NCBI RefSeq assembly: GCF_001983995.1
Contig: NZ_CP019450.1
Location: 2,046,001-2,110,000, forward strand
Length of the DNA stretch: 64,000 bases
Reading direction: 5' to 3'
Source of the DNA: Halioglobus japonicus
Lineage (GTDB): Bacteria > Pseudomonadota > Gammaproteobacteria > Pseudomonadales > Halieaceae
Shown here: positions 1-64,000 of the stretch, one piece after another
How the letters are laid out: each line of letters opens with the position of its first letter
Position numbering within the stretch: the first letter of the stretch is position 1
Translations under genes and position numbers: made by a program
The notes under the pieces: model-generated
Told to the model about the DNA's origin: nothing
The model's input: only the letters and a program-made list of their open reading frames with translations
The model's database searches: none

Positions 1-27
1 TATAACAGGCTGTGATAGACCTTGGGG

Positions 28-807
28 TCAGCCTTGCTCGACGTTTGCTGCGCTGAGGAACGCGGGCTTTTCGCCTCCACCGTGAACGGCGAAGCTGGTG
101 CCGCTGACATAGGACGAGAGCGAGGAGCCCAGGAACAGGCAGGCATTGCCAATATCCTGCGGAACCGCCATGCGTCCCAGGGGGATTGTGGCGCCCACCG
201 CGGCAATACCCTCATCATCACCGTAGTGCAGATGCGCCTGTTCGGTCTGGGTCAGGCCTACAATCAGCGCATTGACGCGCACTTTCGGCGCCCATTCAAC
301 CGCGAGTGACGTGCCCAGATTGACCAGGCCGGCCTTGGCTGCGCCATAGGCCGCGGTGCCCGGAGACGGGCGTATGGTGCTGACACTGGCGATATTAATG
401 ATGCTGCCCCCGCTTTCCTGGGTTTGCATGACCCGGTTGGCCACCTGGGCGAAATTAAGCGGGGCGATGAGGTTGAGGCGGATGATGGATTCAGAGAAAC
501 GCGGCGAGGCTGTCGCTGCATCGGCATAGGGCGCACCGCCGGCATTGTTGACCAGCACATCCAGCGTGCCGAAGGTTTGCACCGCGAAGTCGACGCAGGC
601 TTCTACCTGCTCGTAGTCGCGCACGTCACAGGGGGTGAAGCGGGCGGTATTGCCATTGGCACTGGGCAACGTGTCGGGTTCGCTGCGGCCGCAGATCACT
701 ACATTCGCACCCATCGCCAGAAAACGTTCACTAATGCCTTTGCCGACGCCCTTGCCGCCGCCAGTGACCAGTATGGTTTTGCCGGTGAAATCCAGGGGGT
801 TGTCCAT
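28..807 (-). CDS. SDR family oxidoreductase
   Basis: Classical short-chain dehydrogenase/reductase of 259 residues, the usual family length. The N-terminal dinucleotide motif TGGGKGVG (about residues 15-22), the NNAGG motif near residue 87 and the catalytic Ser (IASVS) followed by YGAAK are all present, so it should be an active NAD(P)-dependent oxidoreductase in the cytoplasm. The substrate cannot be read from the sequence. The ATG at 807 has a TGGAG ribosome binding site. It is transcribed divergently from the F420 operon, with about 200 bp of shared upstream DNA carrying an inverted repeat, so co-regulation is possible but unproven. Confidence 0.85.
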   Translation of the reverse strand: MDNPLDFTGKTILVTGGGKGVGKGISERFLAMGANVVICGRSEPDTLPSANGNTARFTPCDVRDYEQVEACVDFAVQTFGTLDVLVNNAGGAPYADAATASPRFSESIIRLNLIAPLNFAQVANRVMQTQESGGSIINIASVSTIRPSPGTAAYGAAKAGLVNLGTSLAVEWAPKVRVNALIVGLTQTEQAHLHYGDDEGIAAVGATIPLGRMAVPQDIGNACLFLGSSLSSYVSGTSFAVHGGGEKPAFLSAANVEQG

Positions 808-890
808 ATAGTTTTACTCCAGTTGACAGCCGTTGCGCCGGGCTTGTGGTGGTTTGACTAAACACATACTATGCCGGTCCGGTGCCCATC

Positions 891-931
891 CTAAAGCAAA
901 TGGCCACGGCAGAACATTTGATCTGCTTTAG
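891..931. promoter_or_regulatory. two-part inverted repeat in the divergent SDR / F420 promoter region
   Basis: CTAAAG CAAATG (891-902) is mirrored by CATTTG (915-920) and CTTTAG (926-931). The inner arms are separated by 12 nt and the outer arms carry a small asymmetric bulge. It lies between two divergent genes, where an operator would be expected. No trans-acting factor is identifiable and it has no T-run that would make it a terminator. Confidence 0.35.
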
Positions 932-1015
932 CCGCCCGGCGGTACCAATGACAAGCGGCGCATGGTTGGAATTGCTGTACTGCGCTGCCTTCATCGATTA
1001 TTGGGAAATAACATC

Positions 1016-1699
1016 ATGACAACAGATTCACTACCGGTGCTGGCCATTCTGGGCGGCACAGGCGACCTCGGAACAGGCCTGGCACGACGCTGGGCGCAAG
1101 CTGGCTACCAGGTAATTATTGGTTCTCGCACCCAGGAAAAGGCGGATGCCGCCGTCACTGATCTCAAGGAAGTTATGGCTGAGCGCGGCGTTGCCGAGAT
1201 CAGCGTTTCTGCCGAGGAAAACCTGGCCGCCGCTGAGGCTGCAGATATTGTTGCGATTACCGTGCCTTTCAGCCACCAGGCGTCGACCCTGGAACTGGTC
1301 AAACCGGCACTCCAGGGTAAAATTCTGATCGATGTCACCGTGCCGCTGGTGCCGCCGAAAGTGGCCCGCGTACAACTGCCCGAAGGCGGCAGTGCCGGTC
1401 AGATCGCCCAGGACCTGCTGGGTGAAGAGGTTATGGTCGTGTCGGCGTTCCAGAATGTTGCCGCCGCCCACCTTCAGGAAGGCAGTAACCTGGATTGCGA
1501 TGTGCTCGTTTGTGGCAACAAGAAGGCTGCCAGGGAGCAGGTAATTACCCTGGTAGAAGCAGCGGGCATGCGCGGCTTCCATGCGGGTATGATTAATAAC
1601 GCTGCAGCAGCAGAGGCACTCACTTCCGTACTGATCGTCATCAACAAGCAGTACAGCTGTCACGCCGGTATCCGTATTACCGGCCTCGGCGACGATTGA
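1016..1699 (+). CDS. npdG: F420H2:NADP+ oxidoreductase (NADPH-dependent F420 reductase)
   Basis: Small Rossmann protein (227 residues from the ATG at 1016) with the N-terminal motif GGTGDLG and the GSRTQEKA stretch that reads the NADP 2'-phosphate, as in the Fno/NpdG family. It passes hydride between NADPH and coenzyme F420; in aerobic bacteria this is taken to supply F420H2. An in-frame ATG at 962 would add 18 residues ahead of the strand that begins the Rossmann fold; the inner start is preferred because it gives the family's usual N-terminus. It heads the operon, 16 bp before cofE, so the cofactor and its reductant supply are co-expressed. Confidence 0.88.
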   Translation: MTTDSLPVLAILGGTGDLGTGLARRWAQAGYQVIIGSRTQEKADAAVTDLKEVMAERGVAEISVSAEENLAAAEAADIVAITVPFSHQASTLELVKPALQGKILIDVTVPLVPPKVARVQLPEGGSAGQIAQDLLGEEVMVVSAFQNVAAAHLQEGSNLDCDVLVCGNKKAAREQVITLVEAAGMRGFHAGMINNAAAAEALTSVLIVINKQYSCHAGIRITGLGDD

Positions 1700-1715
1700 A
1701 TACACTGGCTGCACA

Positions 1716-2483
1716 ATGAGCGGCTCCCTCCAGCTGACCGCCCTGGTGGATTTTCCCAGGGTGCAGCCCGGCGATGACCTCGCCAAGATGCTGACTGACA
1801 GCCTGGCCCACAACGGGCTTGAGCTACAGGCAGGCGATGTATTGGTGTTGGCGCAGAAAATCGTCTCCAAGGCGGAGGATTGCTACGTCCGCCTGGCAGA
1901 TGTGGAGCCCAGTGCCCAGGCGCATGAACTCGCAGCAAAAGCCGATAAAGACCCCCGCCAAGCCGAACTCATTCTCCGGGAGAGCAATGAAATTGTGCGG
2001 GTGCGTCCCGGCGTAGTTATCGTCGAACACCGCAACGGTTACGTGCACGCCAATGCCGGTATCGACAAGTCCAATATCGAAACTGCCCCGGATGACCCGC
2101 GGGTGTTGCTGTTGCCGCATGACGCCGATGCGTCTGCCGCCAGACTGCGTGCCGAACTCGGCCAGACCTGTGGCGCTGCGCCCCATATCATTATCAATGA
2201 CAGTGCCGGCCGCGCCTGGCGCAACGGCACCGTGGGCATTGCCATTGGCACTGCCGGGTTTGACCCGCTGTTCAATCAGGTGGGTGAGCTGGATATGTTC
2301 GGCAACGTGCTCGAGGTGACCGAGGCGGCAGTTGCCGATGAACTTGCTGCGGCGGCATCCTTTATCATGGGGCAGGCCGCAGAGGCCTGTCCGGTCGTGC
2401 ATGTGCGCGGTGCACGGCTCCGTGCCGCCGAGACCAACTCTCGGGTCCTGTTGCGCGATAAGGCGATGGACATGTTCCGCTAA
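1716..2483 (+). CDS. cofE: coenzyme F420-0:L-glutamate ligase
   Basis: CofE adds gamma-linked glutamates to F420-0 using GTP. The protein is 255 residues and carries the family landmarks AGIDKSN (about residue 113) and a NDSAGRAWRNGTVG stretch (about residue 168) that corresponds to the SDxFGRPWR signature. It has only the ligase domain: there is no C-terminal nitroreductase-like FMN domain as in actinobacterial FbiB. If an oxidoreductase step is needed to saturate a dehydro-F420 intermediate, it must be encoded elsewhere. The stop codon shares one base with the cofD start, indicating tight coupling. Confidence 0.92.
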   Translation: MSGSLQLTALVDFPRVQPGDDLAKMLTDSLAHNGLELQAGDVLVLAQKIVSKAEDCYVRLADVEPSAQAHELAAKADKDPRQAELILRESNEIVRVRPGVVIVEHRNGYVHANAGIDKSNIETAPDDPRVLLLPHDADASAARLRAELGQTCGAAPHIIINDSAGRAWRNGTVGIAIGTAGFDPLFNQVGELDMFGNVLEVTEAAVADELAAAASFIMGQAAEACPVVHVRGARLRAAETNSRVLLRDKAMDMFR

Positions 2484-3445
2484 TGGCTGAGCCTGTTTCG
2501 AAAACCCTTGCCCTTTCCGGCGGTGTCGGTGGGGCCAAGCTCTGCCTGGGCCTGGCGAGCGAGCTTGCAGGGCCTGATCTCGATATCCTGGTGAATACCG
2601 GCGACGATTTCGAGCATCTGGGCCTGCCCATCTGGCCGGATATCGATACCCTTCTGTATACCCTCTCGGGGCGCGCCAACCAGGTGCAGGGCTGGGGTAT
2701 TGAAGGCGAAACCTGGAATTTCATGGAAGCGCTGGAGACCCTCGGAGGTGAGACCTGGTTTCGCCTGGGCGACCGTGATCTGGCGACGCATACCTGGCGT
2801 TCCCAGGCGCTGCGCGAGGGCCGTCATGCCAGCGACATTGTTGCATCGCTGGCGAGCACCATGGGCATTGAGGCCGCGGTCTACCCCATGAGCGACGATC
2901 CAGTGCGCACTCAGGTGCACAGTGATGAAGGGGACTTGCCCTTTCAGCATTATTTTGTGCGTCGCCAGTGCGAGCCTGAGGTCACGGGCTTCAGTTTCGA
3001 GGGGATTACCTCCGCGCGGCCCAATCAAACCGTACTGCGGACACTGCAGCAGGGTGGCTACCGGCGCGTGGTCATCTGCCCCTCTAATCCCTATGTCAGT
3101 ATCGATCCAATATTGCAGGTGCCCGGTGTCTGGACTGCACTGCGCGATGCGGTGGCGCCGGTGATCGTGGTCAGTCCGATCGTGGCGGGGCTGGCGATCA
3201 AGGGGCCTGCTGCCAAAATGATGAGTGAGCTCGCCGTCCCGGTCACCGCTCTGGGTGTGGCTGAGCATTATCAACGGCGATACCCGGGCCTGGTTGACTA
3301 TTTCGTGATCGACGAAAGTGACGCTACACTGGCCCCAGAAATAGAAGCACTGGGCATCCGGGTGGAGATAGCACCAACCATTATGAAAGATCTGCAGCAC
3401 AAAATGACGCTCGCACGTCACTGTCTGGCTTTGGAGGCGATGTGA
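2483..3445 (+). CDS. cofD: 2-phospho-L-lactate transferase (CofD/FbiA)
   Basis: CofD transfers the phospholactyl (or phosphoenolpyruvyl / phosphoglyceryl) group from its GDP-activated form to FO, producing F420-0 or a close analogue. The 320-residue protein opens with GGVGGAKLCLGLA, the phosphate-binding loop typical of the family, followed by NTGDDFEHLGL, which lines the FO/GDP site. Length matches known CofD proteins. It overlaps cofE by one base upstream, and its last codons overlap the GTG of the downstream fusion gene (GTGA), so the genes are translationally coupled. Both of its substrates are predicted products of that neighbour. Confidence 0.93.
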   Translation: MAEPVSKTLALSGGVGGAKLCLGLASELAGPDLDILVNTGDDFEHLGLPIWPDIDTLLYTLSGRANQVQGWGIEGETWNFMEALETLGGETWFRLGDRDLATHTWRSQALREGRHASDIVASLASTMGIEAAVYPMSDDPVRTQVHSDEGDLPFQHYFVRRQCEPEVTGFSFEGITSARPNQTVLRTLQQGGYRRVVICPSNPYVSIDPILQVPGVWTALRDAVAPVIVVSPIVAGLAIKGPAAKMMSELAVPVTALGVAEHYQRRYPGLVDYFVIDESDATLAPEIEALGIRVEIAPTIMKDLQHKMTLARHCLALEAM

Positions 3446-6400
3446 ACAGGGCCCGCGCCATTGTGGCTCTCAAATCCCTGCAGCGTGCAAAAAGCCGGCT
3501 GGCACCCCTGTTAACGGCCGGGCAGCGGGCCGGGTTGGTTGAAGCCATGGCCGGTGACGTGCTGGCCATGCTGACCAGCCACAGGCAGGTGGGCGAGGTC
3601 TACGTGATTTCTGACGATCCCGCGGCGCATGAACTGGCGCAGCGATACGGCGCCACCGTTATTGCCGAATCTGATTTGCAGCTGAGTGGCCTGAACGGGT
3701 TGTTGACCTCGGCCAGCACCCAGTTGCGCGCCGATAACACGACTCCGCTGCTGGTGCTGCACGCAGATCTGCCGCTGTTGCGCGAAAGCGATCTCAGCGC
3801 TGTGCTGGCCGCACTGGCGGACGCCGACGTGGTTATCGGTGCGGACACGGCAGGGCAGGGCACCAACCTGCTCGCACTGGCAGAGCACGTGGAGCCTGAG
3901 TACCACTTCGGCGAAGGCAGCTTCCAGCGCCACCGGCGCTGGGCCACTCAGGCCGGTCTAAGGCAAGTTCCACTGGAACGTCCGGGTATTGGCCTGGATA
4001 TCGATGAACCTGACGATTTGGCATCGCTGCTGGCTTGTGAGCATATCGGTGAGCAAAGCGCTCGCTGGTTGCGCGACTCCGGCGTTGCCGCCCACTTCAG
4101 CCCCGCCCCTGAACTGGACTGGCAGCAGCTGCACGACACAGTTACCTCTGGCTGCACACCCGAAGCATCTCAGGCGCTGGCGCTGGCCGACTATGACGAT
4201 TTACCAGCCATGGTTTCTTTGGCTGGAACGGTGCGCGATCAGGGGTACGGCAATGTCATCACCTATTCGCGCAAAGTCTTTATTCCGCTGACCAAACTGT
4301 GTCGCGACGTCTGTCATTACTGCACCTTTGCCCAGACTCCCTCAAAACTGGAGCAGGTCTTTATGCCGGTTGAGGAAGTGCTGGAGTTGTGTCGCCAGGG
4401 AGCGGCGCAAGGATGCCAGGAAGCCCTGTTTACGTTGGGTGAGAAGCCCGAGCTGCGATACAAGGCTGCGCGTGAGGCGCTGGCTGAGATGGGCTTTTCG
4501 ACCACGCTGGAGTATGTACGCGAGGTGGCAAGTCGCGTTCTGGCGGAAACGGGCCTGTTGCCCCACATCAACGCCGGCTGTATGACCGCCGAAGAAATCG
4601 CCGCACTGCGCGAGGTGAGTGCCTCGATGGGCATTATGCTCGAATCGGCGTCCGAGCGGCTGTGCGAGCAGGGCATGCCGCACTTTGGGTCGCCCGACAA
4701 GATTCCTGCGGTGCGGTTGGAAACCATGTCGCTGGCGGGCGAGGCCGGCGTGCCGTTTACGTCCGGTATTCTCATCGGTATCGGTGAAACTCGTCGCGAG
4801 CGGATTGAGTCGCTGTTGGCCCTGCGTCGCATTCATGAGCGCCACGGCCATCTGCAGGAAGTCATTATCCAGAACTTCCGGGCCAAAGAGGGCACCCTCA
4901 TGTCGCAGGCGCCGGAGCCCGACCTGGCGGATCTGCTGTGGACGATTGCTGCGGCCCGATTGGTGTTTGGCGCCGATATGAGCATTCAGGCGCCACCCAA
5001 CCTCAGTCCAGGGGTGTTGCCCCAATTGGTAGCTGCCGGCATTAATGACTGGGGCGGTGTATCTCCTCTTACCCCGGATCACGTCAATCCTGAGGCGCCC
5101 TGGCCGCACTTGCAGGAGCTGGCCCGGGAGACTGCGGCGGCGGGTAAGTTCCTCGATCAGCGGCTGACGATTTATCCTGCGTATATTCGCGATGCCGAGC
5201 GCTGGCTTGCCCCGGGTATGTTCGGTCCGGTAATGCAGCAGTGCGATGCCGCCGGCTATGCCCGCCGCGACAGCTGGGTGCCCGGTGAAGAGCGGCCGGT
5301 ACCTGATGTGGACGCTGAACTGTTGCGCGAGACGCCATCCCAGATCGCCCCCAGTCACGATATTCGTGCCATCGTGGCTCGGGCCGTCGCGGGAGAAGCC
5401 CTGCTTGTGGCCGAAGTAACGCAGCTATTTGAGGTCCGCGGCGCCGATTTTTCCCATGTGGTGCAGGCGGCAGACACACTGCGTGCGACTCAGGTTGGAG
5501 AAGAGGTGACCTATACGGTTAACCGGAATATCAATTACACCAACGTCTGCTACTTCAAATGCCAGTTCTGCGCCTTTTCCAAAGGTAAGCAAAGCGAGAA
5601 CCTGCGCGGCCGACCCTACGATATCAGTGGCGAAGAGATTGCCCGACGCTGCATAGAGGCCTGGGATCGCGGCGCCGGTGAAGTCTGTATGCAGGGCGGG
5701 ATTCATCCGGATTACACTGGCCAGACCTATCTGGATATTATCGCGACGGTGCGCAGTGCCACGCCGGATATGCACATCCACGCGTTTTCACCGCTGGAGG
5801 TGTGGCAGGGAGCCGCGACCCTGAACCTGCCCGTGGCCGATTACCTGCGCAAATTGAAAGCGTCGGGGCTCGATACGCTGCCTGGAACCGCGGCGGAAAT
5901 TCTTCACGATGATGTCCGCGCCATCCTGTGTCCTGACAAGCTCAACAGCGGGCAGTGGCTGGAGGTGATGGAAGCTGCCCATGAGGTGGGGCTGCGCAGC
6001 ACTGCAACTATTATGTACGGCCACATTGAGTCGCCCCAGCACTGGGCTCATCACCTGCTGGCGGTGCGAGATTTGCAGCAACGCACGGGTGGGTTTACCG
6101 AATTTGTGCCTCTGCCATTTGTGCATATGGAAGCCCCCATGTATCTCAAGGGTCGGGCCCGCAAAGGCCCGACCTTCCGTGAAGCAGTGCTCATGCACGC
6201 GGTCGCGAGGCTGGTGTTTGCAGGCCTGATTGACAATATCCAGACCTCCTGGGTGAAGATGGGAGAGGCCGGCGTTGGGGCCTGTCTCGACGCGGGTGCG
6301 AATGATCTGGGCGGCACACTGATGAACGAGAGCATTACTCGCGCAGCCGGCTCCGGCCACGGTCAGGAATGGGCGCCGCAGCACATGGAGAACCAGATTG

Positions 6401-6609
6401 AGCGCGCCGGTCGCGTGCCGCGCATGCGCACGACGCTTTATCGCAAGCCGCGTGTGGAGCAGCGCATGAAGGCATTTAACGCGCCGGCGCTGGGGCCGGC
6501 GGTCAACGAGGGTGCGGGTAAGCGCGAACGCAGCAAGTTGATCCCCACCATCAACATTCAGGCCGACGCCGGCACTGATCAGGTGTACTTGATGGCGGCC
6601 TGTGATTGA
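3442..6609 (+). CDS. cofC/cofG/cofH: CofC-CofG-CofH trifunctional fusion (guanylyltransferase plus FO synthase)
   Basis: One uninterrupted 1055-residue frame holds three F420 enzymes. Residues 1 to about 195 are a CofC-type phospholactate guanylyltransferase ([10 protein letters not shown] near the N-terminus, LDIDEPDD near its end). After a linker, CofG begins near residue 235 with radical-SAM cysteines C287, C291 and C294. CofH follows with C703, C707 and C710 (CYFKCQFC). Together CofG and CofH are the two halves of FO synthase, which condense a tyrosine-derived fragment with the flavin precursor to give the deazaflavin FO. The CofG-CofH arrangement matches actinobacterial FbiC (about 850 residues), but an N-terminal CofC is not part of that layout. 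The GTG start overlaps cofD. Whether CofC uses 2-phospholactate, PEP or 3-phosphoglycerate cannot be decided by eye. Confidence 0.93.
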
Positions 6610-7303
6610 GGTGACGGGCCGTGAGGTGCAGTTGGAGCCGAGCTGGCTGGCTCACCTGGGTAAAGAGTTCGACCAGGCTTATATGCAGGAATTGCGCGAC
6701 TTCCTGCGCGCCGAAAAGGCTGCCGGTAAGCGCATTTTTCCCCGCGGCAGCGAGTTCTTCAGCGCCTTCAGCCACACGCCACTAGCCGATGTGAAAGTTG
6801 TTATTCTCGGTCAGGACCCCTACCACGGCGAGGGCCAGGCCCACGGGCTGTGCTTCTCGGTGCAGCCGGGTGTGAAAGTGCCGCCCTCGTTGAAGAATAT
6901 CTATAAGGAGATCAATGCCGAGCTCGGTCTCCCGATTCCGACCCACGGTCACCTTACTGCCTGGGCGAGCCAGGGGGTGCTGCTGCTGAACAGTGTACTG
7001 TCGGTAGAGTGCGCCCAGGCCGCTTCACATCAGGGCAAGGGATGGGAGAGGTTTACCGATAAGGTGATCGAGGTGATTAACCGCGAGCGCGAAGGGGTGG
7101 TGTTTCTGCTTTGGGGCAGCTATGCCCAGCGCAAGGGCGCCATTATTGATACGGAGCGCCACTGCGTGCTCAAGGCGCCGCATCCTTCGCCGCTAAGTGC
7201 TCATCGCGGTTTCTTCCGGTGCGGCCATTTTGCCGCCGCCAATCATTATCTGCAGGGCAGGGGGCAGGCGCCGGTGGATTGGTCGCTGCCCGCCGAGGCC
7301 TGA
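6602..7303 (+). CDS. ung: uracil-DNA glycosylase
   Basis: Family-1 UDG that removes uracil from DNA. The catalytic water-activating motif GQDPYHG and the C-terminal [12 protein letters not shown] loop are intact, and the 233-residue length is typical. The GTG start at 6602 lies inside the last codons of the CofC-CofG-CofH gene, an 8-base overlap, so ung seems translated from the F420 operon mRNA. A later start near the conserved core is not apparent. It converges with the phosphoribosyltransferase gene, the two stop codons being one base apart. Confidence 0.95.
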
Positions 7304-7304
7304 T

Positions 7305-7880
7305 TTATTCCGGGTGCAGGGCGACAATGCGATCCCGCAGCCCCTGCAAACCAGGCTTGTCTTCCAGTACTTCGGCTGCGCTCAGCCCTTCGAGTTCATG
7401 GGGAAACACCAGCCACTCCTCGCTCTGATGGAGGAAATAGTCCGGTACCAGCTCGGTCTTATTATTGCTTGGCTTGAAGTAGGGCGTGGCTATCTTGAAC
7501 GTGGGGGTGTTGCGACGGCACTTGGCTTCCAGGTCCCAGATCACCTGCTGGATTGACCGTCCCGAGTCGAATACATCGTCCACGATGAGCACATTGTCTT
7601 CAGCGTTAACGTTCTCAATGAGATAGTGCAGGCCGTGCACAATCACCGACTCACTGGTCTGGTTGATACCGGTGTAGTGCGAGGTGCGAATGGCGATGTG
7701 GTCGGTTTCGTGGCCCGCGTACTTGAGCAGCTCCTGGATGGCGATACCCACCGGCGCGCCGCCACGCCACACACCCACGATGTAGTCCGGTCTGAAATCG
7801 CTGTCGAGCACATTCAGGGCCAGTTCATAGGAGTCAACGAGTAACTGGTCGGCGCTAATGTAGGTCTTCTTGATGGTCAT
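7305..7880 (-). CDS. phosphoribosyltransferase (hypoxanthine/xanthine type)
   Basis: 191-residue type I phosphoribosyltransferase. The PRPP-binding signature VLIVDDVFDSGRS sits around residues 96-108 and VGVWRGGAPVG is the upstream loop, so purine salvage from PRPP is the likely reaction. The tail is longer than in E. coli Hpt and base specificity cannot be assigned. The ATG at 7880 follows a good AGGAAG ribosome binding site. The gene is monocistronic and convergent with ung. Confidence 0.82.
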   Translation of the reverse strand: MTIKKTYISADQLLVDSYELALNVLDSDFRPDYIVGVWRGGAPVGIAIQELLKYAGHETDHIAIRTSHYTGINQTSESVIVHGLHYLIENVNAEDNVLIVDDVFDSGRSIQQVIWDLEAKCRRNTPTFKIATPYFKPSNNKTELVPDYFLHQSEEWLVFPHELEGLSAAEVLEDKPGLQGLRDRIVALHPE

Positions 7881-8001
7881 GCTTTCGCTTCCTGGGGCGT
7901 CAAGGGGGCGATTGTCCGTGTCGAAGCGCCGGATAGCAACCCTGTGGGCCTGTCTCGAGACGCGGTTCTGTGGCAGAATGCGCGCCTCTCGGGGGGGCGG
8001 T

Positions 8002-8757
8002 GTGCGAATCTGGCAAAGACTGACAGTGGTAATTGTTGTTGCGGCGGCACTATTGTGGGTGGCTCAACCAGCACCGCTGTATCGCGATCCGCCTCGACAG
8101 CTACCCTGGAAACTACCTGATTATCGCGACAGCAAGCGCTATTGGCATATCGATGCCAACGGCCTCATTCAGGCCCGGGTAGAGCATTTTTTCCTGGCTG
8201 ACATCAGCCCGTCCATGGTGGCCTGGTTTTACCGGGTGTTGCCGGTGTCGACCGTTGACCTCGGCGGTGAGCGCATGCCGCTTTACCATATTTTTCATCC
8301 CACTGAGCACGGCAGGATTCGGGTGGTTGAAGCGGCGGACGATGGTTCCGCCGGGATGGGAAAGGGTGCGTTGATCCAGCGTGAGGAGTGGTTTGGTCCC
8401 TATGACAGTCGCGGCCAGGCCCGTCTGGAAGAACTGTCCGCAGAGCGCATGGTGGCGATACCGGAGTTTGCGGGCCTGCCCATGGGTCGGATTGAACACC
8501 GTTTTGAGCAGCGCGATGGGGGAACCTATTACACAGTAAGCTCGACCATTGGCTCGCAACTGCCGGTGCTGGGCGGGCTGCTTAACTATTACATTCGCAA
8601 TGTCATGTTCCATCCTGCTGTCATGGAACAGTGGCAGCGCCATCAGGTGGAGGAGGTTGCGAGCCTCAATTATTTTCTGCCTGAAGTGTATTCCCAGCGA
8701 GGTGAGGTTACCCACTTTACCCTCGCTGATAACCGGGTATCGACTAAAATCGAGTAG
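8002..8757 (+). CDS. membrane-anchored DAPG hydrolase (PhlG)-like protein
   Basis: The GTG at 8002, just after a G-rich ribosome binding site, gives 251 residues starting with one hydrophobic segment (RLTVVIVVAAALLWVAQ), a signal anchor. The soluble part resembles the PhlG-like fold: a WFYR segment, YHIFHPTEHG near the middle and a C-terminal HQVEEV...LNYFLPEVY stretch, whose HxxxE spacing matches the zinc-binding pair of 2,4-diacetylphloroglucinol hydrolase. In PhlG this fold cleaves a carbon-carbon bond next to an aryl ketone. Here only the fold is suggested; the substrate is unknown. An upstream in-frame ATG at 7870 would overlap the opposite gene's start and is less likely. Confidence 0.55.
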   Translation: MRIWQRLTVVIVVAAALLWVAQPAPLYRDPPRQLPWKLPDYRDSKRYWHIDANGLIQARVEHFFLADISPSMVAWFYRVLPVSTVDLGGERMPLYHIFHPTEHGRIRVVEAADDGSAGMGKGALIQREEWFGPYDSRGQARLEELSAERMVAIPEFAGLPMGRIEHRFEQRDGGTYYTVSSTIGSQLPVLGGLLNYYIRNVMFHPAVMEQWQRHQVEEVASLNYFLPEVYSQRGEVTHFTLADNRVSTKIE

Positions 8758-8823
8758 GCACGCGCACCCGGAGCGACTAATGTCCGGTCTTTTGCCTGAG
8801 ACCGCTTTTTAACTGGAGATAGC

Positions 8824-10563
8824 ATGACTAATAAAATTCAGGTCGCCAAACCCATGGTGATACTGCACGGCGACGAAATGGCCCAGATCGCCTTCGAGAG
8901 AATTCTGGAGCAATTTGTTACCTCGCGACTGGACATTGATCTGGTGGAGATTGATCTGTCTGCAGAGCAGCGCCTGACCAGTAATGGCCAGGTGGTTCTG
9001 GATGCGATCGATTCCCTCAAGGTAAACGGTGTTGGCATCAAGAATGCGGGTATGACAGTCAACCGTGCGCAGCTGGATGATTTGCTCGCCAAGTACCCTG
9101 ATATCAGCGAAGCCGCGCTCGACAAACTGGCGACCAAGTCGCCCAATGGCGCGATCCGCAAGGGCATAGGCGGCAACATCACGCGCGAGGATATCGAGTT
9201 TCGCAACCTGAAGAGCGTGCGCCCAGACTGGGTCGGCCGGGAAATCGAAGTGGATACCATGGACTCCGGCGGTCTCGACTTCAGCTACAGCGAACTGTCT
9301 GACGCCACCGGTGTTGCGAAGGTCTATTTCGTGGGCAGCAGCGGTGATCCTGTAGAGCTGCACCGCCGCACGCTGCGCAAGGGCGATCCCTGGATGCTCG
9401 CGTCCAACGACCTGGATGAGGTCAAGGCCTGGGCCCATCGGTTCTTCCAACGCGCACTCGATGAAAAGCGCGACATCTACTTGGGTCTCAAGGATACCGT
9501 GGTGGCGGGCTACGACGGCGTTATGCGCGCCGCGATCGAGGAAGTGTATAACAGCGACTACAAGGATAAGGTCGCTGCTGCCGGCCTCGAGTATCACTAC
9601 GAGCTGATCGATGCCCAGGCAGCCCGCATTGTCTCCAATCCTCCTGAGCGCGCGCTATGGGGCGTTCCCGATAACGTCAGTGGTATGAAGTTGTACAAGC
9701 TGGTGCAGCAGCTCAAGCGCTATGGACTGCCCGAGCGCAAGGCTCACGTCTCGATCTCGCGGATGAGTGCCGGTGGTGGTGACCAGTACGGCAGTTACAA
9801 CACTCCGGCGCCCGAAGACGGCATTGTCAAAGTGGTTATGGACGGCGTTGAAAAGCACGCCCGGGACGTGAAAGCGGGTGATCCGCTGTTGTTTATGTCC
9901 AACGACCGAGCGGCGATCAAGGATTGGGTCAAGCAGGTGTTCCGCGACGCGGCCTTGAACAAGAAAGAAGTGTACTTTGGGCTGAAACGGGAGTTTGTCA
10001 ATTACGACGAGGTATACAGCTCGATTATCCTGGAGATCCGGAAGGAACTGGCTGCCCTGGATACACCGCCGCCGTCGTTCATGATCATGCGTCCTTCACG
10101 CCAGCTTAGCAAGATGATCTGCGATCCCCCGCGCTGGGGCCTATACCCTGCACAGAACCTCGACGGCGATATCTTTTCGGATATTTCAGCCGCCCTCGGT
10201 GGCAGCCTAGCCACTGCCAGCTCGGTGATTGAGAGCAAAGACGGCACTATGCTTTACGAAGCTCCGCACGGCACAGCACACGATCTCTACCTGCGTTATC
10301 TCGAAACGGACGGCAAAGAGGCCAACTTCAATTCCTCCGCACTGATTTTTGCCGTGGCAAATGCACTGGAAGAACTGGCTCGCCGTGAGGATAACGCCGC
10401 CCTGGCCGAGTATTCTTCGCGCCTGAAGTCCGCCCTGATTGAAACCGTGGCGCAGGGCACAATCACCGGTGATCTCAAGGGCAAGACCCTCAATCCCGAC
10501 GATGAGAAGGTCGTCGATATGTACGGTTTCCTCGATGCTATCGAGGCCAATCTGGAGAGCTGA
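8824..10563 (+). CDS. icd: isocitrate dehydrogenase with internally duplicated domain
   Basis: TCA-cycle enzyme oxidising isocitrate to 2-oxoglutarate. The start (KSPNGAIRKGIGGNITRE, residues 105-122), LKDTVVAGYDG (222-232) and LIDAQAARI (261-269), and the end (NLDGDIFSD, residues 445-453, then EAPHGTAHD, 479-487), follow the eukaryote-like homodimeric IDH family of about 405-420 residues. This protein has 579. The excess is a second, diverged copy of the middle domain: GDPWMLASND (187-196) against GDPLLFMSND (352-361), and IYLGLK (218-223) against VYFGLK (383-388), a constant offset of 165 residues. The second copy lacks the LID aspartate, so catalysis is expected from copy one plus the shared C-terminus. 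NAD versus NADP preference is not decidable. Monocistronic; the ATG has a TGGAGA ribosome binding site. Confidence 0.85.
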   Translation: MTNKIQVAKPMVILHGDEMAQIAFERILEQFVTSRLDIDLVEIDLSAEQRLTSNGQVVLDAIDSLKVNGVGIKNAGMTVNRAQLDDLLAKYPDISEAALDKLATKSPNGAIRKGIGGNITREDIEFRNLKSVRPDWVGREIEVDTMDSGGLDFSYSELSDATGVAKVYFVGSSGDPVELHRRTLRKGDPWMLASNDLDEVKAWAHRFFQRALDEKRDIYLGLKDTVVAGYDGVMRAAIEEVYNSDYKDKVAAAGLEYHYELIDAQAARIVSNPPERALWGVPDNVSGMKLYKLVQQLKRYGLPERKAHVSISRMSAGGGDQYGSYNTPAPEDGIVKVVMDGVEKHARDVKAGDPLLFMSNDRAAIKDWVKQVFRDAALNKKEVYFGLKREFVNYDEVYSSIILEIRKELAALDTPPPSFMIMRPSRQLSKMICDPPRWGLYPAQNLDGDIFSDISAALGGSLATASSVIESKDGTMLYEAPHGTAHDLYLRYLETDGKEANFNSSALIFAVANALEELARREDNAALAEYSSRLKSALIETVAQGTITGDLKGKTLNPDDEKVVDMYGFLDAIEANLES

Positions 10564-10570
10564 GTAAAGC

Positions 10571-11506
10571 TCAGTCTTCCAGGGCGTAGGGTAGTGGCAG
10601 GGCCTCCAGCAGGGGGCCGTCTTCACTGCCCACGCGCAATCCCTGTTCCAGCCCCTCGCGGGTGGCGCTCACCAGGCACAGCACCTGATCGCCATCCCGG
10701 CCGCTATTAACCACCGTACCGACACTCTGTGATTTGCCTGCCGCATATAGCGCCACACCTGCGGCCGGCTGTTCAGTCGTGGCCGCCACAGTGGGATACG
10801 CGCGGCGTTTGGCCTTGCCGCGATAGTGCAGGCGAGCGACGATTTCCTGGCCCGTATAACAGCCCTTGCTGAAGTTCACATGGCTGGTGACATCGTAGTT
10901 GAGATCCTGTGGCAGAAACATTTCACTGGTGGTGTCTTCCACGCGGCCAATACCCGCGCGAATCTGTGCGCCATTCCAGGCATTGGCGTCGCCCGCCTGT
11001 AGCGCCTGTCTCAGGCGATCGTACTGCGCACTGTGTTCCTGCATGTCGATCCAGGCTTCCAGGTAGTGACCCTCGTCGTCCAGTTGCACCAGCAGCCAGC
11101 CCTCGCCAGCGGTTGATTGATAGCGGCCGCCGGGTACGTCAATACCTAACTCGGACAGCGCCTGGGCACTGCTTTCGCCCCAGATGCCGACAACCTGCCA
11201 GTCGCTGCGTTCGGGGGCGATGTCTGCCTTTGAAAACACAATATATTTGCCAAACGTGGAAGCCGCGACATCCGCGACGCTGCGCCTTAGACGCAGCGCA
11301 TAGTGTTCCTCGCCCAGTTGGCCAAGCAGGAAATCGCAGACCATGCGGCCTTTCGGGGTGCAATAGGCGCCCACAACGGCCTGCGCTGCAGTGACGGCCG
11401 CAGCATCACAGGTTGTCTGTCCCTGCAGAAATTTCAGCGTATCCGGGCCGGTGATATGGAGCAGGGCTTCCTGCTCAAGCAGTACGAATTGGGCGCTCAA
11501 TGTCAT
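10571..11506 (-). CDS. ygfZ: folate-binding Fe-S cluster repair protein YgfZ
   Basis: GcvT-fold tetrahydrofolate-binding protein that supports maturation of certain Fe-S enzymes. The family signature KGCYTGQEIVARLHYRGKAKRR region (only its first half is needed for recognition: K-G-C-Y-T-G-Q-E) is intact, including the redox-active Cys. Start chosen at the ATG 11506 with AGAGG upstream, giving 311 residues; an upstream extension would run into the divergent promoter. It is divergent from sdhE, the same arrangement as in E. coli, and its 3' end is convergent with isocitrate dehydrogenase. Confidence 0.93.
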   Translation of the reverse strand: MTLSAQFVLLEQEALLHITGPDTLKFLQGQTTCDAAAVTAAQAVVGAYCTPKGRMVCDFLLGQLGEEHYALRLRRSVADVAASTFGKYIVFSKADIAPERSDWQVVGIWGESSAQALSELGIDVPGGRYQSTAGEGWLLVQLDDEGHYLEAWIDMQEHSAQYDRLRQALQAGDANAWNGAQIRAGIGRVEDTTSEMFLPQDLNYDVTSHVNFSKGCYTGQEIVARLHYRGKAKRRAYPTVAATTEQPAAGVALYAAGKSQSVGTVVNSGRDGDQVLCLVSATREGLEQGLRVGSEDGPLLEALPLPYALED

Positions 11507-11627
11507 TACCTCTGATCTGGGGCGCCCATGATAGGCGCTGGCGTGTCCGCTGTCAGCCGTCCCATTACGGCCGCTTTTGCCTATATAATGGCCGGCGTCG
11601 ATGAATACAACCGTGCGTGAATCTGTA

Positions 11628-11894
11628 ATGGTAGCTGAACAAGAGATTAACCGTATGCGCTGGGCTGCCCGGCGCGGCATGCTGGAACTGGACCTGGTGC
11701 TGGAGCCTTTCGTGCAGGCTCGCTACGCCGACCTCAATGATGTCGATCGGGAGCGCTTCCAGCAGCTGATGTTGTGTGAGGACCAGGATTTGTTTGCCTG
11801 GTTCTTGCAGCGCCAAAAGCCAGAAGACCCGGAGCACGCAGCGATTGTCCAACAGATTCTCAACTTCGCCCACACTCCGCCTGAGCATCGCTGA
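11628..11894 (+). CDS. sdhE: FAD assembly factor SdhE
   Basis: Small helical protein of 88 residues (same length as E. coli SdhE) that promotes covalent flavinylation of succinate dehydrogenase and fumarate reductase. The diagnostic RRGMLELD motif is present near the N-terminus. The ATG at 11628 is preferred over 11601 because it gives the family length. It is followed immediately by a ygfX-type membrane protein gene, the usual partner. Confidence 0.92.
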   Translation: MVAEQEINRMRWAARRGMLELDLVLEPFVQARYADLNDVDRERFQQLMLCEDQDLFAWFLQRQKPEDPEHAAIVQQILNFAHTPPEHR

Positions 11895-12273
11895 TTCGCC
11901 GCGATATCGGGCCTGTCAGCTTATACACTGTGTAGCCTGTCTGGCTGCGTGCGTGCTGGTGGGCGCGGCCGGCCATATTGAGCTGGCGGCGTTATGTGCG
12001 CTGTTCATAGGTCTGTGGTCGCCGCAACTGGTGGCCCAGCCCTGGGTAGGCTGGCAGCTGGGGTGGCACGGGGGCGGGTGGACGTTGGATCGCGGCAACG
12101 GCAATGAGCCGGTGCAGTTGGAGCGCGCTTCAAGGATGGGCCCTGGGGGTATATACCTGTCCCTGCGTGATATGCGGGGTGTTCGCTACCCGGTGTGGAT
12201 TCTGGCGGATGCTGTGCCCCACGAGGTCCGGCGCAGATTGCGCGTCAGGTTAACCCTGGAGCGGGGAGTTTAG
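11881..12273 (+). CDS. ygfX: YgfX (CptA)-like membrane protein, start uncertain
   Basis: About 130 residues with two adjacent hydrophobic helices near the N-terminus ([20 protein letters not shown]) and a soluble C-terminal part ending [12 protein letters not shown], as in YgfX proteins encoded next to sdhE. No ATG, GTG or TTG lies at a sensible point: the next in-frame ATG is at 11776, inside sdhE, so the coordinate given is a CTG at 11881 and the true start is unsettled. Its last 24 bases overlap the 3' end of nadB on the other strand. Confidence 0.65.
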
Positions 12274-13850
12274 CGGTCGCAGGATTGTGTCGTGTGCCTC
12301 TGGTAGCTGCTCCGGGTAGTCGAGGGTGTAGTGCAGTCCGCGACTTTCCTTGCGCTCAATGGCACAGCGAATCATTAGTTCGGCCACCATTGCCAGGTTA
12401 CGCAGTTCCAGTAAATCGTTGCCCACCTTGTAGTTGCCGTAGTATTCGGCAATCTCAGACTGCAGTAACTGGACACGATGGAGTGCCCGCTGCAGTCGTT
12501 TGTCCGTGCGCACAATCCCTACGTAGTCCCACATAAAGCGACGCAGCTCATCCCAGTTGTGGGAGATAACCACGTCCTCGTCTGAATCGGTGACCTGGCT
12601 TTCATCCCAGCCGCGCGCCGGGGCCGGAGAGGGGAGCTCGGGCAATAACGCAGCGATATCATGAGCGGCCGACTCCGCGTAAACAATGCACTCCAGCAGC
12701 GAGTTTGACGCCATTCGATTGGCGCCATGCAGGCCCGTGGATGAGGCTTCACCGATGGCGTACAAGCCCTCTAGGTCGGTGCGCCCCGCGGTGTCGACGA
12801 TGATCCCGCCACAGGTGTAGTGGGCAGCGGGCACCACCGGAATCGGCTCTTCCGCAATGTCGATACCGAATTCACGGCAGCGGCTCATCACAGTAGGAAA
12901 GTGGGCTTCGAGGAAGTCGCGTGGCTTGTGGGAGATATCCAGAAACACGCAGTCGGCACCGAGGCGTTTCATTTCGTGGTCGATGGCGCGGGCGACAATA
13001 TCCCGGGGGCCAGTTCACCGCGTGGGTCGAAGCGGTCCATGAAGCGTTTGCCGTCGGGCAGCAACAGGTGGGCGCCTTCGCCACGCAGGGCCTCAGTGAC
13101 CAGGAATGACTTGGCCTTGGGGTGGTAAAGACAGGTCGGGTGGAACTGGTTGAATTCCATATTGGCGACCCGGCAGCCGGCGCGCCAGGCCATCGCAATG
13201 CCGTCGCCGCTGGCGCCGTCGGGGTTGCTGGTATAGAGGTAGGCTTTGCTGGCCCCGCCGGTGGCCAGAACCACCGCCTTGGCCTGAAACAGCTCCACGT
13301 GCCCGGTATTGCGGTTGAGAATGTAGGCGCCCTGGCAGCGATCCTCGTGGCGAATCAGGTCGACGGCCACGCGATGGGTGAAAACTTCGATATTGTCGGC
13401 GGCCAGGGCCTGCTCAGTCAGTACCTCGGATATGGCCCTGCCGGTGCGGTCCGCCGCATGGATAATCCGCCGATGACTGTGGCCACCCTCCATCGTGAGG
13501 TGGAATTCACGGTCATCGGCGTCGGCCTGGTCCTGGCGCAAATCGAAGTCGACCCCTTGTTCGACCAGCCATTCGGTGCAGCGCCGGGAGTTGCGCACGG
13601 TAAACTCTACCGCCTCGCGGTCGCACAGACCGGCGCCGGCCGCCAGCGTGTCTTCCACGTGGGAATCGACCGTATCCCGGTCGTGCAGCACGGCCGCCAT
13701 GCCACCCTGAGCCCAGTAGGTCGAGCCCTGATTCAGGTCGGCCTTCGACAGGAGTGCCACGCGGCAGTCTGCTGGCAGGTGCAAGGCCAGGCTCAGGCCT
13801 GCGGCACCGCTACCAATAACCAGGACGTCGTGCTTGTGAGTGGTGGGCAT
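12250..13850 (-). CDS. nadB: L-aspartate oxidase, single-base frameshift
   Basis: Flavoprotein of de novo NAD synthesis that oxidises aspartate to iminoaspartate. The N-terminal part (from the ATG at 13850) has the FAD motif [13 protein letters not shown] and [14 protein letters not shown]; the C-terminal part, in another frame, has [24 protein letters not shown] and YYGNY. The frames meet at 13005-13009, where a run of five G (C on the coding strand) replaces an expected six: restoring one base gives [20 protein letters not shown] and a 533-residue protein of normal length. Either a sequencing deletion or a real lesion; the former is favoured because everything else is intact. It is divergent from rpoE, as in many gammaproteobacteria. 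Confidence 0.9.
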
Positions 13851-13971
13851 GGCGCGCTCGCTTGCTGCCTCGGAATGCGAAATATATGATGTGCCTCAAC
13901 AACTTAGCCGGGTTGGGCACGGCCGGCTGCGAGTATATACGACCTCCGGTGTAATAAGGAATTCCCGCAGG

Positions 13972-13999
13972 GGAACTTTTCGATGCAAACAGTTTCATA
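13972..13999 (+). promoter_or_regulatory. candidate sigma-E promoter upstream of rpoE
   Basis: GGAACTT at 13972-13978 is the sigma-E -35 consensus. After 16 nt comes TCATA (13995-13999), close to the -10 consensus TCTGA/TCAAA. It lies about 120 bp before the rpoE start in the nadB-rpoE intergenic region, where autoregulatory promoters of rpoE/algU are known in relatives. Confidence 0.65.
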
Positions 14000-14116
14000 C
14001 AGGTGCCCAGCATTGTACCGGGCTGAACTTATGCCCGCGAAGACGGTCTACGCGGGTACACTACAGAAATATTATTGTCAGGGCGGTTTTGCCATGACCA
14101 CGGAGGGGACAGGGGA

Positions 14117-14701
14117 GTGACGGCCGCCGAGACGGACCAGCAGCTTGTCGCGAGAGTGCAGAAAGGGGACCAACGGGCCTTCGATCTGCTGGTGCTCAAG
14201 TACCAGCACAAGATCATGAGCCTGATTGGCCGTTATGTGCACGATGCTGATGAGGTGCAGGACGTGGCCCAGGAAGCCTTTATCAAGGCTTATCGGGCGC
14301 TGCCCAAGTTCCGGGGCGACAGCCAGTTCTATACCTGGTTGTACCGGATTGCGGTAAACACGGCCAAGAACCATCTGGTGTCGCGCTCTCGCAGGCCACC
14401 GGGCTCCGACGTGGAAGTAGAAGATGCCGAGTATTACGAGGGCGGCGGTGCCCTGCGGGATATCGAGACCCCCGAAACCGCCCTGTTTGGCGCTGAGCTG
14501 AAGGCCGTGGTGGATGCCGCGATAGCCGATCTGCCAGATGATTTGCGTTCTGCGGTAACTTTACGTGAATTTGATGGTCTCAGTTATGAGGACATCGCCG
14601 ACATCATGGAATGCCCGGTGGGAACGGTCAGATCGCGGATTTTCCGTGCTCGTGAAGCGATCGACACCAAGGTGAAAGAACAACTGGAGGGTCAGCATTG
14701 A
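14117..14701 (+). CDS. rpoE: RNA polymerase sigma-E factor (RpoE/AlgU)
   Basis: ECF sigma factor for the envelope stress response. The GTG at 14117 with purine-rich sequence upstream gives 194 residues beginning VTAAETDQQLVARVQKGD, the standard N-terminus. Region 2 (ADEVQDVAQEAFIKAYRALPKF), the linker and region 4 (SYEDIADIMECPVGTVRSRIFRAR, trimmed here to its core) are intact. The next three genes encode its anti-sigma, co-anti-sigma and membrane modulator, and a sigma-E-like promoter lies upstream, so autoregulation and regulated proteolytic release are expected. Confidence 0.96.
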   Translation: MTAAETDQQLVARVQKGDQRAFDLLVLKYQHKIMSLIGRYVHDADEVQDVAQEAFIKAYRALPKFRGDSQFYTWLYRIAVNTAKNHLVSRSRRPPGSDVEVEDAEYYEGGGALRDIETPETALFGAELKAVVDAAIADLPDDLRSAVTLREFDGLSYEDIADIMECPVGTVRSRIFRAREAIDTKVKEQLEGQH

Positions 14702-14748
14702 ATGCTGATACTCCCCGATAGACGCGTAACGACGCGAGGACAACACAC

Positions 14749-15345
14749 ATGAGTGACAAAATGCGGGAATCGCTCTCTGCCCTGATGGACGACGAGGCCA
14801 ATGAGCTCGAGTTGCAGCGGGTACTTAAGCAGATTGAAGACGACGGCGAATTGCGCCAGACATGGCTGCGCTATCACGCCACCCGCTCGGTGATGACAGG
14901 GCAGGGCGTCGGTGATCTCAAGCTCGATATTTCGGCGCGGGTGCGCACCGCCATCAACGAGAGCGAGGCTGCACCGAGCCTGCGCCAGCGCATTGGTCGG
15001 CCATTCGCCAGCTTTGCGGTTGCCGCGTCTGTGGCGGCCACGGTGGTGCTGGGCGGTCAGCAGTTGGCCCAGATCAGCTCCGCTGACGACCCCTATGGCA
15101 GCCAGTCGGTGGCCACGGTAGGTTCGTCGCCCGTGGGCCTTGTGAATACCATGGGTGCCACTGCGGTCCAGGCCAGCTACGGCAACCAAGCCGTACCCTC
15201 GCTGCAGCCAGCGGGGAAAACCGCGTACAAGGAACTGGCCCGCCAGCGTATGGAAATGTACATGCAGGAGCATGCCGAACAGGCTGCGCTTAACAGTCCG
15301 CAGGGTCTGATGCCTTTCGCCCGGGTAGAGAAGATTCGCAAATAG
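14749..15345 (+). CDS. rseA: anti-sigma-E factor RseA/MucA
   Basis: 198-residue single-pass inner-membrane protein. The cytoplasmic N-terminal domain starts MRESLSALMDDEANELELQR, the segment that clamps sigma-E, and is followed by LRYHATRSVM. A hydrophobic segment around residues 84-101 (FASFAVAASVAATVVLGG) is the membrane helix cleaved in regulated proteolysis; the rest is periplasmic and binds RseB. It sits between rpoE and rseB, two bases from the latter. Confidence 0.93.
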   Translation: MSDKMRESLSALMDDEANELELQRVLKQIEDDGELRQTWLRYHATRSVMTGQGVGDLKLDISARVRTAINESEAAPSLRQRIGRPFASFAVAASVAATVVLGGQQLAQISSADDPYGSQSVATVGSSPVGLVNTMGATAVQASYGNQAVPSLQPAGKTAYKELARQRMEMYMQEHAEQAALNSPQGLMPFARVEKIRK

Positions 15346-15346
15346 T

Positions 15347-16285
15347 ATGAGCGCAGCCCGCTTGCCCCGACTCGCGGCACTGGCCCTGGCGTTTGTCGCC
15401 GCGCCAGTGCTATCCGCCGATGATTGCGCAGACGTCAATCCGGCGGCCATTCAATGGCTGGACAAAATGTCCCGCAGTTCCGATCAGGTCAGTTATCAGG
15501 GTGTGGTTACCCTGCAGCGTGACAATGAGGATATGCAGGTCGTCCAGGTATCCCACACCGTTGACGGTGAGGCCATTTCCGATCGCATGACCCAGCTCAC
15601 CGGGCAAGGGGCAGAGGTCACGCGCAAGCATAACCCATTGGATGCTGTGCACCCCGGACAGAAATTACTGCGCCTCGAGGGTGACAAGTGCGGCATTGCC
15701 GTCAATTACAAGCTAACCGTCACCGAAGGCGATCGCGTGGCAGGGCGTAAGTCTGTCCGTATCGCCGTGGCGCCTCGCGATATGTACCGCTACGGCCACA
15801 TTATGGAACTTGACCGGGAAACCGGTCTGTTACTGAAGTCCGCCACGATTGGTCACGGCAATACCGTACTGGAGAAATTTCAGTTCGCAAGCCTGACCAT
15901 CGAGGAATCTGTCGCTATCGATGCTGTGGCTGCTGCCGCGATGCCGGCTGCCACGGCAGCCCGCACGGTGCCCGAACCCACAGCAATCGCCGATAGCCAT
16001 GGCTGGAAGGTGGGCTGGTTGCCGGCGGGCTTTACATCGACTGATCTCGCCGGGTCACCGCGCGGCCGCAAGACCTTTACCGACGGCCTGACGGTATTCT
16101 CGGTGTTTATCGAAGAGCTCGATCGCGAGATTCGTCCCGGCGAGGGCGTGGTGCGCAAGGGCAGTAGCACCTCCTATACCCGTGGTGTGAAGATTTCCGG
16201 CCAGCCCGTGTTGTTGACCGTCATCGGTGAAGTGCCAGTGAATACGGCGCGCATGGTCGCCGATTCGGTGGCCTGGGAGCGCTGA
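15347..16285 (+). CDS. rseB: sigma-E regulatory protein RseB/MucB
   Basis: Periplasmic co-anti-sigma factor (312 residues) that binds RseA and delays its cleavage, and can sense lipoprotein or LPS signals. A signal peptide (LAALALAFVAAPVLSADD) is followed by the MucB N-terminal domain (WLDKMSRSSDQVSYQGVVTL) and a C-terminal domain with GWLPAGF and SDGLTVFSVF-like segments. Two bases separate it from rseA and one from rseC. Confidence 0.93.
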   Translation: MSAARLPRLAALALAFVAAPVLSADDCADVNPAAIQWLDKMSRSSDQVSYQGVVTLQRDNEDMQVVQVSHTVDGEAISDRMTQLTGQGAEVTRKHNPLDAVHPGQKLLRLEGDKCGIAVNYKLTVTEGDRVAGRKSVRIAVAPRDMYRYGHIMELDRETGLLLKSATIGHGNTVLEKFQFASLTIEESVAIDAVAAAAMPAATAARTVPEPTAIADSHGWKVGWLPAGFTSTDLAGSPRGRKTFTDGLTVFSVFIEELDREIRPGEGVVRKGSSTSYTRGVKISGQPVLLTVIGEVPVNTARMVADSVAWER

Positions 16286-16286
16286 T

Positions 16287-16754
16287 ATGCTGTTTGAAAC
16301 GGGCCGCGTGGTAGCCGTTGAAGACGACAGCGTCTGGGTCGAAACCATTCGCAAGACAACCTGTGGCAGCTGCGCGGCAAAAAGTGGTTGTGGCCACGGT
16401 GTGATGAACCGGATTTCCGAGGGGCAGCGCTCTCTGATTCGCGCCTTGCCCGGCAAGGTACACCCCCGCCAGTGCGCAGTGGATGACGAGGTTCGCATCA
16501 GCATTCCCGAGGAAGTGATACTGCGCGGTTCAATAATTGTCTATATGGTGCCGGTGCTCGGCATGCTGGCCTTGGCTACACTGGGGTCAGCATTCGCTGG
16601 CGATGTTGGCGGAGCGCTTGGCGCTGTTGCCGGCCTGGCCGCAGGTGTTGGCCTGGTGCGGTTGCACGCCCATCGCCATCGTCAGGACGCCAGTTTCCAG
16701 CCGGTGCTGGAAGAGGTTCTAAGCAGTTCTTCCCAGGCTCTGCGCCTGGGCTGA
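16287..16754 (+). CDS. rseC: SoxR-reducing / sigma-E regulatory protein RseC
   Basis: 155-residue inner-membrane protein. The cysteine cluster CGSCAAKSGCGHG (about residues 27-39) is the RseC signature, followed by two hydrophobic helices (residues about 85-127). Homologues modulate sigma-E activity or help keep SoxR reduced. It completes the rpoE-rseABC operon before mucD. Confidence 0.9.
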   Translation: MLFETGRVVAVEDDSVWVETIRKTTCGSCAAKSGCGHGVMNRISEGQRSLIRALPGKVHPRQCAVDDEVRISIPEEVILRGSIIVYMVPVLGMLALATLGSAFAGDVGGALGAVAGLAAGVGLVRLHAHRHRQDASFQPVLEEVLSSSSQALRLG

Positions 16755-16777
16755 CTTTTCGTTGTCACGAGGTAACT

Positions 16778-18171
16778 ATGAAGGTATCCATTAAAAACAC
16801 TCTGCTTTTGGTGATTGCGGCCGGGCTGCTGTTTGCTGCCCAGGTGCGCGCAGCCGGACTACCTGATTTTACCGAGATCGTGGGCGAGAGTTCTCCCGCT
16901 GTGGTCAAGATCATTGTTGAGGCAAGCGGCCCCCCGCAGGGGCAGGGGCCCCAGGAAGTGCCTGAATATCTGCGCCGCTTTTTCGAGTTCCGCGGCGATG
17001 GCGCGCCCCAGCGCCCCCGCATGGGTATGGGATCAGGTTTCATTATCGACGCGGATGGCCTGATTGTGACCAATGACCACGTGGTGTCCGGTGCCGACAA
17101 GGTACTGGTGCGGATGAGCGATCGCCGCGAGTTCGAAGCCGAGATTGTCGGTACAGATCCGCGCAGCGACCTCGCATTACTGCGTATCGATGCTGAGAAA
17201 CTGCCCGTACTCGAGTTCGCCGACGCAGGCGAGTTGCAAGTGGGCGAATGGGTGCTGGCCATCGGTTCGCCATTCGGGCTCGATTACTCAGTGACTGCCG
17301 GTATCGTCAGTGCCAAGGGCCGCAGCCTGCCTACCGAAAATGGCGAGAATTATGTGCCCTTTATCCAGACCGATGTGGCCATTAACCCCGGTAATTCGGG
17401 TGGCCCGCTGTTTAACCTCGAAGGTGAGGTCGTGGGTGTGAATTCCCAGATATTCACCCGTAGTGGTGGTTCGATCGGTCTGTCCTTCGCTATTCCTGTC
17501 AGTGTGGTGCGCAACGTTGTGTCTCAGCTTGAGGAGCATGGCAAGGTGACTCGCGGCTGGCTGGGCGTGACCATTCAGGACGTGGACAAAAATCTGGCTG
17601 AGTCCTTTGGACTGGATCGGCCTCGCGGTGCCCTGGTAGTCCAGGTGGCCGAGGATGGTCCCGCGGATGAGGCGGGTCTGCGCGAGGGCGATGTGATTGT
17701 AACGTTCGATGGCAAGGATATACCCACTTCCTCCGACCTGCCGCATGTGGTGGGTCTGATCGCCCCGGGCGCCCGGGTGAGCACGGAAATCGTCCGCGAT
17801 CGCAAGCGTCGGACCCTGAAGGTAGAGGTCGGCGGTCTCGCTGCCGATGACAGCTATGCGCTGGCCAGCGGCGGTGCAGAGGGCGATGAGGGGGGCGGAT
17901 CGGCGTCGTTGTCGTCGAAGCGGATAACGAGATGCTGGAGCGCTGGAGCCTCAGTGGCGGTGTCGTGGTCCATGAGGTTGTGCCCGGTTCGCCGGCAGCC
18001 GAGGCGGGCGTGCGCCCGGGCGATGTGATTACCTTGATCGGTAATACGCCGGTGAAGAGCCTGGATGCCTTCGCCAGCGCTGTCGAGGGCCTGGAAGCAG
18101 GCGCTTCCGTGCCCCTGCGACTGACCCGTCGCGGCACGCCGCTGTTTATTGGATTACGCCTCGAGCAATAG
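16778..18171 (+). CDS. mucD: periplasmic serine protease DegP/MucD, single-base frameshift
   Basis: HtrA-family protease/chaperone for envelope quality control. It has a signal peptide (LLLVIAAGLLFAAQVRA), the trypsin-like domain with catalytic His (TNDHVV), Asp (RSDLALL) and Ser (NPGNSGGP), then the first PDZ domain. Inside the PDZ linker the frame is lost in a G run at 17890-17895: six G where seven restore EGGGRIGVVVVEADNEM and carry the frame through the second PDZ domain to the TAG at 18169-18171, a 464-residue protein. Without the missing base the product would end at 18028 with one PDZ domain and an aberrant arginine-rich tail. A base-calling error is the likely cause. Confidence 0.92.
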
Positions 18172-18255
18172 CGGCGGGGGGCCGCTTGAGGTACAATCGC
18201 GCGTTTTTTGGGCGACCTGTTCCGGCCGCCCTGTAACCTTGTCAGGCCCGATTGC

Positions 18256-20055
18256 GTGAGCGACCTCCAACACATCCGAAATTTCTCCATCATTGCCCAT
18301 ATCGATCACGGCAAATCGACGCTGGCTGACCGCTTTATCCAGGCCTGCGGTGGTCTGTCCGATCGTGAGATGGAGCAGCAGGTGCTCGATTCCATGGATA
18401 TCGAGCGCGAGCGCGGTATCACGATCAAGGCACAGAGTGTCACCCTGGATTACAAGGCCAGGAATGGCGAGACCTACCAGCTCAATTTCATTGATACCCC
18501 GGGCCACGTGGACTTTTCCTACGAAGTGTCACGTTCTCTTGCGGCCTGTGAGGGTGCTCTGTTAGTGGTAGATGCCGGGCAGGGGGTTGAAGCCCAGTCG
18601 GTTGCCAACTGCTACACCGCCATCGAGCAGGGGCTGGAAGTGCTGCCCATTCTCAACAAAATGGACCTGCCACAGGCCGACCCTGACCGGGTGAAGATCG
18701 AGATCGAGGAAATTATCGGCATCGATTCCACCAACGCTGTGCCCGTATCGGCGAAATCAGGTATGGGTATCGAGGATGCGCTGGAATATCTGGTTGAGGA
18801 AATTTCCCCGCCCGAGGGCGATCGCGATGCACCGTTACAGGCGCTGATTATCGACTCATGGTTCGATAATTATCTGGGCGTTGTCTCGCTGGTGCGTGTG
18901 AAGCAGGGGGTGCTGCGTAAGCGCGACAAAATTGTGGCCAAGAGCCAGGGCAAGGCGCATCAGGTGGACAGCGTCGGCATTTTTACGCCCAAGCGGCACG
19001 AGAAAGATTGCCTGATGGCCGGCGAAGTGGGCTTTGTTGTGGCTGGCATCAAGGATATTCACGGCGCGCCTGTGGGCGATACGCTGGTGCACGAAAAGCA
19101 GCAGGATGTGCCTGCGCTGCCCGGTTTCCAACAGGTCAAGCCCCAGGTATACGCGGGCATCTTTACGATTTCCTCTGATGACTACGAGGATTTCCGCGAT
19201 GCGCTGGGCAAGCTCACGCTCAACGATGCCTCGCTGTTCTATGAGCCGGAGAGCTCTGACGCCCTTGGCTTTGGTTTTCGCTGTGGTTTCCTGGGCATGC
19301 TGCACATGGAAATTATCCAGGAGCGCCTGGAGCGCGAGTACGATCTTGATCTGATTACGACTGCGCCCACGGTAATCTATGAGGTGGTCACCAAAAACGG
19401 TGAAACCATTAAGGTCGATAACCCCTCATCACTACCGGACGTGGCTGATATCGAGGAGATGCGCGAGCCCATCGCCCGTTGCAATATTCTGGTCCCCCAG
19501 GATTATCTGGGTAATGTGATTACCCTGTGTGTAGAGAAGCGTGGTGTACAGAAGGACATGCAGTTCCTCGGCGCCCAGGTGCAGGTGGTATACGACATCC
19601 CCATGGCCGAAGTGGTGCTGGATTTCTTTGATCGCCTGAAATCGGTCAGCCGCGGCTATGCCTCTCTGGACTACAGTTTTGAGCGTTTTGAAACGGCTAA
19701 ACTGTCGCGCCTGGACGTGCTGATTAACGGCGATCGCGTCGATGCGCTGGCAGTGATTGTCCACCAAGACCAGGTACAGTATCGCGGTCGTGCGCTGACC
19801 GAAAAAATGAAAGAGCTCATTCCAAGGCAGATGTTTGACGTGGCGATCCAGGCAGCCGTCGGCGGCAAGATTGTGGCGCGTACCACGGTGAAAGCCCTGC
19901 GCAAGAACGTCACCGCAAAATGTTATGGTGGCGACGCGACCCGAAAGAAGAAGCTGCTCGAGAAGCAGAAAGCGGGCAAGAAACGCATGAAGCAGGTAGG
20001 CAGCGTGGAAATCCCCCAGTCGGCTTTCCTCGCAGTACTTAAGGTAGACAGCTAG
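18256..20055 (+). CDS. lepA: elongation factor 4 (LepA)
   Basis: Ribosome-bound GTPase involved in initiation/elongation quality. The GTG at 18256 gives 599 residues, exactly the E. coli length, starting [21 protein letters not shown]. GTPase motifs [17 protein letters not shown] and NKMDLP are intact, as is the C-terminal domain with [16 protein letters not shown]. It precedes lepB by 12 bp, the classical lepA-lepB operon. Confidence 0.97.
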
Positions 20056-20067
20056 GACGGACCCTGA

Positions 20068-20916
20068 ATGAGTGGTATGACAATCGATTTTCCCCTGATC
20101 CTGGTCATCCTGGTCGGCGGTACCGGCCTGGTATGGCTGCTGGATGCGCTGTTTCTGGCCCCAGGGCGACGCAAGACCATTGCTGGACTGCAGGAGCAGT
20201 ACCCGGATTGGGAGGCAGAGGGCAGCCCGCAGCGAGAGCAGTTTCGCGCCGGCGTAGCCAGCCAGGCTGCGGAGCCGGTGGTGGTCGAATATGCGCGGTC
20301 GTTCTTCCCGGTCTTGTTTGTGGTGTTCGTGTTGCGCTCGTTTCTGGTCGAGCCGTTCCAGATTCCGTCGTCGTCCATGGTTCCCACGCTGCAGGTGGGC
20401 GATTACATCCTGGTGAACAAGTTCACCTACGGCATCCGCCTTCCGGTAACGCGCACCAAAGTCGCGGACCTGAATGAACCGGAGCGCGGTGATGTGATGG
20501 TGTTTTTCCCGCCCCACATGAATGACACCTACTACATCAAACGCGTGGTCGGTTTGCCCGGGGACACGGTGAGTTACCGCAATAAGCGCCTGTTTGTGAA
20601 TGGCGAACAGGTCAGTCGCGAAGAAGTGGCCATTATTCCGGGTCCCAATGTGCGTCAGCGTGTTGGTCTTGAGACGCTGGGCGAGGCCCGCCATCTGATG
20701 CAGGTCGACGAGGGCCGCATGCCCCGTGACTTCACGGTGCTGGTGCGTCCGGGACACTACTTCATGATGGGCGACAATCGCGACAATAGCTCCGATAGTC
20801 GCGTTTGGGGTCAGGTCCCCGAAAAGGATATAGTAGGCAAGGCTTTCGCGATCTGGATGCACTGGGACTCGTTCCTGAGTATCCCCAGCTTCAGCCGCGT
20901 TGGCCTGATTGAATGA
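20068..20916 (+). CDS. lepB: signal peptidase I
   Basis: Inner-membrane protease (282 residues) that removes Sec signal peptides. Two N-terminal membrane segments (about residues 7-29 and 80-95) precede the catalytic Ser in PSSSMVPTL and the catalytic Lys in YYIKRVVGLPGD; GDNRDNSSDSRVWG is box E. Placed between lepA and the DUF4845 gene as in relatives. Confidence 0.96.
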   Translation: MSGMTIDFPLILVILVGGTGLVWLLDALFLAPGRRKTIAGLQEQYPDWEAEGSPQREQFRAGVASQAAEPVVVEYARSFFPVLFVVFVLRSFLVEPFQIPSSSMVPTLQVGDYILVNKFTYGIRLPVTRTKVADLNEPERGDVMVFFPPHMNDTYYIKRVVGLPGDTVSYRNKRLFVNGEQVSREEVAIIPGPNVRQRVGLETLGEARHLMQVDEGRMPRDFTVLVRPGHYFMMGDNRDNSSDSRVWGQVPEKDIVGKAFAIWMHWDSFLSIPSFSRVGLIE

Positions 20917-20961
20917 CTATAATTAATTAGCAGCAAACGGAATAGCTCAGGGGAAGCGGAT

Positions 20962-21348
20962 ATGCGTCAACGTCAACGTCAAGCAGGTATGGGCCTGTTC
21001 GGTGGTCTGATCATCGCCATGATGGCCGGTTTTTATGTGCTTTGCATCGTGAAAATTGTCCCGGTGTACTCTGAGTATGAGTCCATCAAACACATCCTCA
21101 CAACGATCTCCGACGAACACAAACCCAATGTGACGACCATTGGCGAGATGCGTCGGCGCCTGGCCAACCTGTTTAACTCCAACCAGATCAAGGCGATCAA
21201 GGTGAAGGACGTCCAGTTCTATCGCAAGGGCGGCAAGATGTATATCGATGGCCGCTACGAGGGCCGGGTCAATGCCATCGCCAATCTCGATCTGGTGCTG
21301 CGTTTTGACGACCTGCTGTTCGTGGCGGGACAGCCCAACGTCAAGTGA
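20962..21348 (+). CDS. DUF4845 domain membrane protein
   Basis: 128-residue protein with one N-terminal membrane helix ([21 protein letters not shown]) and a periplasmic-type remainder; the conserved YSEYESIK follows the helix. Function unknown. It is regularly found between lepB and rnc in gammaproteobacteria, and its stop overlaps the rnc start (GTGA), so it is part of the operon. A GGGGAAGCGG ribosome binding site precedes the ATG. Confidence 0.85.
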
Positions 21349-22037
21349 ATGACCGCGAGCTAAAGGCCGCGCGCCTGCAGCGCGCTCTCGGTTATGAGTT
21401 TGCAGACCGCAGTCTGCTTGAGCTGGCGCTGACCCATCGTAGCGCCGGTAACCGCAACAATGAGCGGCTGGAGTTTCTCGGCGACTCCATCGTAAATCAC
21501 ATCATTGCCGAACAGCTTTACCACAAGTTTCCCGATGCCCGCGAGGGAGATATGAGTCGCATGCGCGCCGCCCTGGTTAAAGGTGACACCCTGGCGGAGG
21601 TAGCTCAGGAATTGGAGCTGGGTGAGCATTTGACCCTCGGCGCCGGCGAGCGCAAGAGCGGTGGAAGGCGACGTACGTCTATTCTCGCGGATGCCCTGGA
21701 GGCCGTGACCGGCGCTATTTTACTCGACAGCGATGTCGAAACCTGTCGCCGCTGTGTGCTGGCCTGGTTTAGTACGCGACTTGAAGAACTGGACCTGGGC
21801 AGCGCGGGTAAGGACGCCAAGACCAGTCTGCAGGAGTACTTGCAGGGGCGTGGCAAGCCACTGCCCGAGTACGAATTACTCGGTGTGCTCGGCGATGATC
21901 ACAATCAGCAGTTCCATGTCGCCTGCCGTCTCACCAAGCCGGCGCTGGTGGTGGAAGGTGCGGGGAGCAGTCGTCGCAAGGCCGAGCAGGCCGCTGCTCG
22001 CACTGCGCTTGAGAGGTTGAACGCCTATGGCAAGTGA
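21345..22037 (+). CDS. rnc: ribonuclease III
   Basis: Double-strand-specific endoribonuclease for rRNA and mRNA processing. The 230-residue protein has the signature [14 protein letters not shown] and a C-terminal double-stranded RNA-binding domain ([18 protein letters not shown]). The start is GTG at 21345, four bases into the end of the preceding gene; the 3' end overlaps era by 11 bases. Confidence 0.96.
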
Positions 22038-22926
22038 ATCCAAACGCTGTGGCTATGTCGCCATTGTCGGGCGCCCGAACGTGGGCAAGTCTACGCTGCT
22101 CAATCACATACTCGGCCAGAAAATCAGTATCACCTCGCGCAAGCCCCAGACGACCCGCCACCAGGTGCTGGGCATTAAGACCGAGGACGATCACCAGATT
22201 ATTTTTGTCGACACACCCGGGCTGCACAAGGCCGCTGAGAAGGCCATCAACCGCTATATGAACCGAGCTGCGAGTTCGGCGATCAAAGATGTGGATCTGG
22301 TGCTGTTTCTGGTTGACCGCACCGCTTGGACCGACGAGGACGAAATGGTCCTGCAACAGGTGGTGCAATCGGGTCTGCCAGCGGTACTGGTGGTGAACAA
22401 GGTAGACCTGCTGGACGATAAGGCCGTATTGCTGCCCCACCTGCAGATGCTGGCCGATAAAGCCGATTTCAAGGCGGTGATTCCTGCTTCGGCGCTGCGG
22501 CAGCACAACGTCGATGAACTGGAGGCAGAGATTCTCAAATACCTGCCGGAGTCAGAGCACTTTTTTCCTGAAGAACAGATTACCAACCGCAGCCAGCGCT
22601 TTCTTGCCGCGGAGATCGTGCGCGAAAAAATCATGCGCCAGTTGGGCGACGAGTTGCCCTACGCTGTGACCGTGGAAATCGAAGAGTTTGCCTACGACGA
22701 GGGCATTGTGCATATCTCCGCGCTGATTCTTGTCGAGCGCGACGGACAGAAAAAAATCATTATTGGTGAGAAGGGCAGTCGTCTGCGTTCGATCGGCACT
22801 GAAGCGCGCCGAGATATGGAGCGCTTGTTCGATAATAAAGTGATGCTGCGGCTGTGGGTGAAAGTCAAATCGGGTTGGTCTGACGATGAGCGCGCTTTGC
22901 GCAGTCTCGGCTACGACGATATCTGA
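22027..22926 (+). CDS. era: GTPase Era
   Basis: Ribosome-assembly GTPase of 299 residues that binds 16S rRNA. G1 [10 protein letters not shown]3 DTPGLHK and G4 NKVD are present, with a C-terminal KH domain ([13 protein letters not shown]). It overlaps rnc, forming the conserved rnc-era pair, and is followed by recO after 19 bases. Confidence 0.97.
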
Positions 22927-22945
22927 ACCGTCGCCGGTGTAGCCC

Positions 22946-23662
22946 ATGCGAGTATCGCTGCAACCAGGCTACGTGCTGCACAGCCGCCCCTATCGGGATT
23001 CGAGTAACCTTCTGGAAGTCTTTTCCGCCGAACACGGCCGCGTCAGTCTTGTGGCCAAGGGAGCACGGCGCAAAACCCGCGGTGGCAGCCAGGCGGCGCT
23101 GCTGCAGCCATTTTCACCACTGTTGATCAGTTTTACCGGTCGCTCCGAGCTCAAGACCCTTACCCAGGTGGAGTCGGCGGGGCCCGCCACCCACTTGCGC
23201 AGTGAACGTCTCTACAGCGGCCTTTACCTGAATGAGATCCTGGTGCGTCTGTTGCATCGCCACGACCCTCATCCGCGCTTGTTTGCAGGCTATGCCGCCG
23301 CCGTGCAAGCCCTGGGTGAGGGTGTCGATGTGGAGCACGTGCTGCGGCGCTTCGAACTACAGCTGCTCGACGAACTGGGATATCGGCTGGATCTGGACCG
23401 GGAGGGCAGCAGCGGCGAACCGCTCGATGCAGCCACGTGGTACCTTTTCGATCCGGACACAGGCCTGCTGCCTTGCGCCGGCAGCAATGCCCAGAATCGC
23501 CCCGCTTATCTGGGCGAGGATTTACTGCAAATAGCCGCCGGGGTGTTCGATGGCAGCGCTCGGCTGACGGCGCGTCGATTGATGCGCCAGGCGCTGGCAG
23601 TGCACCTGGGAGACGCACCCTTGCGCAGTCGCGAGTTGTTTCGCGCCCAACCACAGGAGTGA
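22946..23662 (+). CDS. recO: DNA repair protein RecO
   Basis: Recombination mediator (238 residues) that loads RecA with RecR. The N-terminal OB fold (PGYVLHSRPYRDSSNLLEVFS, shortened to its core VLHSRPYRDSS) and the helical C-terminal domain are recognisable. There are no zinc-binding cysteine pairs, as usual in this class. In many gammaproteobacteria pdxJ follows; here acpS follows after 4 bases. Confidence 0.92.
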   Translation: MRVSLQPGYVLHSRPYRDSSNLLEVFSAEHGRVSLVAKGARRKTRGGSQAALLQPFSPLLISFTGRSELKTLTQVESAGPATHLRSERLYSGLYLNEILVRLLHRHDPHPRLFAGYAAAVQALGEGVDVEHVLRRFELQLLDELGYRLDLDREGSSGEPLDAATWYLFDPDTGLLPCAGSNAQNRPAYLGEDLLQIAAGVFDGSARLTARRLMRQALAVHLGDAPLRSRELFRAQPQE

Positions 23663-23666
23663 TTGA

Positions 23667-24038
23667 GTGATAGCGATAGGCACCGATATTCTGAAATTCG
23701 AGCGCATCGACGAGGTGTTGGGGCGCCTGGGTGATCGCTTTGTTGAGCGGATCCTGACCCCCGAGGAGCGTGTGGAATACGTCGCCAGTTCGCGTCCTGG
23801 CAATTTGCTCGCCAAGCGCTTTGCGGCCAAAGAGGCGGTTGCAAAATGCCTGGGAACGGGTATTGGGCGGGGGGTGAGTTGGCAGGATATATGCATAGTT
23901 CACGATGAGAACGGGGCCCCCGGTGTGGTGCTCAGTGGCGGCGCACTGGAAGTGGCCAGGACCCGGGGCGGTGCCAGGGTTTTGCTCAGCCTGGCAGATG
24001 AAACCGACTGTGTCGTTGCCTTTGCGGTGTTGTCCTGA
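23667..24038 (+). CDS. acpS: holo-[acyl-carrier-protein] synthase
   Basis: Transfers 4'-phosphopantetheine from CoA to acyl carrier protein. The 123-residue protein has the Mg-binding IGTDILKFERI at the N-terminus and RFAAKEAVAKCLGTG. It begins with GTG, 4 bases after recO. pdxJ, the usual intervening gene, is absent. Confidence 0.94.
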   Translation: MIAIGTDILKFERIDEVLGRLGDRFVERILTPEERVEYVASSRPGNLLAKRFAAKEAVAKCLGTGIGRGVSWQDICIVHDENGAPGVVLSGGALEVARTRGGARVLLSLADETDCVVAFAVLS

Positions 24039-24078
24039 GCCTGTACACTGCGCGGTGCGAAATAGAATGTGAAAAGCA

Positions 24079-24975
24079 ATGCCTGACTATCCAACGATAG
24101 AAGCCTGTATTGGCAATACTCCCCTTGTGCGCCTGCAGCGCCTACCCGGTGAGACCAGTAACACGCTGTTGGTCAAGCTGGAGGGGAATAACCCGGCTGG
24201 CTCGGTTAAAGACCGTCCTGCCATCAGCATGATCGCTCAGGCTGAAGCCCGCGGCGATATCCAGCCCGGCGATACTCTGATAGAAGCCACCAGTGGCAAT
24301 ACCGGCATTGCCCTGGCCATGGCCGCAGCCATTCGCGGCTATCCGCTCACGCTGATTATGCCCTCGCATATGAGTGATGAGCGCAAACTGTCCATGTCCG
24401 CCTATGGCGCCACATTGGTCGAAGTTTCCCAGGAGGAGGGCATGGAAGGCGCCCGGGATCTGGCTATGGCGATGCAGGCTCGCGGCGAGGGTCGGGTGCT
24501 GGATCAGTTCGCCAACCCGGACAACCCGCGCGCCCACCTGACCGGCACAGGGCCGGAGATCTGGCAGCAGACCGACGGCACCATCACGCACTTTGTCAGT
24601 TCAATGGGCACGACAGGCACCATAATGGGGACCTCGGCCTACCTCAAACAGCAGAATCCCGACATCCAGATTGTCGGCCTGCAACCCGAAGATGGTTCCA
24701 GTATCCCTGGGATTCGCCGCTGGCCGGAGGCTTATCTACCGGCGATCTATGATGCCGCCCGAGTCGATCGGGTGCTCGATATTTCCCAACCGGAATCTGA
24801 GCGGGTCATGCGCCGAATGGCCGCCGAGGAGGGAATTTTCTGTGGCGTCTCTTCAGGCGGGGCCGTGGCCGGAGCGCTGCGCCTGTCGGCGGAGCTTGAG
24901 AATGCCGTCATCGTGGCCATTATTTGCGATCGCGGCGACCGCTACTTATCGACCGGCGTGTTCGCAGGGTCCTGA
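24079..24975 (+). CDS. cysM: cysteine synthase B
   Basis: PLP enzyme (298 residues) making cysteine from O-acetylserine and sulfide or thiosulfate. The PLP lysine lies in SVKDRPA and the phosphate-binding loop is TSGNTG. The short C-terminal region and the position next to relA match CysM rather than CysK. Confidence 0.92.
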   Translation: MPDYPTIEACIGNTPLVRLQRLPGETSNTLLVKLEGNNPAGSVKDRPAISMIAQAEARGDIQPGDTLIEATSGNTGIALAMAAAIRGYPLTLIMPSHMSDERKLSMSAYGATLVEVSQEEGMEGARDLAMAMQARGEGRVLDQFANPDNPRAHLTGTGPEIWQQTDGTITHFVSSMGTTGTIMGTSAYLKQQNPDIQIVGLQPEDGSSIPGIRRWPEAYLPAIYDAARVDRVLDISQPESERVMRRMAAEEGIFCGVSSGGAVAGALRLSAELENAVIVAIICDRGDRYLSTGVFAGS

Positions 24976-24980
24976 ATTAC

Positions 24981-27215
24981 ATGGTCCAGGTTCGCAAACA
25001 ACTTCCCGACCCCGCCAGTGGCGCAGCCGTTGACCTCGATGAGTGGGTTGAACACCTGGCCATCAGCCTCGATGACCAGGATGGAGGCCAGTTGCTGGAA
25101 GCCTGTCGATTGCTGCAGCAATTGGCGGCAGGCGAGGGCGAAGACCCCGGCGACTGGGCGACCGAAAGCGACTGTTTCGCGGCGGGGCTGGACACCGCAC
25201 TGATTCTCGCGGAGCTGCACGTGGGGGCCTCCTGCCTGGTAGCCGGTGTGCTCTATCGGGCTGTGCGCGAGAAGCGAATTACCCTCGAAGAGGTGGGAGC
25301 CCGGTTCGGTGAAGAGGTAGAGGAGCTGTTACAGGGCGTATTGCGCATGGCTGCCATCGGCGAGCTGCGCCTGCACCAGGAGCATCCCGTGCTAGGCCAG
25401 GCACACGCCCAGAAAGACAACATACGCAAGATGTTGATTGCGCTCGTGGACGATGTGCGGGTGGCGCTGATCAAACTGGCGGAGCGGACCTGCGCGATCC
25501 GCGCGGTGAAGAATGACGAGGAGCGCCGTGAACTGGTCGCCCGGGAAGTCTTTGACGTGTATGCACCGCTGGCTCACCGGCTCGGCATTGGTCATCTCAA
25601 GTGGGAGCTTGAGGACTTGTCGTTCCGCTACATCTACACCGATGCCTATCGCAAAATTGCCCGGCTGTTGGACGGCAAGCGCCTGGAACGCGATCAGTTT
25701 ATCGTCGAGGTTAAAGAGTTGCTCAGTCGCGTCCTCGGTGGCGCTGGCCTTGAATTTGAAATCGAGGGTCGGGCGAAACACATTTACAGTATCTGGCGCA
25801 AAATGCAGCGCAAGGGTATTGGCTTTTCTCAGGTTTACGATATTCGCGCGGTGCGCATCCTGGTACCAGAGGTGAAGGACTGTTACGCGACGCTGGGGCT
25901 GGTGCATGGCCTGTGGCGCAACATTCCCAATGAGTTTGACGACTATATCGCCAACCCAAAAGAGAACGGCTATCGCTCACTGCATACCGCGGTAATCGGC
26001 CCGGAAGGAAAAATTCTGGAAGTACAGATCCGCACCCACCAGATGCATGAAGAAGCCGAGCTCGGGGTTTGTGCGCACTGGCGCTACAAGGGCTCTGATG
26101 GTGGTGATGGCATGGCCAGCACCTACGAGGAAAAAATTGCCTGGTTGCGCCAGGTACTCGATTGGCATGAGGAAACGGGTGACGCCGACGAGGTCGCCGA
26201 GCAATTCAGCTTCAATGTCGCTCAGGATCGGGTGTATGTCTTTACGCCAGATGGCGATGTCGTCAATCTCGCCCACGGCGCGACACCGCTGGATTTCGCC
26301 TATCACGTCCATACGGAAGTCGGTCATCGTTGTCGCGGCGCTAAAGTCAACGGATCGATCGTGCCCCTTACCTATGAGCTCAAGACCGGTGAGCGAGTTG
26401 AAATTCTCACCAGTAATGAAGGCCAGCCCAAGCGCGACTGGCTGCAGCCGGGGCTGGGCTATCTGCGCACCTCTCGGGCGCGAGCCAAGGTGCAGCACTG
26501 GTTCCGGTCCCAGGCGCGCGAGGAAAATATTGCCGCCGGGCGTCAGTTGCTGGAGCGGGAGTTCAGGCGTCTGGCGCTTACCAGCGTCGACTACCAGCGC
26601 ATCACTCGCAAAGTCAGTGCGAAATCCGTTGAGGACATGTTTGCGTTGGTCGGCTCCGGGGAACTCGCCTCCAGCCAGGTCCTGAATGCCGCCCAGGGCC
26701 TGGTAGAACGCCGCCCCGAACCCGAGCTCAAGCTGGCCCGGCCGGGTGCGACCCGCTACCGTAGCGAGGTGCAGGTGCATGGTGTTGGTAACCTGCTCAA
26801 TCACATGGCGGGTTGTTGCAAGCCGCTGCCCGGCGACGCCATTACCGGGTTCATTACCCAGGGTCGCGGCGTCAGTATTCACCGCACGGATTGCGCACGC
26901 CTCGTAAAACTCCAGGAGGCATCTCCGGAGCGGGTGATTGAAGTCGAATGGGGTGGCGCGCCCACCGATAACTACGAAGTGGATGTGGCGATTGAAGCCT
27001 ATGATCGCCACGGTCTGCTGCGCGATATTACCGGCTTATTCGCCAACGCCCATATCAATGTGTTGTCGATCAATACCCAGACCAACAAGAAGTCTCACAC
27101 TGCGACCATGCGCCTGCGGGTTGAAGTGCCAAATCTGGCGTCGCTATCCAAGCTTTTGGAGCGGATCAACCGTTTGCACAATGTGATTTCCGCGAATCGG
27201 TGCACAGCTGAATGA
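24981..27215 (+). CDS. relA: (p)ppGpp synthetase RelA
   Basis: Stringent-response GTP pyrophosphokinase, 744 residues from the ATG at 24981 (five bases after cysM), the E. coli length. The N-terminal region lacks the HD hydrolase motif (SCLVAGVLYRAVREKRI in its place), as in monofunctional RelA. The synthetase domain has EFDDYIANPKENGYRSLHTA, an acidic EFDD signature. TGS (DRVYVFTPDGDVV), zinc-finger-like AGCCKPLPGD and C-terminal ACT domains follow. It overlaps mazG by four bases (ATGA). Confidence 0.96.
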   Translation: MVQVRKQLPDPASGAAVDLDEWVEHLAISLDDQDGGQLLEACRLLQQLAAGEGEDPGDWATESDCFAAGLDTALILAELHVGASCLVAGVLYRAVREKRITLEEVGARFGEEVEELLQGVLRMAAIGELRLHQEHPVLGQAHAQKDNIRKMLIALVDDVRVALIKLAERTCAIRAVKNDEERRELVAREVFDVYAPLAHRLGIGHLKWELEDLSFRYIYTDAYRKIARLLDGKRLERDQFIVEVKELLSRVLGGAGLEFEIEGRAKHIYSIWRKMQRKGIGFSQVYDIRAVRILVPEVKDCYATLGLVHGLWRNIPNEFDDYIANPKENGYRSLHTAVIGPEGKILEVQIRTHQMHEEAELGVCAHWRYKGSDGGDGMASTYEEKIAWLRQVLDWHEETGDADEVAEQFSFNVAQDRVYVFTPDGDVVNLAHGATPLDFAYHVHTEVGHRCRGAKVNGSIVPLTYELKTGERVEILTSNEGQPKRDWLQPGLGYLRTSRARAKVQHWFRSQAREENIAAGRQLLEREFRRLALTSVDYQRITRKVSAKSVEDMFALVGSGELASSQVLNAAQGLVERRPEPELKLARPGATRYRSEVQVHGVGNLLNHMAGCCKPLPGDAITGFITQGRGVSIHRTDCARLVKLQEASPERVIEVEWGGAPTDNYEVDVAIEAYDRHGLLRDITGLFANAHINVLSINTQTNKKSHTATMRLRVEVPNLASLSKLLERINRLHNVISANRCTAE

Positions 27216-28024
27216 GCCGCAGTCAATATACGATCGACGATTTGCTCAGGGTGATGGAGCGTTTACGCGATCCGGAGCACGGCTGTCCCTGGGACCTCAG
27301 GCAGGACTTCGCCAGTATCGTGCCGTCGACGCTGGAAGAGTGCTACGAACTGGCGCACGCCATTGAAGAACAGGATTTCGGTCATGTTGCCGAGGAGCTT
27401 GGCGATGTGTTGTTCCAGGTGATTTTCTACAGTCAGCTGGGGCGAGAGCAGCAGTTGTTCGAATTTGGCGAAATTGTCGATACCCTGGTTGCGAAACTGG
27501 TACGGCGTCACCCGCACGTGTTCGCCAATGGTGATATCGAAGGAGTCGTCGGCGGTAATATCACTGAAGCTGAGGTCAACGCCAGCTGGGAAGCCATAAA
27601 ACAGCAGGAGCGTGGCGAGCGTGACCTTCATGACATCCTGGCGGATGTCCCGGTAGCGCTGCCGGCACTGCCGCGGGCACAAAAGCTGCAGAAGCGGGCT
27701 GCCTCAGTCGGCTTTGACTGGCCGGATGTGGAGCCGGTGCTGGAAAAACTGGAGGAAGAAATCGGTGAATTGCGGGCTGCACTTCGTGAGGGAGAGGCTG
27801 CCGAGATTGAATCCGAGATGGGAGATGTGCTGTTTTCCGGCGTCAATCTGGCCCGTCACCTAAAGCTGGATGCCGAAACGACTTTGCGCCGCGCCTCGAG
27901 TAAATTCGAGCAGAGATTCCAAGCTATGGAGAAAATAGCGCGCAAGAATGGCGAGTCTCTCGACCAGCTCGACGAGGCTGCTCTGGACGCCCTTTGGGAG
28001 CGTGCCAAGGCCGCTCGGTCCTAG
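27212..28024 (+). CDS. mazG: nucleoside triphosphate pyrophosphohydrolase MazG
   Basis: 270-residue tandem-domain MazG, hydrolysing NTPs/dNTPs and in E. coli lowering ppGpp under stress. Metal-binding EECYELAHAIE and AEELGDVLFQV mark domain one; a second helical copy (EEEIGELRAALREGEAAEIE) follows. The ATG overlaps the relA stop, as in the relA-mazG unit of E. coli. Confidence 0.95.
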   Translation: MSRSQYTIDDLLRVMERLRDPEHGCPWDLRQDFASIVPSTLEECYELAHAIEEQDFGHVAEELGDVLFQVIFYSQLGREQQLFEFGEIVDTLVAKLVRRHPHVFANGDIEGVVGGNITEAEVNASWEAIKQQERGERDLHDILADVPVALPALPRAQKLQKRAASVGFDWPDVEPVLEKLEEEIGELRAALREGEAAEIESEMGDVLFSGVNLARHLKLDAETTLRRASSKFEQRFQAMEKIARKNGESLDQLDEAALDALWERAKAARS

Positions 28025-28108
28025 CGAAAGGTAGGGGTTGTATCCGCGCAACCCGCTGTGTATGGTTACTTTCCTCCCACGTTACCAACCTAGCCAAGCC
28101 GCTGTTGA

Positions 28109-28786
<678 letters not shown>

Positions 28787-28811
28787 AGCGTAAAAACGGT
28801 TTTTGCAGTAG

Positions 28812-28838
28812 AAAAGGAGCCGCCGGCTCCTTTTTTTT
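28812..28838 (+). terminator. intrinsic terminator after adk
   Basis: AAAAGGAGCC and GGCTCCTTTT pair around a GCC loop and are followed by a run of eight T. It lies 26 bp after the adk stop. Confidence 0.88.
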
Positions 28839-28932
28839 GCCTATGAAAAACCGTTTGCATTTGTTGTAAGCCTTTAACTTTGTTGCTATTTTTGAATTGC
28901 GTTACCTAATAACTTCCCTGGAGATGAACGTA

Positions 28933-29685
28933 ATGGCAACGGCAAAAAAGAAAACTACAGCAAAAAAGGCGCCGGCTTCCCGTAAAAAGGCACCGGCTAA
29001 GAAGCGTCCAGCAGCTAAGAAAACAGCAGCAAAACGCAAAGCAGTAGCGAAAAAACAAGCAGTATCTCCCGCAGTAGCGAAAGCTACTGAAGCTCTGGCT
29101 AAAGTTCAAAAGGCTTTGGATGCAGAGAAGAAGTCGCTTGCAGGCGCGCGTAAGAAGTTGGAAGCAGCGCGTAAGCAGGCAGCCAAAAAAGCCACAGCAG
29201 CTAACAAACGTGCTGTGAAAAGTGCACAAAATGCTTCTGCCAAGAACAGTGCGCGTATTAAGGCCATGCGTGAAAAAATGGCTGACGCCAAAAATCGGCT
29301 GGCTGATACGGCCGAAGCGGCTCGCCTGAAGGCACTCAAAGTTGCGGCAGACGAGAAATTGAAAGTACGTAAAGCCGAACTGGCAGCTAAAGCTGAAGCA
29401 GACAAAGCCATTGCCATGGCCAAAGCTGCTGAAAGTTGGGTGAAAGCTCGCGCCAAGGCAGACGCCAAAAAGCTGACTGACCTGGAGAAAAAACTGGCCA
29501 AGCAATTGAGTTTGGCAGAGAAGAAGTCTGCTGCCAAAGCCAAGGCCGCAGCCAAGAAAAAGTCGGCGCCTAAGAAAAAAGCTGCAGCGAAGAAAAAGCC
29601 CGCAGTCAAAAAGGCAGCTCCTAAGAAAAAAGCAGTAGCCAAGAAAAAGGCAGCGCCAAAGAAAAAAGCAGCGAAGAAGAAGTAA
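28933..29685 (+). CDS. alanine/lysine-rich histone H1-like (AlgP-type) protein
   Basis: 250-residue protein made almost only of Ala and Lys with Arg, Ser and Pro. Both ends are low-complexity tails built on AAKKKA/KKAAPKKK repeats, around a central helical, coiled-coil-like region (about residues 45-190) rich in Ala, Lys and Glu. This is the layout of bacterial H1-like proteins such as AlgP/AlgR3, which bind DNA non-specifically. The ATG at 28933 is chosen because GGAG lies about 10 bases upstream; ATG 28924 is too close. Codon use (AAA, GCA, GCT) is more A-rich than in the neighbours, expected from its composition. It has its own terminator, so it is monocistronic. Confidence 0.8.
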   Translation: MATAKKKTTAKKAPASRKKAPAKKRPAAKKTAAKRKAVAKKQAVSPAVAKATEALAKVQKALDAEKKSLAGARKKLEAARKQAAKKATAANKRAVKSAQNASAKNSARIKAMREKMADAKNRLADTAEAARLKALKVAADEKLKVRKAELAAKAEADKAIAMAKAAESWVKARAKADAKKLTDLEKKLAKQLSLAEKKSAAKAKAAAKKKSAPKKKAAAKKKPAVKKAAPKKKAVAKKKAAPKKKAAKKK

Positions 29686-29705
29686 ACGCCGCGAGTTTGT
29701 ATGAG

Positions 29706-29738
29706 AAACCTGCTGTCAGCGATGACAGCAGGTTTTTT
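29706..29738 (+). terminator. intrinsic terminator after the H1-like gene
   Basis: Twelve-base stem AAACCTGCTGTC / GACAGCAGGTTT with the loop AGCGAT, ending in a T run. It separates the H1-like gene from convergent mobA and may act weakly in the other direction. Confidence 0.88.
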
Positions 29739-29745
29739 ATGCCCG

Positions 29746-30348
29746 CTATTCAGCTGTGACCATGACATCCGTCATGGTATTGATATTGATAAAGGCCTCG
29801 GCTGTGTCGCTGAAATCCACGCTGACGGCCCCCTGTTGGCCGTACCATAGTCTGACAGCCCGTTCGCCAGTGTCGAGGAAGTCACTGACTGTTGCGAGGC
29901 ATGAGCCGCGCACTAACGCGCATAGGTAGTGTTCACGTTGTGCGGTGCGCGCGTAGCTGATATTTGCGCCGGGGTTGTGCTGCAGGGCTGTTAGAAGACG
30001 CTGGGCCAGGTCCAACGGCAGTTGCGGTGTATCGCAAGGCGCCAGAAATAGAAACTCGGTCTTGCAGTGACCGGCCATCGCTTCTACGCCCGCCAGCGGA
30101 CCCTGAAAATCTACTCTCTCATCACTAATCAGTGCGCAGTCGAACTGGTTGTAGAACGCCTGACTGCGATTACAACTGATATACAGTTCCTTGACCTGTG
30201 GCGCCATTCGCTCGACACAGTGGGTGGCCATAGGCCGGCCGCGCCAGGGCAATGTACCTTTATCGCGGTTGCCTACGCGTCGTCCTGCGCCTCCAGCCAG
30301 CAATAGTCCTGTGATTGTATTTGTGGGAAAAAGGTTTTCGTCAGCCAA
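29746..30348 (-). CDS. mobA: molybdenum cofactor guanylyltransferase MobA
   Basis: Adds GMP to molybdopterin to make the bis-MGD cofactor. The N-terminal LLLAGGAGRRVGNRDKG is the NTP-binding signature; APCDTPQLP and ACALVRG-like segments follow the MobA pattern. Length 200 residues. The only plausible start is TTG at 30348, since no ATG precedes the signature. It shares a short divergent promoter region with tsaB. Confidence 0.85.
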   Translation of the reverse strand: MADENLFPTNTITGLLLAGGAGRRVGNRDKGTLPWRGRPMATHCVERMAPQVKELYISCNRSQAFYNQFDCALISDERVDFQGPLAGVEAMAGHCKTEFLFLAPCDTPQLPLDLAQRLLTALQHNPGANISYARTAQREHYLCALVRGSCLATVSDFLDTGERAVRLWYGQQGAVSVDFSDTAEAFININTMTDVMVTAE

Positions 30349-30416
30349 CGGTTCTTACTCGACGGTGCCTGTGGGATAATCGCAGCTTAACATTTGTAGC
30401 GGCATACCGAGAAACC

Positions 30417-31118
30417 ATGAACGGCATACTTGCCATTGAAACGGCCACTGAAGCCTGTTCCGTCGCTCTTTGGCGTGATGGTAACACTGAGCATCGCCAC
30501 GAACTGGCGGCGCGGCAGCATAACCAACGCCTGTTTAGCATGCTCCGTGAACTGTTGCCTGATGGTGTCAAAGATATCGACGCCATCGCCTATGGCTCGG
30601 GGCCAGGGTCGTTTACCGGGCTGCGGATTGCTGCGAGTGCAGTGCAGGGGCTGGCGTTTTCAGCAGGTGTTCCTGCAGTACCGGTTTCTACGCTGGCCTG
30701 CCAGGTTCAGACAGCGCTGCGCGAGGGGCTGGTGGAGGAGGGCGGCTATGTGCTGTCCTGCCTCGATGCTCGAATCAAGGAAGTCTATTTCGCCCTGTAT
30801 CGCATCGAAGGCGATGAGGTGTTCGAAGTTCAGGCCGCAGCGGGAGTAAAACCCGAACAGATGACGATTGCGGAACTGCCTGCGCAAATGGTGGCAATCG
30901 GCGATGGATGCGCTTTTGTCGATCAGTTTCCCGAATCAGTGCAGAAAGTACTAACAGCGGTTCACGCTCAGGTGCTTCCCGAGGCGCGTGACCTGATACC
31001 TGCGGCGCGCCGAATGCTGGCGTCAGGCACTTTCCAGAAAGCGGCAGATGTACATCCCGTGTATGTGCGCGATGAGGTTAACTGGAAAAAAATTCATGAA
31101 CAGGGCAAACCGTCGTGA
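30417..31118 (+). CDS. tsaB: tRNA threonylcarbamoyladenosine biosynthesis protein TsaB
   Basis: ASKHA-fold partner of TsaD in t6A37 tRNA modification. The ATG at 30417 gives 233 residues beginning MNGILAIETATEACSVAL; GSGPGSFTGLRI is the family signature. Its stop overlaps the GTG start of uppP (GTGA). Confidence 0.94.
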   Translation: MNGILAIETATEACSVALWRDGNTEHRHELAARQHNQRLFSMLRELLPDGVKDIDAIAYGSGPGSFTGLRIAASAVQGLAFSAGVPAVPVSTLACQVQTALREGLVEEGGYVLSCLDARIKEVYFALYRIEGDEVFEVQAAAGVKPEQMTIAELPAQMVAIGDGCAFVDQFPESVQKVLTAVHAQVLPEARDLIPAARRMLASGTFQKAADVHPVYVRDEVNWKKIHEQGKPS

Positions 31119-31920
31119 TCGATGCTTTTCAAGCTATCGTATTGGCCCTGGTGCAGGGGCTGACCGAATTTCTGCCCATCTCTAGCTCTGCGCACCTGGT
31201 TATACCCTCGCTGGTACTTGAATGGCCCGACCAGGGGCTGGCGTTTGATGTCGCCGTGCATGTGGGATCGCTGGTCGCGGTGTTGTACTACTATCGCCAG
31301 ACATTGCGTGAACTTGCCGTGGACTGGTTTGGTTCAATGGCCGGGCAGGGCGCCACCGTCAATAGCCGGATGGTCTGGTATCTGGGATTTGCCACCATTC
31401 CTGCGGGCCTGGCAGGCATATTCCTGGAGCAATTTATTGAAGACCACGCGCGCAGTCTGTTGGTCATTGCCAGTACCACGCTGATCTTCGGATTATTGCT
31501 GGGTCTTGCCGACCACCACGCAGAGCGCACGCCTGGCGATGAACCGCTGACATTTTGGCGCGGCCTGTTTATCGGATGTGCACAGGCAATGGCACTGGTA
31601 CCCGGCGTTTCGCGCTCTGGCGTTACGATAACTGCGGCGCTCATGCTGAATATGAGTCGCCAGGACGCTGCGCGTTTCTCTTTTTTGTTGTCTATTCCAA
31701 TTATTGCTAGCGCTGGTGGCCGGAAAACCTGGGAGCTGATGGGGCTGGGCGAGCCCTTTGACGTGCCAATGATGGCGCTGGGTGCCGTGATGTCCGGGTT
31801 GCTGCTTACGCGTGTATTGCGCTGTTCCTGCGCCTGCTAGACAGGGTAGGAATGCGGCCTTTTGTTTATTATCGCATTGCCCTGGCCATTGTGCTCTTCA
31901 GCATCTGGCTGGGCAGCTAG
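31115..31920 (+). CDS. uppP: undecaprenyl-diphosphatase UppP (BacA), single-base frameshift
   Basis: Integral membrane phosphatase recycling the lipid carrier for peptidoglycan. EFLPISSSAH and VPGVSRSGVTI, the two active-site motifs, are intact. Near the C-terminus the frame breaks at 31804-31805: adding one G gives SGLLAYACIALFLRLLDRVG and MRPFVYYRIALAIVLFSIWLGS, the normal last membrane helices, ending at the TAG 31918-31920 (268 residues). As written, translation would end at 31840 with a short wrong tail. A sequencing deletion is likely. Confidence 0.9.
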
Positions 31921-31930
31921 AGGAAAATAC

Positions 31931-32803
31931 ATGAAACTCGCATTTATTGGCCTGGGGGTCATGGGCTATCCGATGGCCGGACACCTGCAGCGCGCTGGTC
32001 ATGAGGTCACGGTTTACAATCGTACTGTCAGCAAAGCCCGGGATTGGGTTGATGAATACGGCGGCGCCATGGCGCTGACACCGGCCGCTGCAGCGACTGA
32101 AGCAAACCAGGTGTTTGTCTGTGTGGGTAACGACGACGATGTGCGATCGGTGATCTACGGTGACGAAGGTGTGCTGGCCGGCCTGGCGAGTGGAGCCGTT
32201 ATTGTCGATCACACGACGGCCTCCGCCGAGCTCGCCCGCGAATTGGCGGCCGCTGCTGCCGAACAGGGTATTGGTTTTCTCGATGCCCCGGTATCCGGTG
32301 GTCAGGGGGGTGCAGAGAACGGCGTATTAACCGTCATGGTGGGTGGTGAGGCCGAGACCTTTGCCATGGCTGAGTCCGTGCTGCAGTGTTACGCACGCTG
32401 CGTGCGCCTGCTCGGTGCCTGTGGCAGTGGACAGCTGGCGAAGATGGTTAACCAGATCTGTATCGCCGGTGTGGTACAGGGGCTGGCTGAAGCGCTGGAG
32501 TTCTCAGAGCAGGCGGGTCTCGATTCTGCTGGCGTGGTTGAAGTTATTTCTCAGGGCGCCGCTCAGTCCTGGCAGATGGAAAATCGCTACCAGACCATGC
32601 TGGCCGGTGAGTATGAGCACGGATTTGCGGTGGACTGGATGCGCAAGGATCTGGGTATGGTATTGGCGGAGGCGAGCCGTATGGGGCTGGAACTGCCAAT
32701 TACCCAAATTGTGGACGGTTACTACGCCGACGTGCAGGGCATGGGCGGTGGCCGCTGGGACACCTCCAGCCTGTTCGCGCGTATGCGCGAGCGCAGTAAA
32801 TAG
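31931..32803 (+). CDS. beta-hydroxyacid dehydrogenase (3-hydroxyisobutyrate dehydrogenase family)
   Basis: NAD(P)-dependent dehydrogenase of 290 residues. The Rossmann motif [13 protein letters not shown] opens the protein, [14 protein letters not shown] is the substrate-binding signature, and the catalytic Lys is in [11 protein letters not shown]. Family members act on 3-hydroxyisobutyrate, tartronate semialdehyde and similar acids; the substrate here is not assignable. The ATG at 31931 has AGAGGA upstream. It follows uppP closely and precedes apeB by 14 bp. Confidence 0.85.
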
Positions 32804-32817
32804 ATCAGGAGTACAGT

Positions 32818-34128
32818 ATGGATAACTCGCAGCAGTTCAACGAAGACCTCTGCCAGTTTCTGGCACGGGCTACCACGCCGTTTCATGCCGTCGCGGAGAT
32901 GGTCAGCCGCCTGGAAGCCGCAGGCTTTAGCCAACTCATTGAGGATACCGACTGGGATATCCAACCCGGTGGCCGCTACTATGTTGTGCGCAACGGCAGT
33001 TCGATCGTGGCGTTTGGCATCGGTGAGAAACTGGGCCCTATAGAGGGCCTGCGGATGGTCGGTGCACACACGGACAGCCCTTGCCTTATGGTCAAGCCTG
33101 CGCCCGAGCGGCAGCGACACGGTTACCTGCAACTCGGTGTGGAAGTGTACGGCGGAGCGTTGCTTAATCCCTGGTTTGATCGCGACCTGTCTCTCGCGGG
33201 CAGAGTATCGTTTCAGTGTGACGCTGGCAGCTTACGTACTGCGCTCATCGATTTTCGTCGGGCGATTGCCACCATTCCCAGCCTGGCAATTCACCTGGAT
33301 CGCGAAGCCAACAAAAATCGTTCGGTCAATCCACAAAAAGACATTCCGCCAATCCTCTGTCAGCTAAGCGCAGATGAGAAAGCAGACTTCAGGGAAATTC
33401 TGCGCGAACAATTGGTGGTAGAACATCCCGGATGCGGCGTTGAAAAGGTGCTGGATTACGAAATGTGTTTCTACGACACGCAGCCGGCGGCCGTCACCGG
33501 GCTCAAGGGCGAGTTCCTAGCGTCTGCGCGCCTGGATAACTTGCTGAGTTGTTATACCGGGCTGCAGGCGCTGCTCCAGTGGGATGGTCAGGCTACCGTG
33601 CTGCTGGTATGCAATGACCACGAGGAAGTCGGCAGCCTGTCAGCCGTTGGCGCCCAGGGCCCCATGCTGGGGAGCGTACTGAAACGACTGGCGGGAGACC
33701 TGGCAGGCTATAGCGCACTCACCGAACGCTCCATGATGATCTCCGCTGACAATGCGCATGGTATCCATCCCAACTACGCCGACAAGCACGACGAAAATCA
33801 CGGGCCGCTGCTCAACGCCGGGCCGGTAATCAAGATCAACAGTAATCAGCGCTACGCCTCCAATAGCGAGACGACTGGCCTTTATCGCATGCTGGCCGCA
33901 GCGGAAGGCGTGCCCGTACAGTCATTCGTGGTGCGCACGGATATGGCCTGTGGTAGTACGATCGGTCCGATAACTGCCGGGGAAGTAGGGGTGCGCACCC
34001 TTGATATTGGTGTGCCTACTTTTGGCATGCACTCTATACGGGAGTTGGCCGGCACCAAAGACGCCTTCAATCTGTCGCGTGTGCTACGCCGCTTCTACAA
34101 CCATCCGGGGTCGCTGGCAGCCAGCTGA
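32818..34128 (+). CDS. apeB: M18 family aminopeptidase
   Basis: 436-residue cytoplasmic metalloaminopeptidase preferring acidic or neutral N-terminal residues. Zinc ligands and catalytic residues appear in [19 protein letters not shown] and the late GMHSIRE. The ATG has an AGGAG ribosome binding site. The next gene starts directly after its stop. Confidence 0.93.
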
Positions 34129-35232
34129 GTGAAGGTTCTCCTGCTCTCTGCCTACGCTGCCCAGAGTCACCGTTACTGGCAGCGCGGTCTGCGGGAGATG
34201 TTCCCCGGGTGGCGTTGGACCGAACTGGAACTGCCGCCGCGCTACTTCAGCTGGCGGGTTCGCAGTAACCCCCTCAGTTGGTCGCTGACCGAGCGAACCA
34301 CCCTCGAAGCCGATTACGATCTGCTCATCGCCACCTCCATGGTGGATCTGGCGACGCTGCGCGGACTGGTCCCGAACCTGGCCCGGCTACCCTCGCTGCT
34401 CTATTTTCATGAGAATCAATTCGTCTATCCTCAGGATCGTCAGCAACACAGCCTGCTGGAGGCGCAGATGGTCAGCCTGTACGCGGCGCTGGCAGCGGAC
34501 CAGTTGCTGTTTAACTCCGCTTACAACCGCGATACATTCCTCACGGGTGTCGCAGGCCTGTTAAGCAAAATGCCCGATGAAGTGCCTCCTGGCGTCGCAG
34601 ATCGGCTGGCGGGCAAAGCAGGGGTATTGCCCGTGCCGCTGCTCGACACTTATCCGTCCGATGCCTCCCTGCCATGGCCGGGTCGTCAGGGTGAGTATCC
34701 AGATCGACCGTTGCGTCTGCTCTGGAGTGCGCGCTTTGAACACGACAAGGGCGGCGAAGATTTGGAAGCCATTCTGCAGGGACTGGAAGCCACAAACCTC
34801 GACTATGAGCTGGCCGTGACAGGTCAGCAGTTTCGCAATTCGCCCGCGGTGTTCACCCGGGTGGAACAGGCCTTTGCGCACCGTTTGGTCAGCTTCGGCT
34901 TCGTCGAAAACGAAGCAGACTTTCGCGCCTTGCAGGGCGGTGCCGACGTGGTGCTGTCGACAGCCGGGCATGAATTCCAGGGCCTGGCGGTGCTGGAAGC
35001 GGTGCTCGCGGGTAGCGTACCGCTGGTACCTGACCGGCTGGCCTACCCGGAAATCTACCCGCCTGAGCTTCGCTACGACTCGCCTGAAGACGCCGTCGCC
35101 CTGGTATTGTCACTCGCGCACACATTGACCAGTGGCCAGCGGCCGAACGTGGCGCTAGAGCGCTTCACCGTCGCAGCGTTACAGCCGTGCTACGCCGCCA
35201 TACTGACGGCCCTGGCGGCCACGGCAGGATAG
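34129..35232 (+). CDS. tRNA-queuosine alpha-mannosyltransferase-like glycosyltransferase (DUF3524)
   Basis: 367-residue glycosyltransferase with the DUF3524 N-terminus (LLLSAYAAQSHRYWQRGL; LYFHENQFVYP) and a GT-B C-terminal half (LLWSARFEHDKGGEDL; EFQGLAVLEAVLAG). Homologues include animal QTMAN (GTDC1), which mannosylates queuosine in tRNA-Asp; the bacterial substrate is unproven. It starts with GTG immediately after the apeB stop, indicating co-transcription, and lies 54 bp before trpS. Confidence 0.78.
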   Translation: MKVLLLSAYAAQSHRYWQRGLREMFPGWRWTELELPPRYFSWRVRSNPLSWSLTERTTLEADYDLLIATSMVDLATLRGLVPNLARLPSLLYFHENQFVYPQDRQQHSLLEAQMVSLYAALAADQLLFNSAYNRDTFLTGVAGLLSKMPDEVPPGVADRLAGKAGVLPVPLLDTYPSDASLPWPGRQGEYPDRPLRLLWSARFEHDKGGEDLEAILQGLEATNLDYELAVTGQQFRNSPAVFTRVEQAFAHRLVSFGFVENEADFRALQGGADVVLSTAGHEFQGLAVLEAVLAGSVPLVPDRLAYPEIYPPELRYDSPEDAVALVLSLAHTLTSGQRPNVALERFTVAALQPCYAAILTALAATAG

Positions 35233-35286
35233 CCAGCCGTCCCACCAGCCGGTATCATTGCGCCTTTTTCTCAAAGGGCGCATTTC

Positions 35287-36294
35287 ATGGCCAAACAGCG
35301 TGTTCTCACGGGTATTACCACTACCGGCACTCCTCATCTGGGTAACTATGTCGGTGCCATCCGGCCGGCGATTGAAGCCTCGCGTGACGATGCCGTGGAG
35401 TCCTTCTTTTTCCTGGCGGACTACCACGCGCTGATCAAGTGCCAGGACCCGGATCTGGTGCGTCAGTCGACCAAGGAAATCGCGGCCACCTGGCTGGCCC
35501 TGGGCCTGGATACCGACAACGCGGTGTTCTACCGCCAGTCGGACATCCCCGAAATTCCCGAGCTGACCTGGGTCCTTAACTGCAACGCGGCCAAGGGTTT
35601 GATGAACCGCGCTCACGCGTATAAGGCCGCCGTGCAGGCGAACGAGGAAGCGGGCGAAGATCCGGATTTCGCAGTCACCATGGGCCTGTTCAGTTACCCG
35701 GTGCTGATGGCGGCGGACATCCTGATGTTTAACGCACACAAGATCCCGGTGGGCAAGGACCAGATCCAGCACGTGGAAATGGCGCGTGACATTGCAGGCC
35801 GCTTTAATCACAACTTCGCCGATGTCTTCACGCTGCCCGAGGCGGTGGTCGACGACAGTGTTGCGGTGCTGCAGGGCCTGGACGGACGCAAGATGTCCAA
35901 GAGCTATAACAACACCATTGCGCTGTTCCTGACCGAGAAAAAGCTCAAGAAGCACATCAACAAGATCAAGACCAACCTGCTGGAGCCGGGCGAGCCCAAG
36001 GATCCGGATGACTCTACGGTGTTCCAGGTCTGGTCGGCGTTTGCCGATGAGGTTGAAACTGCGCGGATGCGCAAGGAATTTGAAAATGGCATTGCCTGGG
36101 GTGAGGCGAAGAAGCAGTTGTTTGAGCTGGTGAACGACGAGATCAGTGCGGCGCGGGAGCGTTATAACGAGCTTATGGATGATCCGGGCTACATCGAAGA
36201 GACGCTGCTCAAGGGTGCCGAGCGTGCGCGGGAGCACTCTTCGGCGCTGATCGCCAAGGTCCGCGAAGCGGTCGGAATTTCCGCGATTCGCTGA
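35287..36294 (+). CDS. trpS: tryptophanyl-tRNA synthetase
   Basis: Class I synthetase of 335 residues charging tRNA-Trp. The HIGH-equivalent is [11 protein letters not shown] and the KMSKS loop is [10 protein letters not shown]. Normal length, own ATG with AAAGGGC upstream. Confidence 0.96.
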
Positions 36295-36345
36295 TAGTTT
36301 TCCATTCCCGCCGCTGAAACTGCTGGTCTCTTGTCGCTAGCCGCT

Positions 36346-36541
36346 GTTTCGATGGCCGTTCGGGATTTCTTCACGGCCACAAACTCCGCTCCGGCGGCTA
36401 CGGCCGCGGGGCAACTCGGAGTGGGATTGCTGCGCAATCCTCGAGCACTCCTCAAACACTCCCCACGGAAAGCCCTCCGCCGCCTCCACTGCGTAAAAAG
36501 CGTGGCCCGATTGTTCAGAAACCCCGAACGGCCATCGAAAC
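36346..36541. repeat. 19-bp inverted repeat flanking 158 bp, trpS-tal intergenic region
   Basis: GTTTCGATGGCCGTTCGGG at 36346-36364 recurs as its exact reverse complement at 36523-36541. Sequence just inside the arms is also partly complementary. The block has short open frames on both strands but no codon-like constraint or ribosome binding site, so it looks like a non-coding dispersed element rather than a gene. No transposase or target duplication is visible. Confidence 0.55.
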
Positions 36542-36611
36542 CGCTCGTTAAGTTCTCTAGGGCGAGCATTCAAGTACAAGCAGCGATTGTGTTATTGCCG
36601 GGAATAGGTGG

Positions 36612-36718
36612 GGGAGTGGCTTAGGCCATTTCGGAATCGTCGGGAGGCATGGATGCCGGACGCCGAAGCGACCCATGGATGGGCTCGAAGCGGTTCCGGA
36701 AGGGCCTAAGCCACTCCC
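36612..36718. repeat. REP/BIME-like multi-branched palindromic element
   Basis: The outer arms GGGAGTGGCTTAGGCC (36612-36627) and GGCCTAAGCCACTCCC (36703-36718) are perfect complements. Inside are two small hairpins with the same ATGGAT centre: GGCATGGATGCC (36646-36657) and CCCATGGATGGG (36672-36683). The whole would fold into a cruciform or three-way structure. Located between trpS and convergent tal, so it could also serve as a bidirectional transcription end or mRNA 3' stabiliser. Confidence 0.65.
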
Positions 36719-36748
36719 GAACCGGCTAGTAAGAACAGTTCTGAGAAA

Positions 36749-37708
36749 TTAAACCGAGCGAGCAGCAATCAGCTGTTCGAGTTTGATCTGATCGACCACG
36801 AAGTTGCGGATACCTTCGGCCAGTTTCTCGGTGGCCATGGCGTCGGCGTTGAGGTCAAAGCGGAATCCAGACTCGGTAGGGCTGTGTTTGGCGACGTCGG
36901 AGCTGGCGCTGTCGGCGCTGAGCTTACGAGGCAGGTCGCCTGTGTCGGCAGCGAGTTCCTCCAGCAGCGCAGGGCTGATGGTGAGGCGGTCACAGCCGGC
37001 CAGGGCTTCGATCTCGCCGGTGTTGCGGAAGCTCGCGCCCATCACCACTGTGTTGTAGCCGTGCTGCTTGTAGTAGTCGTAGATGCGACTTACCGACTGC
37101 ACGCCGGGGTCGTCCTGTGGCGTTGCAACGACGACATCGGTGTTGGCCTTGTACCAGTCGAGGATACGGCCCACGAAGGGTGAAATCAGGAACACACCGG
37201 CGTCTGCGCAGGCCGCGGCCTGGCCGAAGCCGAACAACAGCGTCAGATTGCAGTTAATGCCTTCTTTTTCCAGCTCCGCAGCGGCGCAGATGCCTTCCCA
37301 GGTAGAGGCCGCCTTGATCAGGATACGATCGCGGCTGATGCCGGCTTCTTCATACATGCCGATCAGTTTGCGCGCCTTGGCCTTGGTCGCCTCGGCGTCA
37401 AAGGACAGGCGGGCGTCGACTTCGGTAGAGATGCGGCCGGGGATAATGGCGAGAATTTCCTTGCCCACGTCGACCGCAAAGCGGTCGCAGCAGTTGCTGA
37501 GCTGTTCTTCATTGGAGCCGCCCTGGGCAGTGGCCCAGTGCTTAGCCTGATCGAGCAGTTCGGCGTAGTGGGGGAGGGCTGCTGCTTTAAGTAGCAGTGA
37601 GGGGTTGGTTGTTGCATCCAGTGGCGCGAAACGTTTGATCGCTTCGATATCGCCGGTGTCGGCCACCACGTCGGTCATGGCCTTTAATTGGTCCAGTTTA
37701 CTGGTCAT
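36749..37708 (-). CDS. tal: transaldolase
   Basis: Pentose-phosphate enzyme of 319 residues moving a dihydroxyacetone unit between sugar phosphates. [10 protein letters not shown] near the N-terminus and the Schiff-base lysine region [11 protein letters not shown] are intact. Start at ATG 37708 ([11 protein letters not shown]), which gives the TalB length. Just downstream of dusA on the same strand (13 bp). Confidence 0.96.
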
Positions 37709-37721
37709 TACAGAGTTCCTG

Positions 37722-38765
37722 TTAGTGGGCGCTGAACTCGTTTGCGGACGGCTGCCGGTTTCTGGCTTCGGCGTAGGCCGTCGCTTCCTGCACCAGTCTG
37801 TGTGCCTCGGTGAGTACCTCAAGTCCCGCTTGTTGCTTGTAAGCGTTTTCGCTGAGGTGGCGCCGGAACTTCCTCGCTCCCGGAACTCCTTGGTAGAGGC
37901 CGAGAATGTGCCGGGTAATGTGATTCAGGTGGGCGCCGCCTTCGAGCTGGCCGGCTACATAGGGCAGCAAACCAGCGATGACATCATCGCGGGATTGTAC
38001 GGTTTTGTCCATCCCGTAAAGGCTCGAATCCACCTCGGCCAGCATCCACGGATTCTGGTAGGCCTCGCGGCCAATCATGACGCCGTCGACGTGTTGCAGA
38101 TGCTCTTGGCATTCAGCAAGGCTCTTGATGCCCCCGTTGATGATGATTTCCAGGTGCGGAAGGTCCCGCTTCAGCTGGTAAACCCAGGGATAGTTGAGCG
38201 GCGGGATCTCCCGATTCTCCTTGGGTGACAGGCCCTGCAGCCAGGCCTTGCGGGCGTGTACGATAAAGACCTCGCAGCCTGCCTCGGCAATTGGACTGAT
38301 AAAGTCGATGAGTTCCTGATAGGACTCCATATCGTCGATGCCGATGCGATGCTTGACCGTCACTGGCAGTTCACAGGCATCTCGCATGGCTTTAACACCG
38401 TCCGCCACACGCTGGGGTGCAACCATCAGACAGGCTCCGAACATGCCTGACTGGACCCTGTCGGATGGGCAGCCACAGTTCAGGTTAACCTCATCATAGC
38501 CCCACTCCTGGGCCCATTTGGCGCACCGGGCCAGATCAGCGGCATCAGAACCTCCCAGTTGCAGGGCCACGGGATGTTCTTCTGCATTGAAATTCAGGAA
38601 GCGATCGCGGTCGCCGTGCAGCAACGCGCCGGTGGTCACCATTTCGGTGTAAAGCAAGGCCTGGCGGGTCAGCTGTCGCCAGAAAAAACGGCAGTGACGA
38701 TCACTCCAATCGAGCATGGGCGCAATCGAAAAGCGGCGATTGAGTTTGGTGGGGCTGGCTGACAT
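37722..38765 (-). CDS. dusA: tRNA-dihydrouridine(20/20a) synthase DusA
   Basis: FMN enzyme reducing U20/U20a in t[20 protein letters not shown] and [14 protein letters not shown] (with the catalytic Cys) are characteristic, as is KHRIGIDD. Start at ATG 38765, giving 347 residues. It precedes tal on the same strand. Confidence 0.95.
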
Positions 38766-38800
38766 GGTGGCTCTCGGCTTTAAGAGCGGCGATTTTACAA

Positions 38801-38825
38801 TAAAAAAAGGCGCCATTCAGGCGCC
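38801..38825 (-). terminator. intrinsic terminator for the small secreted protein gene
   Basis: GGCGCC (38809-38814), loop ATTCA, GGCGCC (38820-38825); on the minus strand it is followed by a seven-T run (38802-38808). It lies between the secreted protein gene and dusA. Confidence 0.85.
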
Positions 38826-38851
38826 ATAAGCGGGGACATAGGATGGGGTGT

Positions 38852-39256
38852 TCAGATCGTGGACTCGGGCAACTCGTCCAGGTGCAGCTTGGCTACCTGC
38901 TCGCCAACCTCGCGAACTTCCAGCTTGCTACGGTTGTTGCGCACGGTGAGGCCATACTCGACGTAGTGGACCTGGTCGGGCTTCAGTTCCAGTTCAACAG
39001 CAGGGCTGTTGGGAAGGCTGGAGCCGAGTTTTACGGTTCCGGCATTGAGAGTAATGACTATTACCTCGCCAGCTGCAATGCGGCCCTGGTTACGGTAGTC
39101 AGCGCGGACGTCGAATTTGATGCCGTGGCTGCGGGCGTTGTTGTCAATGCGGTAGACGATGAGAGTTGCCTCACCGTTCGCCTCAGCGGCGGCAGCAGCG
39201 ATGTGAGCAAACGCCAGGCTCAAAGCAATGGCGACAGAGGTAATCAGGTACTTCAT
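38852..39256 (-). CDS. small secreted protein of unknown function
   Basis: 134 residues from the ATG at 39256. The first 22 form a typical signal peptide (MKYLITSVAIALSLAFAHIAAA); the mature part is beta-rich with alternating hydrophobic residues (ATLIVYRIDNNARSHGIK; VHYVEYGLTVR) and has no cysteines. It resembles small periplasmic DUF2846-like proteins in texture, but I do not recognise the family. Monocistronic with its own terminator. Confidence 0.7.
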   Translation of the reverse strand: MKYLITSVAIALSLAFAHIAAAAAEANGEATLIVYRIDNNARSHGIKFDVRADYRNQGRIAAGEVIVITLNAGTVKLGSSLPNSPAVELELKPDQVHYVEYGLTVRNNRSKLEVREVGEQVAKLHLDELPESTI

Positions 39257-39412
39257 TGGAACTCTCGTCGTAATCTGGCTGGAAATACGGGCTGAATCCG
39301 GCGTTTGGTTCACCTCCTGAAGTTTTTTTTTTGGCGAGAGCCCAACACGAGCTGGACAGTGATCCGAATAGCGCCACAGGGCGTAGTGTAGACGTTAGCC
39401 GGAAAAAGAATC

Positions 39413-40582
39413 ATGCTGATAAACTTGTGGTATGTGGCCGAATGGGCCGACAAGGTAAAAGACAAGCCAGTGCGGGCCAAATTACTGGGACAAAATTTTG
39501 TGCTGTTTCGCGACAGCAAAGGGAAAGTCCACTGCCTGAGCGATGTCTGTATTCATCGCGGTGGCGCACTGTCAGGTGGCTGGACCACCGAACGCGACTG
39601 TGTGGCCTGTCCTTATCACGGCTGGGAATTCGACCCGGAGGGCAAAGTACAATTCATCCCCTCCCGGGGTGAGGGCGGTGCGGTGCCTGAGCGTGCGCGG
39701 ATAGATGCATATCCCACGGAAGAGCGCTACGGCATGATCTGGGTGTTCATGGGCGACCTGGACGAGGCTGATCGCTACCCCATCCCACCTTTCCCGGAAT
39801 ATGATGATCGGGATAACTGGCGCCCCATTTATACTGAGTTCACCTGGAATGCCGATGTCAACCGCGTGGTTGAGAACGGCATTGACATCGCCCATACGTC
39901 ATTTGTCCATCCTGGCTTTGGCTATCGGGAAATGGCAGACAAGAACCACATCGTGAAAATCGAGCGTACGGAGTATTCCGGCAGTTCCTCGTGTGTGCTT
40001 TATCCGCCGCCCCTGGAAGGCGGCATGGGCATTAATCGCCTGTTCAGGAAGGACAAGGCCGCCACTCACGTGCACCCGTCGTTCTACCTGCCCGGGCATA
40101 CCGTGCACCTGCACATTGAGGTCAATTCCTGGATGTCGATGATTATCTTCGACTGTAATACGCCCATCGATGAAAACACCACCCGTTCGTTTGTGGTGCA
40201 GGTGCGCAACTTCTTCAAGTGGGGCGTGTTCGACGGCGGCTCGGTAAAACGTACGCTGCGGGTGTTCCAGGAGGATGCCGACATCGTCGAGGCGCTGTCA
40301 CCTCATTACTTGCCTGAGTCGCTCGAGAACGAAGTATCGGTAGAGCAGGACAAATTTACGGGTGCCTGGCGCAAGGTGCGCAAAGTGCACGTAGAGGAGC
40401 ACGGTTGGAAGATCGACAGCAAGGCGATGGCATTGCATGAAGGGGAGAAGATATTCACGATTCCTTCACCGGCACGCCGTCGCAATCCCGAGTTGCGCTG
40501 GGCGCTGGAGACCGTGCCGTTGATTGAGCCCTCTAATCCGTCCTCAGGGCCCGATAATCTCGTCAGTATTAACGAGGGATAG
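39413..40582 (+). CDS. Rieske non-heme iron oxygenase, alpha-subunit type
   Basis: 389-residue oxygenase. The Rieske [2Fe-2S] ligands are C46 and H48 (CIHRGG) and C66 and H69 (CPYHGW). The mononuclear iron site is in ENGIDIAHTSFVHP, with two His after an Asp/Asn. The fold matches terminal oxygenases that hydroxylate or demethylate aromatic or sterol-like substrates. No reductase or ferredoxin partner is adjacent, so electron delivery must come from elsewhere. The substrate is unknown. It sits at the start of an accessory stretch. Confidence 0.85.
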   Translation: MLINLWYVAEWADKVKDKPVRAKLLGQNFVLFRDSKGKVHCLSDVCIHRGGALSGGWTTERDCVACPYHGWEFDPEGKVQFIPSRGEGGAVPERARIDAYPTEERYGMIWVFMGDLDEADRYPIPPFPEYDDRDNWRPIYTEFTWNADVNRVVENGIDIAHTSFVHPGFGYREMADKNHIVKIERTEYSGSSSCVLYPPPLEGGMGINRLFRKDKAATHVHPSFYLPGHTVHLHIEVNSWMSMIIFDCNTPIDENTTRSFVVQVRNFFKWGVFDGGSVKRTLRVFQEDADIVEALSPHYLPESLENEVSVEQDKFTGAWRKVRKVHVEEHGWKIDSKAMALHEGEKIFTIPSPARRRNPELRWALETVPLIEPSNPSSGPDNLVSINEG

Positions 40583-41431
40583 TGCGCGCAGGCTGGCTTC
40601 GCTGGGCACGGCTCCAGCGCCACAGGGCAATGCCCAGCCACAAACGCCACCGCAGATGAACACCAGCGCATACTTACCATCGGGTGCGATTCCGCGGCCC
40701 CGGACCGTGAACCCGGTAAACGGCGAAAATGGTCAGAAAGCCAAACGGGAACATGGATCACTTCTCACCATGAATGGACATATAGGACGCCAGCGCTCCG
40801 TGGATGAGCACGAAGGTTTCCAACAGCCCGGTCCAGAGGCAGTTGCGGTGCGCCCTGGTGAAAAACAAGCTGCCCTGAAGCATTAGCATCAGGACGTAGA
40901 GCGTGCCAGTAGGTGCCATAACTGGTTTTCGATGGGGTGGAACCAGAATGGTAGATAACGGCCCAGACAGTGGTCGGCAAACGCTGCGATTGCGTAGATA
41001 TACGGGCATCGAAATACAGTAGCTAGCAATAACGTTTGGGTACATGGCAGAGTGGTCATACAGAGCTAGGGATAGGTATGGTAGAAATGGGCGATTGGGT
41101 GTCCGTTCCGCGTAAAATTCTCACAAGTGCAGCGGGTTAGTTAGTATGCAGAGCTTAAGCAACAATGATTCCGGACCAAGTAGAATTCACGGCGTCTTTA
41201 TTGGAAGCAGAAGCGGTAACTGCAGTACTGCAGGGTTGTATTAGCTAGTAGCTGCAGGGCAGTGAAGCCGCTGATAACCGCCTGCCACGATTCTGGCCAG
41301 TCGCTAGACTCGTTTCTGCAGTGCGGGCTCAACTTAGATTGCCTCGCCCTCTTCTCTTATCAGTGATACTGCCGAATGAATAGATGCATTGACCGCGTTC
41401 TTTTGATTAGCCTATGAAAACAGGGAATGAC
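40583..41431. other. long stretch without an intact gene; possible decayed membrane-protein gene
   Basis: No convincing complete gene. On the minus strand between about 40590 and 41045 short frames read like pieces of a membrane protein: TLYVLMLMLQGSLFFTR, then FVLIHGALASYMSIHGEK before a stop, then FPFGFLTIFAVYRVHG in another frame. Multiple frame changes and stops suggest a relic. From about 41050 to 41431 nothing is recognisable. Confidence 0.35.
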
Positions 41432-42031
41432 ATGGATCTGAACAGAAAGAGCTTGGGTTTGGGTAACAAGCCGGCACTGGTGCTCGTGGATATGATCGAG
41501 GGCTTTACTAACCCGGAGTGTCCGCTGGGCTGTGACTGCCCCGATGTCGTTGCTGCCAACGCTGAACTGCTGGCTGTATTTCGCGGTGCGAACTTGCCAA
41601 TCTTTTTTACAACGGTGGTGTTTCATAGTGACGACCAGGCACGGGTTTTTCGCGAGCGCGTGCCTGCACTGAATGCACTCACGCCGGACTCGCATTGGGT
41701 CAAGGTGGACCACAGGCTGGTCATGCGAGACGGAGAAGTGCTTGTCGAGAAGCAATGGGCGAGTGCCTTCCGCGGTACTGACATTGATGAGCAATTGCGT
41801 GCGCGCGGTGTCGACTCATTGGTTGTAACCGGTCTCAGCACCAGCGGCTGCGTGCGCGCAACAGCTGTGGACGGTTTGCAGCACGACTACCGTGTTGTAG
41901 TGGCCAAAGAGGCAGTTGGTGATCGAAATATGGAGGCCCACGCGGCAAATTTGTTCGACATGCACGCCAAGTATGCGGACGTGCTGCCGATGAGTGATGT
42001 GCTCTCCGATATTGATAAGAGGACTGAGTGA
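41432..42031 (+). CDS. isochorismatase-fold cysteine hydrolase (N-carbamoylsarcosine amidase-like)
   Basis: 199 residues from ATG 41432, chosen for its AGGGA ribosome binding site over the ATG at 41414. The catalytic triad is suggested by the early Asp (ALVLVDMIEGF), a Lys (VEKQWASAFRGTD) and Cys (TGLSTSGCVRATA). The family hydrolyses C-N bonds of amides such as N-carbamoylsarcosine, or vinyl ethers as in isochorismate. The substrate is unknown; the neighbouring oxygenase and LLM enzyme suggest a small-molecule pathway. Confidence 0.82.
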   Translation: MDLNRKSLGLGNKPALVLVDMIEGFTNPECPLGCDCPDVVAANAELLAVFRGANLPIFFTTVVFHSDDQARVFRERVPALNALTPDSHWVKVDHRLVMRDGEVLVEKQWASAFRGTDIDEQLRARGVDSLVVTGLSTSGCVRATAVDGLQHDYRVVVAKEAVGDRNMEAHAANLFDMHAKYADVLPMSDVLSDIDKRTE

Positions 42032-42409
42032 CATGTTCGCATCGATCGTCGTTGCCAACAGGCAAGTGGCTAGGTTTCTACCTAATCTAGTGTTTTGATT
42101 TCGACAGCGTTACCTCGCCACTGCTATGCCTCTTTGGAGCTGAGACAGATATGGGACTGATCTCAGTCAATCAAGAGAATATCAGCCTGAGGCGCTGCTG
42201 GTAGCAGCAAGCGCCCTATAAAGATTGGAGAGCATATGTTGTTATAAATACCGCGTTAATAGGCGCAATCTTATACCTTATGTCGGTTAGTCGGTAGACA
42301 TTGCCTCGCCGGTCCCGCATTTTGGATGCTTAATTCGGCGCGTACGGTGCGCTTTCTTAGTAATATTCGTCTGATAAATATTTGACGCTTGGACGATAAG
42401 GGATTGAAA
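42032..42409. other. intergenic stretch with no recognisable feature
   Basis: 378 bp, less GC-rich than its surroundings, with only short frames on both strands and no obvious hairpin terminator. It probably holds the promoter of the LLM oxidoreductase gene, but no clear -35/-10 pair stands out. Confidence 0.4.
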
Positions 42410-43291
42410 ATGAAGAAACAGAATATAGGCAAGCTCGGTATCTGGAGCTGGATGGACAACAATAATTTCGATGAGTGCCGGGCGTTCGCTCAGCGCGCAG
42501 AGAGTCAAGGCTACGGTGCCATATGGGTCCCAGATGCCGTAGGTAGAGATCCCTTTGTCACTTTGTCGGTTATAGCAGAAGCCACTGAAACGCTCTGCGT
42601 TGCCACCGGCATCGTCAACCTATATGGCCGTGACGCGATGGCGATGAAGGCGTCCCGCAATTCGCTAGACGAGTTGAGCGGCGGCCGTCTGATTCTAGGC
42701 ATCGGAGTTTCGCACGCGGAGATGGTGGGCGGTCTCCGCCAACAGGAATACGGTAAACCCCTGACGACCATGCGCAACTATCTGCAGCGTATGGAGGAGG
42801 CCATGTATATGGGCCCCCAGCCTGAAAAGCAGGGCCTGCTGGTACTGGCAGCGCTGCGCGAAAAAATGCTCGGGCTTTCAGGTAGCAATGCAGATGGCGC
42901 ACACCCGTACTTTGTAACGCCAGAGCACACCGCCCGGGCCCGCAGTATTCTCGGTCCAGATAAGTTTCTCGCGCCCGAGCAGAAAGTGCTGCTAGAAACC
43001 GACGCCACTAAGGCCCGCGAAATCGCCCGCGGCGCCATGGCGATGTATCTCGGTCTGCCGAATTACCGCAATAATTTGCTCACTCTGGGCTTTGAAGAGG
43101 CCGACTTTGACGATGGCGGTAGTGATCGGCTGGTTGACGCGATTGTCGCTTGGGGAGACGAAACTGCCATCATGAAGCGTATTGAATCGCACTGGGAGAA
43201 TGGCGCGGACCACGTGTGTATTCAGGCCCTGCGCAAAGACGGCGTCAATGGTTTTGACCCCGTGGCCATCGACGCCCTGGCGCCGGGCTAA
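42410..43291 (+). CDS. LLM-class F420-dependent oxidoreductase
   Basis: Luciferase-like TIM-barrel protein of 293 residues. GKLGIWSW at the start, QGYGAIWVPDAVGRDP, VATGIVNLYGRD and LILGIGVSH follow the actinobacterial F420-dependent subfamily (TIGR03620-like) rather than FMN-dependent alkanal monooxygenases. Start at ATG 42410 with AAGGGA upstream. Because the same window encodes F420 synthesis and an F420 reductase, F420H2 is the probable cofactor; the substrate is unknown. It is about 36 kb from the cof operon. Confidence 0.8.
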   Translation: MKKQNIGKLGIWSWMDNNNFDECRAFAQRAESQGYGAIWVPDAVGRDPFVTLSVIAEATETLCVATGIVNLYGRDAMAMKASRNSLDELSGGRLILGIGVSHAEMVGGLRQQEYGKPLTTMRNYLQRMEEAMYMGPQPEKQGLLVLAALREKMLGLSGSNADGAHPYFVTPEHTARARSILGPDKFLAPEQKVLLETDATKAREIARGAMAMYLGLPNYRNNLLTLGFEEADFDDGGSDRLVDAIVAWGDETAIMKRIESHWENGADHVCIQALRKDGVNGFDPVAIDALAPG

Positions 43292-43305
43292 GGCTGCCGT
43301 GGCCC

Positions 43306-44193
43306 TCAGAACAGTAAGAGTGTTAATACGCAACTGGAGATGAGGGCCATCCCTATCCATTCCCTTCTCGACAACGTTTCTCCAAACCAGAACCTTCCCA
43401 TTAACAGCGCGAAAAGTAATTCAACCTGACCCAGGGCGCGGACCAGCGCCGCGTCCTGAAGTGTCACAGCGGTATACCAGCCTATGGACCCCATCACACT
43501 GCTAACGCCAATAAACAGGCCCAGCTTCCACTCGCTGGCAAGTCGGCGGAGTTGTTGGCGTTCCTTGATGATGAGATGGACAATGCAAGCTGCGGTCTGG
43601 AGTGACACCGCGTAGACCAGCGTAATGGCGGCGCTCTCTATCGCAGTGCCTGTCAGTGAAGTGCTGGCCGCCCGCAGCCACAGAGAAGTGAGCGCAAACC
43701 CCAGCCCAGCCAGCAAGCCGAGGCTAAGGCTCTGTGGCTCAATTTCCAGCCGGTTGCCGGGAATGGCCAGCACCAGAACACCGGCGCTGCCCACCAGTAC
43801 TGCCAGCCAGCCGGCGCCAGTCAGAGTGGCGGAGAAGAACACAGCTCCCAGCACGGCTGTTAGAATGACCTCCGTCTTGGAAAACACTGTGCCAATGGCA
43901 AAGTTGCGCAGATTTAGCAGACGGATGAGCCAGTAGGTCGCCAATATCTGGGCCATGCCGGCCATGACTGCATAGCCAAGGAACGTGCTATTGGCCAGTG
44001 CCAAGCGGGTCGCCGCTCGTGGCTCAGCTGAGGCGATTGTGAACAGATAGAGCAGGGCGAACGGTAGGCCAAACAGATAGCGTGCGGTCGTGGCGGCCAT
44101 GGGGGTCAGGCTGCCTGCCATACGTTTCTGGCCTGCAGTGCGGACGGTTTGCATTACCGCTGCGAGCAAGGTGAATCCTACCCATACATCCAT
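43306..44193 (-). CDS. EamA/DMT-family transporter
   Basis: 295-residue membrane protein with about ten hydrophobic helices in two repeated halves (the second half starts near LGLLAGLGFALTSLWLRA). This is the drug/metabolite transporter fold, usually exporting small metabolites. The ATG at 44193 has GAGGAA upstream. It converges with the LLM gene, 14 bp away. Confidence 0.85.
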   Translation of the reverse strand: MDVWVGFTLLAAVMQTVRTAGQKRMAGSLTPMAATTARYLFGLPFALLYLFTIASAEPRAATRLALANSTFLGYAVMAGMAQILATYWLIRLLNLRNFAIGTVFSKTEVILTAVLGAVFFSATLTGAGWLAVLVGSAGVLVLAIPGNRLEIEPQSLSLGLLAGLGFALTSLWLRAASTSLTGTAIESAAITLVYAVSLQTAACIVHLIIKERQQLRRLASEWKLGLFIGVSSVMGSIGWYTAVTLQDAALVRALGQVELLFALLMGRFWFGETLSRREWIGMALISSCVLTLLLF

Positions 44194-44380
44194 GTACTGT
44201 TCCTCAGTGAAGAATAGGGTCATCCTGGCCAATTGGTCGCCGCTGTGACAATGAAAAGAAGTTATCTGGCGTATTCCGGTATCGACTGGCAGTGGGGTGC
44301 TGCGCCACCATCATCCGTAGTCGTCCAGAACTCGTATACTTGCGCAGACGAATAACAATGCGAAAATCAGGGAGAGACCC

Positions 44381-44818
44381 ATGAAAAAACTGGCTGCCAC
44401 TTTAGCAATCGCTCTTGCTTTGCCACTGGCCGCAGAAGAAACCGGCATGATTAATCTAGAGCTCAACGGTTTGGCGAACGCTTCTGGCTCACTCTATATC
44501 GGCTTTTACGATTCAAGGGACACCTGGCTCGGTGATGCCACCGTAACGAACCTGGTGCTGGATGTCGAGCAATCACGCGAGGGGGAGTTGGTGAAGGGCA
44601 ACATTGAGCTACCTGTAGGCGAGTACGCATTTTCCCTCTATTTCGACGCCAATGGCAACGGCGAGATGGATACCAACTTTATTGGCATACCCAAGGAACC
44701 TGTGGCCATGTCTAACAACGCCAAGGTGCGCTTCGGGCCGCCCGATTACGAAGACGCCGTATTCATCCTCACCGCAGAGGGCGTTACTCAGAATATTGTG
44801 GTCGTAACCTTAGACTGA
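44381..44818 (+). CDS. DUF2141 domain secreted protein
   Basis: 145 residues with a signal peptide (KKLAATLAIALALPLAA) and a DUF2141 beta-sandwich: GSLYIGFYDSRDTW, then LPVGEYAFSLYFDANGNGEMDTN, where the DxNxNGxxD loop could bind calcium, then FIGIPKEPVAMSNN. Function unknown; exported to the periplasm or surface. The ATG has AGGGAGA upstream. Confidence 0.85.
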   Translation: MKKLAATLAIALALPLAAEETGMINLELNGLANASGSLYIGFYDSRDTWLGDATVTNLVLDVEQSREGELVKGNIELPVGEYAFSLYFDANGNGEMDTNFIGIPKEPVAMSNNAKVRFGPPDYEDAVFILTAEGVTQNIVVVTLD

Positions 44819-44912
44819 TCAGGCGTTAAGTGGGCCTATGCCCACCACGCACGCAGTCACCGGTAATGAACTCGATGGTATGATCTGCGCCTTCTTCTTC
44901 CAATCCTGATAG

Positions 44913-45071
44913 CTCCACTCAGGCACCGCGCGGCGGGCTGGCCCTGGCTGTTTCTTAGCGCTGTGGATTTTCCTGGTAAATGCTGCAACGGGCGCCCAGC
45001 CCTGGGGATTCTTGGTCGGCAACTTCGCTGAACTGGTCTTCGCAGTGTCGCTGCTGGCCACGCAGCGGTAG
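44913..45071 (+). pseudogene. remnant of a small membrane protein C-terminus
   Basis: In one frame, between a stop at 44910 and a TAG at 45069, the sequence encodes FLALWIFLVNAATGAQPWGF and then a second helix ending SLLATQR. No start codon or N-terminal half is present, so it looks like the end of a lost membrane-protein gene. Confidence 0.3.
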
Positions 45072-45147
45072 TTCTTCGCATTGTTGGCTTGATTCTCACT
45101 GCGCCCGCCCCATTAAGTAGTGCAGGCATAAAAAGGGATGCAGACTT

Positions 45148-45606
45148 ATGAGCACAGAATTTCACCTCGCACAGTTTAATATCGCTCGTGCCCTGGGCAC
45201 CATGGACGAGCCGGTGATGCGCGAGTTTGCCGAGAACCTCGAGCGCATTAACGGCCTCGCCGATGCCAACCCGGAATTTGTCTGGCGCCTGCAGAGTGAG
45301 CAGGGCGATGCTACCGACATCCTCGCTTACGAGGATGAGTCTCTGCTGGTGAATATGTCTGTGTGGCAGTCTCTGGATGCATTGCGCGACTATGTTTATG
45401 CCAGTGAACACCTCGATTTCCTGAAGAAAAAGAAGCACTGGTTCGAGAAAGTGGAGGGTCCCAGCCTGGTGCTTTGGTGGATCCCAGCGGGCACTTTGCC
45501 CTCTATACAGGACGGCAAACAAGCCCTGGAACATTTGCGCGTTCACGGCTCCTCGCCGCGTGGTTTTACCTTTGCCAATCCCGAACCGAAACCGACCGCT
45601 GCTTGA
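45148..45606 (+). CDS. DUF3291 domain-containing protein
   Basis: 152-residue soluble protein with a dimeric alpha/beta-barrel-like DUF3291 pattern (HLAQFNIARALG; SVWQSLDALRDYVYASEHLDF; VLWWIPAGTLPSI). Biochemical role unknown; some relatives are annotated as monooxygenase-like. AGGGA lies about 10 bases before the ATG. Confidence 0.85.
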   Translation: MSTEFHLAQFNIARALGTMDEPVMREFAENLERINGLADANPEFVWRLQSEQGDATDILAYEDESLLVNMSVWQSLDALRDYVYASEHLDFLKKKKHWFEKVEGPSLVLWWIPAGTLPSIQDGKQALEHLRVHGSSPRGFTFANPEPKPTAA

Positions 45607-45670
45607 AAGCGTTTCGTCGGTCACAGGTCTGTACTAAGCTTGCGGAGACACCGATAGCAGGGGATCCGTA

Positions 45671-46311
45671 ATGCAGGCACAAGGGAATGAGGGGATTGGA
45701 GGCAGCGTCATTGCTGGTACGGTGCTGCTGTCTATGCCGTCCTCCGCTACCATATCGCGGGTGATGTCCTCTGGGGCGAGTTCTCGATGTTCATTCTGAA
45801 CAAGGGCCTGTGCCTGGCCGCATTTATATTGCTGGCATTCAATTTTGCGTTGGGGCCTGCACGCAACCTGGGCCTGCCCGTGCCGGACAAGTGGCTGGCC
45901 GCGCGCAAGGCCTTCGGCATGACCGGTTTCCTGCTGATACTGATACACGCCTTGATCAGCTTTATGTTGTTTTCCACGGCCTACTACGGCAAATTCTTCA
46001 GCCCCGACGGCACGCTGACGCCGGTGGCGAGCCTGAGTATGCTGGCGGGTGTTCTCGGCTTTGTGGTGCTGTGGGCCTATAACCTGAGTTTCCAGACCAA
46101 GTTGAGCGAGGATGTCGCGTTTATCGCGTTTATTACCTCGCGGCGCTTCCTGATTTACGCGTTGACGCTGGGCGGCTTGCACCTGCTGTTCATGGGCTAT
46201 TCCGGTTGGCTCAGTCCCTCGGGCTGGCACGGCGGCCTGCCGCCGATCAGTCTGGTTGCATTTGTCGTGTTCGTCATTGGATACACACTGAATTTACTGG
46301 GTAGAGAATAG
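45671..46311 (+). CDS. ferric reductase-like transmembrane protein, single-base frameshift
   Basis: The ATG at 45671, after AGGGG, opens a frame with a membrane anchor (GGSVIAGTVLLS). At 45732/45733 one base is missing; restoring it continues into YAVLRYHIAGDVLWGEF and the rest, ending at 46311 (213 residues). Five or six helices follow, with His residues in LLILIHALISF and LGGLHLLFMGY that could ligate heme as in ferric-reductase-like (MsrQ/FRE) domains. Without the correction the readable part starts at ATG 45787. The electron donor is unknown. Confidence 0.72.
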
Positions 46312-46315
46312 GCCA

Positions 46316-46624
46316 ATGCTGGAACTGCGCCCCAACTGCGAATGCTGTGACAGGGACCTGCCGCCGGACTCGACCGAGGCAATGATCTGCACCTATGAAT
46401 GCACATTCTGTCGCCGCTGTGTCGATGAGATACTCGACAACGTGTGTCCCAACTGCGGCGGTGGTTTCAGTGCCAGGCCGATCAGGCCGCAAACCGCAAG
46501 GCGGCCCGGTGTCAGCCTCGAGCATCAGCCTGCCTCGGCCAGGCGGGTGAGTACCCGTCACTCCATCGATGAACTTCGCGAATTCTCCGCCACGGCCAAG
46601 CACATCCCTCCCGAGTCGCGATGA
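46316..46624 (+). CDS. DUF1272 small zinc-binding protein
   Basis: 102 residues. The cysteine pattern CECCDRDLP, CTYECTFCRRC and NVCPNCGG is that of DUF1272 and would bind two zincs. The tail is polar and unstructured. It starts 5 bp after the ferric-reductase-like gene, so it is probably co-transcribed. Confidence 0.85.
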   Translation: MLELRPNCECCDRDLPPDSTEAMICTYECTFCRRCVDEILDNVCPNCGGGFSARPIRPQTARRPGVSLEHQPASARRVSTRHSIDELREFSATAKHIPPESR

Positions 46625-46675
46625 CCTCGCATTGTTCTTCGCGCCTACTTGAAGGGTGATTCGCTCAGTGACTTT

Positions 46676-47686
46676 CTAGCGATCGCCCCGCCGGTCCATC
46701 CTGTAGGTGTTGGGCGTTGTCCCTACGTTCCGTCGAAACGCGCGCCGAAAATTTGCCGCGTCCTGGTAGCCCAGTGCCGCAGCGATGCTCTCAACGCTGT
46801 CGTCGGTGTGCTCCAGGTAGAGTTTGCCCCAGTGGGCGAGCGCCGCTGATTTTAACTGGCGGTAGCTGCTGCCCTCCTGCAGTAGGCGTCGATTGAGGGT
46901 GCGTTGCGATACGTGCAGGCTAGCGGCCACTGCCTCGAGATCGGGAAGTGGCGGTTCCCCGCTGCGTAACTGGGCGCTGATATGGCGTGTGAAGGTGCCG
47001 TCAATGGATTTGCTTTGTTCTGCCAGCAGACGCGACAGGTCCAGTTGCGCCTGCTGCCACATCTCGGCGTGGAAGTAGGGCGAGGGCCTGTCCAGCCAGT
47101 AGCGGGGTAAGTGGACCTGGTTGCGCGCTGCGTCGAAACTCAGCTCACCGTGCAGCGCCGCCTGATAATCCTCGAGATTGTCGGGTGTGGGGTATGCGAA
47201 TTCATAGTGCGCATCGACCAGCGTTTCGCCCACCGTGGTCTCTATATACTGCTGCAGCAGCATTACCGTTGTTTCGGTGTGGAAGTATTCCAGTGTGCCG
47301 GTGTCTTCGCGATAAATGATGCCCAGGGTCACGCCGGTCGGCGAAGTGCTGATATCGAAGTCGATATAGCTGATATGCACTCGCGTAAAACTCTCCAGCA
47401 ATCGCAGGCCCTCGCGCACTGACGGTGCAATGTTCATGGCGGCCCCCAGTGGCCCGAGCACCGAGGTGTGGGCATTGCGGCCCAGCATCAATCCCAGGCG
47501 GTTGTCGGGTGCGAGCGCCTGACCGGTGCGCAGAATATGCAGAAAGTCGTCGAGCGAGATGTCACCGCCCTCAAGCAATGTCTGCCGACTCAGGCCCGTG
47601 CCAATGAAGAGTGGGCTGGGGTCGATGTCGTGCTGCTCGAGGTCCCGCAGGACCAGGCGAGCATAAACGGGACTGATCGTATTCAT
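46676..47686 (-). CDS. AraC-family transcriptional regulator
   Basis: 336 residues from ATG 47686. The N-terminal half (GTGLSRQTLLEGGDISLDDF) is the ArgR/OruR-type ligand-binding domain, and the C-terminal AraC HTH pair includes LEAVAASLHVSQRTLNRRL and SVESIAAALGYQDAANFRRA. Regulators of this type often activate fatty-acid or amino-acid catabolism genes. It is divergent from the desaturase gene 116 bp away, the most likely target. Confidence 0.88.
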   Translation of the reverse strand: MNTISPVYARLVLRDLEQHDIDPSPLFIGTGLSRQTLLEGGDISLDDFLHILRTGQALAPDNRLGLMLGRNAHTSVLGPLGAAMNIAPSVREGLRLLESFTRVHISYIDFDISTSPTGVTLGIIYREDTGTLEYFHTETTVMLLQQYIETTVGETLVDAHYEFAYPTPDNLEDYQAALHGELSFDAARNQVHLPRYWLDRPSPYFHAEMWQQAQLDLSRLLAEQSKSIDGTFTRHISAQLRSGEPPLPDLEAVAASLHVSQRTLNRRLLQEGSSYRQLKSAALAHWGKLYLEHTDDSVESIAAALGYQDAANFRRAFRRNVGTTPNTYRMDRRGDR

Positions 47687-47802
47687 TGTGCAAAACTCGA
47701 TATTTTGGCGGATTATGACACCATAATGGCGATAACTGCACTGCTCAATTTTTATGCGAACAGCCATAGTGACACTTCGTTGAATACGGTCGGAGACGAG
47801 CG

Positions 47803-48717
47803 ATGAGCAAGGCGGACACGCTGGACCAGCAGGCATTGCAAAGTGCCAAGCGCTACATGGGCGAGGTGGCCTGGCCCACGATAATCCTCGGGTTGAGTCT
47901 GGGGGCAGGGTACCTGGCGATTCTGGCCGGCAGCCTGACTGGACAACTGCCACTGTGGGCAGCGGTGCCGCTGATGGCGAGCGTGACATACCTGAGCTAC
48001 ACCGTATTGCATGAGGCTGTTCACGGCTCGATTAGCGGCAGTCACCCCTCACTGCGTTGGATCAATGAGTCTCTGGGGTATATGGCCGCCTGGATTCTCA
48101 TGACGCCGCTTACTGCCCATCGGCATGAGCATCTGGCTCATCATCGCCATACCAACAGCGCCGGGGAGGACCCTGACTTTGACGTCAGCAAGATACGCAA
48201 CGCCCCGGTTGACGCTGCGCTGGCAGCGCTCAATGTTGCCAGGGGACAGTACACCTACTACGTCAGACACCGCTGGTCTCGTGCTCAGGGTAAGCAAAAC
48301 CTGTACTTCTGCCTGGAGATAGCGGCCGCGGTGCTGCCGAGGCTTGGCCTATTGGTCGCCGGCTATTGGCAGGAAGTGGTGTTGCTCATGGGCATTGCCT
48401 GGCTGATTGGGTTGGCCATCGTGTTATACCTGTTCGCTTACCTGGTGCATCGGCCGCACCGCGATGTTGGTCGCTATGTCGACACCTCCACCATTCTGGT
48501 ACCGGGGCGGCTACACAAACTGGTGACCTGGCTGTGGGTGTTCCAGAACTATCATTCGATCCACCATCTATTCTCGCGTGTGCCGTTTTATCACTACGTG
48601 CGCTTGTTCGACGAAATCGAGCCGATCATGCGCGCCAAGGGGGCACCCATTTATCAGCTTACGGTTCGGGGAATGGTGGCGTCCTCACGCGAGCCTGAAG
48701 CCGCTGCCGCCGGATAG
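47803..48717 (+). CDS. membrane fatty acid desaturase/hydroxylase
   Basis: 304-residue membrane di-iron enzyme. Histidine boxes are HEAVH, HLAHHRH and HSIHHLF, between membrane helices. This resembles fatty acid desaturases and CrtR-type hydroxylases; the position of the double bond or hydroxyl is not predictable. The ATG has GGAG upstream. Divergent from the AraC regulator. Confidence 0.86.
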   Translation: MSKADTLDQQALQSAKRYMGEVAWPTIILGLSLGAGYLAILAGSLTGQLPLWAAVPLMASVTYLSYTVLHEAVHGSISGSHPSLRWINESLGYMAAWILMTPLTAHRHEHLAHHRHTNSAGEDPDFDVSKIRNAPVDAALAALNVARGQYTYYVRHRWSRAQGKQNLYFCLEIAAAVLPRLGLLVAGYWQEVVLLMGIAWLIGLAIVLYLFAYLVHRPHRDVGRYVDTSTILVPGRLHKLVTWLWVFQNYHSIHHLFSRVPFYHYVRLFDEIEPIMRAKGAPIYQLTVRGMVASSREPEAAAAG

Positions 48718-48723
48718 GCCAAC

Positions 48724-49452
48724 TCAGTCGGTCTGTGGGGAATCCTCAGCCGTTCGAGGGTCGCCGATCAGGCTGCCAATTTCCTCGTCGGCTTGAACGT
48801 GGAGTATGACGCGATAGAGAATGCCGGCAGCGGAACCATTGAGCAGTGCGTCGGCAATGATCTCATCGGTGTCGACGGCTTCGGCGTTGGTCTGTAGCTT
48901 GCGGAAGGCGCGGGAAAAGTTTGCGGAATGACGTGCGCGAATATCCGTGCCAAAAAAGATGTCCTGTAGCGCGCCGTCTACGTCCCGGTTCTCCACGGCC
49001 AGTCTAATCATTTTCCGTACGAACCAGCTGGGGTCAGAGGCGGCCGCGTGATTGCGTTGTTCGGCAAACTCCTCGCCGGTGATTTCGCCGGTCCCGGTGG
49101 GGCCACACACGGACATGTAGTGGAACCCCGCGATCGAGCCCAACTGTGATTGCACCATGTCATGCAGTTTGAAATAGGAATCGCGCTGGGAGTGTACTTC
49201 CAGCCGGCGGGCACTGCGCTCCTGAATCGAGATTGCCCGGGTATTTGCCGTAATCTCTTTCTGTTGCATGAAATGGCCGATCACCAGCCACAAAAAGGCC
49301 AGGGGCGCGAAGGCACCTTCCAGAAAGCTACCGATGTCTGCCGTGGGTAGGGTCAGGAAGTTATTCCAGCCAACAATGCCCAGCAGGTAGAACAGGCCGG
49401 CGGTGATCCAGGTGGTAGTGACACCCAGACCAAAGGCGATTCGCCAATCCAT
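48724..49452 (-). CDS. membrane protein of unknown function
   Basis: 242 residues with two N-terminal membrane helices (IAFGLGVTTTWITAGLFYLL and GAFAPLAFLWLVIGHFM), a coiled-coil-like charged segment (residues about 66-95) and a soluble acidic C-terminal domain. No family recognised. It starts 6 bp after the Pmp3-like gene on the same strand and converges with the desaturase gene. Confidence 0.65.
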   Translation of the reverse strand: MDWRIAFGLGVTTTWITAGLFYLLGIVGWNNFLTLPTADIGSFLEGAFAPLAFLWLVIGHFMQQKEITANTRAISIQERSARRLEVHSQRDSYFKLHDMVQSQLGSIAGFHYMSVCGPTGTGEITGEEFAEQRNHAAASDPSWFVRKMIRLAVENRDVDGALQDIFFGTDIRARHSANFSRAFRKLQTNAEAVDTDEIIADALLNGSAAGILYRVILHVQADEEIGSLIGDPRTAEDSPQTD

Positions 49453-49458
49453 GCAGTG

Positions 49459-49620
49459 TTATAAAACGGTCAACCAGATCGCGTGGATGATGCCTGGCAG
49501 GTAGAGAAAGATGCAGAGGACAATGTTGATGATCAGGTCCGAGCCGGCGCCTTTTTTCAAGAACACTGCCAGGGGGGGAAGCAGGATAGAAACGATCAGG
49601 GCGACGATCTTGTTGTCCAT
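49459..49620 (-). CDS. YqaE/Pmp3 family small membrane protein
   Basis: 53 residues, two hydrophobic helices: KIVALIVSILLPPLAVFLKK and LIINIVLCIFLYLPGIIHAI. The LLPPLAVFLKKG and LYLPGIIHAIW motifs are diagnostic of the Pmp3/UPF0057 family, linked to membrane potential and salt or cold stress in other organisms. The ATG at 49620 has GAGGA upstream. Confidence 0.88.
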   Translation of the reverse strand: MDNKIVALIVSILLPPLAVFLKKGAGSDLIINIVLCIFLYLPGIIHAIWLTVL

Positions 49621-49737
49621 GCGTAGGTCCTCATTGGTATTGTTATGGAACGCTGTCGTGTCACTATAGAAGATAGCGGTCTGCCTCGCCAGTGCAGTGC
49701 AGTTTATTGAGTCTGGGTCGACTCTCCCGCATTTGTT

Positions 49738-50307
49738 TCAGGTACTCAGAGGGCGCGGCGGCAGATCGGCTGGTGTGTCGATGTCGCGCACAATACCCGG
49801 GTCGTCCAGAGGTATTTTGATCAGCGCGGCAGCCTGCTGCTCGATAACTCTCCGCGCTCCGACATCGCCTCGTAGGGCCGTCAGGGCGGGAAAAAAACGC
49901 TTTGAGAAACCCACCGGGTGTCCCGGGCGCTCGTGATACATGGGCTGGCAAATCGTCTCAGGCATGATTGCCCGGGCGATGGTGCAAAAAGATGCAGGCT
50001 GAATCTCAGGCATGTCTGCCAAGGCGACCAGCACCGCGTCCCAGGGCGGTAGCTGGACGATACCCTGGGCCAGACTGTGTCCCATGCCTAAGTCTGCTTC
50101 TGTGCAGACCAGTGCCTGTGCGCCATGCGCAGTAGCAAGGGATTCCTCTCCCGGGCGTACGCATACCGCCACCGGCAGGCCGCTGCCAAGGGCGTTTTGC
50201 AATGATTGCCGGAGCAAGGTATTGCCCGAGGGCAGCTGGGCTGTGCGTTTGTCCGAGCCGAAGCGGCGTGACTGGCCAGCGGCCAGCATTAAGATTCCGA
50301 TGCGCAT
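49738..50307 (-). CDS. MocA/MobA-like nucleotidyltransferase
   Basis: 189 residues from ATG 50307. [16 protein letters not shown] is the NTP-binding signature, ALADMPEIQP the metal-binding part, and GHPVGFSKRF matches MocA-type cytidylyltransferases that make MCD for xanthine-oxidase-type enzymes. The exact nucleotide is inferred. The start codon follows directly on the fdxA terminator, with no clear ribosome binding site; TTG at 50313 is an alternative. Confidence 0.8.
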   Translation of the reverse strand: MRIGILMLAAGQSRRFGSDKRTAQLPSGNTLLRQSLQNALGSGLPVAVCVRPGEESLATAHGAQALVCTEADLGMGHSLAQGIVQLPPWDAVLVALADMPEIQPASFCTIARAIMPETICQPMYHERPGHPVGFSKRFFPALTALRGDVGARRVIEQQAAALIKIPLDDPGIVRDIDTPADLPPRPLST

Positions 50308-50310
50308 CAA

Positions 50311-50338
50311 CAAAAAAGCCCCGCATTGGCGGGGCTTT
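50311..50338 (-). terminator. intrinsic terminator after fdxA
   Basis: On the minus strand AAAGCCCCGC, a CAAT-type loop, GCGGGGCTTTTTT. It ends three bases before the ATG of the mocA-like gene. Confidence 0.88.
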
Positions 50339-50359
50339 CAAGATGCGATTGCAGGGCGA

Positions 50360-50683
50360 TCAACGCTCCAGCAGCTCCAACTTGTTGGGCTTGCCGGCCC
50401 ATTCTTCGGCGTCGGCCGGGGCTTCTTTCATCTCGGTAATATTGGGCCACACCTCGGCGAGCTCGGCGTTGAGCTCCAGGAATACCTGCTGATCTTCGGG
50501 GAGTTCGTCCTCTGAGAAGATGGCATCGATTGGGCACTCGGGTTCACACAGAGCGCAGTCAATACACTCATCGGGGTGAATCACCAGAAAGTTGGGGCCT
50601 TCGTAGAAACAATCTACCGGGCAGACCTCCACACAGTCCGTGTGCTTACATTTAATACAATCTTCACCTACAACAAATGTCAT
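50360..50683 (-). CDS. fdxA: 7Fe-8S ferredoxin FdxA
   Basis: 107-residue ferredoxin. [14 protein letters not shown] binds the [3Fe-4S] cluster with help from a later Cys, and [12 protein letters not shown] the [4Fe-4S] cluster. The acidic C-terminal extension is typical of the FdxA/Azotobacter type. It lies downstream of mutS, the common gammaproteobacterial order. Confidence 0.95.
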
Positions 50684-50822
50684 TCCAAAAACGCCTCTTG
50701 ATCCGGGGGGCTAACTAGCGGGCGTTAGTTTACCCGCAAGAATTGATGATTTGAAGGTGTATCTTGCCTTCGAAAGTGACCGGGTTCCGGGATTCCGCCA
50801 TGGGGCTAAGCTATTGTCATCA

Positions 50823-53408
50823 CTACAGCTTTTTTTTCAGCTGGTAGAGCAATTCCAGGGCGGCCCGGGGACTCAGATCGTCGATATCCAGATCCTGTAG
50901 GGACTCGACCACCGGATGGGGGCCGGCGCTGGCAAACAGGTCGACCTGGGGTGAGGGCGGAACAGGGCTGACTGTGCGAGCCACAGGTGCCTCCGGCGCC
51001 CCTTGTTCGAGTTCCTGCAGTTTGTCACTGGCGGCCTGCAGCACGGGGCCGGGAATACCCGCCAGCTTGGCGACCTGCAGGCCAAAACTGCGGTTGGCCG
51101 GGCCCTCCTGAATGTGGTGCAGGAACACCACGTGATCCTGGTGCTCGGTGGCATCCAGGTGCACATTGGCCATCGTCGGACAGGTGTCCGGCAGTGTCGT
51201 CAGCTCAAAGTAGTGGGTGGCAAAGAGTGTAAATGCCTGCACGCGTTGCGCCAGTTCAACAGCCGCCGCCCAGGCCAGGCTGAGGCCATCGAAGGTGCTG
51301 GTGCCGCGGCCAACCTCATCCATCAGCACCAGTGAACGCGGTGTGGCATTGTGCAGAATATTGGCGGTCTCGGTCATCTCCACCATAAAGGTCGAGCGCC
51401 CGGAGGCCAGGTCGTCCGAAGACCCGATGCGGGTAAAGATACGATCCATGGGCGCCAGCCGGGTCGTGGTTGCCGGCACAAAACTGCCGATGTGGGCGAG
51501 CAGGGCGATGACCGCATTCTGGCGCATATAAGTCGACTTACCGCCCATGTTCGGGCCGGTAATGAGCAGCATGCGGCGCTTGCTGTCGAGCAAGGTGTCG
51601 TTGGCGATGAACGGTTCCTCGAGGACTTGCTCGACGACCAGGTGACGTCCCTGGCTAACCTCGAACACCTGGTCCTCCACAAATTGTGGCCGGCACAGGC
51701 TGAGGTTCTCGGCGCGCTCGGCCAGGCAGGCCAGCACGTCTATTTCGGAGACCGCTGCAGCGGTGTCCTGCAGCTGCGCCAGCTGTTCGTTGAGGCGGTC
51801 AATGAGCGCGTCGTACAGTGCTTTTTCCCGAGCCAGGGCCCGGCTCTTGCTGGACAGCGCCTTGTCTTCAAATTCCTTGAGTTCGGGGGTGATAAAGCGC
51901 TCGGCGTTTTTCAGGGTCTGGCGTCGAACGTATTCGGCGGGTGCCTGGTCTGACTGGGAGCGACTGATCTCGATATAGTAACCATGAACACGGTTATAGC
52001 CCACCTTGAGAGTGCTGATGCCGGTGGTCTCGCGCTCGCGCTGCTCAATTTCCAGCAGGTAATTACCGGCCCCGGTACTGATTTCCCGCAGCTCGTCGAG
52101 CTCGGCGTCGTAGCCATCGGCAATGACCCCGCCGTCGCGGATGACTACCGGCGGGTTCTCAATGATGGCGCGGTCCAGTAGCTCCACCAGCTCTGGGTAG
52201 TCGCCCGCCTGAAGGCTTAGTTGTGCCAGCAGCGGGGCATCACAATGACCCAGTTCGGAGCGCAGCGGCGGCAGGGCCGCCAGGGAGCTCAGCAGTCGGG
52301 TCAGGTCCCTGGGGCGAGCTGAGCGCAGCGCAACACGGGCCAGAATACGTTCCATATCCCCGATGGGTTTGAGCTGCTCGCGGACAGTTTCGTAGTGATA
52401 GTTGGCGCACAGCGCTGCAATGGCATTCTGGCGCGCTTCAAGGGTAGTGATATCGGTCAGGGGGCGGTGCAGCCAGCGCCGCAGCAGGCGGCTGCCCATC
52501 GCGGTGACGCCTTTGTCCAGCACCGAAAACAAGGTGTTGGTCTCACCGCCACTCATGTTGATGTCGATCTCGAGATTGCGGCGGGTAGCGGCATCGAGAA
52601 TGACACTCTCGGCGCGGCTCTCGTGGCTCATACTGCGCAGGTGCGGCAGATTGGAGCGCTGGGTGTCTTTCACATACTGTAGTAGACAGCCCGCAGCCCC
52701 GATGGCCAGGTCCAGGCCATCGCAACCAAAGCCCTGCAGGTCATGGGTCTGGAACTGAGTGTTGAGGGCGCGCCGGGCACTTTCCGTGTCAAACTCCCAG
52801 GCCGGTTGGGCGCGGGCGCCACTGCGTTCACTGACCAGCGTATGGCCGATGGTGTCACAGTAGAGGGTCTCGGCGGGGTTGAGGCGTTGCAGCTCTCCGG
52901 CGAGGGCCTCTTCGCCACTCACTTCCAGCACGCGGAAACGTCCGGTGCTCAGGTCGAGGTAGGCCAGGCCGTAGTCTTCGCCGCTGTGGTTCAGCGCCAA
53001 CAGCAGATTATCCACCCGCTCATCCAGCAGGGCTTCGTCGGAAACTGTGCCGGGCGTCACCACGCGCACAACTTTGCGTTCCACCGGCCCTTTACTGGTC
53101 GCGGGGTCGCCGATCTGCTCGGCAATGGCTACCGAAACGCCGGCTTTGACCAGGCGCGCCAGGTAATTCTCAGCGGCGTGGAAGGGCACACCTGCCATGG
53201 GAATGGGTTCACCGGCAGACTTGCCCCGTGCCGTAAGGGTGATATCGAGAATCTCCGCCGCTTTCTTGGCATCGTCGTAGAACAATTCATAGAAGTCACC
53301 CATGCGGTAAAACACCATGTCGCGAGGGTGTTCTGCCTTGATGGCCAGATACTGGACCATCATGGGTGTGTGGCCGGATTTGTCTTTTGTTTTGGTGATG
53401 TTGCTCAA
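50823..53408 (-). CDS. mutS: DNA mismatch repair protein MutS
   Basis: Mismatch-recognition ATPase of 861 residues, full length. The mismatch-contacting Phe-x-Glu is in [12 protein letters not shown], Walker A is GPNMGGKST and Walker [13 protein letters not shown]; the C-terminus ends with the short dimerisation tail. No cinA-recA follows upstream, unlike many relatives. Confidence 0.97.
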
Positions 53409-53457
53409 AATATGTACTGTAGGCGGGCAGGTGACACTATCCGCCTACAGTACCAGC

Positions 53458-54159
53458 TTAGCGCCGACGCTGGAACTCCCGGCGCTGTACTGGCCGATTC
53501 GCCTCCATGCGCGAACCGTGGGCCCGGGCCTGGCGAGCCCGCTCCAGATCGCGCTGGCGGTTCATGTTGCTCGGCCGTTTGTGCGGTTGGTTAGTGGTTG
53601 GTCTATGCACATCTTGGGTAGTGGGTTTGTGCATATCCCTGCTGGCGTTATGGGAGCGGTCCTGGGTGGTCGGCTTCTGGTGGTCGCGTTGACCGACCTT
53701 ACTGTAATCACGCTGAACCGGTTGGGTGGGCTTTTTGTTGAGCTCCTTGTCTGCCTTCCATTGTCCCTTGTCTAGAGACTCCCACTTGTTGTTCACGTTG
53801 CGCGAGATCTTGCCATCGCGGTCGGCGTAGACATTGTTCCCCATGTTCTTGTTGGACAGGGCCTTTTTTGCATCGCGCTGCGCCACGCCGGGATCCGCCA
53901 GGCGGTTGCAATTCTCTTTGCGGGTATAGAGGTTGTCGCGGCGCATGCCGTCGCGATTTACCGTTACCTCATTGCGCTTGATCTTGTTGCCGATAATGGT
54001 GCGGTTACCGACGTTAACGCTGTTGCCGATATTGATGTTGCCCGTATTGATCACGACCGGGCCACGATAGCCCCCGCCGTACCAGCCGTGGCCGTGGTGA
54101 TGGTGGTGAGAACCACCGCCCCAGCGTGTGCCAAAGCTGAAAATGAGTATAGAAGTCAA
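53458..54159 (-). pseudogene. truncated, His/Asn/Arg-rich protein (DUF3300-like C-terminal part)
   Basis: The open frame runs 233 residues from a TTG and has no signal peptide. It begins directly with low-complexity SHHHHHGHGWYGGGYRGP, then NTGNINIGNSVNVGN repeats and a very basic, Gln/Arg-rich tail. Exported proteins of this type usually have a long N-terminal domain and a signal sequence, both missing here; 105 bp upstream is the divergent sterol desaturase gene. A 5' truncation is the simplest reading. It could still be expressed. Confidence 0.5.
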
Positions 54160-54263
54160 TCACTGTCCCGCCACTGTCGTGCCGCTCGCGCAGTGCTCTG
54201 TGTCCTTCGTGCCTAATATCGGTATAGTGAGGGTTTGTGTCTTCCCAACGGTAATAATTTGAT

Positions 54264-55190
54264 ATGGATTGGCAGGCAATGCTCACGGACTTTCGCAGCG
54301 ATGACCTGATCTACTGGTTTGTGCCGCTATTCTTTGGCGCCCTGGCGCTTGAATATGCATACAGCCGCACGCAGCGTCTTGAGCTGTTCGAGACGCGCGA
54401 TACCAAGGCATCGTTGTGGATGGCGGTATTCGTCGCATTCGTCGACATTCTGCCAAAGCTGTTTTTCTTTGTGGTGATCTACCAGCTGCACGAATGGTCA
54501 CCGCTCAAGGATGTAGTCCAGCGCCAGTGGTGGGCCTGGGCGCTGTTGTTTGTACTCGATGACTTCACCTATTACTGGATGCATCGTGCCAACCATGAAG
54601 TGCGACTGTTCTGGGCCGGACATGTCAGCCATCACTCCGCGGTCAAAATGAACTATGCGACAGCGCTGCGCCAGGGGGTGGGTGAGCGCATCCACAAGTA
54701 CATGTTTTGGCTGCCGCTGCCATTGCTGGGCTTTGATGCCTTGATGGTATTTACCATGATGAGTATCAACCTGTTTTACCAGTTCTGGATTCACACGGAA
54801 CTGGTCGGTCGTCTGCCGCGGGCGCTGGAATACGTGTTCAATACGCCTTCCCACCACCGCGTGCATCACGCCTCTAACGTTGCCTACCTCGACCGCAATC
54901 ACGCCGGGGTGTTGATTGTGTGGGATCGCTTGTTTGGTTCGTTTACCGCCGAGCGCGAGGGCGAAGCGCCGGTATATGGGCTCACCAAAAATATTACGTC
55001 GTATCGGCCTGTAGATGTGGCGACCCATGAGTATCGGGCGCTGTGGCATGACGTAAAGCGGGCTGAATGCTGGCGGGACAAACTGCGCTATGTGTTTTTC
55101 GCGCCGGGCTGGAGCCATGACGGCGAAGACCGGCGCAGCAATACGCTGCGCCGGCGGGCTCAGGACGCCGCAGCGGCGTCCGTCGTGTAA
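54264..55190 (+). CDS. sterol desaturase/fatty acid hydroxylase family protein
   Basis: 308-residue membrane di-iron enzyme with four or so helices and the histidine boxes HRANHE, HVSHHS and HRVHHA. Bacterial members hydroxylate or desaturate lipids and sterol-like compounds; the substrate is unknown. The ribosome binding site is weak. Confidence 0.86.
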   Translation: MDWQAMLTDFRSDDLIYWFVPLFFGALALEYAYSRTQRLELFETRDTKASLWMAVFVAFVDILPKLFFFVVIYQLHEWSPLKDVVQRQWWAWALLFVLDDFTYYWMHRANHEVRLFWAGHVSHHSAVKMNYATALRQGVGERIHKYMFWLPLPLLGFDALMVFTMMSINLFYQFWIHTELVGRLPRALEYVFNTPSHHRVHHASNVAYLDRNHAGVLIVWDRLFGSFTAEREGEAPVYGLTKNITSYRPVDVATHEYRALWHDVKRAECWRDKLRYVFFAPGWSHDGEDRRSNTLRRRAQDAAAASVV

Positions 55191-55196
55191 CCAGGG

Positions 55197-55769
55197 TTAG
55201 CCTTCGAAGGCTTTGACTGGTGCAGAAACGCCCGGTGCATCTGTGCCCTTGAGGTGAGCGAGCATGGTGTCCGCGTCGGACACTTCAAACGGATCGGTGG
55301 GGCAGTTGTCACCGAAGTCCGGCTCGACAAACATCTTTTCGATAGTGCCGTCATTGACCAGCATGGAGTAGCGCCAAGAACGCATGCCAAATCCGAGGTT
55401 GGATTTGTCTACGAGCATGCCCATCTTGCGGGTGAACTCACCGTTGCCGTCACCCAGCAGGGTGATCTTCTCGTTGCCGATGTGTTTGCCCCACTGGAAC
55501 ATGACGAAGGCATCGTTTACTGACACACAGATAATGTCGTCCACACCCTGGGCCTGGAACTCTTCGTACAGCTCCTCGTAGCGGGGCAGGTGGTTGGACG
55601 AGCAGGTCGGGGTGAACGCGCCAGGCAGCGAGAACACGACTACCTTTTTGCCGGCAAACAGGTCGGCGCTGCTCGTGTCCTGCCAGCGGAAAGGGTTAGG
55701 GCCTTCTACCGACTCGTCGCGTACGCGGGTCTTGAAGGTGACGTTGGGTACCTGAGTAATAGCAGCCAT
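55197..55769 (-). CDS. peroxiredoxin (Prx5-type)
   Basis: 190-residue thiol peroxidase. The peroxidatic Cys lies in [14 protein letters not shown] (about residue 56) and a second Cys in GDNCPTDPF could act as resolving Cys. In some relatives a C-terminal glutaredoxin domain follows; here it is absent. AGGAGA before the ATG. It converges with the sterol desaturase gene and is divergent from the Crp-like gene. Confidence 0.9.
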
Positions 55770-55918
55770 GGTGATCTCCTGTGATCAGTGAATGTCTGGA
55801 TTTAATCTAGGCTATCAATACAATGTTATCCAATTGAAGTTATTAATCGTGGATTTCGGTTTTGACTATAGGAGTGGCACTGCTACCATGGCCGCGCCAA
55901 CCCTCACTCGGACTCAAT

Positions 55919-56641
55919 GTGACTGCTGCCAACTCTGGCCAATGCGACAACCGTGAACCACTGGAACTGGTTCGACATTCGCCCTGGTTTCAGGGCCTAC
56001 CGGAGGAGGCTTTGGAGACGCTGGCCAGCACTGCCCAGTTCCGGGATATGACTCAGGGGCAGTACATCTACGAGCAGGGTGTTCCCACCACCGAGGTGTT
56101 TTGCATCGTGTCCGGCAGGGTTCGAGTCTCCCTGATGAGCCCCAATGGCCAGGAATTTGCCCTGGTTGAACGTGAGCCGGGCACCTGGTTTGGTGAGCCC
56201 GGGTTGGTCAGCGATGAAGGCCGGGTGATTGAGGCGAAGGTCATTGATTCTACCCGATTGCTGGTGATTCCCCGCGACACGGTGCTTAGGGTAGGTGCAC
56301 AACATCCTCTCATGTATGAAAACCTGTTTCGCTACAGCCTGGGCATTCTGCGCGGCCTGCATGAGCTCATCGGTGGGATTCTCTTTTACCCATTAAAAGC
56401 CCGTGTAGCTGGACGTCTGCTCCACCTCTGCGAGGAGCATGGCGTTGCGCAAGATGAAGGCGTGCTAGTTGAGATTAAGGTCAGTCAAAACGATTTTGCG
56501 CGCCTCGCGCTAGGGTCCCGCCAGCGGGTGAATCGGGTGTTTCGGGACTGGGTCAGTCGGGGTCTGATCGAGCATCGCGGTGATCACGTCTGGGTGCGCG
56601 ACCTGGACGAACTGGAGGCGGAAATAGACCTTTTTGATTGA
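55919..56641 (+). CDS. Crp/Fnr-family transcriptional regulator
   Basis: 240 residues if the GTG at 55919 is used; an in-frame TTG at 55862 would add 19. The N-terminal cyclic-nucleotide-binding fold (IYEQGVPTTEVFCIVSGRV; WFGEPGLVSD) keeps the Gly-Glu of the phosphate-binding cassette, but the Arg-Ser pair of cAMP-binding Crp is not preserved, so the ligand may differ. There are no Fnr-type cysteines. The recognition helix reads SRQRVNR where E. coli Crp has SRETVGR: Gln replaces the specificity-determining Glu. A GGTGAC-type palindrome follows the gene. Confidence 0.85.
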   Translation: MTAANSGQCDNREPLELVRHSPWFQGLPEEALETLASTAQFRDMTQGQYIYEQGVPTTEVFCIVSGRVRVSLMSPNGQEFALVEREPGTWFGEPGLVSDEGRVIEAKVIDSTRLLVIPRDTVLRVGAQHPLMYENLFRYSLGILRGLHELIGGILFYPLKARVAGRLLHLCEEHGVAQDEGVLVEIKVSQNDFARLALGSRQRVNRVFRDWVSRGLIEHRGDHVWVRDLDELEAEIDLFD

Positions 56642-56648
56642 GTTCGTG

Positions 56649-56693
56649 CAGTCACCTGGGTGACAGGGGCGGACGAAAGTCCATTGCTAACAT
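56649..56693 (+). promoter_or_regulatory. palindromic operator and -10 box of the ADC operon
   Basis: GTCACCTGGGTGAC (56651-56664) is an inverted repeat with a 2-bp centre. Counting the 18-bp window 56649-56666, the next 21 nt lead to TAACAT (56688-56693), a -10-like hexamer. The palindrome centre then falls near -42 from transcription start, the class II Crp activation position. Confidence 0.6.
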
Positions 56694-56721
56694 GGGCGAC
56701 TCATCATCAGCGGAGTCGCGC

Positions 56722-57531
56722 ATGTTTCAGTTTGATCCTCAGGGCAGCTATATGATGCCCGTTCACTTCGGGCCGCGGCCAACATCCCCTAGATCCAGCG
56801 GCTGGTATCGCGATGTGACCAGCATGACTCTGTCGTTTCTGACCGATGCAGAGCATGTCGCCCAGTATCTTCCTCAGCCATACTCGGTTGCCGAGGTTCC
56901 CGTGGTCAGGATTACCTATGCGTGCAATCGCGACGTCGATTGGTTGGCCGGCCACGGCTACAACCTGGTGTCGGTTTCGGTAGCTGCCAAATTTCAGGGT
57001 GAGCGAGATCAGCTGGAGGGCAACTATTGCCTGGTGATGTGGGAGGACCTGGCTGACCCCATCCTCACCGGCAGAGAATTACAGGGCATCCCCAAGCTCT
57101 TCGCCAGCATTGATGAGCATCAGATTGACGATGGGCGCTGGAGCACGCGGGCTCATCACTTTAATCACACGTTTCTCGAGATGCGTGTTTCTGGGCTGCG
57201 AGCGCCGACGGCCGAGGAGATCGCGGCGAGCGAGGCTGCTCGCGAAGGTCGAGATCATCCTATGGCGTGGCGATGCTTGCCCGGTATTAGCGGCTTTGGT
57301 GTAGTCAGCAGTCAATTCACTACCTTTCCCTCGGAAAACATCATCGAGGAAGCCTGGGTTGGTGAAGGGCAGGTGACCTGGCAGCAGCAATCCTGGGAGC
57401 AAAACCCCACGCAGTGCCACATTATCAATGCACTGGCAGATTTACCCGTTGTTCAATGGCTGCCCGCCGTAGTGGCCCGCGGCAGCACGAACCTCATCGT
57501 CATGGAACGTCTGCCCAGGGAGATTGGATAG
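56722..57531 (+). CDS. acetoacetate decarboxylase-fold protein
   Basis: 269 residues from ATG 56722 (GGAG seven bases upstream). The ADC family core is visible: YNLVSVSVAAKFQGE, then GRELQGIPKLFA, which aligns with the active-site peptide ELSAYPKK of clostridial acetoacetate decarboxylase. The Schiff-base Lys is kept but the second, pKa-lowering Lys is replaced by Leu. Relatives with one lysine can catalyse aldol or dehydration chemistry instead of decarboxylation, so the reaction is open. First gene of a four-gene operon. Confidence 0.8.
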   Translation: MFQFDPQGSYMMPVHFGPRPTSPRSSGWYRDVTSMTLSFLTDAEHVAQYLPQPYSVAEVPVVRITYACNRDVDWLAGHGYNLVSVSVAAKFQGERDQLEGNYCLVMWEDLADPILTGRELQGIPKLFASIDEHQIDDGRWSTRAHHFNHTFLEMRVSGLRAPTAEEIAASEAAREGRDHPMAWRCLPGISGFGVVSSQFTTFPSENIIEEAWVGEGQVTWQQQSWEQNPTQCHIINALADLPVVQWLPAVVARGSTNLIVMERLPREIG

Positions 57532-58722
57532 GTGAATAACCACAACAAGCCAGGCATTGATCGTGTGACCCTTATCGGAGCGGGCACCATGGGCTGCTAT
57601 AACGCACTGACCGCGGCAATCAGTGGTTACACCGTAACCCTTTATGACGCCAGTGAGCAAAGCCTGGCCGCCGTGCCCGAGCGCCAGCGCGACATGGCCA
57701 ATATGCTGGTCGGCGCTGGTTGGTGCTCCGAGGAGGACGTCCAGGGCGCAGCGCAACGGACCCGGGTGACCAGCGATCTCGCCAGTGCCTGTGCGCAGGC
57801 AGATCTGGTCAATGAATCGGTTTACGAGGAGCTGGCGCTAAAACAACAAGTGCACGCGGAACTCGATGCACTCTGCGATCCGTCGACGCTGCTGACGACC
57901 AACTCATCGGCGTTGTTGGTGTCCGAGGTTGAGCGACAAGTCGTGCGACGAGAACGGTTCGCCGCGCTTCACTCGCACTATGCCTCACCTCTGGTCGACA
58001 TTGTGCCGGGTACTGCTACCAGCAGTGATGTTATTGACCGACTCGAGGCCTACGTCACGAGCCTGCGCGGCGTGCCGCTCGTATTGAAAAAAGAAAACCC
58101 CGGTTATGTGTTGAACGCCATGCTGGGCAGTGTGCTGGGCACTTCGCTGGCGATGCTGGTTGAAGGGCGTTATAACGTGGCGACTATCGATGCTTCCTGG
58201 GGTAAGGCACAGGAGGCTCTGATGGGCCCCTTTGCGCTAATCGATTTGTTTGGCCTCGGTGTGATTCGTGATGCCTGGTTGCATCGCCAGCGGGAGGATG
58301 CCCTGCAGGCCTATCAGCATGCCATTGTGGCGCAGCTGGAGTCGATGCTGGCCGATGGCAGCCTGGGCATGCAGTCTGGTCAGGGTTTTTATCATTACCC
58401 CGAACCGGCCTACAGTAGCGAAACATTTGTTGACAACGCCGATGATGAATGTGCTGCGCTACTGCAAGCCGCGCTGCTGGCCGCAGCGGTAACGCTGGTA
58501 ACAGACGATATTGTTTCAGCTGAGCAGGTGGACCTGGCGTGGACTGTCGGTATGCATGCGCCATGGGGGCCGTTTACACTCATGGACAAGCTGGGCCGCG
58601 ACGCCATTGAACTCAGAGTGAATATGGCGAGTGAGTTTGGCCTGCTTTTGCCGCAATCCGCAGTCAGTGTAGTCGGCAGGCTCGATGGTTTGCTTTCAAA
58701 TCGGGGAGTAGTCACGCAATGA
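57532..58722 (+). CDS. 3-hydroxyacyl-CoA dehydrogenase family protein
   Basis: 396-residue NAD-dependent dehydrogenase. The Rossmann motif GAGTMGCYNALTA opens the protein; the catalytic His lies in ALHSHYASPLVDIVPG, a divergent version of HFFNP; a duplicated C-terminal helical domain (GPFALIDLFGLGV; GPFTLMDKLGRDA) is clear. Likely oxidises a 3-hydroxyacyl-CoA or similar hydroxy acid. It starts with GTG on the base after the ADC stop and overlaps the next gene by four bases. Confidence 0.87.
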   Translation: MNNHNKPGIDRVTLIGAGTMGCYNALTAAISGYTVTLYDASEQSLAAVPERQRDMANMLVGAGWCSEEDVQGAAQRTRVTSDLASACAQADLVNESVYEELALKQQVHAELDALCDPSTLLTTNSSALLVSEVERQVVRRERFAALHSHYASPLVDIVPGTATSSDVIDRLEAYVTSLRGVPLVLKKENPGYVLNAMLGSVLGTSLAMLVEGRYNVATIDASWGKAQEALMGPFALIDLFGLGVIRDAWLHRQREDALQAYQHAIVAQLESMLADGSLGMQSGQGFYHYPEPAYSSETFVDNADDECAALLQAALLAAAVTLVTDDIVSAEQVDLAWTVGMHAPWGPFTLMDKLGRDAIELRVNMASEFGLLLPQSAVSVVGRLDGLLSNRGVVTQ

Positions 58723-59540
58723 GCGATAGTTTGAACATACAGCACTTGTTTGGATTGGAGGGTAAGGTTGCCCTTGTCACTGGCGGTTCCAGGGGCATTG
58801 GCTTCATGATTGCGCAGGGGCTGCTGGAAGCCGGTGCGCGCGTCTATATCTCCGCCCGAAAAGCCGAAGCATGCCTGGCCGCTGCCGAGCAGCTGAGCAA
58901 GTGGGGAAGCTGCATTGCTGTTCCCGCAGATGTTGCTGACGAGGCGTCGCGGTTGGCGCTGCGAGATCAATTGATGGAGTGCGAAACCGCTCTGGACATA
59001 CTGGTCAATAATGCAGGAACCGCCTGGGGCGCCGCCTATGAAGACTACCCGCAGGCTGGTTTCGACAAGGTCATGAGTACCAACGTGAGCGCCGTGTTTG
59101 CGTTGACAAGAGATCTAACCCCATTGCTAGAACAGGGCGTGACGATGGACTCGCCTTCCAGAGTGATCAATATTGGTTCAATGGAAGGGCTGCACATTCC
59201 GACGGTGCATTCGGCGCCTAACTTCGCCTATACCGCGAGCAAAGCAGCAGTCCATCACTTAACCCGGCACCTTGCGGTTGAGCTTGGCGAGCGACACATT
59301 ACGGTTAATGCCATTGCCCCCGGTTTTTTCCCGAGCAAAATGACAGAACATATTCTTGCAGAACAACTGCAGGAGGTAGAGGCGAATGCGCTTATTGCTC
59401 GCGCTGGACGCGCTGAGGAAATGGCGGGGATTACTGTGTATTTGTGCGGTCGGGGCGGTGCCTATACTACGGGCACTGTGATTCCCGTTGATGGCGGCAC
59501 TCTGGTTAATCATCGTCACGGCAGCGGTGGTCAATCCTGA
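58719..59540 (+). CDS. SDR family oxidoreductase (RhlG-like)
   Basis: 273 residues. TGGSRGIGFMIA (NADPH-binding type), NNAGTAWG and YTASK with upstream Ser (NIGSMEG) are intact. The extended middle and the sequence resemble RhlG-type beta-ketoacyl reductases. Joined by ATGA overlap to the dehydrogenase before it and by TGATGG to the transporter after it. Confidence 0.88.
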   Translation: MSDSLNIQHLFGLEGKVALVTGGSRGIGFMIAQGLLEAGARVYISARKAEACLAAAEQLSKWGSCIAVPADVADEASRLALRDQLMECETALDILVNNAGTAWGAAYEDYPQAGFDKVMSTNVSAVFALTRDLTPLLEQGVTMDSPSRVINIGSMEGLHIPTVHSAPNFAYTASKAAVHHLTRHLAVELGERHITVNAIAPGFFPSKMTEHILAEQLQEVEANALIARAGRAEEMAGITVYLCGRGGAYTTGTVIPVDGGTLVNHRHGSGGQS

Positions 59541-60951
59541 TGGCGGTACCTTCACTGGGAATGCGATTGAGCTACGGTGTCGGGCAGTTATCCGACGGCG
59601 TGAAACAGTCGGCATTCAGCACGTTTTTGTTTTTCTACTACAACCAGGTGCTGGGTTTATCCGGTAGCTTGGCGGGGCTTGCTGCGCTGATGGCGCTTAT
59701 GGTCGATGCCATCACCGATCCGATGGTGGGGCAGGTGTCCGACCGATTCCGCTCCCGCTGGGGCGGCGCCATCCCTTTATGCTGGCCGGAGCCATACCCT
59801 TTGGCATTGCCATATTGATGCTTTTCTCGCCGCCGGATGAGCTGTCGCAGCTGGCGTTGTTTGCCTGGATGCTCGGCGGGGCGATTGCTGTGCGCTTAAT
59901 GCTGACGCTGTTTTATGTGCCGCATCTGTCCCTGGGTGCGGAACTGGCCACTGATTATTACGGGCGGACGTCGCTTATTGGCTACCGGGTATTTTTTACC
60001 TATGCCGGGATACTGGTCACCAGCGTGGTGGGTTTTTCGATCTTTTTCCCACCCACAGAAAGTTTTCCGAATGGCATGCTGAATGCCGCCAGCTATCCGG
60101 GGTTTGGAATGTTCTGCGGTGTGTTGGGTTCCGTGGCCATGCTGATATCCGTGAATGGTACCTGGCGATCAATACCCAGGCTGAGTCAGCCCGTTCACAC
60201 CGCCAATGAGCGCAGTGCGTGGTTGGCATTTATCGATGTGTTCCGCACCTTGCGCCAGGCTTCATTCAGGACACTCTTTACTGCGATTCTGGTGTTCTGC
60301 ACGCTGGCGGGTATTGTCCAGACGCTGCTGATTTACGTGGCAACCTATGTCTTCGAATTTCAGCCCGAACATCTGGCCGGTCTGGCGAGCTCTGTTCTGG
60401 TGGGCATTCTGTTTGCGTCTCTGGTCGCTCAGGGTTTGTCGCGTCGTTTCGACAAGCGTTGGGCGCTGAACATCTGTGTGGTCACCGGCGGGGTTTTCGC
60501 CTTCTCACCCCAGGTGCTGTACTTTGGTGGCTATCTCGAGACCATCAGTACCGAGCTGAAGTTTGTGCTGATATTCAGTCTCAACGGGATGTCCCATATT
60601 TTCTTTATTGCCTACATGATTCTTCTGGATTCGATGCTCTCCGATTGTATCGATGAGCACCAGCTTAATAGTGGCAAGCGGGAAGAGGGTTTGTTCTTCG
60701 CGGCCAGATCGTTTGCTACCAAGGCGAGCTACGGTTTGGGTAGCTTCTTTGCAGGTGTGGGTCTGGATATTATCCGCTTTCCCCAGTCCGCCAACCCTGA
60801 ATCAGTGCCGCAGGAGGCGGTGACAAGTTTGGCCATCTTCTCTGGACCGGTGATGTTTATTCTGTTTGTAGCAACGGTAGCGATCTCGAGCCGGTATCCC
60901 ATGACCGAGGCACGTCACCGCGAGATTATGCGGCAAATAGAAGCGGGGTGA
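59540..60951 (+). CDS. GPH-family (MFS) cation symporter, single-base frameshift
   Basis: Twelve-helix transporter of the glycoside-pentoside-hexuronide:cation symporter family. The N-terminal part has the signature DAITDPMVGQVSDRFRSRWG. At 59764 one C is missing; with it the frame reads GRRHPFMLAGAIPFGIA, the conserved RxGRRxP loop, and continues to 60951 (470 residues). As written, two partial frames overlap. The cargo is unknown; the operon suggests an organic acid or terpenoid/steroid-like compound. Confidence 0.88.
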
Positions 60952-60956
60952 AGAAA

Positions 60957-60979
60957 GGGCCCGGCACGATGCCGGGCCC
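60957..60979 (-). terminator. terminator hairpin between convergent transporter and receptor genes
   Basis: Ten-base stem GGGCCCGGCA / TGCCGGGCCC around CGA. On the minus strand TTTCTTC follows, so it mainly ends the receptor transcript; on the plus strand no T run follows. Confidence 0.78.
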
Positions 60980-60986
60980 GCGCAGC

Positions 60987-63326
60987 TTAGAAATCGAACT
61001 GGACTTCCAGGCTGTAGGTGCGTGGGGCGTTGGGCCATCCAGTGAGAGCACGGGTAGAGTTGAGACGATTTAGACTGGTGTAAGTTTCCTCGTCAGTCAG
61101 GTTTCTGCCGCTGAGGATGACGCGCCAGTTCTGGTTCGGAGAGAACCAGGTGGCCATGGCATCCACACGGTCGTAGGAATCGGCCAGGGTAGCGGCAGTA
61201 TTGAAGGCATCATACTGGCGTTCATCCACCCAGGAGTAGCTTCCCGACAACACCCAATCACCGGCACTTGCGGTCAGAATCTCGTAGCTCGCATTGATAA
61301 AGAACTTATTCTCTGGCGCCTGAATCAGAGGGTTGCCGGACAAATCTTTGGGGCCGCCGTCGGGATCACCAATGGTATCGATCTCGCAGCAGAAGTCGGA
61401 GTACTCACCGTGCAGGTAGCTGTAGTTGGCCATCAGTGTCAGTTGATCGGTGGCCAGCCAGGTGGCTTCCAGTTCGATGCCGTATACCTCGGATTCAGCG
61501 GCATTAGTGAGCTGTTGCACCGGCAGGTTTTGCTCGGTCAGGCGCGGTACGCGTACCTGCATATCACTGTAGTCGTAGTAGTAGGCAGCGGCATTCAGAC
61601 GCACGGTGTCGTTGAATGTGCCCTTGTAACCGATTTCGTAGGAGAGAACGGTTTCTTCGTCAAAGCTCGGCTCTGGCGTGAGGGTGCCCAGATTAAAGCC
61701 GCCGGCTTTGTAGCCATTGGCAATGCTCGCGTAGATTAACGTATCTTCGTAAGGCGTATAGTCCAGAACTACCCGGCCCGACACATTGCTCCAATCGTCC
61801 TTGACCCGGCGATTATCAATGGCGTCATCCAGTACCAGGAAGCCACAGCAGTTCTCCGGGAAGCCAAACGCCTGCCACAGTGGGATCAGTGCCTCTGCGC
61901 CGGGGATCGCTTCCACGTCTGCGGCAATAAACTGTGACTCGAAGCCCTGTTTGTCATCCTGGGTGTAGCGGGCGCCGACGGTCAGCTTCCATTCTGGATT
62001 GAACTGGTAGTTGGCATCTGCATAGACTGCGAGCGATTCGCTCTCGAGGTCAGCCTGTTGCCGCACCTGGTCGCGCCCCGGGTTGGGCTGCAGGGTGTCC
62101 ATGTTCAGGAAATCAACATCGTCAACGGTGTAGTCGAGGTAGTTGGCCGTGGGGGTGTAGGCGCGGTAGGGCTGCGACTTATCCTCCTCCCAATAGTAGA
62201 TACCTGCGACCCACTGCAGTTCTCCATCGTTATCGGAGATCAGCTGGATTTCGTGGCTGCTACTGTCCTGAATCTGCTCGATGCTTTCCAGGCCGCGTGT
62301 ATCAGGATTGGAAGTGAAGCCGAAATCGCCGTCAGTGCCACTGAATTCGTTCTCAATGTAGCTGCCAATGTAGCGCACAGAAAGTGTGTCCAGGTGCCAT
62401 GTAAGCTGTGCCGTCCACTTGTGGTTGTCTTCGTCTTTGGCTCGCAGTACGTCGCCGTGATCGATGGTGTAGATGTCCTTAACGGTGGGGTTTTCCTTGT
62501 CCCACTGATACTGTTCACTGAGGAAGAAGCCGTCCTGGGTCTGCAGGTCGGACTGGTAGGGCGTGATGAGTACGCCTGGAGACAGCAGGCCGCTGCGATG
62601 GTCATCCGTAAGGTCGCTGGCATAGCTCAACCATACGTCCAGATTGTCAGTAATATCCCAGCTTAATTGAGCTCCGAATCCGGTGTTATCTAGATCCCAA
62701 ATATCCTTGCCGGATTGATTTTCAATATAGCCATCGCGGGTCTGCTGATACGCATAGACACGGTAGCCCAGGTTGTCACCCAGCGGTCCTGAGGAAGAGG
62801 CGCCGAGATTAACGGTGTCGTAGTTGCCAACCGTGGCCCGCACGTGATGTTCGAACTCTTCGGTGGGACGCTTGGTGGTGACATTGACCGCGCCGCCAGT
62901 GGCATTGCGTCCGAATAAGGTGCCCTGTGGCCCACGCAGTATCTCCACGCGTTCTGTGGTCAGGGAGGTTGAGCGGCTCAGCACATTGATTTCTGATGAA
63001 TAAACCTGGTCAACGTAGACCGCAATACCGGGTTCTGTGCCCAGTGAGTTGGTGACACGACCCACGCCGCGCAAGGCCAGTCGCGCCGGTTCTTCGCGCA
63101 CGGAAAGCGAGGGTACCAGCGCTTCGTAGTCACCCGCAGAGGTGATATTCAGATCATCGAGCATGTCTCCGGACAGCGCGGTAATGGCAATGGCGGTATC
63201 CTGCAGGCTTTCGGCGCGCTTCTGGGCGGTGACAATGACTTCTTCCAGTACGGCCTGGGCCTGTGATTGGCCTGACAACACGGCGCTGACCACCGCCACC
63301 GCCAGGGTGCATTTGCGAAGTTGCAT
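60987..63326 (-). CDS. TonB-dependent receptor
   Basis: 779-residue outer-membrane receptor. Signal peptide LAVAVVSAVLSGQSQAQA, TonB-box-like EEVIVTAQKRAES, a plug domain (ILRGPQGTLFGRNATGGAVNV) and a barrel ending in EVQFDF with terminal Phe. The repeated RGPQGTLFGRN and VYGIELEATW segments are typical of receptors used by marine bacteria and sphingomonads for hydrophobic or plant-derived carbon sources. The ligand is not known. Its promoter carries the same palindrome as the ADC operon. Confidence 0.94.
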   Translation of the reverse strand: MQLRKCTLAVAVVSAVLSGQSQAQAVLEEVIVTAQKRAESLQDTAIAITALSGDMLDDLNITSAGDYEALVPSLSVREEPARLALRGVGRVTNSLGTEPGIAVYVDQVYSSEINVLSRSTSLTTERVEILRGPQGTLFGRNATGGAVNVTTKRPTEEFEHHVRATVGNYDTVNLGASSSGPLGDNLGYRVYAYQQTRDGYIENQSGKDIWDLDNTGFGAQLSWDITDNLDVWLSYASDLTDDHRSGLLSPGVLITPYQSDLQTQDGFFLSEQYQWDKENPTVKDIYTIDHGDVLRAKDEDNHKWTAQLTWHLDTLSVRYIGSYIENEFSGTDGDFGFTSNPDTRGLESIEQIQDSSSHEIQLISDNDGELQWVAGIYYWEEDKSQPYRAYTPTANYLDYTVDDVDFLNMDTLQPNPGRDQVRQQADLESESLAVYADANYQFNPEWKLTVGARYTQDDKQGFESQFIAADVEAIPGAEALIPLWQAFGFPENCCGFLVLDDAIDNRRVKDDWSNVSGRVVLDYTPYEDTLIYASIANGYKAGGFNLGTLTPEPSFDEETVLSYEIGYKGTFNDTVRLNAAAYYYDYSDMQVRVPRLTEQNLPVQQLTNAAESEVYGIELEATWLATDQLTLMANYSYLHGEYSDFCCEIDTIGDPDGGPKDLSGNPLIQAPENKFFINASYEILTASAGDWVLSGSYSWVDERQYDAFNTAATLADSYDRVDAMATWFSPNQNWRVILSGRNLTDEETYTSLNRLNSTRALTGWPNAPRTYSLEVQFDF

Positions 63327-63370
63327 AGAGTCTTCCTTGCGTTAAATCTTTATAGGGTTATGAGCCTTAC

Positions 63371-63415
63371 ACTATATCCCCGGAAGTCTTGCAGCCTGTG
63401 TCACCTGGGTGACAC
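63371..63415 (-). promoter_or_regulatory. palindromic operator and -10 box of the TonB-dependent receptor gene
   Basis: GTGTCACCTGGGTGACAC (63398-63415) has perfect 8-bp arms around TG. On the minus strand 21 nt separate it from TATAGT (63376-63371), a good -10 match. Core and spacing equal those of the site at 56649. The gene's ATG lies about 45 nt further. Confidence 0.65.
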
Positions 63416-63455
63416 TCGGGAGGCCAATAAGGCTGGCTAATTGCCCCATATTCAT

Positions 63456-63467
63456 CCAATTAATTGG
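63456..63467. promoter_or_regulatory. 12-bp palindrome upstream of the MaoC gene
   Basis: CCAATTAATTGG is a perfect palindrome in the receptor-MaoC divergent region, about 80 bp before the MaoC start. A similar half (ATCCAATT) lies upstream of the Crp-like gene near 55830. Significance uncertain. Confidence 0.3.
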
Positions 63468-63548
63468 CTCGATTACTGACAATAGTTTTTACTTGGGTCC
63501 GCCACTGCTACTATGCAGTCCCTTTGGTCGAAACTATGGAGATAACAC

Positions 63549-64000
63549 ATGGCGAAAAGCACAGTCACTCTAGAGGAATTCCACGCTCTGGTAGGAACCA
63601 AATTCGAGCCCGGCCCCTGGATTACCATCGCCCAGGACCGCATCAATACCTTCGCTGACTGCACCGAAGACCACCAGTTTATTCACATCGATGAAGAGGC
63701 GGCCAAGCAGACCCCCTTTGGCGGCACCATCGCCCACGGCTTTCTGACCCTGTCGATGCTGGTGAAGATGATCGAAGAGGTCGGTGCCATGCCGGATAAC
63801 ATTGTCATGGGCATGAACTATGGCTTTGACAAAATCCGCTTCCTGTCGCCGGTGCGCGCGGGCAAGCGTGTTCGCGCCAATGTCGAACTGTTAAGCCTCA
63901 CCGAAAAAGAAGGCGGACGATTGCTGATCAAGCAGGGCATTTCCGTGGAAATCGAAGGCGAGGAAACACCCGCCCTGGTTGCTGAATGGCTCAACATGGT
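63549..64000 (+). CDS. MaoC-like (R)-specific enoyl-CoA hydratase, partial
   Basis: Runs off the end of the window; 150 residues are visible and the family length is about 150-160, so only the C-terminus is missing. The hydratase 2 motif is seen as DHQFIHIDEEAA, with catalytic Asp and His, then IAHGFLTLSML and MGMNYGFDKIRFLSPV. It hydrates trans-2-enoyl-CoA or a related thioester. The ATG has GGAG upstream. Divergent from the receptor, with the shared palindrome in between, suggesting it belongs to the same regulon. Confidence 0.92.
   Translation, partial: MAKSTVTLEEFHALVGTKFEPGPWITIAQDRINTFADCTEDHQFIHIDEEAAKQTPFGGTIAHGFLTLSMLVKMIEEVGAMPDNIVMGMNYGFDKIRFLSPVRAGKRVRANVELLSLTEKEGGRLLIKQGISVEIEGEETPALVAEWLNM

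Follow-up and report, generated by a model that had tools for sequence, protein, structure and literature searches.

A CofC-CofG-CofH fusion among the F420 biosynthesis genes of Halioglobus japonicus and its relatives

Introduction

Fused enzymes are already familiar in F420 biosynthesis. FbiC joins CofG and CofH in a bifunctional FO synthase, and its two halves exchange their intermediate by diffusion according to a review that cites others (PMC8498797, excerpt). FbiB likewise arises from a gene fusion in this pathway and joins CofE to a nitroreductase domain (PMC8498797, excerpt). In rhizobia and their kin, CofC is fused to CofE. The activity of CofC has been seen only together with CofD, and its product, GPPG, stays on CofC (PMC8498797, PMC8764529, excerpts). 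Passage of a labile intermediate from CofC to CofD has been proposed for the unfused enzymes (PMC8764529, excerpt). FO crosses membranes and gets lost, while F420-0 is retained (PMC8498797, excerpt). Here we describe a frame from Halioglobus japonicus in which CofC is joined to both halves of FO synthase.

The fusion gene and its neighbours

The window, a stretch of 64,000 nucleotides of the H. japonicus genome (GCF_001983995.1, contig NZ_CP019450.1, positions 2,046,001 to 2,110,000 of the forward strand), contains a single forward-strand frame at 3442..6609 that encodes 1055 aa from a GTG start, with GGAGG a few bases 5' of it. Its N-terminal domain is the phospho-acid guanylyltransferase CofC (aa 5-199, 3454..4038), which scores 165.1 bits with TIGR03552 against an NCBIfam cut-off of 105. 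A join of predicted mostly helical structure (aa 200-273, 4039..4260) leads to the radical-SAM domain CofG (aa 274-592, 4261..5217; TIGR03550, 497.4 bits, cut-off 213.35), followed by the radical-SAM domain CofH (aa 657-1002, 5410..6447; TIGR03551, 574.6 bits, cut-off 374.1). The NCBIfam CofGH model PRK09234 scores 1140.3 against a cut-off of 1018. The initial sequence-only reading of this frame, as CofC followed by both FO synthase halves with intact cysteine triads, is confirmed: all three domains exceed their NCBIfam cut-offs, and the CxxxCxxC motifs lie, with the numbering given then, at C287-x3-C291-x2-C294 (aa 287-294, 4300..4323) and C703-x3-C707-x2-C710 (aa 703-710, 5548..5571). The fusion is the sole CofC match and the only CofG above cut-off in a genome with a completeness rating of 99.98%.

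The gene belongs to what looks like an operon, in the order npdG/fno, cofE, cofD, fusion, ung, all on the forward strand. The NADPH-dependent F420 reductase gene npdG/fno occupies 1013..1699 (an earlier ATG, the first of the frame, stands at 962; TIGR01915, 196.9 bits, cut-off 149.8), and the F420-0:glutamate ligase gene cofE, of 255 aa, occupies 1716..2483 (TIGR01916, 252.2 bits). The 2-phospho-L-lactate transferase gene cofD, of 320 aa (2483..3445; TIGR01819, 274.3 bits, cut-off 257.45), does lie just upstream of the fusion, as had been noted, and overlaps it by 4 bases (GTGA). The cofE/cofD overlap is 1 base, and the fusion overlaps a downstream ung-like uracil-DNA glycosylase gene (6602..7303; PF03167, 67.9 bits) by 8 bases. 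This DNA repair gene is linked to F420 synthesis more widely, adjoining cofH in 56 loci of the family. A luciferase-like protein further along the window (42389-43291, forward strand; PF00296 match) may be an F420-dependent enzyme.

No nitroreductase domain was found in the window's CofE, for which Pfam gives F420_ligase only. Nor does any FbiB-type dehydro-F420 reductase, the enzyme sought as a mark of the PEP-type pathway, score above the TIGR03553 cut-off in the genome; six nitroreductase-family matches are present, and the best TIGR03553 score, 56.1 against 249.55, lies in a BluB.

Active-site residues and predicted structure

In a phmmer alignment, L84, D109, G157, S160, D186 and D188 of the fusion correspond to L92, D116, G163, S166, D188 and D190 of Mycobacterium tuberculosis FbiD, and all six are invariant across 57 aligned fused proteins. 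K17 is invariant in the same set, and K11, aligned to FbiD K17, is nearly so. At the position of FbiD T148, a main-chain contact (PMC8764529, excerpt), the window has T141, a residue neither invariant nor nearly so in the 57 proteins. Although this position varies, the metal-binding Asp triad and the substrate-binding residues of FbiD, whose roles are taken from PMC8764529 (excerpt), are present in the fusion's CofC domain. In 3-PG enzymes the residue aligned to FbiD G163 is characteristically Ser or Thr (PMC8764529, excerpt). A 3-phosphoglycerate-type CofC, as in the 3PG-F420 pathway, was considered and rejected, the residue at this diagnostic position being Gly (G157), invariant in the 57. 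The six radical-SAM cysteines of the two motifs are likewise all invariant.

The predicted structure of the fusion (pLDDT 85.1, pTM 0.76) comprises CofC, biotin-synthase-like and MqnE-like folds. Across the join, block pLDDT is 75-95, with predicted helices at aa 204-213, 215-219, 227-235, 242-250 and 254-269.

Distribution of the fusion

Of the 120 homologues listed, 59 combine CofC with radical-SAM domains at lengths of 1034-1103 aa, among them proteins of Halioglobus maricola (77% identity), Seongchinamella, Haliea and Mangrovimicrobium. Where source names of these proteins are printed, they refer to CofH or FO synthase and leave CofC out, so cofC can appear absent from such genomes. A search with the CofC region gave 23 matches among the 8000 candidates with the most shared words, all with CofC and radical-SAM domains. 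Among the best 80 of 586 named genome loci, a set that may omit records near the window, CofC is in the locus in 56; the CofC and CofG frames differ in 53 and are fused in three (Seongchinamella unica, Halieaceae bacterium UBA5085 and Mangrovimicrobium sediminis). Because these searches covered the best 8000 candidates and the best 80 of 586 loci, distant fusions may go undetected.

Within the window's family, CofC lies in a fused frame in 20 of 140 genomes: eight in the window's genus, which are all of its genomes in the scan (one cut by a contig end), the eight listed for genus g9, and a single genome in each of four further genera. The comparison covered 97 loci, 83 from the family (window included; 82 genomes, G028 giving two) and 14 others; the 83 exclude genomes of the family whose CofC match was weaker or was not fetched, such as G016, G072, G080, G081, G084 and G089. 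In 20 of the 83 family loci the two genes form one frame; in the other 63 they stand apart and in different frames. Elsewhere in the class, the 14 other genomes of a 369-genome sample with a CofC match at E < 1e-15 have frames of 208-298 aa. A 398-genome sample of the phylum gave three matches at E < 1e-15 besides the window: a 229-aa frame in G648, a CofC-CofE frame in G687, and G630, with CofGH in another frame (CofC frame unscanned).

The description of the fusion as unusual, made from the sequence alone, calls for some restriction: 20 of the 83 loci compared in the family itself are fused, while the 14 other class members have short frames. The converse, that the fusion is common and already described, applies in its first part, with about a quarter of family loci fused, but no published description of a CofC-CofG-CofH fusion was found in titles or abstract starts of the open-licence literature searched. 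A genomics paper on Halieaceae (PMC10100682) gave 0 matches for F420 or Cof.

Some loci are odd in other ways. Genome G028 carries, about 40 kb from its fused locus (L089) and on the same contig, a second, divergent, unfused fno-cofC-cofGH cluster (L088); neither cofD nor cofE was found in the stretch with this cluster, which reaches the contig start. In G042 (L077), a CofG-only frame of 436 aa lies between cofC and ung, and CofH is absent from the locus, perhaps through an assembly gap. Two metagenome-assembled genome records titled Klebsiella pneumoniae (L185, L195) have FO synthase genes that resemble those of marine Pseudomonadales, and the titles appear wrong.

Origin of the fusion

Placement of the fused loci in a single CofGH clade is rejected (p-AU 5.2e-5, 60-row tree). 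Changes between the fused and separate states number at least seven on CofGH trees of both 85 and 60 rows (bootstrap 5-95% range 6-7, 60 rows), and the starred branches force at least five changes in the careful tree (60 rows) and at least three in quick trees. The 60-row trees take in 19 of the 20 fused loci, the contig of L090 ending without CofH, and omit genus g21, L069, L082, L088, L115 and all outgroup loci except three. While the AU test rejects a single origin as one clade, one early fusion followed by seven fissions takes eight steps, one above the minimum of seven; by this count repeated fusion is therefore favoured rather than proven.

The spacing of the two domains, measured from CofC D188 to CofG K278, is 201-318 nt in fused loci (median 267, n=20) and has a median of 332 nt in separate pairs (n=48, genus g21 left out). 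All eight fused loci of the window's genus have a spacing of 267 nt, those of g9 have 288, 303 or 204 nt, and the remaining four genera have 201, 207, 267 and 318 nt. This group-specific spacing, together with separate genes of similar spacing and overlap, favours repeated fusion. The 267-nt spacing of G053, which belongs to another genus and matches the window's genus, and the separate genes of G132, nested within the fused genus g9 and possibly a fission, point to a degree of common history or to fission.

The 20 fused family loci are in frame by definition. The 63 separate pairs divide 47 and 16 between the two out-of-frame offsets, and 10 cofC/cofGH pairs from other families divide into eight out of frame and two in frame. 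In four chosen fused/separate pairs (54-70% identity), one of several alignment gaps sits on the stop/start overlap. The fusion would derive from adjacent, often overlapping cofC and cofGH genes; most likely it arose several times, and small deletions where stop and start overlap are the probable route.

Proposed function

The protein is probably a trifunctional F420 enzyme, most likely fused several times from cofC and cofGH, that would couple FO synthesis to activation of the acid. Its architecture, conserved active-site residues, sole genome copies, patchy recurrence and boundary specificity are observed; its catalysis, the direction and mechanism of the change and any kinetic benefit of fusion are inferred. 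The CofC domain would guanylylate a phospho-acid, of the 2-phospholactate or phosphoenolpyruvate type and probably not 3-phosphoglycerate, the CofG and CofH domains would make FO, and CofD, a protein of its own encoded by the upstream gene that overlaps the fusion, would join the activated acid to FO. Most likely, the fusion would keep the enzymes of FO synthesis and labile-acid activation at a 1:1 ratio and in one place, so that FO, which leaks through membranes, would be charged as it is made. Because FO leaks, the halves of FbiC reportedly exchange by diffusion and a CofC-CofD hand-over is already proposed for unfused enzymes, the likeliest benefit, if there is one, would be quick charging of FO through a fixed ratio and location. 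It is doubtful, by our estimate, that selection repeatedly produced an FO-capture enzyme, in which CofC tethered to FO synthase would act with CofD to prevent FO loss, evolving several times in this family of marine bacteria at the cofC/cofGH boundary and never at cofD/cofC in the loci read.

The joining might instead be neutral, a tentative possibility in which chance deletions in a tightly packed operon were tolerated because the C-terminus of CofC and the N-terminus of CofG happen to be free, and the trifunctional protein works as the separate enzymes do. Such an origin would fit the interleaving of fused and separate states among relatives, the diffusion reported between FbiC halves (PMC8498797, excerpt), and a fusion partner that varies by lineage, CofGH in this family and CofE in rhizobia and their kin. 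Among the latter, both the CofC and CofE domains are present in 87 of 91 matches, most of them without a name (P0121-P0206); named carriers include Mesorhizobium, Labrys and Aquamicrobium, and the frame in G687 lies at L171:5209-6573 on the reverse strand. Joining of CofC thus need not involve FO synthase. Neutrality sits less easily with the boundaries of the family loci, where adjacent pairs number 78 for fno-cofE, 79 for cofE-cofD, 81 for cofD-cofC, 83 for cofC-cofG and 56 for cofH-ung, and only cofC/cofG is ever fused (20/83, against 0/78, 0/79, 0/81 and 0/56 at the others), a pattern that structural constraint could also explain. The presence of the fusion in all eight scanned genomes of the window's genus, including the one cut short, also argues against it.

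The sequence-only reading had suggested that the fusion channels both of its products to CofD. True channelling, in which a stable complex of fusion and CofD passes the guanylylated acid and FO directly to CofD, is unlikely in our judgement. It would agree with the reported dependence of CofC activity on CofD and the retention of GPPG on CofC (PMC8498797, PMC8764529, excerpts), and with the 4-base overlap of cofD and the fusion gene. However, the hand-over has been proposed for unfused enzymes too (PMC8764529, excerpt) and therefore needs no fusion, and the FbiC halves reportedly exchange by diffusion (PMC8498797, excerpt). If the CofC product were channelled to CofD, CofD-CofC is the fusion one would most expect, yet it occurs in none of 81 family pairs and none of 8 from elsewhere; the partner of CofC in rhizobia and their kin is CofE.

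It is far less probable that the long frame yields separate CofC and CofGH proteins through internal initiation or proteolysis. A cofGH start is possible at the cofC stop in 40 of the 63 separate relatives (25 at -1, 13 at +2, 2 at -4), 26 of the 40 with a Shine-Dalgarno-like 4-mer, and 9 of the 20 fused loci have such a 4-mer upstream of one or more in-frame starts in the scanned stretch, in two of them (G025 and G021) near the old start; the other 11, window included, have none, in a scan without chance control. By the same uncontrolled scan, no Shine-Dalgarno-like 4-mer precedes any of the five in-frame start codons in the window's linker, and the join is predicted to be helical, with no loose linker. 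An assembly or gene-boundary artefact, such as a missed stop between CofC and CofG, has next to no probability and is excluded by independent genomes, the same architecture recurring in 59 of the 120 homologues listed, from records of several sources, and in the isolates Halioglobus maricola, Seongchinamella unica and Mangrovimicrobium sediminis.

Comparison with known systems

The fusion brings an architecture of three domains into F420 biosynthesis. Its natural fused and unfused relatives form a test set for FO loss or for protection of the labile intermediate, and one gene with three steps could ease F420 production in other hosts.

With FbiC and FbiB already known, the CofC-CofG-CofH protein is therefore a further variant of such fusions. 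Its C-terminal ~800 aa are like FbiC and pass PRK09234; with CofG and CofH above cut-off in one chain and two CxxxCxxC motifs, they would count by sequence as an FbiC-type FO synthase, to which the window's protein adds an N-terminal CofC domain. That domain has the fold and catalytic residues of stand-alone CofC/FbiD, as solved in 6bwg, 2i5e and 7p97, but is here the N-terminal domain of an FO synthase. FbiB joins other domains, and the window's CofE is without a nitroreductase domain. The rhizobial CofC-CofE proteins come close in design, with CofC likewise N-terminal on another enzyme of the pathway, but the partner there is the glutamate ligase and here it is FO synthase. The CofC-CofG-CofH fusion is thus genuine, patchily distributed and new among the known fusions of the F420 pathway.
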